From contig NZ_CP028901.1 in the NCBI RefSeq assembly GCF_003058465.1, positions 434,001-498,000 of the forward strand: 64,000 nt of DNA, given 5' to 3'. The position numbers and the translations under genes are program-made. This DNA comes from Orrella marina. GTDB lineage: Bacteria; Pseudomonadota; Gammaproteobacteria; Burkholderiales; Burkholderiaceae_B. Positions 1 through 64,000 of this stretch are shown one piece after another. The stretch's first letter is position 1; each line of letters opens with the position of its first letter. The notes beneath the pieces were generated by a model. That model made no database searches, was not told where the DNA came from, and worked only from the letters and a program-made list of their open reading frames with translations.

Positions 1-1
1 C

Positions 2-73
2 CAGAGTGTTCCGGTGGGTGTCGGCATGCCGACCATCCGTATGGACGGGCTGACGGTCGGCGGCACAGCTTGA
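2..73 (+). CDS. tldD: TldD, C-terminal end (partial)
   Basis: Only the last 23 codons are inside the window. The frame reads QSVPVGVGMPTIRMDGLTV followed by GGTA and a stop, which matches from memory the C-terminal tail of TldD, the metalloprotease partner of PmbA/TldE that acts in peptide maturation and CcdA degradation. The gene runs off the left edge, so nothing can be said about its start or its operon. The identification rests on this short tail alone. Confidence 0.8.
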   Translation, partial: QSVPVGVGMPTIRMDGLTVGGTA

Positions 74-213
74 GCAGCTGTGAGCGCAAGCCCCTGACTT
101 TAGCCATGGGGTGGTTCAGCTTGATCTCGTTGTTTTACAGGCGGTTTTTGAGTTTCATGAGGACGAAAAACGCATTTTCCTGGCCTGCAGAATGCCGCTC
201 CTGTTGTAATAAT

Positions 214-242
214 CTGACAGTTTTTTCGTGAGTTGTCGTATT
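214..242 (+). promoter_or_regulatory. Possible promoter of the aroG leader
   Basis: CTGACA at 214-219 resembles a -35 box (5 of 6). It is followed after 17 bases by CGTATT at 237-242, a poor -10 box (3 of 6). Transcription from here would start near 249, just ahead of the leader peptide. This is inference from box matching and spacing only. Confidence 0.35.
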
Positions 243-273
243 CGGAAAGATTTTTTGTGTTAGATTCGTTGTC

Positions 274-360
274 ATGAAAAACGCAGCCACATTCTTCTGG
301 TTTTACTTTTATGGCTTTCCTACCAAACTGGCGGAAGGACGGATGCGTAGTGCCCAATGA
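274..360 (+). CDS. Aromatic-rich leader peptide of the aroG attenuator
   Basis: A 28-codon ORF starting with ATG (MKNAATFFWFYFYGFPTK...) carries eight aromatic residues in a nine-residue run, FFWFYFYGF, at codons 7-15 (292-318). All three aromatic amino acids are included. It ends 13 bases before a strong intrinsic terminator and lies about 200 bases upstream of aroG, which makes the first enzyme of aromatic amino acid synthesis. This is the layout of leader peptides such as those of pheA and trpE: when charged tRNA-Phe, -Tyr or -Trp is scarce, the ribosome stalls on the aromatic codons. The codon run, terminator and competing pairing are all visible; regulation itself is inferred. Confidence 0.8.
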   Translation: MKNAATFFWFYFYGFPTKLAEGRMRSAQ

Positions 361-407
361 AACAAGAGAATCCAAAAACCGCCAGCCTGAGCTGGCGGTT
401 TTTTTTT
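328..407 (+). promoter_or_regulatory. Attenuator: antiterminator and terminator alternatives before aroG
   Basis: The segment CTGGCGG at 328-334, inside the leader ORF, has the same sequence as the 3' arm of the downstream terminator (392-398). It can therefore pair with the terminator's 5' arm CCGCCAG (379-385). A ribosome stalled on the aromatic codons (292-318) would leave 328-334 free, so the antiterminator could form. A ribosome at the leader stop (358-360) would cover the region and let the terminator fold. Confidence 0.75.
374..407 (+). terminator. Intrinsic terminator of the aroG attenuator
   Basis: The arms AAAAACCGCCAGC (374-386) and GCTGGCGGTTTTT (391-403) are perfect complements around a CTGA loop, and nine T residues follow (399-407). 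It sits about 150 bases before aroG and after a leader peptide. It is therefore an upstream control terminator rather than the end of a gene; tldD ends 300 bases earlier. Confidence 0.9.
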
Positions 408-558
408 AACCTGCTGCAACTGAAGTCACTGTGTTGCGACCGAGTTGCAAGTTTCCCGACACCATCTTCCTGTGAACATCAGACCGATCGAACAGGCCCT
501 GTTTTCAGTATCACAATGAATCGAACGATCCCAGACTGACTTGACCGAGGAGTAAGAA

Positions 559-1632
559 GTGCCACACAACACCGATGACATTCGTATTCGAGAAATCAAA
601 GAGCTTTCGCCTCCGGCGCATGCGATGCGCGAGTTCCCCTGCACCGAGTTCGTGAGCGAGCTGGTTCACGATGCCCGCGGGGCCCTGCATCGCATCCTGC
701 ACGGCATGGATGACCGGGTTGCAGTCGTGATCGGCCCATGTTCGATCCACGATCCCGAGGCCGCACTGGAGTACGCCGACAAGCTCAAGGTTGTGCGCGA
801 AAGACTCAAGGACGACCTCGAGATCATCATGCGGGTGTACTTCGAGAAGCCTCGTACGACGGTTGGATGGAAGGGCCTGATCAACGATCCCGATCTGGAT
901 GGTAGTTTCCAGATCAACAAAGGTCTGCGTCTGGCCCGCCAGTTGCTGCTGGAGATCAACGCGAAAGGCCTGCCGGCTGGATGCGAGTTCCTGGACATGA
1001 TCACCCCTCAGTACATTGCGGATCTGGTGTCATGGGGCGCTATTGGTGCCCGAACGACAGAAAGTCAGGTGCATCGCGAGCTGGCCTCGGGGCTGTCCTG
1101 CCCGGTGGGCTTCAAGAACGGTACGGACGGTAGCGTACGCATCGCAGTCGATGCCATCAAGGCGGCTTCGCAACCGCATCACTTTCTCTCGGTCACCAAG
1201 GGTGGGCACTCTGCCATCGTATCGACTGGCGGCAACGAAGATTGTCATGCCATCCTGCGTGGTGGCAAGGCACCGAACTACGATGCCGCCAGTGTTCAGG
1301 CGGCCTGCGAGGATCTGGCCAAAGCCGGACTGGCTCAGCGTCTGATGATTGACGCCAGCCACGCCAACAGCAGCAAGAAGCCCGAGAATCAACCAGCTGT
1401 CTGCCAGGACATCGGTCAGCAGATCGCTGCAGGCGATACGCGTATCGTTGGTGTAATGGTGGAAAGCCACCTTGTTGCCGGTCGTCAGGACCTGGTGACG
1501 GGGCAGCCACTGACTTACGGCCAGAGCATCACCGACGGCTGCATCGACTGGGAAGCCTCCGAGGCGGTGCTGGATAATCTTGCCCAGGCCGTACGCGAGC
1601 GCAGACGCGTTGTCGCCACATCCGGAAAGTGA
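559..1632 (+). CDS. aroG: 3-deoxy-7-phosphoheptulonate synthase (class I DAHP synthase)
   Basis: Condenses phosphoenolpyruvate and erythrose 4-phosphate to DAHP, the first step of the shikimate pathway, in the cytoplasm. The 357-residue protein has the class I AroF/G/H length. It shows GPCSIHD with the metal-ligand cysteine at residue 61, KPRTTVGWKG near 97-106 (phosphoenolpyruvate binding), and DASHANSSKKP near 265. The start is GTG with GAGGAG upstream at 547-552. The gene is preceded by the aromatic leader-peptide attenuator, so transcription is probably limited by aromatic amino acid supply, besides the feedback inhibition known for this family. The next gene starts 7 bases after its stop and is probably co-transcribed. 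Which amino acid inhibits the enzyme cannot be told from the sequence. Confidence 0.95.
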   Translation: MPHNTDDIRIREIKELSPPAHAMREFPCTEFVSELVHDARGALHRILHGMDDRVAVVIGPCSIHDPEAALEYADKLKVVRERLKDDLEIIMRVYFEKPRTTVGWKGLINDPDLDGSFQINKGLRLARQLLLEINAKGLPAGCEFLDMITPQYIADLVSWGAIGARTTESQVHRELASGLSCPVGFKNGTDGSVRIAVDAIKAASQPHHFLSVTKGGHSAIVSTGGNEDCHAILRGGKAPNYDAASVQAACEDLAKAGLAQRLMIDASHANSSKKPENQPAVCQDIGQQIAAGDTRIVGVMVESHLVAGRQDLVTGQPLTYGQSITDGCIDWEASEAVLDNLAQAVRERRRVVATSGK

Positions 1633-1639
1633 GGTCGCA

Positions 1640-3064
1640 ATGAGTCAGGTATCCGTTCATGAGGCCAGTGTCTTGCGCAAGCCCTTGCCAGAGGCTCTGG
1701 TCGAACAGTTGCGCAGTCACTTCGGGGACCGGTTTTCGACGGCGCAGGCGGTGCGTGAGCATCACGGGCGTGATGAATCACCCTTTCCCGAGATGCTGCC
1801 AGACGCAGTCGTTTTTGCCACCTCCACCGATGATGTGGTGCGTGTGGTCAAGGCATGCGATGCCTTCGAAGTGCCGCTGATCCCCTACGGGGCGGGCTCG
1901 TCCCTGGAGGGGCACACGCTGGCTTTGCACGGTGGTATTTCACTTGATGTCAGTGGTATGAACCGGATCCTGTCACTCAATACAGAAGATCTGACTGTGA
2001 CTGTTGAACCGGGAATGACCCGCAAGCAGCTGAATGAGCAACTGCGGGACACGGGGTTGTTTTTTCCGATCGACCCAGGGGCAGACGCATCGCTCGGTGG
2101 CATGGCGAGTACCCGCGCATCCGGCACCAATGCCGTGCGTTATGGCACCATGCGCGAGAACGTTCTGAGTCTCGAAGTTGTGACCGCACAAGGCAAGGTG
2201 GTACGCACTGCCAGGCGGGCGCGCAAGTCTTCGGCCGGATATGATCTGACTCGCATCTTTGTCGGTAGCGAAGGAACGCTTGGCGTCATCACGCAGGTGA
2301 CAGTGCGGCTTTACCCGCAACCCGAGGCCATCAGTGCCGCGGTATGTCAGTTTCCAACCGTGCACGATGCGGTTGCATGCGTCATTCAGACCATACAGCT
2401 TGGTGTGCCAGTGGCACGGGTGGAGCTGATGGATGCTGCTGCTGTGAAAGCCTGCAATCTCTACAGCAAGCTTGATCTCAGAGAAACACCACTATTGCTG
2501 TTTGAGTTCCACGGGACAGAGGCAGGCGTCAAGGAGCAGGCGCAGACTGTTCAGGAAATCGCACGCGATCACAACGGACTGGATTTCGAATGGGCTGACC
2601 GGCCAGAAGACCGGACCCGACTGTGGACCGCCCGGCATAACGCGTATTTTGCGGGCTTGCAACTCAAACCGGGTTGCAGGGCGAGCACCACGGATGTGTG
2701 TGTGCCGATTTCCAGACTGGCTGACTGCCTGGACCAGACCACGGCATTACTGGAGAGCGCGCCGTTTCCAACCACGATTGTCGGGCACGTTGGTGATGGA
2801 AACTTCCACGTGCTGATGCTGCTCGACCCCGATGATGCGGCGCAATGGGAAGCGTCTGAAACGATCAACGAAAGAATCGTTTCGATTGCCCTGGACGCGG
2901 ACGGCACCTGCACGGGAGAGCATGGCATTGGTCTGCATAAACTCGGTTTCATGCGAGAGGAGCACGGCCATGATGCGCTCGAGTTGATGTGGGCCCTCAA
3001 GCGAGCGTATGACCCCAAGAATATTCTTAATCCAGGCAAGGTTTTGCCGCCGGATTTACCCTAG
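1640..3064 (+). CDS. FAD-linked D-lactate dehydrogenase-type oxidoreductase
   Basis: 474 residues from ATG 1640, preceded by GAGG; a longer in-frame start at 1580 would overlap aroG and is unlikely. The N-terminal half is a PCMH-type FAD-binding domain with the pyrophosphate-binding stretch PYGAGSSLEGHT near residue 93. The C-terminal half is a FAD-oxidase C domain with GHVGDGNFHV and GEHGIGLHKL. This architecture is shared by cytochrome-linked D-lactate dehydrogenases and D-2-hydroxyglutarate or glycolate dehydrogenases. Closeness to glcDEF suggests 2-hydroxyacid oxidation feeding the respiratory chain. The substrate is inferred, with D-lactate as the best guess. Confidence 0.85.
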   Translation: MSQVSVHEASVLRKPLPEALVEQLRSHFGDRFSTAQAVREHHGRDESPFPEMLPDAVVFATSTDDVVRVVKACDAFEVPLIPYGAGSSLEGHTLALHGGISLDVSGMNRILSLNTEDLTVTVEPGMTRKQLNEQLRDTGLFFPIDPGADASLGGMASTRASGTNAVRYGTMRENVLSLEVVTAQGKVVRTARRARKSSAGYDLTRIFVGSEGTLGVITQVTVRLYPQPEAISAAVCQFPTVHDAVACVIQTIQLGVPVARVELMDAAAVKACNLYSKLDLRETPLLLFEFHGTEAGVKEQAQTVQEIARDHNGLDFEWADRPEDRTRLWTARHNAYFAGLQLKPGCRASTTDVCVPISRLADCLDQTTALLESAPFPTTIVGHVGDGNFHVLMLLDPDDAAQWEASETINERIVSIALDADGTCTGEHGIGLHKLGFMREEHGHDALELMWALKRAYDPKNILNPGKVLPPDLP

Positions 3065-3165
3065 GTTGGACCGATATATGGGGTTTATCCTGTTCGCGAG
3101 AAGCTCTCTTACGGGGTATGGTTCAGAATGGAATTGTTCCACAGTAATTTTTAGTGTGCGGCGCG

Positions 3166-4662
3166 ATGAATCTGAACGTTGAAGACAGACCAGCCGACTT
3201 GGTGATTCCTGATCTGCAGGAAATTCTCCATGCCCTGAGGGCGGTGGTGCCCGAGCATTGCATTCTGTTTCGTGCCGAGCAGAAAAAGCCTTACGAGTGT
3301 GACGGACTGTCGCTCTATCGGCAGATTCCGATGGTTGTGGTCTTGCCGGAAACAGAAGAACAGGTGCGCGGTGTGCTGCGAGCCTGCCGTCGTCTGAATG
3401 TCCCGGTCGTTACACGAGGGGCGGGTACCGGTCTGTCCGGAGGCGCCATGCCGCACGCGCAAGGGGTGCTGCTGGGTATGGCCAAATTCAACCGGATCAA
3501 GCTGATTGATCCGGAGTCCGCCATCGCGGTGGTCGAGCCGGGGGTTCGCAACCTTGCTGTGTCACAGGCTGCCAGTCAGCACGGCCTGTACTACGCGCCT
3601 GATCCTTCGAGCCAGATTGCCTGCACGATCGGGGGTAACGTCGCAGAGAACTCCGGAGGGGTGCATTGTCTGAAGTATGGCCTGACCCTGCACAATGTGA
3701 TGCAAGTCAGGATGATCACCCTTGACGGCGAGGTTCTGGTGCTCGGAGGCGAGGCCCCCGATGCCGCCGGGCCTGATCTGCTGTCGGTTGCAATCGGATC
3801 CGAAGGAATGCTCGGGGTGGTTACTGAAGTCGTGCTGCGACTTTTGCCAACGCCTGGTCTGGCAAAGGTCATCATGGCCAGTTTTGAGGATGTGGAGGCT
3901 GCAGGTGATGCGGTGGCAGCCGTAATTGCCGCAGGCATCATTCCAGCGGGACTTGAAATGATGGATCAGCGTGCAACCGAGATGGTTGAGCCGTTCGTTC
4001 AGGCCGGATATGACTTGAACGCCAAGGCCATCCTGTTGTGTGAATCGGATGGGACCGAGCTTGAAGTGGAGCAGGAAATTGCCCGTATGCAGCAGGTGCT
4101 TTCTGATGCCGGGGCGACCCGGCTGCAAGTGTCTCAAAACGAAGCCGAACGTGTCAGATTCTGGGCAGGGCGCAAGAACGCGTTTCCGGCAGCAGGTCGT
4201 GTGTCGCCGGACTACTACTGCATGGATGGCACGATTCCCAGAAGCCAGCTCGCGCGGGTCCTGCGAGAGATCGAGTCAATGGAACAAGCCTACGGGCTGC
4301 GGTGTGCCAACGTCTTTCATGCAGGTGACGGTAATCTGCACCCCTTGATCCTGTTTGACTCCAATGATTCCGATGAGGTGTATCGGGCCGATCTCTTTGG
4401 CGCGGCCATTCTTGAGTTGTGTGTGCAGGTTGGCGGAACCATTACTGGTGAGCACGGTGTTGGCATGGAAAAAATCAACCAGATGTGTGTGCAGTTCCAG
4501 AGAGAGGAGCTTGATGCGTTTCTGAGCGTCAAGCGATCCTTCGACCCGGATGGTCTGCTCAATCCGGACAAGGTGATTCCCACACTGGCACGGTGTGCCG
4601 AGTACGGCAAGATGCACGTCCATGGTGGCAAACTACCCTTTGCCGATCTGCCGAGGTTCTAG
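3166..4662 (+). CDS. glcD: Glycolate oxidase FAD subunit GlcD
   Basis: 498 residues from ATG 3166, close to the length of E. coli GlcD; a GTG at 3154 would add four residues. The PCMH FAD domain shows TRGAGTGLSGGA near 85-96, and the FAD-oxidase C domain shows HAGDGNLHPLI and GEHGVGMEKI. Together with GlcE and GlcF it oxidises glycolate to glyoxylate at the membrane and passes electrons to the quinone pool. It forms a tight operon with glcE (3-base gap) and glcF (9-base gap). A 100-base gap separates it from the upstream flavoprotein gene, which is about 28% identical in layout, so the pair may be old duplicates. The percentage is a visual impression, not an alignment. Confidence 0.93.
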   Translation: MNLNVEDRPADLVIPDLQEILHALRAVVPEHCILFRAEQKKPYECDGLSLYRQIPMVVVLPETEEQVRGVLRACRRLNVPVVTRGAGTGLSGGAMPHAQGVLLGMAKFNRIKLIDPESAIAVVEPGVRNLAVSQAASQHGLYYAPDPSSQIACTIGGNVAENSGGVHCLKYGLTLHNVMQVRMITLDGEVLVLGGEAPDAAGPDLLSVAIGSEGMLGVVTEVVLRLLPTPGLAKVIMASFEDVEAAGDAVAAVIAAGIIPAGLEMMDQRATEMVEPFVQAGYDLNAKAILLCESDGTELEVEQEIARMQQVLSDAGATRLQVSQNEAERVRFWAGRKNAFPAAGRVSPDYYCMDGTIPRSQLARVLREIESMEQAYGLRCANVFHAGDGNLHPLILFDSNDSDEVYRADLFGAAILELCVQVGGTITGEHGVGMEKINQMCVQFQREELDAFLSVKRSFDPDGLLNPDKVIPTLARCAEYGKMHVHGGKLPFADLPRF

Positions 4663-4665
4663 CAC

Positions 4666-5772
4666 ATGGACTATCGGCTTACAGAAATGTCAGAGCAGGT
4701 GACGACTGCGCGCGCCAGTTACCGTCCCATCGAGATCGTCGGGGGGGCGACCAAGCGGTTTTACGGCAACCCGATGCAGGCCTCTGACAACAATGCCTTC
4801 AAGTTGCAGATGGGTGGTCTGGATGGCGTGATCCGGTACGAGCCCAGTGAGCTCGTCTTGACCGCATGGGCAGGGACCCGTCTGCAAGAGATCAGTCAGC
4901 TATTACATGAGCGCAATCAGATGCTGGCGTTTGACCCGCCTGGGTTTGGGCCGGATTCCACGCTAGGTGGCGTGGTCGCTGCCGGACTGTCTGGTCCGTC
5001 GAGCTTTGGCTACGGTCCTTTGCGACATTACGTGCTCGGCATCCGCTTGCTTGATGCCCAGGGGAGAATCCTCCGCTTCGGGGGTGAGGTCATGAAAAAC
5101 GTCGCAGGCTACGACGTATCCCGACTGCTGGCTGGCTCCATGGGGATGTTCGGAGCGATTGTAGAGGTCTCGATCAAAGTGCTGCCACGACCAGAACACG
5201 ATATCAGTTGTGTGCTGGAACTGTCTGAAGCTGCTGCGCTGGCGGTATGTCGATCCTTTCGGGCCAGTACCTGGCCAGTCAAGGCCGCCGCCTGGTTACC
5301 CGGCGACGCAGGTGTTGGTGCGGGCACGCTTTGCGTCAGGCTGGCAGGGGCACAGGCGGCTGTGGAGCATGCACGCCAGTCCCTGGGTGGTCAGGTGCTC
5401 GACCAGCAAGAGGCCAGTGCCTGGTGGTCAGCCTTGCGCGAGCAGACTCATTCGTTTTTTACACGGCGCCCGCTCTGGCGGCTGGCGGTACGTTCCGGCA
5501 CACCCGCCCTTGATCTGGGTCCGTGCGCGTTTGATCTGGCGGGCGAGGTGCGATGGCTGGTGCCGGATAACGATGCAACCACGATCCGCTCAGTGGCGTC
5601 GAAGGCGGGTGGCCATGCGACACTGTTTCGGCACGATCATACAACCCGGATCCCTGCAGACGGAGTGTTTCAGCCTCTGGCGCCCACTATGCACGCCGTG
5701 GTACGCCGCCTCAAGGGGGAGTTCGATCCAAAAGGCGTCTTTAACCCGGGTCGTCTGGTCCTGGATCTGTAG
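4666..5772 (+). CDS. glcE: Glycolate oxidase FAD-binding subunit GlcE
   Basis: 368 residues, the usual GlcE length. It carries a shortened PCMH FAD-binding domain (FDPPGFGPDSTLGGVVAAGL near 86-105, then GGEVMKNVAGYDVSRL near 139-154), and its tail FDPKGVFNPGRLV matches the C-terminus of the GlcD/E family. It starts 3 bases after glcD; an internal ATG at 4687 is an alternative. It is the second flavin subunit of the glycolate oxidase complex and is not active alone in E. coli. Confidence 0.93.
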   Translation: MDYRLTEMSEQVTTARASYRPIEIVGGATKRFYGNPMQASDNNAFKLQMGGLDGVIRYEPSELVLTAWAGTRLQEISQLLHERNQMLAFDPPGFGPDSTLGGVVAAGLSGPSSFGYGPLRHYVLGIRLLDAQGRILRFGGEVMKNVAGYDVSRLLAGSMGMFGAIVEVSIKVLPRPEHDISCVLELSEAAALAVCRSFRASTWPVKAAAWLPGDAGVGAGTLCVRLAGAQAAVEHARQSLGGQVLDQQEASAWWSALREQTHSFFTRRPLWRLAVRSGTPALDLGPCAFDLAGEVRWLVPDNDATTIRSVASKAGGHATLFRHDHTTRIPADGVFQPLAPTMHAVVRRLKGEFDPKGVFNPGRLVLDL

Positions 5773-5781
5773 GAATCATCC

Positions 5782-7050
5782 ATGCAAACGAACCTGTCCG
5801 ACGAAATCAAACACTCGGAGCTTGGCCGACAGGCTGACGAGATTCTGCGCAGATGTGTTCATTGCGGATTCTGTCTGGCGACTTGCCCGACCTATGAAGT
5901 GCTGGGCAGTGAACTGGATAGCCCGAGAGGTCGTATTTATCAGATCAAGGAAGTACTCGAGGGGGCTCCCGTCACGCCGGCTACGCGCGAGCACCTGGAT
6001 CGCTGCCTGACTTGCCGTAACTGCGAGACCACCTGTCCCTCAGGCGTCGAATACGGACATCTCCTGGATATCGGACGCCATATCGTGGAGATCAAAGCCC
6101 CGCGTCCTCGACTGGAGAAGCTTCGGATTGAAGGGTTGCGCCGCGTCATTACGAGCCCCTGGTTTGGGCCAGCCTATCGCCTGGCACAAAAGATTCATGC
6201 ATGGTTGCCGCCGGGCATTCAGGAGAAGGTCCAGCCCGGCAGGCAGGCAAAGCCCCCGATCAAACCCTCTCGTACTGATCTGCAGACTGGCAGACAGCAC
6301 GAGAGGCAGGTGCTGATGATTGCTGGCTGTGTTCAGCCTGTCATGATGCCGTCGATTGATCAGGCAACCATCCGGGTTCTGGACCGGTTGGGCATCGGTA
6401 CACAGATTGCACCGGGCTCGGGGTGCTGTGGGGCCGTGAGTTTTCATATGGATGCGCAAGAAGAGGCACGCAACCAGATGCGGCGTAATATCGACTCGTG
6501 GTGGCCTCTGATCGAATCCGGCCAGGTCGAGGCAATCGTCGTGAACGCGTCGGGCTGTGGCGCAATGGTCCGCGAATATGCGCATCACCTGCGTCTGGAC
6601 CCGGCCTATGCAGACAAGGCGCAGACTATCACTGAAAAGGTACTGGACATCGCCCAGATTCTGGAACCGCTGAGCGAGCAGTTGCTGCAGCAAATTGATC
6701 CGCTCAAGGTGCCGGAAGACATTGTGTTTCATCCTCCCTGCACGTTACAGCACTGGCAGAAGCTGCGCCCCATCACCGAGACCGTTCTCTCGCGGTTAGG
6801 TGTGGCTCTCAAGGAGTTTGACGAGTCGCACATGTGCTGTGGTTCAGCCGGTGCCTACTCGATGTTGCAACCCGAAATCGCGACCAGGCTGCGGGATCGC
6901 AAGGTGGCACATATCGAGGCTGTCAGGCCGCAGATGATCGTCTCATCGAACATTGGCTGCATCGGGCAACTGCAGTCAGGCACCGACGTGCCTGTGAGAC
7001 ACTGGGTCGAGGTGATCGATCAGGCGCTCAAGCCACGCACGCAGAACTGA
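5782..7050 (+). CDS. glcF: Glycolate oxidase iron-sulfur subunit GlcF
   Basis: 422 residues with two ferredoxin-type 4Fe-4S motifs: C25-x2-C28-x2-C31-x3-C35 (CVHCGFCLATCP) and C75-x2-C78-x2-C81-x3-C85 (CLTCRNCETTCP). Two CCG domains follow (GCCGAVSFH near 213, MCCGSAGAYS near 351). It transfers electrons from the GlcD/GlcE flavins to the membrane quinone pool. It is the last gene of glcDEF, and no glcC regulator or glcB is adjacent. It faces pntB, whose stop lies only 3 bases away, so the two convergent transcripts must overlap. Confidence 0.93.
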   Translation: MQTNLSDEIKHSELGRQADEILRRCVHCGFCLATCPTYEVLGSELDSPRGRIYQIKEVLEGAPVTPATREHLDRCLTCRNCETTCPSGVEYGHLLDIGRHIVEIKAPRPRLEKLRIEGLRRVITSPWFGPAYRLAQKIHAWLPPGIQEKVQPGRQAKPPIKPSRTDLQTGRQHERQVLMIAGCVQPVMMPSIDQATIRVLDRLGIGTQIAPGSGCCGAVSFHMDAQEEARNQMRRNIDSWWPLIESGQVEAIVVNASGCGAMVREYAHHLRLDPAYADKAQTITEKVLDIAQILEPLSEQLLQQIDPLKVPEDIVFHPPCTLQHWQKLRPITETVLSRLGVALKEFDESHMCCGSAGAYSMLQPEIATRLRDRKVAHIEAVRPQMIVSSNIGCIGQLQSGTDVPVRHWVEVIDQALKPRTQN

Positions 7051-7053
7051 AGA

Positions 7054-8495
7054 TCAAGTGGCCTTGATCATGTCCTCCAGCACTTTCTTGGCATCACCGA
7101 ACACCATCATGGTCTTGTCCATGTAAAAGAGCTCATTGTCCAGCCCGGCGTAACCGGCAGCCATCGAGCGCTTGTTCACGATCACGGTGCGAGCCTTGTA
7201 GGCCTCAAGTATCGGCATGCCGGCAATCGGTGAGGCAGGATCGGTCTTGGCCGCCGGGTTCACGACATCGTTGGCACCTAGCACGAGCACCACATCGGTC
7301 TGGCCAAACTCGCCGTTGATGTCGTCCATCTCGAAAACCTGATCGTAGGGTACTTCGGCTTCGGCCAGCAGCACGTTCATGTGCCCGGGCATGCGGCCTG
7401 CAACCGGGTGAATGGCATACTTCACAGTGACTCCCTGTTCAGTCAGTTTCTCTGCCAGTTCCTTGAGCGCATGCTGCGCGCGGGCAACTGCCAGTCCGTA
7501 TCCCGGTATGATGGTCACCGTTTCGGCATTGCCCAGGAGGAAGGCTGCGTCGTCCGGGCTACCCGAGCGTACATTGCGCTCATGCCCGTCTGCTGCGCCA
7601 CTGGCACCCGTGGCACCTTCGCCACCAAAGCCCCCAGAATCACATTGAAAAACGAGCGATTCATGGCCTTGCACATGATGTAGGAAAGAATCGCACCGGA
7701 CGAGCCAACCAGGGACCCGGCAATGATCAGCATCGAATTGTTCAGTGAAAATCCTATTCCCGCGGCCGCCCATCCCGAGTAGCTGTTGAGCATCGAGACC
7801 ACCACCGGCATGTCGGCGCCACCAATCGGAATAATGATCAATACGCCCAGTAAAAATGCGATCAGCGTCATGATGATGAACGGCGTCCAGGCCTGACTCA
7901 CCATAAACCAGATTCCGCAGGCGACCATGACGATCGCCAGTAGCAGGTTCAGTACGTGCTGGCCTTTGAACACGACCGGCGCGCCCTGGAACACGCGCAA
8001 CTTGTACTGTCCTGAGAGTTTGCCAAAGGCAATCACAGAGCCCGAGAAGGTGATCGCTCCGACAAACGTGCCAATAAAGAGCTCAATGCGGTTACCCGCA
8101 GGGATGGGTGTGCCTGGCAAGGTGATGCCAAAGGCGTGTGGCTCGGCCACGATGGCCACCGCGATCGCAACAGCCGCCAGACCGATCATGCTGTGCATGA
8201 ACGCCACCAGTTCGGGCATCTTGGTCATTTGCACGCGTTTGGCCATGATCGTGCCGGCCGTGCCGCCGATCAAAAGGCCAGCCATGACCCATCCCAGCCC
8301 CCATCCTGATTCCGCTGTCTTGCCCGACAGGCTGACCACCAGTGCGCCAGTGGTCAGGATCGCAATGGTCATGCCAGCCATGCCAAAGACGTTCCCCATT
8401 CTGGAGGTTGTGGGGTGTGAAAGACCTTTAAGTGCCTGGATGAAGCAGACCGATGCGATCAGATACAGCAGAGTCACCAGATTCATCGAGATCAT
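7054..8495 (-). pseudogene. pntB: NAD(P) transhydrogenase beta subunit PntB, frameshifted
   Basis: Two overlapping frames together give one PntB. The N-terminal part (8495 down to about 7636) has the membrane helices and ends in FNVILG; the C-terminal part begins at [13 protein letters not shown] and carries the NADP-binding domain with [16 protein letters not shown]. The join sits at a run of five G on the coding strand (five C at 7631-7635). A sixth G would restore LGGFGGEG without loss. The protein would be the proton-translocating, NADP(H)-binding half of transhydrogenase in the inner membrane. The gene overlaps pntAB by 4 bases. The break may be a sequencing or assembly error in the homopolymer, or a true recent mutation. 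Confidence 0.88.
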
Positions 8496-8833
8496 GACTG
8501 ACCTCCGGATCCCGAGTTAGACGGCTTGTTACCCGTTGCTGGTTTGTTTTTCTTTTTGAACATTTCCAGCATGCGGCGAGTCACCAGAAAACCGCCAAAT
8601 ACATTCACGGCTGCCAGGGCAACCGCAATCACGCCCATCGTTTTGGCGAGTCCACCTTCGGTCAGGCCAGCAGCCAGCATGGCGCCCACGATCACGATGG
8701 CAGAAATGGCATTGGTGACGGCCATGAGCGGGGTGTGAAGGGCCGGGGTCACGTTCCAGACAACGTGGTAGCCCACATAGACAGCCAGCACAAAAATGAT
8801 CAGATTGACCAGGGTGGGATCGATGGCTTCCAT
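8492..8833 (-). CDS. pntAB: NAD(P) transhydrogenase alpha subunit, membrane part PntAB
   Basis: 113 residues with three or four hydrophobic segments (LIIFVLAVYVGYHVVW near 10-25, AISAIVIVGAMLAAGL, MGVIAVALAAVNVFGGFLV) and a charged C-terminal tail. This is the separate alpha-2 polypeptide found in organisms where the E. coli PntA is split in two. It contributes helices to the proton channel. The start overlaps neither neighbour badly: pntAA ends 1 base upstream and pntB begins within its last 4 bases, so translation is probably coupled. Confidence 0.93.
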   Translation of the reverse strand: MEAIDPTLVNLIIFVLAVYVGYHVVWNVTPALHTPLMAVTNAISAIVIVGAMLAAGLTEGGLAKTMGVIAVALAAVNVFGGFLVTRRMLEMFKKKNKPATGNKPSNSGSGGQS

Positions 8834-8834
8834 G

Positions 8835-10040
8835 TCATGCCTTTTTCAAGAGTTGACCATCTTCGCAGACCAGACACGCCTGCACGATCTCGTCGTCACG
8901 ATTGATCGCGAGACCGGGTGCCGTGGTATTAACACTTTTCTCTGCACCAGTGTCTGCATTTGTATTCGCTGTCCCGTTTGCTTCAGCCTTTGCCGTTTTG
9001 TCATCGGGCCTGGCCAGGATTAGCTTGAGAAATTCGAGCAGGTTGCGCGCGTAGAGCGCTGAGGCATCGGTTGCCAGCAGGCCCGGGAGGTTCGGCAGCC
9101 CGATGATAGTGACGCCATGCTCCACGACTGTCAGTCCGAGCTGGCTTAGCGGGCAGTTGCCGCCTCGCTCGACTGCCATGTCGACGATGACGCTACCAGG
9201 CTTCATGGCTTTGACTGTGCCAACACTGACTAGCTGCGGGGCAGGGCGACCTGGAATCAGTGCCGTGCAGATCACGATGTCTGCCTGACTGCAGCGCTCG
9301 GCCACTTTCTCGGCCTGGCGAGCCATCCAGCTCGGTGGCATGGGTTGCGCGTAGCCACCCACCCCTTGCGCAGCCTGTCGCTCCAGCTCTGTCTCAAACG
9401 GTACGTCGATGAATTTGGCACCAAGGGACTCGACCTGTTCCCTTGCTGCGGGTCTGACGTCCGATGCTTCTACCACCGCACCCAGCCGTTTGGCCGTTGC
9501 AATCGCCTGCAATCCTGCTACGCCCGCACCGAGCACCACCACCCGGGCGGCTTTGACGGTGCCGGCCGCGGTCATCATCATGGGGAAAATCTTTCCGAAT
9601 GCATTGGCACCAAGGATCACCGCTTTGTATCCGGCCAGGTTGGCCTGGGAAGAGAGAACGTCCATATTTTGAGCGCGGGAGATTCGTGGAGCCGACTCCA
9701 GGGCGAACGCTGTCAGCCCGGCGGCTGCCAGACGCTCCATTGAGACAGCATCGTAGGGCTCTAGCATACCGACCAGGACGGTGCCTGCCGACATCTGCGC
9801 CAGCTCTATCTGGTCCGGGGCGCGCACTTTCAGGACCAGTTCTGCATCCAGTGCCTCACTGGCCGTCACCAGCGTCGCGCCGCTGTCCTGGTACTGCTCG
9901 TCCAGGAACTGGGCCGCGAATCCGGCACCGTGCTCAACAAGCACGGTGTGACCCGCCTGCACAAGCTTCTTGACGGACTCCGGTGTTGCGGCTACGCGCG
10001 TTTCACCATCCCGTGTCTCTCTGGGTATACCAATCTTCAC
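8835..10040 (-). CDS. pntAA: NAD(P) transhydrogenase alpha subunit, NAD-binding part PntAA
   Basis: 401 residues from GTG 10040, chosen because MKIGIPRETRDGETRVA is the standard start of the family and AAGGAG lies 8 bases before it. A longer ATG start at 10082 would add 14 residues. It has the alanine dehydrogenase/PNT N-terminal domain and a Rossmann domain with VVLGAGVAGLQAIATAKRLG. It binds NAD(H) and exchanges hydride with NADP(H) on PntB. The C-terminal tail has a low-complexity Ala/Asn/Thr linker and no membrane helices, consistent with the split alpha subunit. It is the first gene of pntAA-pntAB-pntB and is divergent from mnmA. Confidence 0.93.
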   Translation of the reverse strand: MKIGIPRETRDGETRVAATPESVKKLVQAGHTVLVEHGAGFAAQFLDEQYQDSGATLVTASEALDAELVLKVRAPDQIELAQMSAGTVLVGMLEPYDAVSMERLAAAGLTAFALESAPRISRAQNMDVLSSQANLAGYKAVILGANAFGKIFPMMMTAAGTVKAARVVVLGAGVAGLQAIATAKRLGAVVEASDVRPAAREQVESLGAKFIDVPFETELERQAAQGVGGYAQPMPPSWMARQAEKVAERCSQADIVICTALIPGRPAPQLVSVGTVKAMKPGSVIVDMAVERGGNCPLSQLGLTVVEHGVTIIGLPNLPGLLATDASALYARNLLEFLKLILARPDDKTAKAEANGTANTNADTGAEKSVNTTAPGLAINRDDEIVQACLVCEDGQLLKKA

Positions 10041-10162
10041 CGACTCGACTCCTTGGACGAGGTGTTCAAGCGCTTTGCTCAAGGCTTGTCAAACGCTAAG
10101 CGTATCAGGAAGTTGTAACAGGTTATACATCGAGGGTGAGAACGGCCGATTAAAATAGGCAA

Positions 10163-11350
10163 ATGAACACATTGACCCAACCTATTTCTTCCTCCCCTGC
10201 CGGAGTCACCGGTCTTCCTGGCGCTTTGCCAACTCCCACCGCAAAAGGTCAGCCGGTTGTGGTGGGGATGTCCGGAGGCGTGGATTCGTCTGTCACAGCG
10301 TGGCTCCTCAAGCAACAGGGATACAAGGTGCTTGGACTTTTTATGAAGAACTGGGAGGACGATGATGATGACGAGTATTGCTCAACTCGTCAGGACTGGC
10401 TCGATGCCGTGAGTGTGGCTGATCTGGTGGGCGTTGATATCGAGGCAGTGAACTTTGCGGCCGAGTACAAGGACCGGGTGTTTTCCGAGTTCCTGCGCGA
10501 GTACTCAGCGGGGCGTACCCCCAATCCGGACGTGCTCTGTAATGCTGAGATCAAGTTCAAGGCCTTTCTCGATCACGCCATGACGCTAGGTGCCGAGACC
10601 ATTGCAACTGGACACTACGCGCGGGTTCGCCAGAGTCCGTTGGATGCCTCACGCTACGAATTGCTGAAAGCCGTCGATGCAACCAAAGACCAGAGCTACT
10701 TTCTGCATCGCCTGAATCAGGCGCAGCTCTCACGCAGCCTGTTTCCGCTGGGCGAGATTCCCAAGACCCAGGTCAGAAAAATCGCCCAGGAGATTGGGCT
10801 GCCCAATGCCACCAAAAAGGATTCCACGGGCATCTGCTTTATTGGTGAGCGTCCGTTCAGAGAGTTTCTGAACCGTTACCTGCCCTCGGATCCCGGTCCC
10901 ATCAAGACCGACAAGGAGGAGCTGATTGGTCAGCACCATGGTTTGTCGTTCTACACGCTGGGTCAGCGCAAAGGGCTGGGTATCGGGGGGGTGCGCAGCT
11001 ATCAGCGTGCCGATGGCAGCGGACCCATCTGGTACGTGGCAAGAAAGGATCTGAAGTCCAACACGTTGTATGTCGTACCTGAACATGATCACCCGTGGCT
11101 GCTGGCATCTGAGCTCACCGCCGGACAGACGAGCTGGGTGGCAGGTGAGCCACCAGAAGCGGGACGGACTTTTGGTGTCAAGAGCCGTTACAGGCAGACT
11201 GATGCACAGGCGAAGCTTGTCAGTGCCAATGAAGAGTCACTGACCCTGGCGTTTGAGGAGCCGCAGTGGGCGGTGACTCCTGGCCAGTCCAGCGTGCTGT
11301 ATAACGGTGATATCTGCCTCGGGGGCGGGATCATCATGGGACAGGTATAG
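10163..11350 (+). CDS. mnmA: tRNA-specific 2-thiouridylase MnmA
   Basis: 395 residues. The PP-loop SGGVDSS at residues 37-43 activates U34 of tRNA-Lys, -Glu and -Gln by adenylation. The two catalytic cysteines lie in NPDVLCN and in [10 protein letters not shown], and [11 protein letters not shown] follows. Together they insert sulfur to make 2-thiouridine at the wobble base. An N-terminal extension of about 27 residues rich in Pro, Ser and Thr precedes the core, so an internal start such as the Met before SGGVDSS is too late and the annotated ATG is kept. The gene is divergent from the pnt operon across 122 bases. Confidence 0.95.
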
Positions 11351-11406
11351 CGTTGATTCGCGAGGACGGCTCGGTTCAGACTGCTCTGCTTGCGAGTGCC
11401 CTGTCT

Positions 11407-12033
11407 TCAGGAAGCAACCGGTGGAAGGGTGTCTGCAAACGAAGCACGGGCAGACAGCTTTTTGTGGAGCCGCTCCAGATTTGGATAGGGCGATCGCCAG
11501 TCGATCTCGCCAAATCTGAAGTCCAGGTACCCCAGTGCACATCCCACGGCGATATCGGCCAGTGAATAGTTGATGCCGGTGCAGAAATTCTGATCTTGCA
11601 GTGCTTCGCTCATTGCTTTGAGCGAGGCCTGGATCTTTCCTAGCTGGCGGGCAATCCATTCCTCACTGATCTGTTCTGCGGGACGCTGCTTTTCCTTGAC
11701 GATGGTTACTGCAGCATCGAGCACCCCGTCACTCAATGCCTCCCAGCACTTAACGGTTGCACGCTCACGCCCGGATTGCGGGATCAGACGACTCACCGGC
11801 GACATGGTGTCGAGGTATTCGACGATCACACGTGAGTCAAAGAGCGCACCATCAAGCAAGGCGCTTTCATCAACCAGCAGGCACGGAACCTTGCCAAGCG
11901 GGTTGTAAGACTGAACGGTGGAGTCGGGGGACCAGACATTGTCCAGAGAGAGCTGGTAGTCGAGCTTTTTTTCTGCCAGAACGATCCGAACCTTGCGGAC
12001 GTAGGGGCTTGTGAGGGAACCAATCAGTTTCAT
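11407..12033 (-). CDS. Glutathione S-transferase family protein
   Basis: 208 residues. The N-terminal thioredoxin-like domain begins MKLIGSLTSPYVRKVRIVL with the SPY segment where the catalytic Ser/Cys normally lies. NPLGKVPCLL follows, with the cis-proline, and then ALFDSRVIVEYLD (glutathione gamma-glutamyl site). The C-terminal helical domain ends near the C-terminus with YSLADIAVGCALGYLDFRF. The family conjugates or reduces with glutathione in the cytoplasm; the substrate is not evident. It converges with mnmA across 56 bases and is divergent from purB. Confidence 0.88.
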   Translation of the reverse strand: MKLIGSLTSPYVRKVRIVLAEKKLDYQLSLDNVWSPDSTVQSYNPLGKVPCLLVDESALLDGALFDSRVIVEYLDTMSPVSRLIPQSGRERATVKCWEALSDGVLDAAVTIVKEKQRPAEQISEEWIARQLGKIQASLKAMSEALQDQNFCTGINYSLADIAVGCALGYLDFRFGEIDWRSPYPNLERLHKKLSARASFADTLPPVAS

Positions 12034-12187
12034 AAGCCAGGAATAACCGTGTGCGTCAGGCCATCAAGGGTTGCAGGCGTTGTTCGCCCTGGGTGCTGAT
12101 CCAGAGAGGATGGCGCGTTGAGTCTGCTCCAGACTTTCCAGTGTATCCCTGCATGATGGTGAACCGGTGGCATTAGCGCAGTGCTAA

Positions 12188-13606
<1,419 letters not shown>

Positions 13607-13653
13607 ACCGGATTTGCAAACAGCATTTGAACGCATTTGTTTCTGTTCATTGT

Positions 13654-13681
13654 TTGAATGAGCACGATCTAAAGGTATATT
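13654..13681 (+). promoter_or_regulatory. Probable promoter of the cytochrome c' gene
   Basis: TTGAAT at 13654-13659 and TATATT at 13676-13681 are separated by 16 bases and lie about 48 bases before the ATG at 13729. A GGAGGT ribosome-binding site lies at 13719-13724. Both boxes match the sigma-70 consensus in five of six positions. Confidence 0.6.
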
Positions 13682-13728
13682 AGCTCGGGGCGTTATTTGA
13701 AGCCCGACTCAACTGTTGGAGGTATTGC

Positions 13729-14187
13729 ATGAAGAAATCTTTGATTGGTTCACTGGTTGCCGCGGGCTGTGCCGCTGTGTTTGCTGTTTCAGCTGGTGCC
13801 CAGACGATCCAGTTCGCAAAGCCTGAGGATGCCATCAAATACCGGCAGGGCGCGTTCCAGCTCATCAAAACGCACTTTGGAACTTTGCAACCTGTTGTGA
13901 GAGGGCAGGTGCCTTACGATAAAGATGCTGTGGCCGCAGACATCTATGTGCTAGATGTCGTGGCCAGGCTGCCATGGGCCGCGTTCGCTGAAGGTACTCA
14001 GGGTGGCGGTGCCAAAGACAATGTCTGGAGCGATCCAGAGGGTTTCAATAAAGCCAAACAGAATTTTCTGGATTCGCTCAAGCCCTTGACGGCAGCTGCA
14101 GATGAGGGTGATCTCGACAAGTTGCGCGCGGCATTTGCCAAGACCGGTGCGTCCTGTAAAGCCTGTCACGACTCCTACCGGAACTGA
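13729..14187 (+). CDS. Cytochrome c' (periplasmic haem protein)
   Basis: 152 residues. A Sec signal peptide covers about residues 1-24 (lysines, hydrophobic core, then SAGAQ). The mature part is a four-helix bundle, and the single haem-binding motif CKACHDSYRN sits at the extreme C-terminus, the hallmark of class II cytochromes c'. Members bind NO or CO and are linked to nitrosative stress or photosynthetic electron flow. A divergently placed cytochrome b561-type gene downstream could be its electron partner; that is inference. A strong promoter and ribosome-binding site precede it. Confidence 0.9.
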   Translation: MKKSLIGSLVAAGCAAVFAVSAGAQTIQFAKPEDAIKYRQGAFQLIKTHFGTLQPVVRGQVPYDKDAVAADIYVLDVVARLPWAAFAEGTQGGGAKDNVWSDPEGFNKAKQNFLDSLKPLTAAADEGDLDKLRAAFAKTGASCKACHDSYRN

Positions 14188-14201
14188 TTGCTGCATGCAT
14201 T

Positions 14202-14235
14202 CTTGCGGGTGAACCACGATCGCTTCACCCGCAAG
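14202..14235 (+). terminator. Hairpin after the cytochrome c' gene
   Basis: Perfect 12-base arms, CTTGCGGGTGAA (14202-14213) and TTCACCCGCAAG (14224-14235), lie 14 bases after the cytochrome c' stop. There is no T run, so it may protect the 3' end or terminate weakly. Confidence 0.5.
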
Positions 14236-14403
14236 GGGTTGCGAGACCTCTGGTGAGTACAGGGAGGGGCGTTGCCTTGATACCCGGCCAGGGGGACAGG
14301 TCCATCGGTGCGTATCAGTTTGGGGCTTGCTTCATCAGATGACAGCGTGACACAGTCAGGCTCACTCTCTGACTTGGTTTGAACGCATGTTTGTAATCAA
14401 AAG

Positions 14404-14440
14404 AATCGACCCATAGGCCGTTACGGCCTATGGGTCGATT
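14404..14440. terminator. Long perfect hairpin between convergent cytochrome genes
   Basis: Arms of 17 bases, starting AATCGACCCATAGGCCG at 14404, pair perfectly across a 3-base loop. It lies 30 bases past the end of the cytochrome b gene on the minus strand and after the cytochrome c' gene on the plus strand. It could serve as a bidirectional terminator, although T runs are short. Confidence 0.5.
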
Positions 14441-14469
14441 TGCGTTGTATCCCGGATTATCCCAGTGCG

Positions 14470-15165
14470 TCAGAAGCTCATGCCCGCAGACAGTGTCTTG
14501 TCGATCAGCCACCAGGCTACCATCCCGAGTCCGATAGCGAGAACAAGTGCCCATAGGCGAATGCCGATGTCGTCCCGTGCGACAGGGCTGTCGCTGGAGT
14601 ATAGGTTGGCGGGCGCATCGCCTGTGACCATGGCAGTGACCAGACGTTTGCCTTTGATGGTGTAGGCAATGATCGCCAGCAAATGCAGGATCACCAGGCT
14701 GAAGATTACATACTCGTTGGTCTGATGGATCGTACGCATGATCGCGGCTGTTTCACCGCTCACATCGTTGTAGAAGGGGCCCTGATAGAGAATGTCATCC
14801 GACACAAACAACCCAGTGACAGCCTGCACACCAATAGCCAGTAGCAATGCGACGACGGAGAGGGCTCCAAGCGGGTTGTGACCCGGCAGAGAAGGTGTGC
14901 CGGAGCGAAGGTACTCAATCACTGTGCGTGGGCATCTCACGAAGTTCGCGAATCGGGCGTAACGAGAACCAGTGAATCCCCAGATGATTCTGAAAACCAG
15001 CAAGGCTAGCGCAATGATGCCAAACCGGATGTGCCATTCCATCCAGAGAACATTGCCAGACTTGACGGTCACGATTGCGCCGATGACACAGGTAGCAAAC
15101 AGCCAGTGAAACAAGCGTGTGGGCAAGTCCCAGACGCGAATGGCCGATCGATTGGATGAACTCAT
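14470..15165 (-). CDS. Cytochrome b561-type membrane protein
   Basis: 231 residues from ATG 15165 (MSSSNRSAIRVWDLPTRLFHW); in-frame ATGs at 15177 and 15210 would extend it by 4 or 15 residues. Four hydrophobic helices are visible: LFATCVIGAIVTV near 18-35, FGIIALALLVFRIIWGFTG, ALSVVALLLAIGVQAVTG and YVIFSLVILHLLAIIAY. Histidines HW, WH, H(Q) and LH are placed as haem b ligands. The family shuttles electrons between quinol and small periplasmic c-type cytochromes, so partnership with the cytochrome c' next door is plausible. It converges on that gene. Confidence 0.85.
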   Translation of the reverse strand: MSSSNRSAIRVWDLPTRLFHWLFATCVIGAIVTVKSGNVLWMEWHIRFGIIALALLVFRIIWGFTGSRYARFANFVRCPRTVIEYLRSGTPSLPGHNPLGALSVVALLLAIGVQAVTGLFVSDDILYQGPFYNDVSGETAAIMRTIHQTNEYVIFSLVILHLLAIIAYTIKGKRLVTAMVTGDAPANLYSSDSPVARDDIGIRLWALVLAIGLGMVAWWLIDKTLSAGMSF

Positions 15166-15289
15166 TTTGAATCTCATGCAGTGACGGGAAATTGGTTGCT
15201 GGAACGGCATGTCCCAAAGAGGCCAGGGGACACCGTTAGCGCATAAAGTAGTTTAGCTTGGTCTCATTAATGGATGGCCAAAACGTCTG

Positions 15290-15318
15290 CTGAAATGTTT
15301 TAAAAAAGATGTTATATT
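15290..15318 (+). promoter_or_regulatory. Probable promoter of tRNA-Met
   Basis: CTGAAA at 15290-15295 and TATATT at 15313-15318, spaced 17 bases, lie 24 bases upstream of the mature tRNA 5' end. Confidence 0.5.
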
Positions 15319-15341
15319 CTCGTTCCTGTCATCAAGACATC

Positions 15342-15418
<77 letters not shown>

Positions 15419-15427
15419 GAGATACCT

Positions 15428-15467
15428 AGCCCGAAAGCCACTATCCATGCGGCTTTCGGGCTTTTTG
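15428..15467 (+). terminator. Intrinsic terminator after tRNA-Met
   Basis: AGCCCGAAAGCC (15428-15439) pairs with GGCTTTCGGGCT (15451-15462) and is followed by TTTTT, 10 bases after the tRNA. Confidence 0.85.
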
Positions 15468-15762
15468 CTTGTATTTAGGTTTCTCTGATGTGCTCAATAA
15501 GTGAGCAAATAGTGGCACTTTTAGTGGCACTTTTGAAATTCCGGTGGCAAATCGACTTGCCACCCATCGCGCAAAGCCAGTGCTGGTGCGCCTCTCCAGA
15601 AATGGGCGCAGTGGCACCACGGTGGCGGTGATGGGAGGTGATCGAAATAATCGCCTCCATGCGGACCCTCATGCGGATCGGCTTTCTGAAAATTTTCAGG
15701 AAGTTTCAGTTTTTTGCCTGTTTCGCCTTTGTAAATTTTTTCTTACATGGGAATATTTCAAC

Positions 15763-17124
15763 ATGGCACATATCTCGAAAACATCCGCAGGAACCTGGCG
15801 CGCAGAAGTGCGGTCCGTGCGCCTTGGTCACAAGCCGGTCAGAAAGGTTCGCACTTTTGATACCAAACGCGAGGCGCAGGCGTGGGCTGATGCCGTTGAC
15901 GAGTCGCTCAAGCAAATCCGCAAGAATGGTCGCATCATGCCGACCGCCATCACGCTCGCCCAGGCCATCCGGTTGTGGCGCGAGGAAACCCGCCAGCATC
16001 TGGAGCGCTGCATGAAGGCCCGCCCCGATGAGCCCAAGTACCAGAGCCTGTACCAACGGTTCATCAAGGACAAGAGTCGGGCCAAACTGTGGTCCGAGGG
16101 ACCTTTTGGCAACGTCGCCTTGCGAGACATCGGGCAACTCGAGGTGGAGGCTTTCATTGATGATCGCCGCGAGGAGGACCGGGCAGACTCCACGATTGCC
16201 AACGACCTGAACCTGCTGTCGCGCCTGTTCAAACATGCGGCGGCCACCACCAGTACCTATCTCGCACCTGGATGGCACTGGCAAATCGACGATCCGGTCG
16301 GACCCGCGACGGCTGCTAGAAAAATCGGACAGTCCCGACAGCGTGATCGCCGTCTGGGCCAGGGAGAACTCGGCGCACTGGATACGCTGCTGCAAGCCAT
16401 CGCGAAGGCGCAAAGTGATGCGCCCGAGGCCACCCGCGATCATGTCATCGTCTCCTGCAACGACAAGCCCGTGCAGGTGCCGCCGCACGACAGCCTGCGA
16501 TACATCCACGTGGCCTTCCTGCTTGCCATCGAGTGTGCGCTGCGTCGCGGCAAACTTTTTTCTGTAGCGTGGGGCTGGGTGAATTTTGAGCCGGAGCGCG
16601 AGCATTTGCTCATCCCCGTCAAGTATCTGGGTCCGATCAATAAAGGGGTGCCGGCCTACCTTCCACTCTCACCGCGTGCGGTTGAGATTCTGCGTGATCT
16701 CAAAGTTCAGGCCGACCGGGAGGGCAGGGGAGGTCCGGATGATCCGGTGTTCGGAACTCTGGTGGCGGATCGGGCGTACCGGTTGCTCAAAACGGCTTGT
16801 GATGCCCTGGAGATCAGGGACTTCACCTGGCATGATCTGCGTCACGAGGCGTGTTCGCGACTAGCTGAGAAAGGCTGGACGCTGCCCGAGATTCAAGCCA
16901 TCTCGGGTCACAAGACGTTGCAAAGCCTGCAGCGCTACATCCACATCAGCAAACATGCGATTCACGCTAAATTCCGGGAGACAGCACCACAGACCCCGAC
17001 CCTGTCCCCTGATCTGGCCAGGCAGTTGCTGGCCCAGCTCAGTGCCCTGGCTGCGCAAACCTCTCAGGATGTCAATAACCTTGTGAATCCGGACATCTCT
17101 GCGATGCCGTCAAACCAACCGTAG
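15763..17124 (+). CDS. Tyrosine-type integrase next to tRNA-Met
   Basis: 454 residues from ATG 15763 (MAHISKTSAGTWRAEVRS). An earlier GTG at 15544 is open, but its 73 extra residues look non-coding. It has an N-terminal Arm-DNA-binding segment, a core-binding SAM-like region near 130-230, and a catalytic domain with Arg in ALRRGKLF, HDLRHEACSRLAEKG (His-x-x-Arg), SGHKT and the nucleophile Tyr in LQRYIHI. All the residues needed for recombination appear present. Its position 345 bases after a tRNA 3' end is typical of island integrases. It may have brought in the mobile region to its right. A matching repeat of the tRNA 3' end was looked for by eye across the window and not found. Confidence 0.88.
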   Translation: MAHISKTSAGTWRAEVRSVRLGHKPVRKVRTFDTKREAQAWADAVDESLKQIRKNGRIMPTAITLAQAIRLWREETRQHLERCMKARPDEPKYQSLYQRFIKDKSRAKLWSEGPFGNVALRDIGQLEVEAFIDDRREEDRADSTIANDLNLLSRLFKHAAATTSTYLAPGWHWQIDDPVGPATAARKIGQSRQRDRRLGQGELGALDTLLQAIAKAQSDAPEATRDHVIVSCNDKPVQVPPHDSLRYIHVAFLLAIECALRRGKLFSVAWGWVNFEPEREHLLIPVKYLGPINKGVPAYLPLSPRAVEILRDLKVQADREGRGGPDDPVFGTLVADRAYRLLKTACDALEIRDFTWHDLRHEACSRLAEKGWTLPEIQAISGHKTLQSLQRYIHISKHAIHAKFRETAPQTPTLSPDLARQLLAQLSALAAQTSQDVNNLVNPDISAMPSNQP

Positions 17125-17339
17125 GGTCATTGGGGTAGTGGGCAGCCAGTTGGGCATTGATGCGGGAATGGCTAACTGCCTGCCAGGGCCGCACAGCTGG
17201 TCATGTAGACTCTCTCCAGTGCGCATTGAACCCAGATATCCCATTAGACAGTTTGAACAGGGCTGAAGATGGGTTTGACTGGCCTCGGGATCTCAAAGGT
17301 TTTGGTCGCATCCCACAGGCCTGTGATTCACTCCCGTCG

Positions 17340-18083
17340 TTATCGGGCCGTGGCCAGTTTAAGGGTCCTGAGTCGGCCCGTCTTGGTGATGAATCCGGCT
17401 TGAGTCAGCAGTTGCTGGTGCAAGGTTGCGAGTGTTTGCATCGACGCACCTCGGTTCAGCTGGCGCTGCAGTGCCGTTCTGAACAAGCTCATCAGATTGA
17501 ACGCCAGCATCACCCAGTGCAGCGCTGCTTCGGTGGCTCAGAAGTTCTGACGAGCTAACGTGCCCAGTGCAAAGTCGTACTTCAGCTCCTTGATGTGATT
17601 CTCGCAGTCAGCGCGCCCGCGGTAGAGCCGCCAGATTTCGACTGCGGACAGACCCAGGTTCGTGACAATTGCTCCGTAACGCCATTGGCTCAGGTCCGGA
17701 TCATCCTCAAACAGGCTCAGGTTCTTGCCTTTGGCCTGATCACGCAGCTTGATGTGCTGACGTATGCCAATGACCCGACGCGGCCTGTCCCAACTGTCTG
17801 ACTGATACTCGAATTCGCACAACTCAATGCCACCAGGCACCTTGGTGGTCGGTTTGCCCGCATCATCGGTGTCTTGCAAGGGCCACCACGTGGCACTGAC
17901 CGGGCGATGCTGCAAGGGGCGAACCATCTTCAAGGCGACCGTGTAGCGCAGTTGCTGGTGCTCCAGGTGCCGCAAGAAACCATCCTCGCAAAAGCCCGAA
18001 TCGGCCACTTCCTCGGCCAGAGTCGTCTCTGTTCTCCGTTTGGCCCGCGGGTAGGCGCAGATGGTTGGTGAAAAAACAACCAC
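17340..18083 (-). pseudogene. IS1380-type transposase remnant with in-frame stop
   Basis: The minus-strand frame carries the C-terminal half of an IS1380-type DDE transposase: ADSGFCEDGF, then GGIELCEFEYQSDSWDRPRR, then EIWRLYRGRADCENHIKELK with the late catalytic Glu. At 17538-17540 a TGA replaces the Trp expected in NFWATEAAL. The same frame then continues as ATEAALHWVMLAFNLMSLF to a stop at 17340. The N-terminal half with the first catalytic Asp is missing, so the copy is dead. It lies between the integrase and a toxin-antitoxin pair. Confidence 0.8.
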
Positions 18084-18195
18084 TTACGCGCGTCGGTTCA
18101 GCGTCAACCAAGGCCATCAGTCACCAGCACAACTAGACGATGTACGTCGCTTGTACTAACATAACGACAATTGATCTAACAAAAGAGGTGCTGCC

Positions 18196-18489
18196 ATGAC
18201 CGCTGTTGCATCGTCGTCTTCCGCCCGCTCTGCCCGGCTGGGGCTACGCGCCACCCCCGAACAGGAGGTGATGCTGCGCCGCGCTGCCGAGGTGGCCCAC
18301 AAGTCGTTGACTGACTTCATCCTCGACAGTGCGTGCCTGGCCGCCGAGCAGACCCTGCTCGATCAACGATTGTTCATGGTTTCGGGCAGCCAGTACCAGG
18401 CCCTGATGGATCTGCTGGATCGCCCTGAACAGGCCAATGAGGGTTTGCGTGACCTGTTTGCCTGCAAGGCGCCCTGGGACACGAAGTGA
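18196..18489 (+). CDS. DUF1778 ribbon-helix-helix antitoxin (TacA-like)
   Basis: 97 residues. An N-terminal ribbon-helix-helix part (RLGLRATPEQEVMLRRAAEV, then KSLTDFILDSACLAAEQTLL) is typical of DUF1778 antitoxins, which bind their own promoter. The C-terminal tail (LMDLLDRPEQANEGLRDLF) would wrap the toxin. The stop overlaps the start of the downstream GNAT gene by 4 bases, the usual layout of TacA-TacT pairs. The pair is probably autoregulated. Confidence 0.88.
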   Translation: MTAVASSSSARSARLGLRATPEQEVMLRRAAEVAHKSLTDFILDSACLAAEQTLLDQRLFMVSGSQYQALMDLLDRPEQANEGLRDLFACKAPWDTK

Positions 18490-18986
18490 CGTTGCGCGCA
18501 CCGGAGCCTCTGGACGCGCAACATCGGCTGGAGGGTTTTGATTGCGGCAAGCCTGCGCTCAATGACTGGTTGTTGCGCTACGCCCGCCAGGCCCAGGGCA
18601 GTGGCTCGGCCAAGACCTTTGTTGTTGCCGAGGACGATGGCCGCGTGGCGGGCTACTTCAGCCTGACCGTGGGGCAAGTCGACACGCTGGAGGCGCCGGA
18701 GCGCATCCGCAAGGGGATGGGGCAGTACCCTTTACCAGTGGTGATCTTGGCGAGACTGGCCGTATCCATTCACGATCAGGGGCGAGGCATCGGCTTTGGT
18801 CTGCTACAGAATGCCATTCGCCGCACGATGCTGATTGCCGAGCAGGCCGGCATCCGTGCCATGCTGACTCACCCCATCGATGAAGAAGCAGCGAGGTTCT
18901 GCACCCGGTTCGGGTTCATCGCGTCACCGCTGCGCGAACCGCAATTGCTGCTGCTCTTGAAGGACGCCCGTCGCTGGGTCCGGTGA
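18486..18986 (+). CDS. GNAT-fold toxin, TacT-like, with altered active-site residue
   Basis: 166 residues, GTG start. It begins with the family's FDCGKPALNDWLLRYA segment. The acetyl-CoA pyrophosphate loop QGRGIGFGLL is intact near residues 96-105. TacT-type toxins acetylate the amino group of charged elongator tRNAs and stop translation. In known members a tyrosine in the F-Y-x-x-x-G-F segment near the C-terminus is needed for activity. Here the segment reads RFCTRFGF, with Cys in its place. The pair with the DUF1778 antitoxin is complete, but the toxin may be weakened or use another residue. Confidence 0.85.
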   Translation: MTLRAPEPLDAQHRLEGFDCGKPALNDWLLRYARQAQGSGSAKTFVVAEDDGRVAGYFSLTVGQVDTLEAPERIRKGMGQYPLPVVILARLAVSIHDQGRGIGFGLLQNAIRRTMLIAEQAGIRAMLTHPIDEEAARFCTRFGFIASPLREPQLLLLLKDARRWVR

Positions 18987-19181
18987 GTCATGACCATCTA
19001 ATCACTTCTCACTTTTACCAAACCGGCCAGCCAGTGCGGGGAGTCCATCCCTGCCAACATCCGCCAGCGGCTACTGTCCAACGTCTGGTGCGTCTTGTGC
19101 CGTCACGAAACAACGATCACCAATTTCAGCTGCGCCATAAAGGGTGGCGACTTGACCTACATGCATTGATGAAACGATCTG

Positions 19182-19439
19182 CTAGTAGTGATAACGACAG
19201 GAAATAATGATAATTTCTGCGTCTGTAAACTCGTACACCAGCCTGTTTGTTTCATCGATTCTTCGAGACCAAAATCCCGAAAGGTTGGCTTTGAGGGGTT
19301 CTGGCTTACCGATCCCTTCAAATGGGGAACGTTGTATGTCTTTGATGAGGTTGTTGATTCGCTTCAGGGTCTTTTTGTCCTGAGATTGCCAGTAAACATA
19401 GTCATCCCAGCAGTCAGGGGTGAACAGGATGTTCCTCAT
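19182..19439 (-). CDS. yoeB: YoeB-type mRNA interferase toxin
   Basis: 85 residues from ATG 19439 (MRNILFTPDCWDDYVYW); an ATG four codons earlier is possible. It cleaves mRNA at the ribosome A site. The catalytic set of E. coli YoeB is recognisable: Glu in GKPEPLK, Arg in SRRIDETNRLVYEF, and the C-terminal His-Tyr in SCRYHY. The start lies inside the last codons of the antitoxin gene, so translation is coupled. Length matches the family (84 in E. coli). Confidence 0.9.
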   Translation of the reverse strand: MRNILFTPDCWDDYVYWQSQDKKTLKRINNLIKDIQRSPFEGIGKPEPLKANLSGFWSRRIDETNRLVYEFTDAEIIIISCRYHY

Positions 19440-19701
19440 CAGGCATTTCATCCGTGATTAATGGCTGACGCTTCGCTTGACCAGAGCGCAATTGAGCTAT
19501 GGAACGAGCAAGATGAGCAGCATTTGCGGGAGACTTCAACAGGTGTACCGTTTCCAAAAGGCTGTTGTAGTGATCCAGCGACATGACCACTGCATCTGGC
19601 GCATCGCGACGGGTAATGACTGCAACGTCACAGTCGTTAACCACATTATCAATTAGAGACTTCAGTCCGTTGCGAGCGTCGCTGAAGTTAACGACTCTCA
19701 T
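19414..19701 (-). CDS. yefM: YefM/Phd-type antitoxin
   Basis: 95 residues. The N-terminal DNA-binding fold reads MRVVNFSDARNGLKSLIDNV followed by DCDVAVITRRDAPDAVVMSLDHYNSLLET. The flexible C-terminal tail would neutralise YoeB. It is first in the operon and overlaps the toxin start. Binding of the complex to the promoter upstream of 19701 is expected from the family. Confidence 0.9.
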   Translation of the reverse strand: MRVVNFSDARNGLKSLIDNVVNDCDVAVITRRDAPDAVVMSLDHYNSLLETVHLLKSPANAAHLARSIAQLRSGQAKRQPLITDEMPDEEHPVHP

Positions 19702-19879
19702 TCTCCTAGGCTACCTCGTGTGTTGGTTGATCAGAAAATTCACAGCATTTATTGGAGGTTTTGTTTTGCAAGCGTAAAACTTGTACTGTTAATTGTACAT
19801 ATAATTGCTGTGTGGCACTAGGAGCACGTCGGACTTTGCCGTTCGGTAAAAGAGCGTAACGCTTTTGCAGTCCGGGTTC

Positions 19880-20452
19880 ATGCGCTTTCGTCTGATTGAC
19901 CGCCAGACAGATTTTCTTCTACCCCCATAGGTTCAGGACTGGTTGCCACAATCTCATCGGGCACGGTATGTGGTGGATGTGGTCGACAGTCTGAATTCGT
20001 CAGAGCTGGAAATGGCCTACGCGGGTCGGGGTAGCGATGCTCACCATCCCGCCATGCTGTTGTCGTTGCTAATCTACGGTTACGCCACAGGCATTCATTC
20101 GAGCCGCAAGATCGAGCGGGCCACGTATGACTCGCTTGCCTTTCGATTCATCGCCTGTGATTAGCATCCTGATCGTGACACCCTTCCCACGTTTCGTCGC
20201 CGGTTCGGTGAGTGGTTCTCCAAAGCCCTTGTGCAAATCCTGCAAGTCGCCCGTGAGACCCAACTCTCGCGCTTTGGCATCGTCAGTCTGGGTGGCACCA
20301 GGATTCGTGCCAATGCCAGTCGGCACCGGGCACTGTCTTATGGCCATACCCGCGAGATCGATGCCCAACTCAAAACCGAGGTGCAGGAGTTGCTGGATCT
20401 GGCCGAGTCGGCTGATCAGGGCACATACGAGTCCTCGAAAGGTGAAACATGA
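19880..20452 (+). pseudogene. IS1182-type transposase remnant with two in-frame TAG stops
   Basis: From ATG 19880 one frame reads MRFRLIDRQTDFLLPP, a TAG at 19928-19930 (where serine is usual), VQDWLPQSHRARYVVDVVDS, AYAGRGSDAHHPAMLLSLLI, YGYATGIHSSRKIERATYDS, then a second TAG at 20162-20164, then HPDRDTLPTFRRRF, VSLGGTRIRANASRHRALSYGH, and ends at 20452. This is the N-terminal third of an IS1182 transposase; the catalytic core is missing. It is not functional. Confidence 0.85.
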
Positions 20453-20587
20453 GTGAACCAAACCAGAATGTGAGTTTATGGGAACCTCGAAAACCTCGGA
20501 TTTGATCGCTGGGGCGGGTGCCAGCAACTCTTGCAGGACAAACCGGTTTGACGCCGAGAGATCTCCCCGCAGTAAATAAAATATTTC

Positions 20588-21031
20588 TTATTTACTGGCT
20601 CGCAGACGGGTGCTGGCGTATTGGAGGACTTCGGGCACGGACTTGCCTTGAGCAATGGCGTGTACCATTTGCGCAGGCCGACTTCCCATGCTGATCGCTG
20701 ACCACCACGCCCAGACGAGTGCTGCCATCGGTCAGCACTTTTGCAGACGGTTCTTCTCAGAGGCCAGCTGTCCGACAAGATTCTGCCTCTGGCGCGCGAT
20801 CAGGCGCAGTTCAGGCAATAAAGCGGGCGGGACAAACGAGGCCCGCAAAGCCCCGCGCGTGAGCAACGCCGCCCATTGCGCCAGCGCTGGCCTGTCTTTC
20901 TTGAAGCCGCCAAATTGCCGTTGTTCGATACGAACCGAGCCATTGGTGTGTTCGATCAAGGCACAGGCCGTGATCTGCGCCTGGTGAATATCGAGCCCAA
21001 TGGCACGTTTGTAGGTCGGTTCCAGTTCCAT
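20588..21031 (-). pseudogene. IS110-type transposase remnant
   Basis: The frame from 21031 begins MELEPTYKRAIGLDIHQAQI with the first Asp of the DEDD motif, then GGFKKDRPALAQWAALL. It then jumps to a later part of the protein (LLPELRLIARQRQNLVGQLA), so an internal deletion is evident. A frameshift after KNRLQK moves the continuation (VLTDGSTRLGVVVSDQHGKS) to another frame. The serine-containing C-terminal domain is absent. Confidence 0.75.
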
Positions 21032-21099
21032 GTGATGCTTCCCATCCGGTAGACTTCAGAAGCGGAAGGGGGCCGGCGCCGACACTGAATGCGCCTGAA

Positions 21100-21224
21100 G
21101 GCGACATGCCGCCAACGGCCTGAGGAATGCTCGCCATGAGATTGGCTGCCATTTGCTCGGCGAGCAGCGCCGTGCGTTTGTTCAGGCGCTTGTCGCCCAG
21201 ATCGATGTTCTTGAATTCTTCTGC
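21100..21224 (-). pseudogene. IS4/Tn5-type transposase N-terminal fragment
   Basis: About 40 residues reading AEEFKNIDLGDKRLNKRTAL and LAEQMAANLMASIPQAVGG match the DNA-binding domain at the start of Tn5-like (IS4 family) transposases. Nothing recognisable of the catalytic domain follows. It abuts the IS110 remnant, so one element probably inserted next to or into the other. Confidence 0.6.
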
Positions 21225-21310
21225 TGCTCAACTCACGCCGCTTTTGCGCAACCCAATACGAAGTCAGTGTGTTAGGCGCCATTCCTAAAGTTGTATGTAA
21301 TGGGATGCGC

Positions 21311-21592
21311 TCAGGGGCGTCTGTCGATAGTTTTGTGTGTGCCCAATCTGCGCAATATTGCTGTTGAACCATCCATCTCGAAGGTGATTTGCCAGGATTT
21401 GTTCGGCATGACATCAATCTTCAAGATTTTGGGATTGAAGCAGCCGGACAAGGAGTGCAGACGCAGCTTGTTTGGCTGCGGGTTCTTCAACAGGTCATCG
21501 ATAGCTTTCGTTGCAGCTTCCTGGACATTGGCGGGAGCCTTCTTGAAATCCTTTTGAAATGATTCTTTTGCGTCAATTCCATTGATTTGCAT
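21311..21592 (-). CDS. Possible RelE/ParE-superfamily toxin of a two-gene module
   Basis: 93 residues. The N-terminal helices (AKESFQKDFKKAPANVQEAA, AIDDLLKNPQPNKLRLHSLS) and the following strands (LKIDVMPNKSWQITFEMDGS, TAILRRLGTHKTID) resemble the compact fold of RelE/ParE-type toxins. The ending GTHKTID resembles the RelE-family C-terminus. It starts 12 bases after the stop of the larger upstream gene, as in operons where the antitoxin comes first. No clear catalytic His/Arg set could be assigned. It could instead be an unrelated small protein. Confidence 0.55.
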   Translation of the reverse strand: MQINGIDAKESFQKDFKKAPANVQEAATKAIDDLLKNPQPNKLRLHSLSGCFNPKILKIDVMPNKSWQITFEMDGSTAILRRLGTHKTIDRRP

Positions 21593-21604
21593 AGAAAGCA
21601 GGCC

Positions 21605-22111
21605 CTACTGGAATGATGCCAGAAGTTCCTTGGCGGATCTGAACGGACCCTTGCCTGAAGACGGGGAGCGATCTGCATCGTGCTCCATGATGGCCCATTT
21701 CAACTCGTTTATAAGGTCGTGAGCCTCAATCAAGGCTGAGATGAATCTGTCAAATGATTCAACCACGCCATCTTCATGGTTGAGCTCACGGTCTCTTACT
21801 GCAGACTCTCTTGCAGCCCGTTGCTGATCTATGATCATGGAGATGGCGTCTAGAGTCTGTTCAAATGAGGTTTGAATTTCACCAGACTCGTCAAGCATTT
21901 CGCCTTGGCTTCGACCAGACTTCCCACAGAGTTGTTCGATAGCATCCAGCATTCGGGCGTTGGTTTGTTCAAATCTCTCTGCGAGCATCTGATTCGCTTG
22001 CAACGTAACCTCGATAGCCCTCAATAACTCGAGAGATCGGTTCGCCTGATCGGCGGCTTCGCCTGCAATGAATTTAAGAATAGCGGGTTGGTGTTTATGG
22101 TTAGTTGGCAT
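21605..22111 (-). CDS. Unrecognised 168-residue protein, candidate antitoxin partner
   Basis: Start ATG 22111 (MPTNHKHQPAILKFIAGEAA) is preferred over 22147 because GAGGTGAAG lies just upstream. The protein is mostly helical and charged (LLRAIEVTLQANQMLAERFE, then ARMLDAIEQLCG, then SFEQTLDAISMIIDQQRAAR), so a coiled coil is likely. The C-terminal segment LINELKWAIMEHDADRSPSS followed by GPFRSAKELLASF resembles a short motif I recall from small antitoxin-like proteins. Gene order and 12-base spacing to the RelE-like gene suggest a toxin-antitoxin pair. No family was recognised. Confidence 0.5.
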   Translation of the reverse strand: MPTNHKHQPAILKFIAGEAADQANRSLELLRAIEVTLQANQMLAERFEQTNARMLDAIEQLCGKSGRSQGEMLDESGEIQTSFEQTLDAISMIIDQQRAARESAVRDRELNHEDGVVESFDRFISALIEAHDLINELKWAIMEHDADRSPSSGKGPFRSAKELLASFQ

Positions 22112-22353
22112 TTCTTCACCTCTCGCCACAAAAGCTGAGGGCGGCACGTTCCCTTAGCTGGATGAGGTATCAAAGGTTTTTGAGGCTGATTCCCGCCTCA
22201 TCGGGTTGCTGTGAATTACCGGGCCGTGGTGTGTCAGTCGATACGGCATGATAACTTCATCGTACCATTCTGGAAGGGATCGCCCCAAGAAAGATGTGTG
22301 AAGAACGACTTGCTACATTACGGCAAGACTGACGACCGATCTGAGGTAAAGGG

Positions 22354-23214
22354 ATGAAGACCTACGGTGGCTATCCGGCCAGTGTGTTGGTAGAGACGCT
22401 CACCCGGTTGATGAATGCAAATCCCGGTATCAAGCGCTCACCGCTCTCGCGCCTGGTCTGCGAGGCGCTCGACTGGCGCGGCGTGGATGGACGCCTGAGC
22501 GAGATGACCTGTCGGGTGATCATGCTAAGGTTGCAACGCGATGGCCTGATCACCCTGCCGGTCTCGCAGATTCCCAATCCCAGGCGTCGCGCCCGATATG
22601 AACCCACCGCACTGACGGACCCGCAGCCTGAGATTGAGCAACCTGTTCACGAGTTGCCACCGTTGCGCATTGAAATTGTGCAGGGACAGAAAGCCACGTC
22701 ACGCTTGTGGAACGAGTACATGGCTCGATATCACTATCTGGGTTACACCCCGCTGTCGGGCCACCAGATGCGCTATCAGGTCTACGCCGGTGACACCCTG
22801 GTGGCGTTGCTCGGGTTTGGGGCCAGTGCCTGGAAGCTCGCCGATCGCGAGCGCCTGATCGGCTGGAGCGATGAGCAACGCCTGCGCAATCTGCACAAAG
22901 TGATCAACAACACCCGCTTTCTGATCCTGCCCTGGATCAAATCCAAGGGCCTGGCCTCCAAGATCCTGGCCAAGGTGGCGCGCCAGTTGCCGCACGACTG
23001 GCAACAACGCTACGACTACCAACCCGTGTTGCTTGAAACCTTTGTCGAGAGTCCTCGTCATGCCGGCACCTGCTACAAGGCTGCGAACTGGCAGTGCATT
23101 GGCCGAACTGCCGGACGGGGCAAGATGAGCAAAACCAGCAAACAGTTGCTACCCACCAAGGACATCTGGCTGTATCCGCTTCACAAGCAATACAGACATT
23201 CGCTGTGCTGCTGA
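22354..23214 (+). CDS. DUF4338 protein (DruA-like)
   Basis: 286 residues; ATG preceded by GAGGTAAAGG. The N-terminal part (SPLSRLVCEALDWRGVDGRL, then SEMTCRVIMLRLQRDGLITL) is the winged-helix-like lead of DUF4338 proteins. The core (SRLWNEYMARYHYLGYTPLS, then RYQVYAGDTLVALLGFGASA, WKLADRERLIGW, NNTRFLILPWIKSKGLASKI) and the tail TCYKAANWQCIGRTAGRGK carry the conserved family features. DruA of the Druantia anti-phage system has this domain, but stand-alone DUF4338 genes are common near transposons and may be part of mobile elements. None of the other Druantia genes (including the large helicase DruE) is near. Function is undetermined. Confidence 0.8.
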   Translation: MKTYGGYPASVLVETLTRLMNANPGIKRSPLSRLVCEALDWRGVDGRLSEMTCRVIMLRLQRDGLITLPVSQIPNPRRRARYEPTALTDPQPEIEQPVHELPPLRIEIVQGQKATSRLWNEYMARYHYLGYTPLSGHQMRYQVYAGDTLVALLGFGASAWKLADRERLIGWSDEQRLRNLHKVINNTRFLILPWIKSKGLASKILAKVARQLPHDWQQRYDYQPVLLETFVESPRHAGTCYKAANWQCIGRTAGRGKMSKTSKQLLPTKDIWLYPLHKQYRHSLCC

Positions 23215-23377
23215 GACATACTTAAAAACCCATCAAGTCGGGCAGACGTCTTCACCGAATAGTTAACATGTTGGCCTACATCCTGCTGGGTCGCCTGACC
23301 TTTCTTGGTTCGGTTCAATTTGGCAATGTCACCAGTGTGGCTTTTGCTCCTGAGGGTGTGGCCCTGGTTTTTTTCAT

Positions 23378-25021
23378 CCTAAATCCGTCAGTTGCTTGCT
23401 TCCAATCCGGCTAGACGCTAATGTTTGTGCGGGTTTGCATCAGATGGGGGTATTCACCAAATGGGTGAGCGCAAAAACAAGCAAAAAATGGCGATTGCGA
23501 CTGTCTCTGAGCCGATGGTGGTGGGCACCATGGGTGGTCGCATCCACGTGTAGTGGGACGAGTCGGCTCAAGCCATACCCAATGGACAGCTGGTCTTTTT
23601 TGCCGAGTTTCTCGCCTGTACGGGTGTCTTTGATCGCTGGGTCGAGCGCTGCCCGCTGACCTACACCAGCCCTAACTCGCCGGGCAACCGGGACGTGCTG
23701 GGGACGTTGCTGCTGGCCATCCTGGCCGGACACCAGCGCTATGCACACGTGACCGCCTTTCGTAACGACAGGGGGGTGATCAGGTGGCGAAGAAATCTCT
23801 GGGCATGAACAAGATCATTAGCGAGGACTCCTTACGCCGGGCACTGGCCCGGATCGATGAGCAAGCCAGTCAGGCGTGGTTGCGCCCCGCACTCATGTCG
23901 AGTGTACGCGAGGCACTGGATCGGGACTGGATACTGGACATTGATGCGAGCGTCAAGCCGTTGTACGGCAAAGAGGAAGGGGCCTTGAAGGGGTACAACC
24001 CGCGCAAGCCCGGGCGACCCAGTCACGTGCTGCATACCTACTGGGTGAGTCCGTTGCGACAGGTTCTGGATGTGCAGCTGACGGCGGGTAACCAGCACGC
24101 GAGCGCTCACGCCTGAGCTGGACTGGAACAGCTTCTGGGCGATCTGGGTGACAAGACGCCTGCGCTGGTGCGCGATGACAGTGGCTATGGTAACGAGGGG
24201 GTTCTGGTGGCGCTTGAGCAACGCCAGCAACCCTATCTGTTGCGTCTTCGCCAGACGGCGAACGTTCAGCGCCTGGTGCAACGCCAGTTTGAGCGGCTGG
24301 ACTGGAGCCGTACCGATTCGCAGGGCTTTCAGGCGATTCAGGACGAGGTCAGGCTCTCAGGCTGGAGCCAGGCACGACGGGTGGTGATTCTGCGTCGCCG
24401 GCTGCGCGAAGGCATTGCCCGGGAGGCGATGGATGATCATGGCCAGCTGCGTCTGGACTTTGCCGATCACCATATTCTGGATGCAGCCCGGATGTGGGAA
24501 TACACCGTACTGGTGACCAACGCGGACTATCGCCTAGAATCGATTGCCCAGCTGTATCGGGATCGCTGTGATTGCGAGAATGGCTTTGATGAGCTGAAGA
24601 ATCAGTGGGGACTGTCAGGATTCACCACCCGGGACCTGAATCGCAGTCAGACGACAGCGCGTGCGGGAGCTCTGATCTATAACTGGTGGAGTTGGTACTG
24701 TCGGGCCGCACACCCGGGCGGCAGACTCGAGGCGATCACGAGTCGCCCGTTGTTGCTGGCTGCGGTGGGCAAGGCCGCGAGCCATGCCGGACAGACGACT
24801 CTGTATCTGACGTCCATGCATGCCAGAACGGACACCATCAATCAGTTGCTGATCAACGTTCGTGCGGCTTTGCGGCATGTCAGATCGACCGCGGAGCAGT
24901 TCAAGGATGTTGACCGATGGGGCACCTTGCTGAAGTACGTATGCCAGAGAATTGCACCCCGGATGGACGACCATCCAGCCTGTCTGACACTGCCGGCGAC
25001 GGGCTAACTGCTGTTTATAGG
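23378..25021 (+). mobile_element. IS1380-like insertion element with 5-bp target duplication
   Basis: 1,644 bases. It is bounded by TTCAT at 23373-23377 and 25022-25026. The inner ends are imperfect inverted repeats: the left starts CCTAAATCCGTCAGTTGC; the right, read inward, CCTATAAACAGCAGTTAGCC. Excision of the element with one TTCAT exactly restores the reading frame of the interrupted MASE1 gene, which confirms the boundaries. End sequence CC and a 4-5 bp duplication fit the IS1380 family. Its transposase gene is damaged. Confidence 0.85.
23461..25007 (+). pseudogene. Transposase of the IS1380-like element, three disabling changes
   Basis: From ATG 23461 the frame reads MGERKNKQKMAIATVSEPMV, hits TAG at 23551-23553, and continues WDESAQAIPNGQLVFFAEFL and PGNRDVLGTLLLAILAGHQR. 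It shifts frame near 23784, goes on as LGMNKIISEDSLRRALARID and WILDIDASVKPLYGKEEGAL (first catalytic Asp region) to a TGA at 24114-24116, and resumes in the same frame with ALVRDDSGYGNEGVLV (second Asp) and LYRDRCDCENGFDELKNQWG (Glu), ending at 25007. The three catalytic positions are still recognisable, so decay is recent. Confidence 0.8.
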
Positions 25022-25587
25022 TTCATTCTCTGGGGACCACGTATGGCCCCTGGTGTACTGCTCGGACAGGCGCTATTGTCCTATTGGTCTGGGCCACCCC
25101 TCTTTGGCGGTCTCTTCATTGGCATCTTCAATGCTGCCAAGGGCATGCTTGGCGGTTACCTCTTTCATCGCTGGGGCCTATCGAGCAACTTTGGCCGACC
25201 ACGCGATGTCATGCTGTTTACGGCAATGGTCTTTTTCATCCTGCAACCAATCTGACCTTCCCTCGATTTTTCGTCTTTCAAGGGGAGACGGGTTTCACTA
25301 CCAGCTCCTCTGTGAAAACTTACAAGAAGCTTTGTTTTTGATACTAAAGGATATAGCCCGAACGTTTCATAAACCGGGCCTGAGTGCTGCGACTTCCCTA
25401 GTTCTTCCTGATTTCTGCACCCTTTGACGTTTCCGTTGCGCGTGCCATGCAGATTGGAGAGTGGATTTTGCCAACTTCTTACCTGCTTTCGCCGATTTCG
25501 GCCTGAACGGGTCAGCAACAAGCGTGCATCAACCTCCGATGTCTCGGTTTTGAATTTTTAAAGGGTTGTCTGATCGCGTGTCTGCGC

Positions 25588-27153
25588 TCAGGCCGGTGCG
25601 GGTGGCCGCTGTGTCTGGTAGAGCAGTTCGGTCACCCGCTCCAGAATCCCTTTCACCGGACACCCTGTGGGCAAGGACAGACGAATCCGGTCTTTGTACT
25701 GCACGACCCGCACGGCGAGCTTGAACAGCTTGAGGATGATGGTCCCGGGCTGCGCTCTGGCCAGCTCCGTGTGTGCCAGCGTATTCTCACGCAGGCTGTG
25801 GATCAGCACATACGCTGCACAGGCATAGAACATCCGCATGTGGTTGGCAAGGAAGGTGTGGTCAGAGGTGCGATCGCTGGCCAGATCGTTCTTGATGGCC
25901 TTGATGTAGTTCTCGTCCTGGCCGCGAGCGCAGTACAGCTCGCGATAGAGCAACTCGGCTGTGGGCTCGTTCAGTGAACTCACCACAAACCGGGGGTTCT
26001 CGCCCAGCGCCATCACCTCAGCCTTGAGCACGACCCGCCAGGTGCCGGCCTGATAGGACAGGTCGTCATACAGGCGGGTTGCACCCGGGGCAGGCAAGCC
26101 GAGATGGCGGGCGCTTTCGCAGCGCGACTGGTAATGGGACTTTGCTCGCTCAAGCAACGGTTGCGCCAGGGGTAGCAGCACCTTGTTGCCCGCCAGTCCA
26201 AAGATGAAGTCCATTGCGGGGTCCTGCTCACATAACGCCATGAGTTCCGGGTTGGAGAAATGGCCATCACCGCGCAAGATGATGTGGGTGTCGGGCCAGG
26301 CCTGGCGCAGCGCGCGCACCACACGCGCGATGATGGCGGCATTTTCCCGACCTGTGGGGCGCTTGCCCGGGCGCAGGATGGCCGTGATCAGCTTGCCCGA
26401 GAGTCCCTCGAACAGAAACAGCGGCATGTAGCAGTGGTGGCGGTAATGGTGGTTGTAAAAGGCGAGTTCCTGCTGGCCGTGAGTGAGATCCTCGGAGTGA
26501 TCCATGTCGAGCACGATCAAGGCCGGGGCCTGGGCATAGCTGTCGATAAAGGCGTGGACAAAGCTTTTGGCAAGACGATAGATATCACGACGAGTCAGAT
26601 TGTTCTCCAGCCGTGACAGCGTCGGGCCTGAGGCGAGGTCGGTGTCTGCGTCCAGCGGTGCACGGCCCGCGGCGAGCTTGAACATCGGGTCTGCACGCAA
26701 GGCGTTGGCGTCATTGCCATCGGCATATCCGCATGCGCTCACAAAGCTTTTGGCAAGACGATAGATATCACGACGAGTCAGACTGTTCTCCAGCCGTGAC
26801 AGCGTCGGGCCTGAGGCAAGGTCGGTGTCTGCGTCCAGCGGTGCACGGCCCGCGGCGAGCTTGAACATCGGGTCTGCACGCAAGGCGTTGGCGTCATTGC
26901 CATCGGCATATCCGCATGCGCTCTGGAACACGCGCTGGCGCAGCAGATCGGTCATGGAATGAGAGATATACGACGGATGGCGTTTGTCATGGATTGCGCC
27001 AGCCAGACGCGAGATCAGCCCGGTTTGCAGATCCGTACCCCGAAGCAGGATGGCGCCGAAATCGCTCGACAGGGCACCACCATCAAACTATGCACGCTCG
27101 GTGAAACCAGCACTGGCAGGAAAGCGAAGCTGGGTTGGGATAGAATCATTCAT
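25588..27153 (-). pseudogene. IS1380-family transposase with TAG stop and internal duplication
   Basis: From ATG 27153 the frame reads MNDSIPTQLRFPASAGFTER then A, a TAG (27088-27090), FDGGALSSDFGAILLRGTDL and continues open to 25588. The catalytic Asp region LIVLDMDHSEDLTHGQQELA, IILRGDGHFSNPELMALCE and the late YIKAIKNDLASDRTS are characteristic of IS1380. Residues around SACGYADGNDANALRADPMF occur twice because a 183-base segment is tandemly repeated (26558-26740 and 26741-26923). The internal ATG at 26955 could still give a 455-residue product. Confidence 0.85.
26558..26923. repeat. 183-bp direct tandem duplication, two copies
   Basis: Copy 1 is 26558-26740 and copy 2 is 26741-26923, both starting ACAAAGCTTTTGGCAAGACG. 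They differ at only two or three positions (for example GATTGTTC against GACTGTTC). The unit is 61 codons, so the duplication keeps the transposase frame open. Confidence 0.9.
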
Positions 27154-27324
27154 GGGCGGTTTTGTTTAAGCTTCTTACGAAGCGTTATTGGCGTAATCCC
27201 AATTATATCAATGGGTTAAACAAATGCCGCCCATTTCCGTGAAAAATCCGGGATAGAGACGAACGCAAGTGAACCTTTGATGAAGCATCGAAAGACGATA
27301 AATGATGTCAAAACCGTGGTCATG

Positions 27325-28345
27325 TCAGAGGCCCGGGACAAGGTCTGGGGAGTGCCTGATTATTGGCCAGTATGTGTTTGCGAGTTTCAGCAGATCGGTC
27401 AATTTTTTGACCACGGCTGATTCTGACTGCATCCTCAGCAAGTGGGCGAACCCGGTCCGGTTGTCACGAATCCGGACATCGCGCACTTTCCACAATTCAT
27501 CGCGAATTGGCCTGATCGAGACACCGGTTTTGATCTCCAGATACTTCGCCAACATCACGGCCATGAGGCAGGTGACGATGTGCGAACGAATGGCATCCTG
27601 CGTGCGGCTATAGATCGGACGTGCCTGTAAGTCTGGCTTGTTGGTCCGGAATGCCTGCTCGACATGCCAGAGGTCGTGGTAGTGGCGTACCACGTTCTCA
27701 TCGGGCAATTCCTGTGCCTTGTTGTTCAGTTCATCGTCAAACTCGAACTGAACCTTGCGATCGGCCTTCTTGGCGAATCGGGCTCTTCTGCCCGGTTCGC
27801 CACGATCAAGTAATGCCCGCGCACGGTTGACCTGTTTTTCGAGCTCTCGCTTATCTTTCTTGCAGCGCGCGTGCGAGAACTGGCACACGATACTGACGTC
27901 GACCTGGGCTTTGCCGTTCCTGAGCGAGTGAGAGAAACGGCGCACCGCCTTGTCGATACGTGGCATCTTTGAGTCGATGTGATCAATGAATGCCTTGCTG
28001 TGATTGGCTAATCGAGCGCCCACGATGTATCGATAGCCTTGCTGCTGTAACTGGTACATGTTTTCAGTTGACAGCATGGCGGCATCGGCCACGATGATGG
28101 GCTTGCAGGCTGATCCGACGCGCTGCTCAAAGCGTTTGAGAATCTCCAGCATCGTGTGACCTTCAAAGGTATTGCCCTCAAAGACCTCGTGCATGACAGG
28201 AAAGCCTGACGTGGTGGTGATCAGACCGATGACGATTTGCGGCTGCTGGGGTTTATTGTCCTTGGAGAAGCCGGGTCGCTGAAAGTCGTACTCTTTGAAC
28301 GACTTAAAATACAACGTCGTGACGTCATAGAGAATCAGGGGTGGC
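27325..28345 (-). pseudogene. IS1634-type transposase, C-terminal two thirds
   Basis: The minus-strand frame enters at PPLILYDVTTLYFKSFKEYD, with the first catalytic Asp in YDVTTLYF, and runs to 27325. It includes IVIGLITTTSGFPVMHEVFE, ACKPIIVADAAMLSTENMYQ (second Asp) and VVRHYHDLWHVEQAFRTNKP (Glu). The N-terminal third is missing: upstream of about 28345 the sequence belongs to the 5'-truncated Fic gene region. The element seems to have been cut at, or recombined with, that gene. Confidence 0.8.
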
Positions 28346-28387
28346 GAGGTTGATCAGCTTAGGGAAATTGAGAATATCTAAGGCGCG

Positions 28388-29257
28388 ATGGACTTCGTAG
28401 AGGAAAGCATAAAGCCTGGGTCAATCGTTACAGAAGTTTTTATCAGAGAGTTGCATACTCTTACTGTACAGGGACTTGATCGTGAAGGAGATCGAAATCC
28501 TGGTTCATATCGCACCAACCAGGTTTCAATTGCCCAATCCAAGCATTTGCCTCCTGATACTGTCCTCGTTCCTCAGTACATGGCTGAATTTGTCGCTTTT
28601 GTAAACCGCGAAGATCCTCAGAAATATGATTTGATGAAGGTTGCCCTTGCGCACCATCGGTTTGGCTGGATACATCCGTTTGGTAATGGCAATGGTCGGG
28701 TGGTGCGACTGCTTACATATGCATTGATGATCGAGTACGGTTTCAATGTCCAGGAGGGCGGCAGGCTTTTGAATCTAACCGCGGTCTTTTGTAGTGACCG
28801 GGACAGATACTACGAGATGTTGGGTGTTGCCGACACAGGTACTGATGATGGGTTGGAGTGCTGGTGCACCTACGTCCTCACAGGTGTGCTTGCGGAGTTG
28901 AAGAAGGTGGATCAACTCCTTGACTTTTCATATCTCCTTCCTTGGATATTGGTTCCAGCCATTCGGTTTTCTGTGGAACGTCGTTGGATTACCGAGTTGG
29001 AGTCAAAAGTGCTGATGATCGCCCTTAATGCCAATGGAGGTCAGGTGAGATCTGCTGATCTTGCTGTTGCTATGCCGGACTTAAGTGACTCACAACGTAC
29101 GAGGCGCATCGGCAAGTTGGTTGAATCAAGAATGCTGGTACCTACCGGGCCGAAGTCTCGCATTTACACGGCAGGACTTGCGAATAGTTACTTGGTTCGT
29201 GGAATTATGCGTTCGCTTGCGGATCAGGGGTTCATCTCAACGCGTTTGGTTGGGTAA
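28388..29257 (+). CDS. Fic-domain protein, 5'-truncated
   Basis: 289 residues. The Fic core motif HPFGNGNGRVVR (residues 98-109; family pattern HxFx-D/E-GNGRxxR, here Asn replaces the acidic residue) is complete enough for AMP transfer chemistry in some members, and QVSIAQSKHLPPDTVLVPQY matches the flap region. A C-terminal winged-helix-like part follows (ESKVLMIALNANGGQVRSAD, then RRIGKLVESRMLVPTG). Class II Fic proteins normally have about 80 more residues before this point, including an inhibitory helix. Just upstream another frame still reads LREIENI, a typical lead-in, ending in TAA. The start is therefore a remnant start beside the IS1634 junction. Confidence 0.75.
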   Translation: MDFVEESIKPGSIVTEVFIRELHTLTVQGLDREGDRNPGSYRTNQVSIAQSKHLPPDTVLVPQYMAEFVAFVNREDPQKYDLMKVALAHHRFGWIHPFGNGNGRVVRLLTYALMIEYGFNVQEGGRLLNLTAVFCSDRDRYYEMLGVADTGTDDGLECWCTYVLTGVLAELKKVDQLLDFSYLLPWILVPAIRFSVERRWITELESKVLMIALNANGGQVRSADLAVAMPDLSDSQRTRRIGKLVESRMLVPTGPKSRIYTAGLANSYLVRGIMRSLADQGFISTRLVG

Positions 29258-29485
29258 TAGTGCTTGACGGTCGCAATATTTTCGCCCCCTGACAACATGA
29301 AGCGGCTTCTGAAGTTAGCAAGCCAGTTATAACTGTTCGTCGCTCCTGAGGAGTTCTGATCTGCTTTTTATCTTAGACAGAAAGCAGCCTTCATGTTCAG
29401 TGCAGGCGAGAAGCTGGATTATGTGTTTACGACCCACCCAGGGCGAGTTGCCGTTCTGAGAAACACAGACCCCTTGAAAGGAATC

Positions 29486-29508
29486 ATGGCGCCGACGGCG
29501 CCATTTTT
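29486..29508 (+). terminator. Intrinsic terminator downstream of the Fic gene
   Basis: ATGGCGCC (29486-29493) and GGCGCCAT (29497-29504) pair across GAC, with five T at 29504-29508. It is 229 bases after the Fic stop; no other gene on this strand lies between. Confidence 0.6.
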
Positions 29509-29558
29509 ACCTTCCTCCCGCCGCATGTTGACCATCGTCAAACGTGAAAACCAGTCCA

Positions 29559-29756
29559 TCAAATCACGTGAGCACACTCACTCGCCTGAATAAGCGGCAA
29601 GGCTTGCATCTCGGTACCGATTTCAACGATCAGCATGGCTGCACCGATACGATCTACACCTGGAATGGTCTCAAGCAGATCCAGTGCATAGCGTTGTGCA
29701 GTGAGTCCTTCGAGCAGGCGCTCTGATTGCGATTGTCGAGGTGCCTCGCGTTCCAA
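29559..29756 (-). pseudogene. IS110-type transposase fragment (helix-hairpin-helix region)
   Basis: About 65 residues reading LTAQRYALDLLETIPGVDRI then GAAMLIVEIGTEM match the Transposase_20 region of IS110 proteins, where LLxTIPGVG is typical. Neither the DEDD domain nor the catalytic serine segment is present. Confidence 0.65.
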
Positions 29757-29879
29757 GGAAAGAAGAAAGCCATCAGATTTTCAACCAAGGCGCGCGTCAG
29801 CCAGCGCACGCGGTTGGCCAAAATTGCAAAAAAGTGAATGCTGCAAGTGGGTGCTGGAAGATACCCGTACAAGTCCAGG

Positions 29880-30677
29880 TTAAAGCGTTTTGATCTGGTC
29901 ACGCCCAGCAGATTTTGCTTGCAGTAATGCCGTATCGGCCCGATTCAAGGTGCTGGAGTAGGACTCTCCAGGTTGATAACTCGTTAGGCCGATGCTGGCC
30001 GAGACGAGCTTCTCAAGAAAATCGACCTGGATCTGCTTGATACCTTGGCTCACACGCCCGAAAACCGGCACAGCGGACTCAATGGAGGTTTCCGGCAGTA
30101 TGATCAGGAATTCCTCGCCACCCCAACGGCCGCAGAGATCTTGCTCTCTCAGTGCATCTCGAATGGCAAAGGCGATTTCACGTAACACCTTGTCTCCGGC
30201 CTCATGTCCGTATCTGTCATTGACTTCCTTGAAGCGATCGACGTCCAAAACGCCCAGAACATAGGAAGTGCCTTTGCAATTCGCGCGTTTGGTTTCCTCT
30301 TTTAGCTGGTTCATCAGGAAACGGCGGTTGCCCAGTTCGGTCAGCGGATCTTGCAAAGATGCGTCTCGCAGCGCTTCGGTCATTTCACGCAGGCTGTTCT
30401 GATATCGGTCTGAAATGCGCGCGAGTTTCTCCAGTCGACGCAATTGCCAGTCGTATTGCTGCACCAGCGTCAGATTCCGGTCTCTCGATATGCCGTGATA
30501 ACCGTCGGATATTCGCACAAGACGATACAGGCGCTCCCGTTGCCGCTCATTCAGGCTGAACAACTGAGAGAGAAAGGGATACAAAGGATTGTCGCTGTGC
30601 TGAGAATCCGCCAGAAGGGCTTGAATGTCTCGAAGCAGCTGCTCTTCCTCAGAAGCATGCAAGTGCTTATCGCTCAT
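29880..30677 (-). CDS. siaD: Diguanylate cyclase SiaD
   Basis: 265 residues from ATG 30677, overlapping the end of siaC by 11 bases; an ATG at 30722 is possible but deep inside siaC. The N-terminal half is helical and soluble (QLLRDIQALLADSQ, RQRERLYRLVRISDGYHG). The C-terminal GGDEF domain has DPLTELGNRRFL, LGVLDVDRFKEVNDRYGHEA, the inhibitory RxxD site (REQD) and the active site GGEEF in CGRWGGEEFLII. It makes c-di-GMP from two GTP. In Pseudomonas aeruginosa SiaD is activated by direct contact with unphosphorylated SiaC. It is last in siaABCD. The coiled stretch before the GGDEF domain is where SiaC docks in the known system. Confidence 0.9.
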   Translation of the reverse strand: MSDKHLHASEEEQLLRDIQALLADSQHSDNPLYPFLSQLFSLNERQRERLYRLVRISDGYHGISRDRNLTLVQQYDWQLRRLEKLARISDRYQNSLREMTEALRDASLQDPLTELGNRRFLMNQLKEETKRANCKGTSYVLGVLDVDRFKEVNDRYGHEAGDKVLREIAFAIRDALREQDLCGRWGGEEFLIILPETSIESAVPVFGRVSQGIKQIQVDFLEKLVSASIGLTSYQPGESYSSTLNRADTALLQAKSAGRDQIKTL

Positions 30678-31047
30678 CGGCCGCGATCTGAAAGGGGAAG
30701 CTGCAGTCATCTCTGAACTCATCGGCTACTTCTAACACCCGTTCATTTTGCGGGTCGTAGTACCAGCTCACGCGCACGCCGCGGCCTTTGCTGTGCGCAT
30801 CTTCCAGCAGGTCGAAGATGTCCATCATGGCTTTGACTGAGCTGGTGTTCATGTAAACCAGGCGCAGCTCCAGCTGCAGCGGTGCTGTGGTTTCCTTAAG
30901 ATAGGACTCAATCCAGTCAATGACGGGACTAAAGAGCTCGAAGGAGTTCTCTGGATAGGAATCCCCTTGCATGAAAAGGCGACCTTCTTCCCACGTCCCG
31001 ATGATGGTCGGCGTGGACTGACTGCCTTGAATATTTAACGCGTTCAT
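30667..31047 (-). CDS. siaC: SiaC, anti-sigma-antagonist-like switch protein (DUF1987)
   Basis: 126 residues, matching the P. aeruginosa protein in length. The segment LRLVYMNTSSVKAMMDIF places Thr68 in the MNTSS motif; Thr68 is the residue phosphorylated by SiaB and dephosphorylated by SiaA in P. aeruginosa. The preceding QGDSYPENSFELFSPVIDWI is typical of DUF1987. In the known system unphosphorylated SiaC binds and activates SiaD, linking phosphorylation state to c-di-GMP and aggregation. The gap to siaB is 23 bases. Confidence 0.92.
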   Translation of the reverse strand: MNALNIQGSQSTPTIIGTWEEGRLFMQGDSYPENSFELFSPVIDWIESYLKETTAPLQLELRLVYMNTSSVKAMMDIFDLLEDAHSKGRGVRVSWYYDPQNERVLEVADEFRDDCSFPFQIAADER

Positions 31048-31070
31048 GGTGATACGATACCAGCAAAAAT

Positions 31071-31613
31071 TCAGATTACGGCACGCAGGCTGAAAAAGGC
31101 ACGCTGGTCTGGGGTGGTGGTCAAACTGCCTTGCAACGGCCGGGCCGATTTTCTCGCAATATCAATCAGTCCCAGGCCTGCGCCACTGACGGCGTCTTCA
31201 TCCCGAGGCTGGCGAAGCTGAATTTTGTAGGCATTTTTCAGTGCGGCCTTGTCCATGCTTGCCAGTTTATCAACGCGCAGCAAAAGCGCTTCGCCATCGG
31301 ATTGCCGGACCAGATTTCCCGCTTCGACGACATAATGACCTTCCGCATCCCGTGCCACGACCACAGTGGCGGAGCTTTCCAGATCATTGTAGCCTTGGGC
31401 CATTGCATAGTGGCGGATGTTCTGGGTCATTTCGATATAGGCACTAAAAACATCCATCGCGGCAGAAGGTTGCGCCTGGTCTGCTTGCAGGTAATTTTTC
31501 AGGGCATTGCCGATCTCTTCGATCAGACTGCGAGAAATAGGACCGTTGAAACACAGCAGAATATTGCGGCGATTGAAATGCTCTCTCAATCCAACGAGAT
31601 CTATTGAGTCCAT
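31071..31613 (-). CDS. siaB: SiaB, SiaC kinase
   Basis: 180 residues, DUF6272-type with a GHKL-like ATP fold: YIEMTQNIRHYAMAQG near 60-75 corresponds to the N box, and GAGLGLIDIARKSARPL near 146-162 to the G box. It phosphorylates SiaC, opposing SiaA. It lies 12 bases after siaA. An N-terminal LVGLREHFNRRNILLCFNGP matches the family start. Confidence 0.9.
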   Translation of the reverse strand: MDSIDLVGLREHFNRRNILLCFNGPISRSLIEEIGNALKNYLQADQAQPSAAMDVFSAYIEMTQNIRHYAMAQGYNDLESSATVVVARDAEGHYVVEAGNLVRQSDGEALLLRVDKLASMDKAALKNAYKIQLRQPRDEDAVSGAGLGLIDIARKSARPLQGSLTTTPDQRAFFSLRAVI

Positions 31614-31625
31614 TGCAGATCCTGT

Positions 31626-33620
31626 TCATTCGAATCGGAACGATAGTATCGTGATATCGTCCCGTTGCGGGTAATTGCCTCGATAGGCTTCAAGAGCCTG
31701 ATCCAGTTTACTGGCCTGTTGCTCCATGGGCAAGCGGGCATGCTGCAAAAGCAACTGGGCAAAACGGCTGTTACCAAAACCATAACCTCTGTCTCCGCCG
31801 GCCTGATCGAGGAAGCCGTCCGTTACCAGGTAGTAGGTCACGCCGGGGCGCAGCCTGATTTCCGTATCGACATAGACACCTTGTCGCCTGTCCCCGATCG
31901 CCCGGCGACCGCCTTTGATTTCGCCTACTTCCTGACCATCGCTCCAGTACAAACCAATCTTGGCACCCGCGTAGCGCAGTATCCGGTTCTCACGATCTAC
32001 ATAGGCCAGGCCCGCGTCCATATTGGTGGCAATGGCTCGTGGCAAGTCACATTGTTGCAGCATGCCGCGAATGGTGTTGTCGGTGTGGCTCAGGATGCTG
32101 GCCGGGGATGCGATGCCGACCTGGTTCATGGCATGATCCAGCGCCGAGCGCGCCAGCATCGTCATCAGTGCGCCGGGCACGCCATGCCCGGCGCAATCAA
32201 TGACGCCAACGAGATATCGCTCGCCTTCGACGCGAAAGATGTAAAAATCTCCGCCTACGACATCTCGCGGACGCCAGAGCACAAAGTGATGCGGCCCGAG
32301 CAATTGCCTTAGTTGCTGATCGGGAAGTATGGCCCGCTGAATCAGGCTCGCGTAGTCGATCGAGTCGTTGATCTTCTGGTGAGCGCGCCGCATGTCCTGA
32401 TTGGCAGACTCCAGCGCCTGGGTGCGTGCCTGGACCTTGTTTTCCAGCTCTTCGGTATTACTGCGAACCTGTTCGGCCATGATGCCGAACGCCCGGCTCA
32501 GATCGCCCAGTTCGTCCCCGCCTGGTGGTGGAAGGGAAACTTCAAAGTCACCTTTTGCCATGGCAGTCGCTGAAAACCGCAGTTTGCGCAGTGGTTGCAA
32601 TACCAGTTTTTCCATGGCGAAGAGAAAAAACAGCAGCCAGATGCTGATCAAGACAACCAGGGTCAGAATGGCAGCATTCAACCAGTTTTTGTCGAGCACC
32701 TGTGCAGACTTGAGGTCGACCGCGGTGACAACGAACCATTTCAGCTCAGGAATGTAGGACAGGGCCAGTAGCTGCTCCTTGCCATCGAGGTCTGCGAGCA
32801 AGGTGCTGACTTCACCCGGGTGAGCCTGCGCCTGCTTCATGGCTGCTGCCAGCGCTGCGCGTGGTGCGCCTTCCGGCAGATGACCTGCCAGGGTTTGGTC
32901 AGGGCTGGCAGTGCTGCCAGTCTGGTTAAAGGCGATCAACTGTTCGTCGCGGTGCGCCTGGATCGCACCCGTCTCGTTGATGATCATCGTCGTCACACCT
33001 GCTTCGTTTCCGGCAATGTATTCTTCGAGAAAACTGCTCAGGTCGATACCCGTGCCGGCAATGCCAATCTTGTGACCGTTCTCGCGAATGCTGACATTCA
33101 GCCAGACCCGGGTGGTTTGCAGTTCGCTGTTCAAATCGACATTGATGTTGTAAGCATCAGCACTGTCCATTGAGCTAAAAAACCAGGCGTCGGTCGGGTT
33201 GCCCTTCTCGAGGGTATAGCGCGGTGACTCGCTGTAGGGATTGCTGTTGTCGTTGGAGTAGTAATTCTGGCTCAAATCACTCACAACAAAATAGGCCTGA
33301 TCACTAAAATCCTTGCGGTAGCCCTCGGCCTCATTGAAGAAAAGTGCTTTCTTCTCCTTGTTCTGCTCGTCCAGCAACCACTGGCGCGTCAGCACTGAAT
33401 CAGCAAAACGCTGAGATAGCGCGAGTTCCATGGCAACCGGGGCCATGATGCTCTGTCTCTTGAGTTGCGTGAAGTTGACGGCATAGGCGTTACCAAAATA
33501 GTTGCGAACACTTTCCAGCACCTGCCAGCCGATCAAACTGGCGGGTAGCAGTGCCATCAGACAGGCCAGCATCAGTGCTAACAACGCTTTGGCACGAAGA
33601 CCACGACCCCAAATTGCCAT
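31626..33620 (-). CDS. siaA: SiaA, membrane sensor phosphatase (PP2C/SpoIIE)
   Basis: 664 residues. A first membrane helix lies near residues 12-32 (LLALMLACLMALLPASLIGW). A long periplasmic sensor of dCache type follows (WFFSSMDSADAYNINVDLNS; IGIAGTGIDLSSFLEEYI). A second helix near 315-338 (AAILTLVVLISIWLLFFLFA) precedes a HAMP linker and a coiled coil, then a PP2C/SpoIIE phosphatase with GGDFYIFRVEGERYLVGVID, CAGHGVPGALMTML and YYLVTDGFLDQAGG holding metal-binding aspartates. It dephosphorylates SiaC in response to an unidentified extracellular signal. First gene of siaABCD; GAGG lies before the start. Confidence 0.92.
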   Translation of the reverse strand: MAIWGRGLRAKALLALMLACLMALLPASLIGWQVLESVRNYFGNAYAVNFTQLKRQSIMAPVAMELALSQRFADSVLTRQWLLDEQNKEKKALFFNEAEGYRKDFSDQAYFVVSDLSQNYYSNDNSNPYSESPRYTLEKGNPTDAWFFSSMDSADAYNINVDLNSELQTTRVWLNVSIRENGHKIGIAGTGIDLSSFLEEYIAGNEAGVTTMIINETGAIQAHRDEQLIAFNQTGSTASPDQTLAGHLPEGAPRAALAAAMKQAQAHPGEVSTLLADLDGKEQLLALSYIPELKWFVVTAVDLKSAQVLDKNWLNAAILTLVVLISIWLLFFLFAMEKLVLQPLRKLRFSATAMAKGDFEVSLPPPGGDELGDLSRAFGIMAEQVRSNTEELENKVQARTQALESANQDMRRAHQKINDSIDYASLIQRAILPDQQLRQLLGPHHFVLWRPRDVVGGDFYIFRVEGERYLVGVIDCAGHGVPGALMTMLARSALDHAMNQVGIASPASILSHTDNTIRGMLQQCDLPRAIATNMDAGLAYVDRENRILRYAGAKIGLYWSDGQEVGEIKGGRRAIGDRRQGVYVDTEIRLRPGVTYYLVTDGFLDQAGGDRGYGFGNSRFAQLLLQHARLPMEQQASKLDQALEAYRGNYPQRDDITILSFRFE

Positions 33621-34346
33621 TCTATTGCCTCAAGTCAGACCATTCTCCCGGAGTATATCGATCCGAAAGTGAGTTCAGGGGAGTGTATTAGGGATTCGCG
33701 CAATTGCTGTGAGTGCCCAACAAAATGCACCTTGATCTGCGCGTCGCCCGGAAAGGGGCGAGACTGTGGGAATGTATACGATGAGAAGACACAGAAAACA
33801 CAGATTCAGGTGCCGGACCAGACTGTGGGTGGCAGCCATGCGTCTTTGCAGTCGAGTGTGAATAACCAGATTTGACGATGAATCTGGCGATGAATCAGGT
33901 TACGCTCGAATCAACCCGCGGTGAATGCGCTGAACACAGTATCGGGAACACCTGCGCCACGGTCAGGAAGTATGCAGGCGTGTCCATCGACGTGTCCGAT
34001 CACGCGAAAGACGGGTGACGTCAAGAAGGGCGTTCATGGCTTGCTGCACTGTGAGCACCGACACATGCGTGATTCTGGTGGGTGGTTTTCTGCGAAAGGC
34101 TCCGTGGTCTGTTGAACGTTACCCTGATGAGTGCAGGCTGGTTGTCGCACCAGATCACCTCAAAGCAAAGCGCTCACCTGAAGAGGTGCCGAGGTTTGTC
34201 TATCTACTTGCACTTTCCGGCGAATTCGGTGAAATTGCTCTGATGCGGATGATCAAAGCAATTGGTTGTTCATCGCCTGCGCGGCTTTGCTCTGGCTTCC
34301 TGCATGGCTCTCTTCCTTGAAAGGCATAAAGCAGCATTTGGACAAG
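33621..34346. other. 726-base stretch without a recognised gene
   Basis: It presumably holds the siaA promoter next to 33620. Short open frames exist (for example 33669-33875 and 34015-34320, plus strand), but they lack recognisable domains, and the track of codon use changes between them. No repeats or terminators were seen. Confidence 0.5.
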
Positions 34347-35063
34347 ATGATCAAAGGGAACAAGTTGCGACTGCGTTACTTTTTTGATGCAGGCAGTGGC
34401 GTATGTCTGTGGTCGGGTGACGATGCGACAGAGGCACAATACGGTTTTGCTATTGACGCTGACGATCTGCCGTTATCGATCAACACCCGACAATGGTTGC
34501 GGTATCTGATTGCCTGGTTTGATACTTCGCTGGACTGGGATGATGCTGGAGGGCCTGCGCGCTGGTCTGCTGAGGAACAAACGCGCTTTCGGCTGGCTGC
34601 ACAGGATGGCTTTTCGCGACTTCAGCATGAGTTGGCCTCGGCAGGGTATGACGTGTTTGATGAATCCTGCACGGCAGGCGACTCTTGTCCCAATCCTGCC
34701 AGCCTGCGGATTCGCATCTTCTTGCCTGCCGCTGATCCCTGCGATGCGAATGGCCATCATCAGGCTTTGCTGACTGCCCTGGCTGCGTTCTCGCCCAGCA
34801 CCCTCCATGCTCCAGAGCCATATTGGAAGGAACCCGGCTGGTACGAGCATTATTTTGAATTATTCCCTGCCGATCTGGCCACCTTTGATGCCATAGTGGC
34901 CCACTCTGAACAAGGCTGGCATGTCACAAGAAACGGTGAGTGCGATGCGGTATGGAACGCGTCGCCTGGTCATGTGTTCCTGCTACCAGAGGTCATCTGG
35001 GCCAATCTCTTTCTGTTTTGCCCCAACCCGCCCGCACCAGACCAGGAATACCTGCCCTCATGA
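34347..35063 (+). CDS. Unrecognised 238-residue protein
   Basis: Start ATG 34347 (MIKGNKLRLRYFFDAGSGVC) is preferred to 34266, whose extra 27 residues look like read-through of non-coding DNA. The protein is acidic and rich in Trp, Asp and Ala (LWSGDDATEAQYGFAIDADD, then YLIAWFDTSLDWDDAGGPAR). It has a conserved-looking middle (RFRLAAQDGFSRLQHELASA) and a C-terminal WHVTRNGECDAVW. There is no signal peptide, membrane helix or known motif. The size and acidity resemble immunity proteins of polymorphic toxins, but no toxin gene is adjacent. Confidence 0.5.
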   Translation: MIKGNKLRLRYFFDAGSGVCLWSGDDATEAQYGFAIDADDLPLSINTRQWLRYLIAWFDTSLDWDDAGGPARWSAEEQTRFRLAAQDGFSRLQHELASAGYDVFDESCTAGDSCPNPASLRIRIFLPAADPCDANGHHQALLTALAAFSPSTLHAPEPYWKEPGWYEHYFELFPADLATFDAIVAHSEQGWHVTRNGECDAVWNASPGHVFLLPEVIWANLFLFCPNPPAPDQEYLPS

Positions 35064-35171
35064 TCGCGACCCCGCAGTGTTGATCATCTGGTCTTGTCGC
35101 AGCACAGAGCAATAAGACAGGTGTCATTGTTCCCGGCATTTTGCACACCCTGATCCCTGCAATGCGACTGA

Positions 35172-35504
35172 TCAGGCATCCAGCGAATGACGCGCGAGAA
35201 GTGGCTGCATGTCGCGGTGGCCGTTGGGCAATCATGAACACCACACCGTCATGCCCCATCAATCAATAGACGAGGCGATACGGCTTGTAGAGTACCCAGG
35301 CGGTATGTCTACGAGTTCGAGAAATTCTCTGCGTAGCGGTTGCACCCCGGTATGGTAGCAAGTGACTCTGTGGTCGCCAACAACCGAACCAGAACGTGAT
35401 TTTCGCTCGTCAGGTCATCGAACTCGGTGATGTAATACGTAGATCGTATCCAGATCATGCTCCCTCTGTGAACAGGACGTTGTCGTTCGACGTCATCGGG
35501 CCAA
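35172..35504 (-). pseudogene. Decayed ParE-family toxin
   Basis: Pieces of a ParE/RelE toxin lie in successive frames on the minus strand. NVLFTEGA comes near 35480; YITEFDDLTSENHVLVRLLA then TTESLATIPGCNRYAENFS runs around 35440-35310; VLYKPYRLVY lies near 35275; and NGHRDMQPLLARHSLDA ends at 35172. Several frameshifts and stops separate them. Together they follow the usual ParE order. Confidence 0.65.
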
Positions 35505-35689
35505 CGCTTTCCTGGCCCTGAGCCTTGCCAACATATCAGAAAGTGGTTTGACTTTACTGCAGGCCACTTCCTGCTGCCCGAAGGCCAGCACTTTCAATAA
35601 TGCAAGTGTTTCCTGCTTTGCCTCGTAGCTGACCACATCCGGTAAAATTGCTCTGGCCTGGGTGATGACAGGAATTTCACGTTGTTCAC
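35493..35689 (-). pseudogene. Decayed Phd/YefM-type antitoxin
   Basis: The frame reads VKFPVITQARAILPDVVSYE then KQETLALLKVLAFGQQEVAC and KVKPLSDMLARLRARKAL. Beginning and end fit a Phd-type antitoxin, but the middle DNA-binding strands (about 25 residues) are missing, so it is a deletion derivative. It lies directly upstream of the decayed ParE toxin, the normal operon order. Confidence 0.6.
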
Positions 35690-35862
35690 CGACTGACCAG
35701 CTCCTTGATCAGTGCATCCTCACAGAAACACTGTCAAACCCGTCATCATTGACTGCGTCGCTCAGCCCAGGCGTTCTGTTAGATTGGTTCGGCTCAAACC
35801 CACTGCAACCCATGCAGGAAGTCTGCTCGGGTTGCAATGGTAAGGATAGAAACGACATTCAG

Positions 35863-36861
35863 TCAGGCAATGGCTGCAGACTGGGGGATATTTGCCTGGC
35901 GGGCGTTCAGTTCATGCAACTGTTCCCCCAGATATCGCGCAATTGCACGCATGCCGTACACGCCCGCTACCGCTTCAGCGTCGCTGTTGTAGTTGGTATT
36001 GGTATTGACATCGTAGGTGTAGATTTCACCTGCTTCATCAACGATGAACTCAATCCCGGCAATTTCTATCCCGTTTTCTGCAATGAAACGCTGGTAGCGC
36101 TGGATGACCGGGTTGTCAAAACCCTCGATGATATGAAAGCGTGGCGAGGGTGCTGCAGGTGCTGCCTGTGCTGCCGCTGCGGTTTCCCCCACCGGGCAAA
36201 ACACATCACCGATCTGGCAGACGTCTGCCGGGCAGAGTTCGAACCCCAGTGACGTATCAACACGCACGGCATAAAGGAATTCTCCGCCCACGAATTCGAC
36301 GCGTGTGATGTAGGGTTGTGGCGCGCGAATGTATTGCTGGATCAGCGTGATGCCATCGACGGACGGGTCGAATTGCTCGCCGTTCACATAGTCCTGCAGC
36401 GCATCGATGTTATGGAAAAGCTGTACGCCCAGTCCTTTGCCCGCCCGGTTATGTTTGGTGATGAATGATCCTGTCATCTGGCGGGCGGCTTCGATGATGT
36501 TCTGCTTGCCAACCGCAGCGATGGTACGCGGGGTCTTGACGCCGTAGTTCTGCAAGGCAACGTACTGGGCGACCTTGCTCACTTCAAGTTGCAGGGCACG
36601 ACTGTTATTGACAACCCGCCGACCATGCGCTTCAAGCCAGGAGAGAACCGCTGCCGTGTATTCAGGTGCGTAACGATGATCACGCGTGTGCGACGAAGCA
36701 CTCATCCGGTTGTAGAACACCCCCTCGGGCGGTGGCACGGACAGATCCAGGTTGCCTTCGTCGAGAAACCACTCTTCGTAAGGTAAATCCAGTTCCCGAA
36801 AAGCAGCTTGCAATGGTTCCACCCAGGCGGAGTTCTCATGAATCACATAAATTTTCGACAT
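35863..36861 (-). CDS. RimK-like ATP-grasp ligase
   Basis: 332 residues. The N-terminal pre-ATP-grasp part (MSKIYVIHENSAWVEPLQAA) is followed by an ATP-grasp fold. VSKVAQYVALQNYGVKTPRT supplies the lysine region, SFITKHNRAGKGLGVQLFHN the glycine-rich loop, YIRAPQPYITRVEFVGGEFL the central strands, and IEFIVDEAGEIYTYDVNTNT plus NYN the metal-binding Glu/Asn. An unusual Ala/Pro-rich insert (TAAAAQAAPAAPSPR) lies near residue 235. Such enzymes join an amino acid or similar amine to a carboxylate with ATP; the substrate is unknown. It stands alone. Confidence 0.8.
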   Translation of the reverse strand: MSKIYVIHENSAWVEPLQAAFRELDLPYEEWFLDEGNLDLSVPPPEGVFYNRMSASSHTRDHRYAPEYTAAVLSWLEAHGRRVVNNSRALQLEVSKVAQYVALQNYGVKTPRTIAAVGKQNIIEAARQMTGSFITKHNRAGKGLGVQLFHNIDALQDYVNGEQFDPSVDGITLIQQYIRAPQPYITRVEFVGGEFLYAVRVDTSLGFELCPADVCQIGDVFCPVGETAAAAQAAPAAPSPRFHIIEGFDNPVIQRYQRFIAENGIEIAGIEFIVDEAGEIYTYDVNTNTNYNSDAEAVAGVYGMRAIARYLGEQLHELNARQANIPQSAAIA

Positions 36862-37444
36862 ATCCCATCTTCTCGGCGCCGGCTACACAAACGCTGTCCG
36901 GAACGGCACACCCGGACAATGGGACAGAGTAATGAAAACCCGTTAAAACCAGAACGACATTTTTGTCATTTTTTTATAATCATGGGTAATTAAGATCATG
37001 GAATCTTCTCGCTCGCCATCCAGTGTTTGAGCCATTGAATGTGTCACCACGACTCATCTGGTGACAGCCTGAGGAGAGGATATCCTCCAACCCTGCCTGG
37101 GTCATATGCTCATTTCAGCGGGTATCTGAGTCCGGTGAGGCAAGGTGCGCTTGCTTGCCCATTCCGGCAACCCGGCGCAGTCGGACCTCTGCGTGCTGAG
37201 CGTTCGGGGGCATCAGGCGGGTCGGGCACGTTCGGAGGATCCGGTGTGAGAGCCCGGACTCTCATTGCATGAGCGGCCGTTCAACCGTATATATTGAGAC
37301 AACTGTCCAGGATGCGTGTGAGCAAGAGCCGATGGGTTCTGGCGCTAAGGCTTTGTTTGTGTCCGAAATGAGGTGCGGCCTATACACTAAGCTCACGTTC
37401 AGCTGGTTTGCAGAAAACTCATCAAAATCAAAAATTTATATTAC
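36862..37444. other. 583-base intergenic region with several hairpins
   Basis: It separates divergent genes. Near 37040-37064 the arms TGTCACCA and TGGTGACA form a hairpin; GGAGAGGATATCCTCC lies near 37073-37090. Further small inverted repeats run to about 37250 in a GC-rich stretch, and an AT-rich tract with TATAAT-like sequences lies near 36960-37000 and 37400-37444. No known riboswitch was recognised. Confidence 0.4.
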
Positions 37445-40339
37445 ATGTATAGCATAAGCGGCCGTGTGGGCTGGATCAGTGCCCTGCGGTTCGTAAGCTT
37501 TGTCTTGCTGGTATTTGTCTGTCAGACAGCTTTCGCCAGAGCTGTCTCTATAGGTGTGGTGGCGGATAACGAGCCTTATTCGAGTTTTGGCAGCGCGGGC
37601 TTGCAGGGCTTCTCGATTGATGTGCTTGACGAGGTTAGCCGAATCAGTGGCGTCAGCTTTGAGTACAGGATGGGAAGCTGGCCGGAGATCTATGGGGCGT
37701 TTCTGCGTGGCGAGCTCGATGCGGTCGATGAGATTTCCTGGCGTGAGGACAGAGCCGAGCGCATGCTTTTCACCAGTCCGTATCACGTCAGGCAGACTAT
37801 CGTCATGCACGATGCCAATCGTCCGCTCAAGGGTGTTTCTTCGGTAGAGGACCTCAGGGGTTTGCGCATCGGCATGTTGCGTGACGTTTACTACGCAGAT
37901 TCCTTGCGTGGCGCCGATTTGGATTTGCATGAATACAACCTGCAATCTGATCTGGTGCGCGCACTGGCATTTGGCTGGGTCGATGCCATCATTGGCTCCG
38001 AGGCCACTCTTCAGTTTTTTGCGCGTCAACAGGGTTTTGCGAACTTGCAGGTCGTCGGGCCGGCCCCACTCAATGGTCAGGAGGCAGAGGACTTCCGGAT
38101 TGCAGTTCAGCTCGATGATCTCGATCTGCATGACCAGCTGGAGAGGGCAATTCTGGCCATTGATCCGAACTGGATCCGGAATGTGCTGGAACGCTGGCAG
38201 GAATATGGAGGAAAGTCTCTGCAAACTGCCCGGTTTGTGCTGACACCCGCGCAGCAGGCAACGGTCAGGCAGCAAGCTCCTTTACGCGTGGGACTGATTC
38301 GGGACTATGCGCCTTTAAGCTTTGAAGATGGTGGCCAGATTCTTGGATTTGCGGTGGATGTACTGGCGCGGGTGATGGACATGTCGGGCCTGCAGGCAAT
38401 CCCGGTGGTCGGCCATTGGGGGCAGCTCATCGAGATGTTTCAACGCGGCGAAATCGACGTCATGACGAACATCTCTGATCTGCCGGCGCGGCACTCTTTT
38501 GCGCGTTTTACAGATCCGTATCATGATGTGTCAGTCGTCGGTTTTACCTTGTCTTCTTCCAGGCGGATGAAGTCGATCCACGATGTCAAAGACCTGCGGG
38601 TGGGTTACGGGGGCGGTATTTTCTATGAAACCGCCTTGCGTGCTGCGATCGGCGAGAATGCGATAGCGTTTGACAGTCAGGAGGCGATGTTCCAGGCGCT
38701 CCAGCAAGGTAAGGTCGATCTTGTGCTCGCCGCTCTGGACAACGGGAACCACTGGATCCGGGAGCTGGGTATGGGCGATGTCTATATCGCCGGTGAGTTG
38801 AGTATTGATGATGTGGTTCGTGAGGACTTGAGGTTTGCCGTTCGACCCGCTCTTGAGCCGCTGGTGCCTATTCTGAATCAGGCGCTGGCGTCGATTTCTC
38901 CCAAGGAAATGCGAGCAATCGAGAATCGCTGGCTCGGGGCCAAGTTCATGGCAACCGATGGCTGGGTTGAACCCTTGCTTCTGACTGATGCGGAACAGGC
39001 ATTTTTAGCCTCCAGAAACAGGGTTCTGCGCTTTTGTGCCCACCCTGACTGGATGCCGATCGAGGGTGTGGATACTTCGGGGCGTCAAATGGGACTCGCG
39101 TCAGGGATGTTGAGCCGGGTTCACTCCCAGGTTGTTGTTGAGCTCGAGCTCCACAGAACTGCTTCATGGACCGAGTCGGTTGATGCGCTCGAAGCTGGTC
39201 AGTGTGATCTGCTGGCTGCCGCACCGGTTGCCTTGCGGTCAACACATCCTATGTTGTTCACGGACGTTTATTACAATTTGCCGACGGTGGTGCTTGGAAG
39301 GCTTGAGTCTGCTTTTTTCGGATCCATGTCTGAGCTTGCGGGGCAGACGCTGGCGGTGCTGGCTGAGACGGGGCTGTTTCAGGAACTGCGAGTTCGCTAT
39401 CCGGGCCTGGATCTTGTTGAGGTCGAAAGCGAGGCACAAGGCTTGAAACTGGTCGCCAGTGGTGATGTCTACGGTTATGTCGGAACCCTGGCAACGAGTA
39501 GTCAGGCTCTTCAGGACCTTGGGCTGGCCGATATTCGCGTGATTGGTCGGGTGCCGGGCGACACATCGATTGCCATGGCCACTCAGGCTGATCAGGAGAT
39601 CCTGGCTGGTATCTTGCGCCGTGTGGTCAGTTCGATTCCGCCAGCGCAGTTGCGTCGGCTTGGCGACGAGTGGGTAACCGTGCGGCTACAGCAGCAGACC
39701 GACTACACGCTCATATGGCAGGCGCTGGGCGGGGCGATTATCCTGCTCGTTTTGCTGGCGTACTGGTTGCGCAAGCTAAAGGCATTGAATAATGAGCTGG
39801 CTCTGGCCAATCGCAAGCTGGCTTTGATTGGCATGACGGATCATTTGACCGGTCTGGGCAATCGCACATTGTTTCACCAGGATTTCGAGAGACTCTTCAG
39901 TCAGGCGAAGCAAGAGCAAGTGTATTTCATGGTTGCGATGCTTGATCTGGACCATTTCAAATCGGTGAATGACAACTTTGGTCACGCTGCGGGTGATGAG
40001 TCTCTGCGTCGTATAGCCGAGATACTCAGAGCACACTTTGCTCGATCCGAGGATCGTCTGGTTCGTTACGGTGGCGAGGAGTTCCTTGTTTTTTCGCTGA
40101 TGACGCAAGACGCCCAGAACCCTGATGCATTCACCAAGCTGGAACAGTTGCGAGAGAGTGTCGCGAGCGAGCCAGTCTACTTTGAGGGTAACCGGATCAA
40201 TCTGACTGTCAGCATCGGCTATTGTCTGAAGATACCGCTTGCGAACAGTCAGGCAAGCGACTGGCTGCGCAGCGCTGACGAGGCCTTATATCAATCCAAG
40301 GCTGAAGGGAGAAACCGGGTTCTCGGCAATAGTCTTTGA
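37445..40339 (+). CDS. Diguanylate cyclase with three periplasmic binding-protein domains
   Basis: 964 residues. A signal/anchor lies near 12-32. Three tandem SBP_bac_3 domains follow: about 34-265 (SIGVVADNEPYSSFGSAGLQ), 280-500 (LRVGLIRDYAPLSFEDGGQI) and 525-755 (LRFCAHPDWMPIEGVDTSGR). A membrane helix near 760-782 (LGGAIILLVLLAYWL), a short linker, and a GGDEF domain from about 800 (DHLTGLGNRTLF, MLDLDHFKSVNDNFGHAAGD) complete it. The active site is GGEEF, preceded by the inhibitory RxxD (RSED). It probably senses small molecules in the periplasm and makes c-di-GMP. Sensor kinases of the BvgS type have two such domains; three are less usual. The ATG at 37445 lies in an AT-rich leader without a clear ribosome-binding site. 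Confidence 0.88.
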   Translation: MYSISGRVGWISALRFVSFVLLVFVCQTAFARAVSIGVVADNEPYSSFGSAGLQGFSIDVLDEVSRISGVSFEYRMGSWPEIYGAFLRGELDAVDEISWREDRAERMLFTSPYHVRQTIVMHDANRPLKGVSSVEDLRGLRIGMLRDVYYADSLRGADLDLHEYNLQSDLVRALAFGWVDAIIGSEATLQFFARQQGFANLQVVGPAPLNGQEAEDFRIAVQLDDLDLHDQLERAILAIDPNWIRNVLERWQEYGGKSLQTARFVLTPAQQATVRQQAPLRVGLIRDYAPLSFEDGGQILGFAVDVLARVMDMSGLQAIPVVGHWGQLIEMFQRGEIDVMTNISDLPARHSFARFTDPYHDVSVVGFTLSSSRRMKSIHDVKDLRVGYGGGIFYETALRAAIGENAIAFDSQEAMFQALQQGKVDLVLAALDNGNHWIRELGMGDVYIAGELSIDDVVREDLRFAVRPALEPLVPILNQALASISPKEMRAIENRWLGAKFMATDGWVEPLLLTDAEQAFLASRNRVLRFCAHPDWMPIEGVDTSGRQMGLASGMLSRVHSQVVVELELHRTASWTESVDALEAGQCDLLAAAPVALRSTHPMLFTDVYYNLPTVVLGRLESAFFGSMSELAGQTLAVLAETGLFQELRVRYPGLDLVEVESEAQGLKLVASGDVYGYVGTLATSSQALQDLGLADIRVIGRVPGDTSIAMATQADQEILAGILRRVVSSIPPAQLRRLGDEWVTVRLQQQTDYTLIWQALGGAIILLVLLAYWLRKLKALNNELALANRKLALIGMTDHLTGLGNRTLFHQDFERLFSQAKQEQVYFMVAMLDLDHFKSVNDNFGHAAGDESLRRIAEILRAHFARSEDRLVRYGGEEFLVFSLMTQDAQNPDAFTKLEQLRESVASEPVYFEGNRINLTVSIGYCLKIPLANSQASDWLRSADEALYQSKAEGRNRVLGNSL

Positions 40340-40494
40340 TGTTTCGTTTCCCGAAACAGTCACAACTTGTTACCCCGTTGCCGTCTCTACATCCGTAAAT
40401 ATCTGTTCGTGACCCGTTCCTTGCGTTAACTCTCTATAGAGGTTCAATGACACCGTCATTCGTAAGACAGGAAAGCAGACGAGGGAGTACAGGG

Positions 40495-41262
40495 ATGGGC
40501 AAGGATGATGTGATTCGTGTTTACTGGCAGCCCGGATGCACCAGTTGTCTCAGAACCAAAGAGTTTCTGACAAGGTATGACGTGCCGTTCGAGTCACGTA
40601 ATGTTCTGGCTGACGATCAGGCCTTTGAAGAACTCGCCCGGTTCGGGCTGCGTCATGTTCCGATCGTCACGCGCGGTGATCGCTGGGCCAATGGTGCCAT
40701 CTTGAAGGATGTGGCAGATCTGGTCGGTATTGAAGGTGTCGACATGACGATGTTGCCACCGCAGGAACTGTGGCGACGTCTGGAGCTGTTTCTCGACGGG
40801 ACAATGCGTTTATACGCTCAGATACCAGATGACGCTTTGCATAATCTGCTGCCCAACAGACCACGCAGTTACACGGATCTTGTGTATCACATCTTCAGCA
40901 ATGCCGATGCCTTCGTAGAAGAAAAAGAAGGCATTCCACTGGTCGTCGAGTCTTATCGCCGGCGGCCTGCCGAGGGGGCCAATGGTCGCGAGCACATTGC
41001 TGCCTATGCACAGACTGTTCGTTCCCGGCTCAACGACTGGCATGACAAAACGTTTGCAGCGTGTGACTGGAAGAAGCGAGCTGACGTGTTTTACGGGGAG
41101 CAGAATCAGCACCAGTTTCTTGAACGGACTGTCTGGCATTGTGGCCAGCATGCACGACAGCTGATGTGGGTGCTCGAGGGCATGAACGTCCTGGTGAAAG
41201 ATCCCATTCCAGACCAGGCGTTTGCCGGATTGCCTATGCCCCAGAAGGTCTGGGATGACTGA
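40495..41262 (+). CDS. Glutaredoxin-DinB fusion protein
   Basis: 255 residues from ATG 40495 (MGKDDVIRVYWQPGCTSCLR), with GAGGGAGTACAGGG just before; a start at 40447 would add 16 residues. The N-terminal thioredoxin-like domain has the redox pair C-T-S-C near residues 14-17 and the cis-Pro in RHVPIVTRG. The C-terminal 150 residues are a four-helix DinB/DUF664-type domain with histidines (LVYHIFSNADAF; RTVWHCGQHARQLMW) that could bind metal. The fold suggests a thiol-dependent transferase or stress protein; no reaction can be named. It lies 107 bases after the GGDEF gene. Confidence 0.75.
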   Translation: MGKDDVIRVYWQPGCTSCLRTKEFLTRYDVPFESRNVLADDQAFEELARFGLRHVPIVTRGDRWANGAILKDVADLVGIEGVDMTMLPPQELWRRLELFLDGTMRLYAQIPDDALHNLLPNRPRSYTDLVYHIFSNADAFVEEKEGIPLVVESYRRRPAEGANGREHIAAYAQTVRSRLNDWHDKTFAACDWKKRADVFYGEQNQHQFLERTVWHCGQHARQLMWVLEGMNVLVKDPIPDQAFAGLPMPQKVWDD

Positions 41263-41656
41263 GAGCAGACGAGTTTACGGGCGCGTCCTCACAAGCGGGC
41301 TTGCGGGTTCAGGACGGGGTTGAGTGCTGCGATTGAGTACGATCGCCTGCCTCGCTGGGTTCTTGCAGGAAGTTGCTCGCGGGTAACGATGAATGGCGGG
41401 TTGGTCTTTGTCACGTCCTCGCCCCGAAGTATCAAGGTTCTGTGTTCCGGTTTACGGACAATCGGGTCGTAGTGGGCAGGCTGGTCGCCATAATGGCGAC
41501 CAGATGGTACAACCCCGTATGGTTCAGCAAGAAGTAGCCAGGCAGGCGCTTCGATTGACGGTACCGTGGCATGGGCCGCAATTCGTCAGACCAATGGATC
41601 TGCGATCTGGTCAATCGACTGTTTCGGGCTGCCTGGCGCAAAGTCCGAGCTATGTG
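41263..41656. other. 394-base intergenic region between convergent genes
   Basis: No credible gene. It contains a 23-base near-perfect palindrome at 41481-41503. Confidence 0.5.
41481..41503. repeat. Perfect palindrome between convergent genes
   Basis: CTGGTCGCCAT (41481-41491) and ATGGCGACCAG (41493-41503) are exact complements around a single A. There is no T run, so this may be a protein-binding site or a transcript-end hairpin. Confidence 0.7.
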
Positions 41657-42613
41657 TTATTCAAGTGATCTGGCGCGATTGACTTTCTCCAGGGTGAACT
41701 CACCGTTCTCTTTGGCGAATGTCACGAAGTCTTCACGGCTCTGAAACGTCCCGGCTTCACTACCAATTTTGATCAGCTTGTCCTGAACCTGCGGATCGGC
41801 AAGCACCTCCTTGCTGACTTCAAATAGCTTCTGTGTCACATCATCTGGCAGACCGGCTGGTCCAAACAGACCGAACCAGAAACTGTATTCGAATCCATCC
41901 ACACCGGACTCTGCAATCGTGGGTAGCTCTGGTGCAATCGGTGACCGCTTTGCAGATGATATGGCGAGCATCCTGACTTTTTCGCCGCGACCTAGCGGAA
42001 GTACTGACGGGGCTGTTCCCATTGAAAAGTCGACTTCGCCTTGCGCAACCGCAACGAGCGCCGGGTTTCCTCCCTTAAAAGGAACGTGTGTGAACTCTGT
42101 GCCCATGTAATCCTGGAGCATGACCGCCGATGTGTGCGGAGAACCGGCGATACCAGAAGATGAATAGAACATCGTTCCTGGGTTTGCTTTCGCCTTGTCC
42201 ATAAACTCAGAAAAAGACTTTGGGCCGGTTTCGGTGTTGACAGCAAGAATGAGCGGATAGCTACCGAGCAGATTGATCGGAGTGAAGTCGTCGGCCGTGT
42301 ATGACACACTGTATGCCGTCTGATCGACTCCGTAGATGTTGCCGGTTGCCAGACCCAGCACGTAACCGTCAGCAGGGGCTTTCGCAAGTGCATTGGAGGC
42401 AATCGTGCTACCTGCACCCGGTCTGCTTTCAATCACTATCGGCTGTCCGAGCTTCTCTGACATCGCGCCTGTTACAAGCCTGGCAATCAAGTCAGCCGAA
42501 CCGCCAGGGCTATATCCGACAAGAACACGAATCGGCCGGTCCGGGTATTCGGCATGAGCGACTCCTGACGTCAATGCCACGCACAAAGCACTCGCAAGTA
42601 AACGTACCTTCAT
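41657..42613 (-). CDS. Bug/TctC-family periplasmic solute-binding protein 1
   Basis: 318 residues from ATG 42613, with GAGGAG at 42619-42626 upstream; longer starts (to 42700) lack this. The signal peptide covers about 1-21 (VRLLASALCVALTSGVAHA). The mature protein has the family landmarks YPDRPIRVLVGYSPGGSADL, QPIVIESRPGAGSTIASNAL and DGYVLGLATGN. Such proteins bind small carboxylates and usually feed TctAB permeases; no tctA or tctB is in the window. It is divergent from a second Bug gene, and the control region between them carries a GTCCAC motif shared with the IclR promoter region. Confidence 0.9.
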   Translation of the reverse strand: MKVRLLASALCVALTSGVAHAEYPDRPIRVLVGYSPGGSADLIARLVTGAMSEKLGQPIVIESRPGAGSTIASNALAKAPADGYVLGLATGNIYGVDQTAYSVSYTADDFTPINLLGSYPLILAVNTETGPKSFSEFMDKAKANPGTMFYSSSGIAGSPHTSAVMLQDYMGTEFTHVPFKGGNPALVAVAQGEVDFSMGTAPSVLPLGRGEKVRMLAISSAKRSPIAPELPTIAESGVDGFEYSFWFGLFGPAGLPDDVTQKLFEVSKEVLADPQVQDKLIKIGSEAGTFQSREDFVTFAKENGEFTLEKVNRARSLE

Positions 42614-43026
42614 TTCTGTCTCCTCTGTTTGCAGACTCAGATTGTTTTTCATGCCGTCGACCGGATTCCGAATGGTCGCTGGAGTCTTGCAGTCCATCAA
42701 ACCAAAACTTCCGGTTAGTGTCGAGAGAAAGTCCCCAATACCACAAAATAGTCCACAATACGAGATAAAAATAATCTTAATGTGATTAAATCAAGAATGA
42801 ATTATGTCCAAATTTTTATCATAAACATTTGATATTTAATTGGTTAATGATTGATACTGGCATTCTATTCCATATTTTAGTCTGCAATATGGACTTTTTT
42901 GAATTGACGTTCTGGTGGTGGTTTCTTACGATCCCCAACTCTGATCTGGTCAGAGGCAAGACCTTCAGTTCAGTTTGCCGAACACCATGCCGACCAGATG
43001 CCGGAAACAACATAGAGGAGATAAAC
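42614..43026. promoter_or_regulatory. Control region between divergent Bug genes
   Basis: 413 bases. CCACAAAATAGTCCACAATA at 42741-42760 contains, on the opposite strand, TATTGTGGACT. The same eleven bases occur at 54361-54371 upstream of the thiolase gene and iclR. An AT-rich tract (42765-42840) likely holds promoters. GAGGAG at 43015-43020 is the ribosome-binding site of the right gene. Confidence 0.5.
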
Positions 43027-44001
43027 GTGTCGAAAGGTCGATTGATTAAAGGGCTGATGACGAGCCTTACGATGATGGTGGCTTCGTCCGTGCTTGCAAG
43101 CAATGACTATCCGAGTAAGCCGATCAAAGTCGTTGTTCCATACGCTGCCGGTGCCAGCACGGACGGCCTGGCTCGTCTGGTCGGTAATGAAGTTTCCGAA
43201 ATACTCGGGCAGCCGGTGATTGCCGAGAATCGTGCCGGGGCTGGTGGCACCATTGCATCGGATTATGTCAGGCGCCAGGATCCTGATGGCTATACATTCA
43301 TGTTGACAACCGACGGAATCATGTCGGTGAATCCGGCAATCTACAAGTCTTTGGCGTATGACTCACTAAAGGATTTCAGTCCACTGTCCGTTGCAGTGAG
43401 CGTTCCTCTGGTGCTGGTTGTTAACACGAATTCGCCCTTTCAGACAATGGAGGAATTGCTGGATTTTGCACGAAATAACCCAACCAAGCTCAGTTATGGT
43501 TCGGCCGGTGTGGGCAGCTCCCAGCATATGGCCGGGGAATTAATGAAGGAAATGGCTGAAGTGGATATTCAGCATATCCCTTATCGTGGCGGCGCTCCGG
43601 CTATGACAGACCTGCTCGGCGGGCACATTGACATGATGCTCGTGCAAACAGCATCCGCCAAGGCGCTTGCTGCAGACAACAAGATCAGAATTCTGGGCAT
43701 TGGAAGCCCGGAGCGCAGCGCGATCCTTCCTGACGTCAGAACCTTTCAGGAAATAGGGCTGGATGGCTACGATTCAAACACCTGGTATGGGTTCAATATG
43801 CCGGGTGGGGCGGATCCTGCTGTTCAGCAAAAACTCAGCGAGGCGATTGTTCAGGGTTTGAACAACAATCGTCCGAAGCTCGAGGCGCTGGGGTACACCA
43901 TCGTTGCAAGCACGCCTGATGAAATGCGCAAGTCGATTGAAACCAATCTTCAGAAGTGGGCAACCACAGCGAAGAAGGCTGGCATCTACCAGTCCCAGTA
44001 G
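43027..44001 (+). CDS. Bug/TctC-family periplasmic solute-binding protein 2
   Basis: 324 residues from GTG 43027, 6 bases after AGAGGAG; the open frame reaches back to 42829 but lacks a signal there. The signal peptide covers about 1-26 (GLMTSLTMMVASSVLA). The core reads YPSKPIKVVVPYAAGASTDG, QPVIAENRAGAGGTIASDYV, DGYTFMLTTDG and IQHIPYRGGAPAMTDLLGGH, the tricarboxylate-binding family pattern. It precedes the CoA-transferase genes by 197 bases and may deliver their substrate. Confidence 0.9.
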   Translation: MSKGRLIKGLMTSLTMMVASSVLASNDYPSKPIKVVVPYAAGASTDGLARLVGNEVSEILGQPVIAENRAGAGGTIASDYVRRQDPDGYTFMLTTDGIMSVNPAIYKSLAYDSLKDFSPLSVAVSVPLVLVVNTNSPFQTMEELLDFARNNPTKLSYGSAGVGSSQHMAGELMKEMAEVDIQHIPYRGGAPAMTDLLGGHIDMMLVQTASAKALAADNKIRILGIGSPERSAILPDVRTFQEIGLDGYDSNTWYGFNMPGGADPAVQQKLSEAIVQGLNNNRPKLEALGYTIVASTPDEMRKSIETNLQKWATTAKKAGIYQSQ

Positions 44002-44054
44002 TCCAGAGGATGTGCCCGGTTCCACAGTGTCGTTCACTACAGGAATGTGAAGAA

Positions 44055-44079
44055 GCCACCTCCTTGTAAACGAGGTGGC
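44055..44079 (+). terminator. Hairpin after the Bug 2 gene
   Basis: GCCACCTC (44055-44062) pairs with GAGGTGGC (44072-44079), 54 bases past the stop. No T run follows, so termination is uncertain. Confidence 0.4.
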
Positions 44080-44198
44080 GCTCAGATCAATTCCAGGGCC
44101 GTGAGGCCAGTTCATCCCGCAGAACCTCCGGGTGGAGCTCGCCGGACTGGGCACGATTACATCCGGTTCTCTTTTTTACTGTCCATAGAACTTTACTG

Positions 44199-45443
44199 AT
44201 GCAGACTCAGAAGATTACTCCCAGCAATGCACTTGAAGGGATCACAATCCTGGATATCGCAGGTCCACTTGGTAATTACTGCGGCAAGCTTTTTGCCGAT
44301 ATGGGGGCAAATGTAATCCTTGTTGAACCACCCGATGGTGCTCCAACGCGGAAATCCGCCCCATTCATCAATGGTCGTGACGACCTCAATGCAAGTCTGG
44401 TTTTTCAGTATCAGAACACGAACAAACGCAGCATCGCACTGAATCTGGATTGTGTTCGGGACAAGAGCGTGTTTCTCGCATTGGCGAGAAAATGCCAGAT
44501 TGTCCTGGAAAGTGAGCAGCCTGGAGTCATGGCTGCACGAGGACTTGACTATCAGACGCTTAGCAAGATCAATCCGGCACTGATCATGACGAGCGTGACT
44601 GCGTTTGGTCAGGACGGTCCGTTTGCGCACTGGCAGGCAACAGATCTGACGGCGATGGGCATGGGAGGCATGCTTTACCTTGCAGGCTATCCCGACACAG
44701 CTCCGATGGTCGCCTGCGGTGAGCAAGCGATCGGAGCGGCCAACCTGTTTGCATCCGTCGCGACAATGGCCTGCATTCTGGATGCCGAAATTTCGGGACA
44801 AGGGCAGCACATTGACGTATCCATGCAGGAATGTGTGGTGTTGGGGCTAGAGAACGCCGTGCAGTTCTATGACCTGGAGGGCACGGTTCGAAAGCGAAAT
44901 GCAGGCACTCAGAGACTTGCCGGTACGGGCGTGTTTGCATGCAAGGACGGTTTCATTTATCTGATGGCCGGTGGTATTGGCAGCAACCGATTTTGGTCAA
45001 TCACCACAGACTGGTTGCTCGAAGAAAAGCTGGATAAAGCACGGCAGTTCAGAGAGCCAAGATGGAACGATCAGGCATTTCTGGCCAGTGATGAAGCCAA
45101 GGCGATCTTCGATGATGTGTTCTCACCATTTGCGCGCCAGTTAACCAAGGCCGAACTGCAGGCAAAAGGCCGTGCCCGCCGTATCCCTGTTGCGCCTATC
45201 TGTGATGCCAGCGATATCGCTTCGAGCGGACAACGTGAGCACAGAAAGTTTTTTGTCGATATTGAGGACTCGAAACATACACGCATCAGAATGCCTGGGG
45301 CTCCTTCGCTTCTGTCTGAAACTCCATGGAGACTTGAACGTGCGGCACCTGAACTTGGCGAACATAACGCCGAGATTCTGAATTGGGCCGGTTTCGATGC
45401 GTCACAGGTTGAACAGTCAAGTGCGGGGCGGGGGAAATCATGA
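44199..45443 (+). CDS. Class III CoA-transferase (CaiB/BaiF), first of a pair
   Basis: 414 residues. Family landmarks are LEGITILDIAGPLGNYCGKL, FADMGANVILVEPPDGAPTR, TNKRSIALNLDC and the aspartate in ATDLTAMGMGGML that forms the acyl anhydride in this class. The C-terminal domain has ISGQGQHIDVSMQECV. It moves CoA from a donor thioester to a carboxylic acid. The last 4 bases overlap the next CoA-transferase gene, so both are probably subunits of one heteromer, as in BbsEF. The substrate is unknown. Confidence 0.88.
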   Translation: MQTQKITPSNALEGITILDIAGPLGNYCGKLFADMGANVILVEPPDGAPTRKSAPFINGRDDLNASLVFQYQNTNKRSIALNLDCVRDKSVFLALARKCQIVLESEQPGVMAARGLDYQTLSKINPALIMTSVTAFGQDGPFAHWQATDLTAMGMGGMLYLAGYPDTAPMVACGEQAIGAANLFASVATMACILDAEISGQGQHIDVSMQECVVLGLENAVQFYDLEGTVRKRNAGTQRLAGTGVFACKDGFIYLMAGGIGSNRFWSITTDWLLEEKLDKARQFREPRWNDQAFLASDEAKAIFDDVFSPFARQLTKAELQAKGRARRIPVAPICDASDIASSGQREHRKFFVDIEDSKHTRIRMPGAPSLLSETPWRLERAAPELGEHNAEILNWAGFDASQVEQSSAGRGKS

Positions 45444-46648
45444 AAAAAATTCTTGATGGATTGCGGGTAATTGACTTTACCTGGATCGGGGCAGGCTCTT
45501 ACACGACCAAGTTGCTAGCTGACCTTGGTGCAGATGTCATCAAGATCGAGACGGCCAGCCGGCTCGATACCCTGCGGGTCACCAAGCCGTTCAAGGATGG
45601 GGTGCCAGGTGTAAATCGAAGCGGATATTTTGCAGATCGAAATTCAAGCAAGAAAAGCATCACACTCAATATCAAGCATCCGCAGGGGCTGGACCTGGCG
45701 AAGCAGCTGATCGTCAAGGCCGATCTCGTCACCAACAATTTCACGCCAGGCGTGATGGAAAAGCTTGGACTTGGCTATGACGTGATCAGGGCAATATCAC
45801 CACGAATCGTTTATGCCGCGATGTCGATGCAGGGGTCTACAGGTCCCGAGCGAGCAGACCTGGGATACGGACTTACGATCACGGCAGTTACCGGATTTCA
45901 GCACATGACTGGCTTGCCCGATCGCCTGCCTGCCGGTACGGGTACGAACTATCCTGATCATATCCCCAACCCGGGCCATGCCGCCTTTGCGATTCTGGCA
46001 GCTTTGCGTCATCAGCGAAGGACGGGTCAGGGACAACAGATTGATATTGCGCAGGTCGAACCTACGTTGTGCATGATAGCCCCTTCGCTTATGAACTACA
46101 CCGTCAACGGCGTGGTTGACACCAGGTGCGGCAATCGGCATCGGGACTATGCGCCGCAAGGTGTCTACCGTGCGAATGGGGATGACCGATGGATCACGAT
46201 CAGTATACAGAATCAGACACAGTGGTTGGCATTGGTCAAAGCCCTTGGACTGCCTGTCAATGATGACTGGGACCTGGTCGAGAATCGTAGACGGGACCAT
46301 GACCAGATCGATCGATTGATCGAGGAGGAAACCAGCAAGCACGATGCACTGGTGCTGGCTGCGCGACTGCAGCAGTTGTCGATTGCTGCTGGTCCAGTCA
46401 ACGATTCTCGCGATGTTGTCAGCAACGACCCTCAACTGGCAGCGCGCGGGCACTGGGTTACGTTAAATCATCCTGAGGTCGGACCAAGTCTGTACAACAA
46501 CTCGCCTTACCGGTTCTCTGAGGCGCAATCCACACCGAATGCGCCAGCGCCCTTGATCGGTCAGCACACCGATGAAGTACTCGAAGGCATGTTGGGATTG
46601 AATTTGGACCAGTTGCAAGAGTTGCGCAAATCGGGCGTACTCAACTGA
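45440..46648 (+). CDS. Class III CoA-transferase (CaiB/BaiF), second of a pair
   Basis: 402 residues. Landmarks are LRVIDFTWIGAGSYTTKLLA, DLGADVIKIETASR, SSKKSITLNIKHPQGLDLAK and NFTPGVMEKLGLGYD. GPERADLGYGLTITAVTGF contains the likely catalytic Asp, and RTGQGQQIDIAQVEPT the C-terminal motif. Longer and closer to family consensus than its partner. Translationally coupled to the preceding gene and followed by a crotonase, as in aromatic-succinate degradation operons. Confidence 0.88.
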   Translation: MKKILDGLRVIDFTWIGAGSYTTKLLADLGADVIKIETASRLDTLRVTKPFKDGVPGVNRSGYFADRNSSKKSITLNIKHPQGLDLAKQLIVKADLVTNNFTPGVMEKLGLGYDVIRAISPRIVYAAMSMQGSTGPERADLGYGLTITAVTGFQHMTGLPDRLPAGTGTNYPDHIPNPGHAAFAILAALRHQRRTGQGQQIDIAQVEPTLCMIAPSLMNYTVNGVVDTRCGNRHRDYAPQGVYRANGDDRWITISIQNQTQWLALVKALGLPVNDDWDLVENRRRDHDQIDRLIEEETSKHDALVLAARLQQLSIAAGPVNDSRDVVSNDPQLAARGHWVTLNHPEVGPSLYNNSPYRFSEAQSTPNAPAPLIGQHTDEVLEGMLGLNLDQLQELRKSGVLN

Positions 46649-46686
46649 CGGATACGTTCAAGAAACAGTCTCTCGAGGAAAAAGAC

Positions 46687-47463
46687 ATGCCACTTGTATT
46701 TGAAGTCGATAACCACGTTGCGACCATTACGCTCAACAGACCAGAGGCCATGAACAGTATTGATCCGGAAACCCGGTCGCAGCTGCATGATGCCTGGATC
46801 AGAATCAAGACAGACGATGCAATACGTGTCGCAATACTGACCGGCGCAGGCGAGAAAGCGTTCTGCACCGGATCCGATCTGAAGAAAACCATGCCACCCA
46901 GGGAGAGCTTTGCGGAGCTGACGTTTGGCCGGTCCGAGTCTGATCATCTACTTGCCGGACTGGATACGGACAAACCGTTGATTTGCGCCATCAATGGTTA
47001 CGCGATGGGAGGTGGAATGGAGCTAGCCTTGGCTTGCGACATTCGCATCGCCTCAGAAAGGGCACAGTTTGCACTGTCCGAAGTCAGAATTGGCAGCATC
47101 CCTGGCGCCGGCGGAACACAGCGTCTGCCAAGAGCGATCGGCGCATCGAACGCAATGCTGATGCTCTTGACGGGTGACCGATTTGATGCAAGAGAGGCAC
47201 TAAGGGTTGGTCTCGTTAGTCAGGTTGTTCCCGCCGCCGATCTCATGGCGCAGGCGCGGGCAATCGCCCTGAGAATCGCGCAAAACGCACCTTTATCGGT
47301 GCGCGCAATCAAACGCCTGGTGTATCAGGGTCTGGATATGCCTTTGCCCGCCGCCATGGACGCCGAGCGCTACGTGTTCGGCCTGTTGCGCGACACCGAG
47401 GACCGGATCGAAGGGCGTCGAGCATTTCAGGAGAAGCGCCAGCCAGAGTACAAGGGACGCTGA
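46687..47463 (+). CDS. Enoyl-CoA hydratase/isomerase family protein 1
   Basis: 258 residues of the crotonase fold; GAGG precedes the ATG. The oxyanion-hole segments are ILTGAGEKAFCTGSDLKK and ICAINGYAMGGGMELALACD. One catalytic Glu is present in FALSEVRIGSIPGAGGTQRL. The second Glu of typical hydratases (position in SLAMEMVLTGD) is Leu here (SNAMLMLLTGD). It may therefore not be a standard hydratase. It lies between CoA-transferases and acyl-CoA dehydrogenase in one run of genes. Confidence 0.85.
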   Translation: MPLVFEVDNHVATITLNRPEAMNSIDPETRSQLHDAWIRIKTDDAIRVAILTGAGEKAFCTGSDLKKTMPPRESFAELTFGRSESDHLLAGLDTDKPLICAINGYAMGGGMELALACDIRIASERAQFALSEVRIGSIPGAGGTQRLPRAIGASNAMLMLLTGDRFDAREALRVGLVSQVVPAADLMAQARAIALRIAQNAPLSVRAIKRLVYQGLDMPLPAAMDAERYVFGLLRDTEDRIEGRRAFQEKRQPEYKGR

Positions 47464-47535
47464 CCCCGGGTTACTTCGTTTTAAGCATCATTCAATGCCT
47501 GAATCAGGCTCCTTTTAAACTGACCGGATATACAG

Positions 47536-48723
47536 ATGGATTTTGAATTGCCTGAATCTTCACGGATGGTCCGTGACACCGTCGCACGATTTGTCAAATC
47601 TGAGCTCATCCCGAACGAGCCGCTGATTATTCGACGTGAAGCTGAGCGCGGGTTCGAAGACACAGCGTTGATTCCTGCCGAGCTTGATGCACACCTGCAG
47701 AACAAAGCCAGGGAGATTGGCCTTTGGGGAATTGATGTTCCGCAAGAGTTTGGCGGACAGGATCTGGGAATGCTGACCAAGTGTCTGGTGATCGAACAGC
47801 TCAAGCACAGCATCGTGCCATTTGTCTTGCCTCCCGAGAGCCCGAATCTCTTCATGCTCAAGGAGTTGTGCAAGGGCGATCAGATCGACAAGTATCTGCT
47901 GCCATACTCGCGAGGTGAAAAGAAAAGCTGCCTGGTTCTCTCCGAGCCTGGTGCCGGCTCGGATGCTGCAGCGATCAAGACTAGCGCAGAACGAAGGAAC
48001 GGCAAATGGGTACTGAATGGTACCAAGATATGGATAAGCAACGCCCGCAGATCCGATTTCATGATTGTCATGGCTGTTACTGACCGAAAAGCGGGCAAGA
48101 AAGGAGCTTTCACTGCGTTCCTCGTAGATCAGGGAACCCCTGGTCTATCAGTTCCCAGTTCTTATCCGATGATTGGTGAGTACCACCCTTACGAGGTAGT
48201 CCTTGACAATGTGGAGCTTGACGACAGTCAGGTACTGGGCGAGGTCGGGCAAGGGTTCGCTCCGTTGTCCAAGCGCCTTGGTGTGCGTCGTCTGGAAATC
48301 GCTTCCCGGTGCCTGGGATTAGCGAGTCGCTGCCTTTCAATGATGATTGAGCAAGCGAACACCCGGCACACATTTGGTGCGCCACTGGCCGACAGGCAGG
48401 CGATTCAATGGTGGATTGCTGACAGCTACCAGGAGTTGGAGATGGTCAGGCTGATGGTTTACCAGATGGCCTGGAAAATGGATTCGGGCGCAGGTGATGT
48501 GCGCCTTGATGGTTCAATGGTCAAAGTGCAGGGTACCGAAATGATCACCAGGGTTGTCGATCGTGCGATCCAGCTCTTTGGTGGAATGGGTGTGTCAAAG
48601 GGACTACCTCTTGAATATATTTCGAGAATGTGTCGCGTCATGAGAATTGTTGAAGGGCCAAGTGAAGTTCATCGCTGGGTAATTGCCCGTGAGCTTCTGA
48701 GAAACGGATTGCCGGAAAATTAA
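47536..48723 (+). CDS. Acyl-CoA dehydrogenase
   Basis: 395 residues. The helical N-terminal domain is followed by CLVLSEPGAGSDAAAIKTSA, WVLNGTKIWISNA (FAD and substrate binding) and a C-terminal domain with IQLFGGMGVSKGLPLE and RIVEGPSEVHRWVIARELL. The Glu of EGPSEVH is in the place of the catalytic base. It oxidises an acyl-CoA to the 2,3-enoyl-CoA, passing electrons to an electron-transfer flavoprotein. Ten bases separate it from the next gene. Confidence 0.9.
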   Translation: MDFELPESSRMVRDTVARFVKSELIPNEPLIIRREAERGFEDTALIPAELDAHLQNKAREIGLWGIDVPQEFGGQDLGMLTKCLVIEQLKHSIVPFVLPPESPNLFMLKELCKGDQIDKYLLPYSRGEKKSCLVLSEPGAGSDAAAIKTSAERRNGKWVLNGTKIWISNARRSDFMIVMAVTDRKAGKKGAFTAFLVDQGTPGLSVPSSYPMIGEYHPYEVVLDNVELDDSQVLGEVGQGFAPLSKRLGVRRLEIASRCLGLASRCLSMMIEQANTRHTFGAPLADRQAIQWWIADSYQELEMVRLMVYQMAWKMDSGAGDVRLDGSMVKVQGTEMITRVVDRAIQLFGGMGVSKGLPLEYISRMCRVMRIVEGPSEVHRWVIARELLRNGLPEN

Positions 48724-48733
48724 AGGAAGCCTG

Positions 48734-49930
48734 ATGATAAACTTTATCTCGCAAAGCCGTGACATGCGCCTGTATGCCGGCGAGCGGGCTCTGGAGAATT
48801 TGCCACGAGAGATGTCGCGGCTCAAAGCGAGCAAGGCAATGGTGATTTGTGGCAATAGTGTTGCCACCAGAACCTCGTTGCCGGACCGTATCAGAGAGAT
48901 ACTCGGTGAATCCTGGGCTGGCATGTTTGGCTATATGGGCAAGGATGCTCCGCTCGAGGACGTACTTGGCGCGGTAGAGTATGCACGCGAGATCAAAGCT
49001 GATGTGCTGATTGCGGTCGGTGCGGGCAGTGTCCTCAAGGCGACCAGAGTTGTGGCGATGATGCTTGGCGAGAATAAATCCGTGCAGGATATTGCAACCC
49101 GTTTCTTCGAAGACCGTCCACCGGTGAGCCCAAAACTACTCGCTCCCAAGCCTCCCATCATCAACGTGCTTACAGCTGCGACCTCTGCTCAGAACAGGGC
49201 GGGGGCGGCGATCCATAACCCGACCGGTGGTCCGCGTCTGGAGTTTTTCGACCCCAAGACACGACCGTGTGCTGTTTTCTGGGATCACGAAGCGCTCATG
49301 ACCGCGCCACCCTCCCTGGCGATATCGACGGGAGTAAGCGTTTTCTGGAGATCGCTAATGAACATTGCGGCGATTGATACGGCGAACCCGCTGGTCCAGG
49401 CCTCTCGTCTGCATGCGTTCGAGTTGGCTCGAACCAGTCTTCCCCGGGCGGGTGATCCTGAGGATGTGACCGCTCGCATGAGTCTTTGCGCTGCTGCATT
49501 GCTGCAGAACCGAGACGAGGATGATGGTGGACGCCCATTTGATGTTCACTGGATTGCCAGTAGTGTCTATGCGCTGGGCGCAGCATTGTTCAATCGTGTG
49601 CGGCACCTGGATCAGGGCATTACGCATGCCATACTGACTCCGGCAGCAATTCAGAACTTTCACGACCTGTCTTCAACCGCGGTCGAAACAATTGGTGCGC
49701 GACTCGGTCTCGAGCCGTGCGAGGCTGGGGACCCAGATCGAGTCTGCCAGCAAGTCAGAGACTATTTTGCTCAGTTTGGATTTCCGTTGACGCTGGGCGA
49801 ACATGGGGTCGAGCTAAGTGATCTCCTTCCAGCTTTGCATAATTCTTTACACAATTTCAACGCCAACCGTAGCGGGGGACTGCATCTGCACCGGGATCGG
49901 CTCGAGCGGATCCTGGAGCAGTCTCTTTAA
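48734..49930 (+). CDS. Iron-alcohol-dehydrogenase-fold protein with missing metal ligands
   Basis: 398 residues. The N-terminal nucleotide fold shows FGYMGKDAPLEDVLGAVEYA and DVLIAVGAGSVLKATR, where family members have GGGSxxD; the Asp is Lys here. The metal ligands expected in a GxDALTHAxE-like segment are replaced (STGVSVFWRSLMNIAAIDT), although LDQGITHAILTPAAI keeps one His. It resembles the maleylacetate reductase branch. It may use NAD(P)H without metal or have lost activity. It lies in the catabolic operon, between acyl-CoA dehydrogenase and MmgE/PrpD genes. Confidence 0.75.
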   Translation: MINFISQSRDMRLYAGERALENLPREMSRLKASKAMVICGNSVATRTSLPDRIREILGESWAGMFGYMGKDAPLEDVLGAVEYAREIKADVLIAVGAGSVLKATRVVAMMLGENKSVQDIATRFFEDRPPVSPKLLAPKPPIINVLTAATSAQNRAGAAIHNPTGGPRLEFFDPKTRPCAVFWDHEALMTAPPSLAISTGVSVFWRSLMNIAAIDTANPLVQASRLHAFELARTSLPRAGDPEDVTARMSLCAAALLQNRDEDDGGRPFDVHWIASSVYALGAALFNRVRHLDQGITHAILTPAAIQNFHDLSSTAVETIGARLGLEPCEAGDPDRVCQQVRDYFAQFGFPLTLGEHGVELSDLLPALHNSLHNFNANRSGGLHLHRDRLERILEQSL

Positions 49931-49956
49931 CTCGCGATCGCAGCAGGACCAAATAT

Positions 49957-51330
49957 ATGAGTGAATTGAATGCTTCCCGGTTGATTGCAAAGTTTGCAAG
50001 TCAGCTTGATCAGCGGCATCTGACTGATGATCTGTCCCATCAGGTGGGCAGGGCCATTATTGATACGGTAGGGGTTGGTGTAGCAGGCAGACACGAGCCA
50101 GCCAGCTTGATCGGTATGAAATATGCACGGTCCCTGCCTTCGCAGGAAGTGGCGCGCGCCTGGGGTGAAAGGCATAGACTGTCGCTGCATGCCTGCGTTT
50201 TGTATAATGGAATTGCTGCGCATGTGCTAGATTTCGACGATGTGAACTCACCGCTTCGCGGGCATCCCAGTATTGCGTTGTTGCCGCCATTGCTGGCACT
50301 GGGAGAGGCAAACGATCTGACAGTTTCCAGAGTTGCTGCTGCGTACGTCGTCGGATTTGAGGTAATGGTCAGAATCGCCCGTGCAATGGTCCAGGATCAT
50401 TACGCAAAGGGCTGGCACGCGACCACTACACTGGGCACAATTGGTGCAGCGATCGCCTGCTCGAACTTGCTTGGGCTCACTGAGGATCAAACGGTCAACT
50501 GCATTGGACTTGCCGTCGCACAAGCTGCTGGTACCCGGGGAAACTTTGGGACGATGGCCAAGTCTTTTCAGACTGGACAGTGTGGGGTTGCCGGCATGAC
50601 CGCTGCGCTGCTTGCACAGTTCGGGATGACTGCCAGTGATGAAGCGCTTGACGGGGAGCAAGGATTTACGCGCCTGTATGGTGAGTATGAACGGCTGGAC
50701 GAGTGCCTTGCCGGATTGGAGTCGAGCCCACATGAATTGTTGAACAGTGGCATTGAAATCAAGAAGTACCCGATGTGCTACGCAGCGCACCGCTCCCTGG
50801 ACGGGATACTTTCGCTTGTCCGTGAACACCGGTTTGAGGCGCAACAGGTGAGGGCGATTCATGTGACGAGCAACTACCGCGCTTTAGTGCCTTTGATTCA
50901 CAGCCGGCCCACAACTGGTCTTGAGGCCAAATTCAGCATGGAATATGCCATGGCAGCGGCAGTCGTGGATCGACGAATGAGTCTGGCTAGTTTTACGGAT
51001 GAGGCTGTCATGAGGCCCGAAATTCAGTCATTCCTGTCGAAAGTTACCAAAGCAGAGTGTGCTGGTCCCCAGACTCCTCGCTGGAACGAACTGACTGTTG
51101 AACTTGTAAATGGTCAATCTATCCGAAAAAAAATCACGACCTTGCATGGATCCATGCAACATCCATTAAGCGACCAGGAACTCAAGATAAAATGGGATGA
51201 CTGTATGTCATTTGGTGGCTTTGCTGACCAGGGGGATGCTTTTTTTGAAACAGCGCTCACTCATTCCGATCGAACGGTTCGAGAGCTCATGGTTCTGTTA
51301 CCGTGCGAATCGATCCAGCAAGCTGTTTGA
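49957..51330 (+). CDS. MmgE/PrpD family protein
   Basis: 457 residues. Family landmarks are AIIDTVGVGVAGRHEPASLI, YNGIAAHVLDFDDVNSPLRG, HPSIALLPPLLALGEANDLT and KGWHATTTLGTIGAAIACS. KKYPMCYAAHRSLDGILSLV carries the conserved His. The family includes 2-methylcitrate dehydratase, cis-aconitate decarboxylase and iminodisuccinate epimerase, which all act on tri- or dicarboxylates. That supports a dicarboxylate-like substrate for the cluster. It is the last gene of the plus-strand run before an IS630 insertion. Confidence 0.88.
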   Translation: MSELNASRLIAKFASQLDQRHLTDDLSHQVGRAIIDTVGVGVAGRHEPASLIGMKYARSLPSQEVARAWGERHRLSLHACVLYNGIAAHVLDFDDVNSPLRGHPSIALLPPLLALGEANDLTVSRVAAAYVVGFEVMVRIARAMVQDHYAKGWHATTTLGTIGAAIACSNLLGLTEDQTVNCIGLAVAQAAGTRGNFGTMAKSFQTGQCGVAGMTAALLAQFGMTASDEALDGEQGFTRLYGEYERLDECLAGLESSPHELLNSGIEIKKYPMCYAAHRSLDGILSLVREHRFEAQQVRAIHVTSNYRALVPLIHSRPTTGLEAKFSMEYAMAAAVVDRRMSLASFTDEAVMRPEIQSFLSKVTKAECAGPQTPRWNELTVELVNGQSIRKKITTLHGSMQHPLSDQELKIKWDDCMSFGGFADQGDAFFETALTHSDRTVRELMVLLPCESIQQAV

Positions 51331-51391
51331 TTGGAATGTATCGACTTATAGGGTGATACCCAGTTACATGAAAGGTTATTGAGTCTTTCGG

Positions 51392-52477
51392 ATGTTTGCC
51401 ATGGCCAAGCCCGCTGCACCGTTCAATCTGTCCTTGCTCGATCGGGAAACATTACAGGGCTGGCTGCGCAAAAGTACACTGGATCAGCGGCTGGCTCAGC
51501 GAGCCAGGATTTTGCTGGAGCTCGGTGCAGGAATGACGCCACGGGCAGTCAGCGAGAAGCTCGATGTTACGGCTCCAGTAGTTTTCAAGTGGCGCAAGCG
51601 TTATCTGGAGCAAGGCATTGAGGGACTGAACGATTTGCCTCGCCCGGGTCAGCCCCGCAAACTCAGTGAGAAGAAGGTTCGGGAGATCCTGGACAAGACC
51701 GTGCATCAGGTGCCGAAAGAAGCCACCCACTGGAGCCTGCGCCTGATGGCCAAGTACACGGACACCACAGTCTGGCAAGTCAGTCAGGTCTGGGAAGCCG
51801 CAGGCTTGAAACCTCATCTGAGCCAGACTTTCAAGATCAACAACGATCCGGACTTTGTCGAGAAGGTGATCGACATCGTCGGGCTCTACATGAATCCTCC
51901 TGACAACGCGATGGTGCTATCCGTCGATGAGAAGACACAGATCCAGGCTCTGGACAGAACTCAGGTCCAGTTACCACACTTACCTCCTCGTCCCGGTCAG
52001 GTCGAGCGTCGTACGCATGATGACAAGCGCAATGGTACTGCAAGTCTGTATGCCGCTTTTGATGTGGCCTCCGGCAAGGTCATCGGGCGCGTGACCGAGC
52101 GCCATCGTGCACAAGCTTTCCTCGATTTCATCTGGCAGATCGATCACGACACCCCGAAAGAGCTGGACCTGCATGTGATTCTGGACAACAGCTCAGCGCA
52201 CAAGACCGTAGCAGTAAAAGCCTGGCTGGAGAGGAATCCTCGCATCAAGCTGCACTCCACGCCTACTAGCGCATGCTGGCTTGAGGAGGTCGGACAATGG
52301 TTCGGTCATCTCGAGGGCAAGGCCCTTGATCGGGGAGGCTTCACCAGCGTGAAAGATTTACGGGAAACCATCAAGACATTCATTGATACACACAACAAGC
52401 TCAGCGCCAAACCGTTTCGCTGGACCAAATCGGCTGATGCAATTCTGGCCAGTGTGGGACGTGCAGAAAATTCTTGA
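51392..52477 (+). CDS. IS630-family transposase, catalytic Glu altered
   Basis: 361 residues. The N-terminal helix-turn-helix region reads RARILLELGAGMTPRAVSEK and VVFKWRKRYLEQGIEGLNDL. The DDE core has SVDEKTQIQALDR (first Asp) and HVILDNSSAHKT (second Asp). The third residue normally lies in SASWLNxVERWF; here it reads SACWLEEVGQWFGHLEGKAL, so the Glu of VERWF is gone, with a Glu two positions earlier. The partial copy at 55.3-56.0 kb keeps VERWF. The protein is full length but probably inactive. Confidence 0.88.
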   Translation: MFAMAKPAAPFNLSLLDRETLQGWLRKSTLDQRLAQRARILLELGAGMTPRAVSEKLDVTAPVVFKWRKRYLEQGIEGLNDLPRPGQPRKLSEKKVREILDKTVHQVPKEATHWSLRLMAKYTDTTVWQVSQVWEAAGLKPHLSQTFKINNDPDFVEKVIDIVGLYMNPPDNAMVLSVDEKTQIQALDRTQVQLPHLPPRPGQVERRTHDDKRNGTASLYAAFDVASGKVIGRVTERHRAQAFLDFIWQIDHDTPKELDLHVILDNSSAHKTVAVKAWLERNPRIKLHSTPTSACWLEEVGQWFGHLEGKALDRGGFTSVKDLRETIKTFIDTHNKLSAKPFRWTKSADAILASVGRAENS

Positions 52478-52518
52478 TTCCGAATCACTGAATGAACCTC
52501 AGTCAGCATGCAAGATTA

Positions 52519-52556
52519 TTGACTTCCTCCCAGGCCTGAACGGCGGGGCTTGTCGC
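52519..52556 (+). other. IS200/IS605-like end segment (tentative)
   Basis: TTGACTTCCTCCCAGGCCTG followed by AACGGCGGGGCTTGTCGC resembles the hairpin at the right end of IS200/IS605 elements in many Gram-negative bacteria. No tnpA or tnpB remains nearby. This is a pattern impression. Confidence 0.3.
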
Positions 52557-52679
52557 GCACCGGGTCAGTCCTGTCTGTGTGGCGGGTCGTTTGCGCCTGA
52601 GGCAATCATGAGTCGTCCCTCCATGCGGTTAAAGAAAATGCGCGAACCCTGGCCAGTCCAGTGCGGTGTCAGCTTAATC

Positions 52680-52723
52680 TCGCGTTCGCAACCAACCAGT
52701 ATTGCAGTTGATCGCGAACGCGA
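52680..52723 (-). terminator. Hairpin after the DUF35/thiolase operon
   Basis: TCGCGTTCGC (52680-52689) pairs perfectly with GCGAACGCGA (52714-52723). It starts 27 bases beyond the end of the DUF35 gene on the minus strand. Confidence 0.5.
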
Positions 52724-52749
52724 AGATCGTACAAAGGCTAGCGGCGTAC

Positions 52750-53145
52750 TCAGTCTGCCAGAACGGCTTTCGGGATCCTGTATCCGTCAGGATGATCAAC
52801 GTATTCAAGTTTCACCGGTGCGTCCAGTCGGATACGGTCGATCACATCATGATCCATGTAACTGACCATGATGGGACCTTCTTCAAGCTCAATGGCCACG
52901 ACGAGATGCGGAGCGGGATAGGCAGGCAGGTACTTTCGGTGAAATACCGTCCAGGAGATGATCTTCGCATTGCCGGAGATAGGAACCCACTCATAATTCA
53001 GACTTAGCGTTTCCGGGCACGCAGGTCCAGGCGGGTAACGGAACACGCCGGACTCTGTACAGCGTTGCAGTTTCATTTCTCCCTGGGCGATACTTTTCCA
53101 CATGGGTTCGTCATATGGAGAGTAGAGGCGGGGTTGCTGACTCAT
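52750..53145 (-). CDS. Zn-ribbon OB-fold (DUF35) thiolase partner
   Basis: 131 residues. The N-terminal ribbon part (MWKSIAQGEMKLQRCTESGV then RYPPGPACP) keeps cysteines at C in LQRC and PAC only, so a complete four-Cys zinc site is not evident. The OB fold follows: WVPISGNAKIISWTVFHRKY, APHLVVAIELEEGPIMVSYM. DUF35 proteins form complexes with thiolase-like enzymes, as BbsA does with BbsB. It lies 15 bases after the thiolase gene with AAGGAG before its ATG. Confidence 0.87.
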   Translation of the reverse strand: MSQQPRLYSPYDEPMWKSIAQGEMKLQRCTESGVFRYPPGPACPETLSLNYEWVPISGNAKIISWTVFHRKYLPAYPAPHLVVAIELEEGPIMVSYMDHDVIDRIRLDAPVKLEYVDHPDGYRIPKAVLAD

Positions 53146-53160
53146 TATTCGAGACTCCTT

Positions 53161-54345
53161 TCAAGCGCCGTAGATGACGGACATGGCTTTTCCTGCGACA
53201 TCGGATATGTACTGCACATGCCTGCAATCCGTCACCTGGCGCTGGTCAAGTCCGCCCCGTACCTGCCGAACTGCTTCGATCTGGTGGTTCCATCCTTGCA
53301 TGTACGACTCAGAAACATGGCCGCCATGTGTGTTGATGGGTAGCTTGCCGTTCACACCAATTCCTGTTTGCGCGATGAAGTGCGCTGCCTCGCCTTGTTC
53401 GCAGAAACCGAATCCTTCCAGTGCAAAGAATATGTGCGGTGTGAAGCTGTCATAGACAAGCAGCGCGTCAATGTCTTTCGGCCCGATTCCGGCAGCCGAA
53501 TAAACCTGTTGAGCCGCTTTCTGTTGTGCGGGTCGGTAGAAGTCAACGAGTCGAGGACCGAGGCTTGTTGCCTGGTGGTTCAGATCAGAGCGACCCAGGC
53601 CACGAATGTAGACCGGTTTCTGTGCTACCTTTCTTGCGCGACTGGCCTCCATGATGATCAACGCAACACCTCCATCGTTGATCAGACAATAGTCGTTCAG
53701 GCGCAAGGGTTCTGCGACGTACGGTGCAGCAAGATAGTCGTCAATTGTCAACGGCTTCTTGCTCATGATGGCATTAGGGTTGAGAGAGGCCCATTGCCGC
53801 TGACCGACTGCGACCTGTCCGAGATCCTTGTCCGAGAGGTCCCAAAGCGCTTTGTAACGTTGAAACATTAGTGCGTAAAGCGCTCCCTGAGAAGTCAGGC
53901 CCCAAGGGCTGTGGTAAACGTACGAGAGAAACGACTGGCCTCCCATGGCTTGCGGTCCTCCGTACTGAACCGCCGCCGAGCGCTGATCATTGCCGTACAC
54001 CAGCGCCACAACTTCTGCCATGCCAGACTTGATCGCCATCACGGCCTGAAATACAGCCTGCACCGCATCGGCCTGGCCTCCCCAGGTTGGATCAATGTTC
54101 AGAATCTCGCCCATACGTTCGTATGCGGTGGTTGGCCCTACGATCAGGCCATCGACCTCGCTGCGATCAATGCCCGCATCGGCGAGCGCTTTCTTGAACG
54201 CGACGGTTGCATAGCCGTAGGAGTCGTGTGGCTTCTCTCCGTTGCGAACCCGTCTATAGTCATCGACATAATCTGTGTGTCCTATCCCGACGACAGCCGA
54301 GATGTCCGATGTATCCGTGCTTCCATCTGCTATGTTATCTTGCAC
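53161..54345 (-). CDS. Thiolase-family protein (SCP2-type, DUF35-linked)
   Basis: 394 residues, GTG start with AGGGAG upstream. Landmarks are AVVGIGHTDYVDDYRR, TVAFKKALADAGIDRSEVDG, YCLINDGGVALIIMEASRAR and LPINTHGGHVSESYMQGWNH, where the THGG His is in place. Thiolytic cleavage of a 3-oxoacyl-CoA is the likely role, with its DUF35 partner. The usual Cys nucleophile position near residue 90 is not evident (AVQAVFQAVMAIKSGMAEVV), as in other SCP2-like or BbsB-type members. It is divergent from iclR. Confidence 0.85.
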   Translation of the reverse strand: MQDNIADGSTDTSDISAVVGIGHTDYVDDYRRVRNGEKPHDSYGYATVAFKKALADAGIDRSEVDGLIVGPTTAYERMGEILNIDPTWGGQADAVQAVFQAVMAIKSGMAEVVALVYGNDQRSAAVQYGGPQAMGGQSFLSYVYHSPWGLTSQGALYALMFQRYKALWDLSDKDLGQVAVGQRQWASLNPNAIMSKKPLTIDDYLAAPYVAEPLRLNDYCLINDGGVALIIMEASRARKVAQKPVYIRGLGRSDLNHQATSLGPRLVDFYRPAQQKAAQQVYSAAGIGPKDIDALLVYDSFTPHIFFALEGFGFCEQGEAAHFIAQTGIGVNGKLPINTHGGHVSESYMQGWNHQIEAVRQVRGGLDQRQVTDCRHVQYISDVAGKAMSVIYGA

Positions 54346-54462
54346 AATGCGAATCTCCCTTATTGTGGACTTTTGTTGTCTGATAGTGAGATATTAATGG
54401 GGTGAGAGCGAAAATAATGTTGGTATTTCTGTCAAAAAGTCCACTTTGTAAAATTCATAAAA
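54346..54462. promoter_or_regulatory. Divergent control region of the thiolase operon and iclR
   Basis: 117 bases. GTGGACTTTT at 54365-54374 and its exact reverse complement AAAAGTCCAC at 54435-54444 form a widely spaced inverted pair. TATTGTGGACT at 54361-54371 recurs upstream of the first Bug gene (42750-42760, opposite strand). These are candidate operators for the adjacent IclR protein. The thiolase operon promoter should also lie here. Confidence 0.55.
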
Positions 54463-55263
54463 ATGACTACTGAAAATCTCCGCAGCGGAACTCAAACGAT
54501 CCAGCGTTGTGCGTTGTTATTGCGGTTGATCACAACCCACAACAGGGCCGGCATGAGATTGATCGATTTGTATCGAGGTGCAGGGCTGACCAGGCCAACG
54601 ACTCACCGGATTCTTCAGGCACTGGTTGCCGAGGGCCTTGTGCGGCAGGATGAGAATAATCGTCGCTATTACCTTGGCTCTCTGGTCTATGAAATGGGGG
54701 TTGCTGCTGCACCGCCACTTGATTTGCGGGACATCTGCCAGCCGATGCTGCAGCGCGTTGCACAGGAGACCGGAGACACCGTTTTTCTGACGATCCGCTC
54801 CGGTCTAGATGGTGTCTGCATTGGGCGAGCGGAGGGTGCGTTCCCGATCAAGGCGTTTGTGCTTGATATCGGACGACGCAGGCCGCTTAACATCGGTGGT
54901 GGAGCGCTGGCAATTTTGAGCGCTTTGCCAGATGATGAGATTGAGCGCATCTGGAGTGCGAACAGAGCTCGTATCGAACAAAACTATCCGACCTTCAGTC
55001 TGGAGAAAATGTGGAAACAGATCAATAACTCCAGGGTGGACGGCTACCTGATCAACGAAGTCGTCGAAGTCGACGGGATCCGGTCGATGGCGACACCAAT
55101 CATTGGAACCATGAGTCGACCTGTTGGTGCATTGAGTATCTCGGCGCTCAGAGAGCGACTGTCAGGTCCGAACATTGCGGATAAGGTCTCTTCTTTGCAA
55201 AATGCGGTGGCGACAATCCAGAGCCGGCTCAAAGAGGCCGAGTTTGCAAGTATGGATCTGTAA
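54463..55263 (+). CDS. IclR-family transcriptional regulator
   Basis: 266 residues. The winged helix-turn-helix near 10-75 reads IQRCALLLRLITTHNRAGMR and TRPTTHRILQALVAEGLVRQ. The C-terminal effector domain (80-260) reads DTVFLTIRSGLDGVCIGRAE, GGGALAILSALPDDEI and INEVVEVDGIRSMATPIIG. The family usually controls adjacent catabolic genes in response to their substrate or an intermediate. It is divergent from the thiolase operon; GTGGAC/GTCCAC repeats in the gap are candidate sites. Repressor or activator role cannot be told. Confidence 0.92.
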   Translation: MTTENLRSGTQTIQRCALLLRLITTHNRAGMRLIDLYRGAGLTRPTTHRILQALVAEGLVRQDENNRRYYLGSLVYEMGVAAAPPLDLRDICQPMLQRVAQETGDTVFLTIRSGLDGVCIGRAEGAFPIKAFVLDIGRRRPLNIGGGALAILSALPDDEIERIWSANRARIEQNYPTFSLEKMWKQINNSRVDGYLINEVVEVDGIRSMATPIIGTMSRPVGALSISALRERLSGPNIADKVSSLQNAVATIQSRLKEAEFASMDL

Positions 55264-55309
55264 AGCTGTTCGAACTCTAGTGTACTGATTGGTTAGTTCA
55301 ATTATTTAA

Positions 55310-55985
55310 AAACATCGCCGTTTTTGCACGATCCACGCTGGCCAGAATCGGATCATCCGATTTGGCCCAGCGAATCGGTTTGGCGCTGAGCTTGTTGTGC
55401 GTCTCAGTGAATGTCTTGATGGCGTCTCGCAGATCTTTCACGCGCTGGTGAAGCATCCGCGGTACAGGGCTCTGCGCTCGAGTTGACCGAACCATCGTTC
55501 AACCGCATTGAGCCAGGATGCACTGGTCGGCGTGAAATGCAGTTTGATGCGAGGGTGCTTTTCCAGCCAGGCTTTCACATCAGCGGTCTTGTGCGTTGAG
55601 CTATTGTCCAGAATCACGTGCAGGTTCAGTTCTTTTGGTGTGTTGCGCTCGATCTGCCGCATAAATTCGAGGAATTCTTTCGCACGATGGCGCTCGGTCA
55701 CTCGCCCGATGATCTTTCCTGAGGCCAAGTCAAAGGCGGCATACAGACTGGCGGTACCGTTGCGCTTGTCATCATGCGTACGACGCTCGACCTGACCGGG
55801 ACGAGGAGGTAAGTGTGGCAACTGGACCTGAGTTCTGTCCAATGCCTGGATCCGTGTCTTCTCATCGAAGGATAGCACCATCGCGTTTGCAGGGGGATTC
55901 ATATAGAGTCCGACAATGTCGACCACTTTTTCTGCAAAGTTCGGATCGTTGCTAATTTTAAAAGTCTGTGTCAGATGGGCGGAGC
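55310..55985 (-). pseudogene. IS630-family transposase, truncated second copy
   Basis: Closely related to the copy at 51.4-52.5 kb but in opposite orientation. The N-terminal 140 residues are missing. FDEKTRIQALDRTQ, LHVILDNSSTHKT and SASWLNAVERWF give all three catalytic acids. A 2-base insertion near 55445 shifts the frame between RGCFTS and KDLRDAIKTFTETHNK, and the end reads SVDRAKTAMF. It abuts the IS3 fragment. Confidence 0.85.
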
Positions 55986-56009
55986 ATGTCAAGGGGGTTG
56001 TCGCCTGAA

Positions 56010-56365
56010 TCATGCAACAAATCGCTTTTTATCTTTGGTCTGAATCTCGGCTTTCACCGCCTCCTCTCGTTCCGGGTTCAGGGTGACTGCACCGACCGGC
56101 GACCAGTTCCTGGTTTGTCCTGACCAACGGGCCGGATTGTTCCGTTTCTGTTGTTGGTACAGCGCATCGCGGGCACCGAGAATCTTGATGTCTTCACCAC
56201 GATGCCGTTGGTCCGGCGTGACGTACTGGATGCCACTGTGGCGGTGTTCATGGTTGTACCAATGCACAAACGTCGCTCCCCACTGACGTGCAGCTTCCAG
56301 CGACTTGAATCCACGGGCCGGAAACTCGGGTCGGTACTTGGCTGTTTTAAAAAGCGATTCGGCGA
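56010..56365 (-). pseudogene. IS3-family OrfB transposase, C-terminal fragment
   Basis: The frame contains FAESLFKTAKYRPEFPARGF, AARQWGATFVHWYNHEHRHS and IQYVTPDQRHRGED, the integrase-core end of IS3-family OrfB with its catalytic Glu region near SLFKTAK, then RNWSPVGAVTLNPE. Everything before residue about 230 is missing. The window-end IS3 element is of the same general type, so this may be a relic of the same group. Confidence 0.8.
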
Positions 56366-56526
56366 ATGGGAAATGTGTTCGAACACATTTTCCCCTAGTA
56401 TGTTGCGCCCGAAGATATGTTGTGCTGCCAATGTACATGAGCCAGCGCGGGCCTAGACTCAAGGAGCTTGACGCAACATAAAATCAGGAGTGATCTGGTG
56501 ATCCACCTATGTAATGGAGGTTCACC

Positions 56527-57750
56527 ATGTTTGAGACGCTTCTGCTTTCTGCCGATGCTCTACGTCGGCATCAAGAAGGTCCCCTTGCTCAGGAGCGGGA
56601 TCGGTACATAAAGCATTGCGCCGATTCCGGAGCAACTTACTGGTCGTTGCGCACCAAGTGCAATGAGCTCTTGTGGGCAGCCAAACTGATTGGCTCGAAT
56701 GGCACCAAAGTTTTTGACTCCGAGGCCTTGGATGATCTGACTGACAGGCGAGTCAGTCATCACAACTCATCGACCACCAGAGCGCGATTCATTAATGTCA
56801 CCCGACCGTGGTTGCGATTCCTTGGTTGGTGGACGGAGCCTGTCAAGACCTACTCGTTTCAAGATCAACTTGATCAGTACTGCCTGTGGATGCGCAATGA
56901 GCGCGGATTCTCGCAGACCACCATTGCAGGTTGGCGATCCCGCGTTCGCGATTTCCTGATCTGGTGCGACACGCACGGGCTAGGCCTGGGGAAACTGGTT
57001 CCATCCGACATCGATAACTACTTCATGGATGAGGATGCCCATCACTGGGGTCGCATCACTGTAGCCAATATAGCCACGATCTTGAGAATCTTTCTGCGCT
57101 ATGGGGCCTCGCAAGGTTGGTGCAAGCCCCTGTTGGCCGAGACGATACGCAGCCCCCGCATTTATGGGCAAGAGACGCTACCTTACGCACCGGGTTGGGA
57201 TGATGTGCAAAGAGTTCTGGCGGCAACCCAGAGCGATCGTGTGAATGACGTTCGCGATCGAGCCATTCTGATGCTGTTGTCGATCTATGGCATGCGGGCC
57301 ACGGAAGTCGCGACTTTACGACTGGATCAGGTTGACTGGCGCCGACGTGTCATTAGAGTGTTCCGGCTCAAACGGCGGCAACCCCAGGAGTACCCCTTGG
57401 TGGAATCCGTGGCACAAGCCCTTGCACACTACGTTGATCACGTACGTTCTGATAGATCTTTCCCAGAAGTGTTTTTGAGTGTGCATTCCCCTTTGCGCCC
57501 AATGACTCGGGCAGCGATCTACAAGATCGTAAACAAGAAGTTCACCGCTCTCGGCATTGAGGCTGCACATCGCGGGCCTCATGCACTTCGCCATGCCTGT
57601 GCGACCCGTCTGATCAATCAAGGGTCGACCCTCAAGGAGATTGGTGATCACCTTGGTCACCAGACTATGCTGGCAACCCGGACATACGCGAAGGTTGACA
57701 TGGTGGCACTGCGGCAAGTTGGGAATTTCGATCTGGGAGATCTGCCATGA
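56527..57750 (+). CDS. Tyrosine recombinase (first of a former multi-integrase set)
   Basis: 407 residues. The core-binding part reads DQYCLWMRNERGFSQTTIAG then VRDFLIWCDTHG. The catalytic domain has YGMRATEVATLRLDQVDW (Arg), a Lys region, HRGPHALRHACATRLINQG (His-x-x-Arg), GDHLGHQTMLATRTYAKV (His and Tyr nucleophile), so all catalytic residues are present. The stop overlaps the next gene by 4 bases (ATGA), the layout of recombinase-in-trio elements. Its partners are now broken. Confidence 0.87.
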   Translation: MFETLLLSADALRRHQEGPLAQERDRYIKHCADSGATYWSLRTKCNELLWAAKLIGSNGTKVFDSEALDDLTDRRVSHHNSSTTRARFINVTRPWLRFLGWWTEPVKTYSFQDQLDQYCLWMRNERGFSQTTIAGWRSRVRDFLIWCDTHGLGLGKLVPSDIDNYFMDEDAHHWGRITVANIATILRIFLRYGASQGWCKPLLAETIRSPRIYGQETLPYAPGWDDVQRVLAATQSDRVNDVRDRAILMLLSIYGMRATEVATLRLDQVDWRRRVIRVFRLKRRQPQEYPLVESVAQALAHYVDHVRSDRSFPEVFLSVHSPLRPMTRAAIYKIVNKKFTALGIEAAHRGPHALRHACATRLINQGSTLKEIGDHLGHQTMLATRTYAKVDMVALRQVGNFDLGDLP

Positions 57751-58178
57751 AACTTGCAAACGCCATCGAGACGTATATCGAGTTTCAGAAATCGATGGGT
57801 CTGAAGTCTACGACAGCCCGACGCACTTTACGCCAGTATGCGTGCACGATGGGTGATGTGGATATTGACACTCCGGTAGCACACCAGGTGCTGTCGTTTC
57901 TTCAAGGCAAGGGTCCAGTCACTTCAACCTGGAGAGTCAAGTTTCGTCTGCTCTCGGGGTTTTATCGATATGCGATCAGCAGGGGATACGCCTCCTCATC
58001 ACCGCTTCCCGCCGTCTATGATCTGCTGTTTCAGGCCACAGCCGAAACCTTGCAAACGATTGCCCGGGATCCGAAACATCTGGGTGCCGAGATCGGGTTG
58101 ATTGCGATCCTGGCCACCTGGGGTCAGAACCTGCAGCATCATCCGCACCTGCACTGTGTAGTCCCCGGGGAGGACTGA
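57747..58178 (+). pseudogene. Second recombinase N-terminus joined to IS91 transposase fragment
   Basis: The first 88 codons (MKLANAIETYIEFQKSMGLK, GFYRYAISRGYASSSPL) are the start of a second tyrosine recombinase. After about 58010 the same frame becomes IS91-type: AVYDLLFQATAETLQTIARD, LATWGQNLQHHPHLHCVVPG. The ORF is a fusion created by recombination. Its catalytic part was lost. Confidence 0.8.
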
Positions 58179-58352
58179 GCCCACAGGGTGATCGCTGGGT
58201 GGCTTGTCGCCCGGGGTTCTTCCTACTGGTTCGCGTACTCTCCAGACTGTTTCGTCGGCTGTTTCTGATGCGACTGCAGGCAGCCTATGAGCGGAGAGAA
58301 TTGCATTTCTATAACGGACTGGAGTCGCTGGGGTCCGGCGATCAGCCTGTTG
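58012..58352 (+). pseudogene. IS91-family transposase fragment
   Basis: Starts as AVYDLLFQATAETLQ within the fused ORF. A one-base shift near 58165 moves the continuation (LSPQGDRWVACRPGFFLLVR, then LSRLFRRLFLMRLQAAYERR) to another frame. It contains the HHPHLHCVVPG histidine motif of the Y2 transposase family, but no catalytic tyrosines. Confidence 0.75.
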
Positions 58353-58365
58353 ATATGTTGAGATA

Positions 58366-59133
58366 TCATTCTCCTCGCCAGACGGGTTTACGTTTCTCAG
58401 CAAAAGCACGTGCACCTTCCAGAGCGTCTTTCGAAGATGAAACAAATGTTTTCAACGGCCGTTGGCGCTCAAACATCTCACTTTGCGGCCAGTCCAGTCC
58501 TTCATTTACAATTTTTTTGGCGATGTGAAGAGCAAGTGGTGCGTTCTCGACAATACGTCTGGCGAGTTCAATCGACGTGCGAAGTGCAGTACCTGGCTCA
58601 CATAATCTGTTAATCAAGCCAAACTCTGCAGCACGCTCTGCAGTAATCTGGTCTCCAGTCAGAATTAATTCCATCGCTATGTGATAAGGTAGCCTTCTAG
58701 GCAGACGAAGCATTCCTCCGGAACCTGCAACGAGTCCACGCTTGACTTCCGGCAAACCGAACCTGGCAACGCTTGATGCGACGATCAAGTCACACGCCAG
58801 CACCATTTCGAAGCCTCCCGCCAGAGCATAACCCTCAACAGCTGCAATGAGAGGCTTGGCAGGAGGCTTCTCCGCCAGACCACCAAAGCCTCTTCCCTCG
58901 ACATGAGGGCGAGAGCGCGTGCTCGCAAAAGCTTTAAGGTCCATGCCGGTACTGAATACCTCATCCGTACCTGTCAAAATAGCAGCCCTCAGTGATGTAT
59001 CGTTATCCAGTTGCTCGAAGGCGCGGGCCATTTCATGGGCACAATCGTGATTGACGGCGTTGCGAACTTCGGGGCGATTGATCTTGATGATAAAAATGCC
59101 TTCATCTGCGGATGTTATTATGTGCTTGTACAT
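58366..59133 (-). CDS. Enoyl-CoA hydratase/isomerase family protein 2
   Basis: 255 residues of the crotonase fold. AILTGTDEVFSTGMDLKAFA and IAAVEGYALAGGFEMVLACD form the oxyanion hole. Both catalytic glutamates of hydratases are present, in FGLPEVKRGLVAGSGG and IAMELILTGDQI. It could catalyse the hydration step that the first crotonase of the cluster may not. A palindromic operator-like site lies 65-87 bases upstream of its start. Confidence 0.9.
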   Translation of the reverse strand: MYKHIITSADEGIFIIKINRPEVRNAVNHDCAHEMARAFEQLDNDTSLRAAILTGTDEVFSTGMDLKAFASTRSRPHVEGRGFGGLAEKPPAKPLIAAVEGYALAGGFEMVLACDLIVASSVARFGLPEVKRGLVAGSGGMLRLPRRLPYHIAMELILTGDQITAERAAEFGLINRLCEPGTALRTSIELARRIVENAPLALHIAKKIVNEGLDWPQSEMFERQRPLKTFVSSSKDALEGARAFAEKRKPVWRGE

Positions 59134-59197
59134 TATTAGCCAATGAATTCACTTGCATTTGAAAATAAAACTTCCACGTCACCCCATATTAGAGTGA

Positions 59198-59220
59198 TAT
59201 TTTAGGTGCAACCTAAAATA
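59198..59220. promoter_or_regulatory. Palindromic operator-like site upstream of crotonase 2
   Basis: TATTTTAGGT (59198-59207) and ACCTAAAATA (59211-59220) are exact complements around GCA. The position between the two minus-strand genes and the 10-base arms suit a dimeric regulator. The bound protein is unknown. Confidence 0.6.
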
Positions 59221-59307
59221 CAATGCCTTTTTTATTTTTTACTCATCATGAATATAAAAAACACTTTGATTGTGGAGATTTCTATGGAAATATGAAGTTG
59301 TAAAGTT

Positions 59308-61476
59308 CTATCTCTTGACACATAATGCATCGACAATACTTATCCCTTGTCCTTTTGGATGGACAATGACTGGATTCACATCGAACTCAGAAATTACCTC
59401 ATGAAGGTCATTTGCCAGGATAGAGAACCTCACAATAGCATCAACTAATGCCTCAACATCTGCCGGGGGATTTCCTCGAACTCCCGAGAGAATTTTTGAA
59501 ATTTTCAATCGTGAAATCAATTCCCATCCTTTTTCTAAGGATAATGGGGCTGGAGCAAGAACAACATCTTCTAAAACTTCTGCGAAAATACCTCCTGCGC
59601 CTATCATGACTATCGGGCCAAAGTCTTTATCGACTTGAATGCCCATGATCATCTCGATTCCCTGACCTGCCATTGATTGAATAAGCATTTCTTCAATAAC
59701 CAATGAGGGATCAAAATCCTTAACATTGTTAATTATTTTTTTATACGAAGCCTCAAGTTCAGCGTCGTTATTTATATTTAAAATAACGGCATGAGCATCA
59801 GACTTGTGCGCCAAATCTGAGCTGTGTGCCTTTAGGACGACTGGATAGCCAATCTGGGATGCAATGGCTCTGGCATCCTGGATATTTCTTGCAATTCCCT
59901 CATCAACAGAACTAATTCCGTATTTTCTTAAAATCTTCTTGGAATGAAATTCTGGAATAATTTTTTTTATTGAAGATTCAATTAATGAAACTGAATCTGA
60001 TTTTGTGTTGCTATTAATAGAAGAAATTTTTGTGTTGTTCTTTTCAAAAAAATATGCCTTCCCATAATCCCTCAATGCATTTAGAGAGATCACACATCCC
60101 CGAATACTAGTGAAACAGTACAGTCCGAAGGATCTTAGAAGTTGAACAGACTCATCTGATGGAACAGTGTAACTGTAAATCAGAATTGTCTTCTCAACTG
60201 AGCGAATCAGCGATGCTATCCTTTCACCCTCGTTAACTAAACGCTGTGTGTTAGCCAATGACACAGCGAGAACGATGGCGTCAATATAATCAAACTGTAT
60301 GACCATCTCAAGAATATCGGCTATTCCTTTGCCAAACATGTGCGCCGTAGTGTCTATTGGATTGATGACAGATCCAAATGATGGGATAAACTTGCTAAGT
60401 GCGTTCTGATGTTCTTTTGTCAGTATTGGGAGGTCATATTTCTCTTCACGCAACGCATCCGACATCCAAACTGCCGCACCTCCTGATGCAGATATGACCG
60501 CAACCCGGGTTCCGTTTGGTGTTGGGTTCTGAGTTAAAGCAGCAGTAATATCAAGGAGTTCGCTCTGATCATATCCTTGTATGACGCCACAATCTTCAAG
60601 AACTGCGTCAACTATTCGAGAAGAGCTTGCAATTGCACCTGTATGAGAGGCGATGGCACGAGTCCCTACATCCGTTCGCCCGGTTTTGATCATCACAATT
60701 GGTTTTCTAGATTTCAGCGCATTCTTTGCAATTTCAACAAATCTCTTGGGGTTAATAAAAGACTCGACATACATAAGAAGTGCTGCTGTGTCGTCCTGAC
60801 CGAGCATATAGTCTGCATAATCACTAATTTCAAGATCAACCTGATTTCCGGTGCTTACAATATAGTTAAAATCCAGATTGACGAGTTTCCCGCGTTCGTA
60901 AAAAGAGAATCCAAGCCCGCCGCTCTGTGATATTAAACCTATGCTTTTATTGATTTTTACGTGCTTTATTTCCTGATTTTTGTTTTTTATGCGTATACCA
61001 GGGCTAAAAGTGGCGACTAGGTTGTTGTTTGCAGCATAAAAGCCTTCAGCATTCGGTCCACTTATTCTCATGGAATGATTTCTGAGAATATTCTTTAGTT
61101 CCAGTTGCAGATTTTTGCCTGAATTGCCTGCCTCTGAAAATCCAGAGCTTATGATGATTGCATAGGGAATATTGCATTCAGCGCATTGGGAAATTGACTC
61201 TAGAACAAGAGGGGCTGGTACTGATATAATTGCAAGATCAATTTTTTTTGATACCGAAGTCACGTCGGGATAGCATTTTATATCATTAACATATTCCCTT
61301 TTGTTATTTACTGGATAGATTGTGCCGTTATATCCGCAGGATACAATTGCATTCAGTATTTTTCCGCCTATTTTGTTCTTGTTTTCGCTTGCGCCAACTA
61401 GCACTATGCTTTCAGGATAAAAGAATTTTTTCATGCTTTCTATTTCAATGAAATTGATTGGCATGGGTTCCATCAT
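59308..61476 (-). CDS. NDP-forming acyl-CoA synthetase (single-chain)
   Basis: 722 residues. The CoA-binding domain near 12-140 reads FFYPESIVLVGASENKNKIG and SGFSEAG. The succinyl-CoA-ligase-like domains near 150-460 include GLISQSGGLGFSF and TRAIASHTGAIASSSRIVDA; the His of SHTGA is the phosphorylated residue. A C-terminal ATP-grasp reads GYPVVLKAHSSDLAHKSDAH, IEEMLIQSMAGQGIEMIMGI and IVMIGAGGIFAEVLEDV. It forms acyl-CoA with ATP (to ADP), reversibly. It is visibly richer in Lys, Ile and Asn codons than the neighbours to the left. The start could also be the Met at MPINF, 12 bases in. Confidence 0.9.
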   Translation of the reverse strand: MMEPMPINFIEIESMKKFFYPESIVLVGASENKNKIGGKILNAIVSCGYNGTIYPVNNKREYVNDIKCYPDVTSVSKKIDLAIISVPAPLVLESISQCAECNIPYAIIISSGFSEAGNSGKNLQLELKNILRNHSMRISGPNAEGFYAANNNLVATFSPGIRIKNKNQEIKHVKINKSIGLISQSGGLGFSFYERGKLVNLDFNYIVSTGNQVDLEISDYADYMLGQDDTAALLMYVESFINPKRFVEIAKNALKSRKPIVMIKTGRTDVGTRAIASHTGAIASSSRIVDAVLEDCGVIQGYDQSELLDITAALTQNPTPNGTRVAVISASGGAAVWMSDALREEKYDLPILTKEHQNALSKFIPSFGSVINPIDTTAHMFGKGIADILEMVIQFDYIDAIVLAVSLANTQRLVNEGERIASLIRSVEKTILIYSYTVPSDESVQLLRSFGLYCFTSIRGCVISLNALRDYGKAYFFEKNNTKISSINSNTKSDSVSLIESSIKKIIPEFHSKKILRKYGISSVDEGIARNIQDARAIASQIGYPVVLKAHSSDLAHKSDAHAVILNINNDAELEASYKKIINNVKDFDPSLVIEEMLIQSMAGQGIEMIMGIQVDKDFGPIVMIGAGGIFAEVLEDVVLAPAPLSLEKGWELISRLKISKILSGVRGNPPADVEALVDAIVRFSILANDLHEVISEFDVNPVIVHPKGQGISIVDALCVKR

Positions 61477-61531
61477 TTCACAAATTAAACAACTTACATA
61501 CTAAATGGTTAAATTAAATATGATGGAACCC
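61465..61531 (-). repeat. Inverted repeat overlapping the acyl-CoA synthetase start
   Basis: GGGTTCCATCAT (61465-61476) and ATGATGGAACCC (61520-61531) are exact inverse copies, 43 bases apart. In the mRNA of the synthetase they would form a hairpin that hides the ATG ATG start. Confidence 0.6.
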
Positions 61532-61586
61532 GTATTTCGGCTAGCATTTTCTGTAGGCCAGCCAAATGTTAATTATTTTAATTCAG

Positions 61587-62591
61587 TCACTGATGCTTTA
61601 GTAGAGGCAGATTCGCTTCCTTGACCAGATCATCAGCAATCTTGCGTTCCTTATGAATTGCCGCGGTCATTTCTTCCGGACTCATAATCATAGGTTCTTG
61701 ATATACATTCATAAGATGCTGAACAACGGCCGGGTTCTTCAGGGAGTCGTTGAGCGCTGTGTTCAGTTTCTTTCCCACAGAGGTCGGTAGGCCAGCTGGC
61801 GCCAGCAGACCGTACCATATATACATATCAAAATCTTCCATGCCTGGAGTTTCCGAGATACTGGGGATGTTTCGGGCCTCGGTTATTGATGTGCTCCTGG
61901 TCGTTGCAATGGTTCTTGCTTTATCGCCGTCTACGAGTGGATATGCAACTGAAGGCGCTACTAGGGCCATATCAACGCGTCCTGAGCTTAAATCACTAAC
62001 GACCGTTGCGGCTCCTTTATAAGGGATCTGGGTTATATCCACGTTTCCAGTAAGATTTAGCCATTCAATTGCAATCTCATTCGCGAACCCCACTCGTGCG
62101 GCATTTACTTTGTTGGGGTTTTCTTTTGAATATGCGATAAGATCGGCGGTGCTTTTTATCGGACTATCTGGAGAAACAGTCAATATGTGAGGAAACCCTG
62201 ATACTCCACCTATTGGCGTGAAATCTTTATCATAATCATATTCCACAGACTCATATCGCGCTGGGCCATGTGTAAAAAATGCATTTGCCGTCACCAATAC
62301 TGTATAGCCATCTGGGTTTGATGACATAAGCTCCTTTGCTGCTACCAGACTGCTTGCCCCCGGCCTGTTGCTCACCACGATTGGCTGGCCTAATTCCTTG
62401 CTCATTTGTTCTGCAATGGTTCTGGCTGCAAGATCAGTGGGACCCCCGGCAGCGTAGCCAACAATTATTGTTATGGGGCGCTGCGGAAAGTTATCCTGTG
62501 TATTTGCAACTGCTATCCCCAATACTCCGAGTGAGGCTATAGTACAAAAAGTAAGGCCACAATAACTTAATAATTTTCTCTTGTAATTCAT
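61587..62591 (-). CDS. Bug/TctC-family periplasmic solute-binding protein 3
   Basis: 334 residues. The signal peptide covers about 1-29 (LSYCGLTFCTIASLGVLGIA). The core reads FPQRPITIIVGYAAGGPTDL, QPIVVSNRPGASSLVAAKEL, DGYTVLVTANAFFTHGP and ITQIPYKGAATVVSDLSSGR. AT-rich codons match the synthetase gene beside it, 110 bases apart, so both probably moved together. As with the other two, no TctAB permease is in the window. Confidence 0.9.
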   Translation of the reverse strand: MNYKRKLLSYCGLTFCTIASLGVLGIAVANTQDNFPQRPITIIVGYAAGGPTDLAARTIAEQMSKELGQPIVVSNRPGASSLVAAKELMSSNPDGYTVLVTANAFFTHGPARYESVEYDYDKDFTPIGGVSGFPHILTVSPDSPIKSTADLIAYSKENPNKVNAARVGFANEIAIEWLNLTGNVDITQIPYKGAATVVSDLSSGRVDMALVAPSVAYPLVDGDKARTIATTRSTSITEARNIPSISETPGMEDFDMYIWYGLLAPAGLPTSVGKKLNTALNDSLKNPAVVQHLMNVYQEPMIMSPEEMTAAIHKERKIADDLVKEANLPLLKHQ

Positions 62592-63334
62592 GTCATCCTC
62601 TCTTTATCTCTTATTATTTTTTTAATATAAAAAAACTAATTCATGCGGCTTCTGTGTAGATTTTCTGGATTTGGATGGATCCTCCTTTTTTATTAAATTA
62701 AAATTTATATATTTTTTAGAAAATATTTTATTTTTGAGATTGATGCGATCAGATATTTATAATCTGATCGGTAATAAATTCTTTCCATTCCAGAGAATGC
62801 TGGATTTTATTTGGATTTGTTGCTCTTGTGAATTATGCTGAATTTTCTATGGACGTCAGAAGCGCCGTAGTTTTCCAGTCGTATCTTGGAAAGTGGCTTA
62901 TAGCAAAAAATTATCTTAGTGCGGTAAAGGTATCATACAGTTTTGCTTTCAGCAATTCTGTTGGTCCACGATATGAGATATTTCTTATTCGTGACCTTTT
63001 GTTTTTCAGGAATGTCGTGGCTGCCTTTTCAATTTTTGATTTTCCATTTATTTGAAACTTTCAGGCTTGTATGCCCGCGTTTCTTTGTTGTTCTTCTTAA
63101 ACAAACGTGGGAAATCCCCCGACTGCTGTGCCGGGGTGGCAGTAGGGCGCCTCGAATAACCTACCACTATGCTCGGATGCGTTGCGTAAGCAACTGATCT
63201 ATAAAGAGCAGGATTCCTGGGAATGAGGTTTTTCGAGGTGCACAAGGTTAGTACTTGGTGAAATGCCCCCTGCGTCACAATACATGTCCGGTCATTTAAT
63301 TTCTTTTTCTTAAATCAAAAGAGGGGCGGATGGA
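62592..63334. other. 743-base AT-rich intergenic region
   Basis: It lies between the Bug 3 start and the IS3 element. CGATCAGAT (62746-62754) and ATCTGATCG (62762-62770) form a hairpin or operator across seven bases. Short open frames (62828-63055, 62943-63197) show no domain. The left end of the IS3 element probably lies in 63250-63330. Confidence 0.5.
62746..62770. promoter_or_regulatory. Inverted repeat upstream of Bug 3
   Basis: Perfect 9-base arms CGATCAGAT and ATCTGATCG around ATTTATA, 155 bases before the Bug 3 start, in an AT-rich tract. Operator-like. Confidence 0.4.
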
Positions 63335-63343
63335 GTGAAAGTC

Positions 63344-63832
63344 ATGCCATCCTACAGTGATGAATTCAAGGCCCAGGTTGTGCGCAAGATGATGCCACCG
63401 AACAGTCAGAGTGTGAGTCAGATCAGCAAGGAGATGGGCATCTCTGCACCAACCTTGTATGCTTGGAAGAATCAGTATCGTGCCAAGGGACATGTTGTGC
63501 CTGCCAAACCATCCAGACCTGATCAGTGGGATACCCGTTCAAAGCTGGCTGCGATCATTCAGACCGCATCCATGAATGAAGCCGAGCGCAGTGAGTACTG
63601 CCGTGCCAACGGTTTGTATCCGGAACAGCTCGATGCGTGGAAAGCTGCGTTGGAGTCGGCTGATCTGGATGGCCAGCCTACGAGCAAAGCTGACTTGGCA
63701 GCCGAACGCAAGAAGGTCAAGCAACTTGAACGTGAACTGAACCGAAAGGACAAGGCGCTGGCTGAAACAGCCGCCTTGCTGGCCCTGTCAAAAAAAGCAT
63801 CGGCCATCTGGGGCATCAAAGAGGAAGACTGA
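63344..63832 (+). CDS. IS3-family OrfA
   Basis: 162 residues from ATG 63344 (GGAG upstream; a GTG at 63335 adds three). The N-terminal helix-turn-helix reads YSDEFKAQVVRKMMPPNSQS and ISKEMGISAPTLYAWKNQYR. A coiled coil follows near 115-150 (LAAERKKVKQLERELNRKDK). It would bind the element ends. A run of seven A at 63790-63796 near the end is a probable slippage site for making the fused OrfAB transposase. Confidence 0.88.
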   Translation: MPSYSDEFKAQVVRKMMPPNSQSVSQISKEMGISAPTLYAWKNQYRAKGHVVPAKPSRPDQWDTRSKLAAIIQTASMNEAERSEYCRANGLYPEQLDAWKAALESADLDGQPTSKADLAAERKKVKQLERELNRKDKALAETAALLALSKKASAIWGIKEED

Positions 63833-63837
63833 TTCCG

Positions 63838-64000
63838 GTGGAGATGAAACAGATGGCCATCCAGTTGATTGATGAAGCGGTTCAAGCCGGTGCCCGTTAC
63901 GCACAGGCCTGTAATGTGCTGGGTTTGTCTTGCCGAACCTTGCGACGCTGGCACCAGGACACTGACGATCTTCAGGACAAGCGTGGGCGGGTTAAACGTA
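63838..64000 (+). CDS. IS3-family OrfB, 5' end (partial)
   Basis: 54 codons are visible: MKQMAIQLIDEAVQAGARYA then QACNVLGLSCRTLRRWHQDT, the helix-turn-helix at the start of OrfB. The catalytic core is beyond the window. Its frame is open back through the A-run in orfA, so a -1 shift would make OrfAB. The GTG at 63838 is only a nominal start. Confidence 0.85.
   Translation, partial: MEMKQMAIQLIDEAVQAGARYAQACNVLGLSCRTLRRWHQDTDDLQDKRGRVKR

Follow-up and report, generated by a model that had tools for sequence, protein, structure and literature searches.

A probable ribosome-mediated transcription attenuator with an aromatic leader peptide upstream of aroG in Orrella marina and other Burkholderiales

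In the 64,000 nt of Orrella marina DNA analysed here (the window, meaning this whole stretch) a short open reading frame rich in codons for aromatic amino acids precedes aroG, the gene predicted to encode a DAHP synthase. This arrangement raises the question of whether aroG is controlled by transcription attenuation and, if so, which amino acids the leader senses. Judging from the sequence features and their conservation, the region very probably acts as a ribosome-mediated transcription attenuator of aroG, in which stalling of the ribosome on the leader would free an antiterminator. The features discussed in the following are listed in Table 1.

Table 1. Features predicted in the aroG region of the window
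Feature	Position	Strand	Basis and remarks
Extended -10-like element TGTTAGATT	258..266	+	TGn at 258-260, hexamer at 261-266; 7 nt 5' of the leader ATG
Leader peptide ORF	274..360	+	28 codons, ATG start, stop codon 358-360; lacks a Shine-Dalgarno sequence
Region 1:2 hairpin	315..338	+	315-320 with 333-338, 323-325 with 329-331
Region 2, outer antiterminator arm CTGGCGG	328..334	+	inside the ORF; pairs with 379-385
Inner antiterminator arm GGAT	341..344	+	pairs with 370-373; fold of 325-390
Inner antiterminator arm ATCC	370..373	+	directly before the terminator; fold of 325-390
Region 3, terminator 5' arm	374..386	+	sequence, hairpin scan, fold; 379-385 common to the antiterminator
Region 4, terminator 3' arm and T-run	391..407	+	sequence, hairpin scan, fold
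Shine-Dalgarno-like AGGAG before aroG	548..552	+	sequence
aroG, class I DAHP synthase	559..1632	+	profile matches, Pfam PF00793; GTG start
FAD-linked oxidase, glcD-like	1640..3064	+	PF01565 and PF02913; 7 nt after aroG

aroG and its genomic context

The assignment of the aroG product to the class I DAHP synthases is based on the profiles NF006723 (593.6 bits, cut-off 568) and TIGR00034 (547.7 bits, cut-off 173.2). Its best matches among solved structures are the Phe-regulated or Phe-sensitive DAHP synthases 1gg1 and 5cks, which we take to be the E. coli enzymes. One class I DAHP synthase match was detected in the O. marina genome, and a search for class II enzymes, which gave matches in two of 14 control genomes, yielded none in this genome. 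Since aroG is the only DAHP synthase gene found, the switch would set the entry into the whole aromatic pathway.

The FAD-linked oxidase gene is probably under the control of the same attenuator, as it lies only 7 nt from aroG on the same strand. An oxidase match on the same strand also follows aroG in 60 of 80 named loci. In 54 of these the identity is 64-82% and the estimated gap to aroG reaches up to about 170 nt, except for L114 (about 755 nt), while the six matches at 28-32% identity probably represent another oxidase. Furthermore, glcD-like and glcE-like genes were detected behind the oxidase gene on the same strand (window 3154-5772), so that the aroG transcript could extend into the glycolate oxidase genes.

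The leader ORF, the terminator and the competing RNA arms

The leader ORF encodes the peptide MKNAATFFWFYFYGFPTKLAEGRMRSAQ. Sequence and translation bear out the 28-codon leader of the original prediction with FFWFYFYGF at codons 7-15, where eight of nine codons are aromatic. Among the ORFs of 8-60 codons it is the only one in the window with at least seven aromatic codons in ten. When the complete window was subjected to 150 dinucleotide shuffles, three ORFs with at least seven aromatic codons in ten arose, none of them followed by a terminator-like hairpin within 80 nt, and no ORF reached eight in ten; a chance ORF is ruled out by these shuffles.

An intrinsic terminator hairpin of 13 pairs with a 4-nt loop (374-403) starts 13 nt past the leader stop codon and is joined by a plus-strand T-run (399-407). 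The hairpin scan lists it on the minus strand only, because the plus-strand scan consumes the T-run in the stem. The segment 379-385 of the 5' arm reads CCGCCAG. A letter-by-letter check confirmed that region 2 can pair with this segment and the segment in turn with 392-398, as expected from the proposed competition between the CTGGCGG motif of the leader and the terminator 3' arm. The motif is indeed repeated in the 3' arm, but the repeat proper comprises 392-398, while the previously indicated 391-398 reads GCTGGCGG.

Inside the outer helix lies a second, inner antiterminator helix, which is absent from the original prediction. In addition, once a ribosome has moved on, the 1:2 hairpin could sequester the antiterminator arm behind it. 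The region thus combines what characterises an attenuator: an ORF with an aromatic run, an intrinsic terminator between this ORF and aroG, and an antiterminator that is mutually exclusive with the terminator and involves a leader segment which a ribosome can cover.

Occurrence in other genomes

Homologues of aroG were sought in 61 genomes and matched in 56. From the 68 match rows 65 upstream regions were read, as a second aroG copy of G057 was omitted and three pieces of G029 were treated as one locus. A leader ORF with at least five aromatic codons in ten together with a terminator was detected in 38 of the 65 regions, second copies included. The script picks the closest ATG with which the aromatic block is still complete, and the starts assigned to L002 and L034 are probably downstream of the true ones. 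The other 27 regions belong to second copies of aroG, to aroG of distant types or, in four cases (L016, L017, L028, L035), to single-copy loci from the same family.

A similar script detected leader and terminator in 56 of the 80 named loci, a set which overlaps the 61 genomes and is not independent of them. The carriers include Achromobacter, Bordetella, Pusillimonas, Advenella, Pigmentiphaga, Duganella, Noviherbaspirillum and Massilia. Three of the 24 loci without a leader according to the script show one by eye (L164 and L167 clearly, L109 weakly).

A group of loci without a leader (L111, L113, L118, L120-L122, L133, L139, L141, L143-L150) belongs to Zwartia, Jezberella, a Sheuella sp. and uncultured relatives. 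Here aroG is located within roughly 170 nt downstream of a gene whose protein ends with LTVGGTA, as does the protein of the upstream gene in the window. This gene is presumably TldD-like.

A covariance model, R1, was derived from the 38 leaders; the terminator is the sole structure annotated in it. The window element is its only full-length match in the O. marina genome (114.2 bits), the eight others at E<=1 being partial. A search of 300 genomes of the order gave matches at E<=0.001 in 85 genomes, from 53 of 135 genera. According to a hand count the match is full-length in 77 of them (10 training genomes and 67 others) and only partial in eight more. aroG is located directly downstream of 75 of the 77 full-length matches, as assigned by tblastn for 49 (30 + 19) and by coordinates for 26. 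An aroG match at E<=1e-90 is present in 224 of the 300 genomes, about a third of which show the element at this cut-off. Partial matches occupy 16 rows, and none of the nine places inspected has aroG downstream.

The two exceptional full-length matches (L209 in G151, L210 in G224) have an aromatic leader with YFYWYRSS and a GC-rich terminator that do not precede aroG. They are followed by a frame of about 200 aa without a Pfam match and then by a DUF4870-like frame, as seen in the G151 proteins, the only ones scanned.

In the class-wide search 12 of 274 genomes matched R1 at E<=0.001, three of which belong to this order (O. marina, G085, G128). Among the nine matches outside the order only those of G342 and G494 (L184 and L183, one family of another order) precede aroG. 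The flanks examined for the remaining seven contain no aroG; five of these matches are full-length at 30-39 bits and two are partial.

Co-variation of the competing arms

The arms were compared by a swap test, in which the leader arm of one genome is paired with the terminator-side arm of another (38 loci, 5000 permutations). For the whole antiterminator the mean energy is -22.07 kcal/mol with own arms versus -19.46 kcal/mol with swapped arms. The corresponding values are -6.72 versus -5.04 kcal/mol for the inner helix alone and -10.85 versus -9.36 kcal/mol for the 1:2 hairpin (315-325 with 329-338), and in all three cases none of the 5000 permutations was as good. After thinning to 23 dissimilar sequences 0, 3 and 2 of 5000 permutations were as good for antiterminator, inner helix and 1:2 hairpin, respectively. 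The own partner is the single best one in only 3, 3 and 4 of the 38 rows, because relatives share arms.

The inner helix is re-formed with other letters in relatives (GGGAA/TTCCC, TCGGTT/AACCGA, ATTCG/CGAAT). In the outer antiterminator helix 94.7% of the cells are paired versus 92.6% in shuffles (0 of 500 as high), while its best slid version pairs 54.7%. Three of its pairs show double changes, a number reached by 15 of 500 shuffles. For the terminator itself two of five co-variation measures are not above the shuffles (181 and 248 of 500 as high).

Conservation of the aromatic codons and of the pairing between leader and terminator had been named as the test of the proposal, and both are kept in the family of O. 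marina and in many others of the order. The attenuation design before aroG is consequently supported by the 38 of 65 upstream regions, the R1 survey and the co-varying competing arms. An ordinary gene terminator was rejected in view of the arm co-variation and the placement of the R1 matches before aroG.

The start of the leader transcript

The leader ORF is probably leaderless, with the mRNA 5' end at its own AUG, since an extended -10 element is located 6-9 nt before the leader ATG. This element is new relative to the original prediction. The pattern TGnTAnnnT, ending at a distance of 6-9 nt from the ATG, was observed for 29 of the 38 leaders, compared with two of 777 other ATGs in the 65 upstream regions. 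When a spacing of 5-9 nt is allowed, it also precedes the leader ATG in 18 of 41 further loci, namely in f49 (8/8), f22 (4/4), f43 (4/5), f39 (1/1) and f1 (1/1), while it was detected in none of the 22 further loci of f3, f7, f9, f10, f31 and f63. Kinship of the loci inflates the counts of 29 and 18, but the element is nonetheless present in the five families f1, f22, f39, f43 and f49.

No Shine-Dalgarno match longer than 4 nt precedes the leader ATG in any of the 38 loci. Matches of 4 nt occur in ten of them (26%, versus 12% of random positions), and all ten fall within the -10 hexamer itself.

Proposed mechanism and folding

RNA polymerase would initiate at the leader AUG or immediately beside it, and translation would begin on this 5'-terminal AUG. 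When charged Phe- and Tyr-tRNA (in this lineage also Trp-tRNA) are scarce, the ribosome is expected to stall at about codons 7-13. Region 2 would then remain free to pair with region 3, aided by the inner helix, and the terminator would not form in time, which would allow transcription of aroG. With an ample supply of charged tRNA, the ribosome would cross region 2 up to the stop codon and cover the inner helix; the 1:2 hairpin may close behind it and the terminator would end transcription. Timing would be decisive, the passing ribosome occupying region 2 while region 3 is being made.

The folding energies are low compared to shuffled sequences (z-scores of -2.67 for 264-412 and -3.66 for 345-412). 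The RNA present before the terminator 3' arm is made (325-390) folds into the antiterminator, with 328-334/379-385 enclosing 341-344/370-373. With the polymerase at 390 and a ribosome masking 283-312, 292-321 or 295-324 (A site at codon 9, 12 or 13) the calculated probability of the outer antiterminator is 0.99-1.0, while it drops to 0 with a mask at 301-330 (A site at codon 15).

At the same polymerase position the outer antiterminator still reaches 0.99 without a ribosome and 0.76 with a ribosome on the stop codon, so termination after full translation is not given by the energy model alone. The 1:2 hairpin (-7.8 kcal/mol alone) is weaker than the antiterminator and does not outcompete it in the energy model of the window, though it is present when the full-length RNA is folded with the stop codon occupied by a ribosome. 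The terminator wins in the full-length folds, both without a ribosome and with a ribosome on the stop codon, and in 325-412 alone, for which reason the switch must be kinetic. Folding both alternatives, as had been suggested, hence reproduced the antiterminator in 325-390 and the terminator at full length, but not termination after full translation from energies alone.

Amino acids sensed by the leader

The codon tally covers whole peptides from 133 loci of overlapping sets, corresponding to 110 distinct peptides; one peptide is included twice with different starts (L002, L103), whereas L077, L184, L199 and 26 loci known by coordinates only are omitted. Phe occurs in 110 of the distinct peptides, Tyr in 105, Trp in 43 and all three in 41, with totals of 551 Phe, 216 Tyr and 45 Trp codons. 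Phe is thus the main residue and Tyr the second, while Trp is mostly represented by a single codon that recurs in several families. The combination of all three aromatic residues in one leader is a repeated pattern and not peculiar to the O. marina genome. Given that Phe and Tyr are near universal and Trp is found in only 43 of 110 peptides, it appears less certain that the leader senses all three amino acids than that it senses aromatic shortage.

A serious contender, against which we lean slightly, is an attenuator in which only Phe (perhaps with Tyr) matters and the Trp codon is incidental. Such an element would be close to the AroR leader of Corynebacterium glutamicum as reported, where the aroF operon is described to respond when Phe is limiting, but not to the availability of Tyr (PMC11802643). 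The codon counts fit this assumption, as does the resemblance of the enzyme to Phe-regulated DAHP synthases. However, the Trp codon recurs in or beside the aromatic block in the genus Orrella and L015 (f1) as well as in f3, f9, f11, f12, f22, f31, f39 and f49, and even in a leader outside the order (f63). Moreover, with aroG as the only DAHP synthase gene found in the genome, the sensing of every end product would make sense.

We tentatively consider, as possible rather than probable, that one leaderless leader serves as a joint gauge, so that the only DAHP synthase found would be released whenever the ribosome stalls at a codon for Phe, Tyr or Trp. E. coli controls the same step with three isozymes and two repressors. 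If the assumption of a joint gauge is true, one cis element would do the job of these isozymes and repressors, and the 5'-terminal AUG would allow the first ribosome to load once the RNA leaves the polymerase, coupling both from codon one. The FAD-linked oxidase would come under the same control.

Other functions of the leader region

It seems unlikely, albeit conceivable, that the leader transcript has a second role in trans after termination, either as a small RNA itself or via the released peptide, similar to rnTrpL/peTrpL of Sinorhizobium. rnTrpL is likewise described as an attenuator RNA starting with the AUG of its leader (PMC7298713), but a function in trans would supplement attenuation and not replace it.

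Least of all do we expect the ORF to encode a functional small hydrophobic protein with its own ordinary terminator and aroG to be transcribed from a separate promoter: the peptide is conserved and hydrophobic and the 151 nt between T-run and aroG (408-558) offer space for a promoter, but the ORF shows nucleotide co-variation with the terminator side, for which a protein function gives no reason, the remainder of the leader is far more variable (mean column identity 49%), the full-length R1 matches lie almost always directly before aroG (75 of 77), and a consensus scan gave no plus-strand sigma-70 site in 1-1700, a result that says little since the -10 element of the leader was missed as well.

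Relation to known attenuators and significance

Like the Rfam family Phe_leader (RF01859), the window element combines a Phe-rich leader peptide with a terminator. Known Phe_leader members precede pheA and pheST-type genes. The Rfam scan of the window element gave sub-threshold matches only, and membership in Phe_leader was rejected (27.5 bits, cut-off 55).

Among the closest described systems is AroR of C. glutamicum, an aromatic leader peptide (Phe-Tyr-Phe) which precedes the DAHP synthase gene aroF and acts by ribosome-stalling attenuation (PMC4046766, PMC11802643). It differs from the window element in belonging to another phylum, in having Phe-Tyr-Phe instead of eight aromatic codons in nine, with no Trp mentioned in the sections consulted, and in its reported response to Phe but not to Tyr. 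In Acholeplasma the motif uORFC-13-1 upstream of aroF is a predicted attenuator, and a similar control has been hypothesised for E. coli aroF (PMC8632094). This motif likewise consists of a uORF with one or more Phe codons and a terminator before a DAHP synthase gene, but it comprises 24 sequences from Acholeplasma and environmental DNA, possesses an RBS and belongs to another phylum.

The trpL/rnTrpL attenuator RNA of Sinorhizobium meliloti also starts at the leader AUG but represents a Trp leader before trpE(G) (PMC7298713). Leaderless leader peptides of attenuators are furthermore described for leuL, trpL, ilvL and thrL of Streptomyces lividans, though none of the eight leaders in the portion of PMC8079986 consulted is specific for Phe or Tyr or precedes a DAHP synthase gene. 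According to PMC5688073 (Table S3), short transcripts arise from 82 5'UTRs of B. cenocepacia through either processing or attenuation. The main text of a survey of premature terminators in Genome Biology (PMC2965389) does not mention aroG, DAHP, aromatic or phenylalanine in the parts available.

No published aroG leader attenuator in Burkholderiales was found in the literature searched. The novelty suggested for the leader originally holds insofar as no description was found for this order, but leaders of DAHP synthase genes are known or predicted in Corynebacterium and Acholeplasma and hypothesised for E. coli aroF. The element is very probably a widely conserved attenuator of a known kind, which is probably undescribed in this order.

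Two twists, the probably leaderless start and the mixed aromatic code, make the aroG leader a good test case. It would give a large bacterial order a regulator acting where the aromatic pathway begins. The leaders also form a natural peptide series with which the weighing of three amino acids by a single leader could be studied, as could attenuation on a leaderless mRNA.
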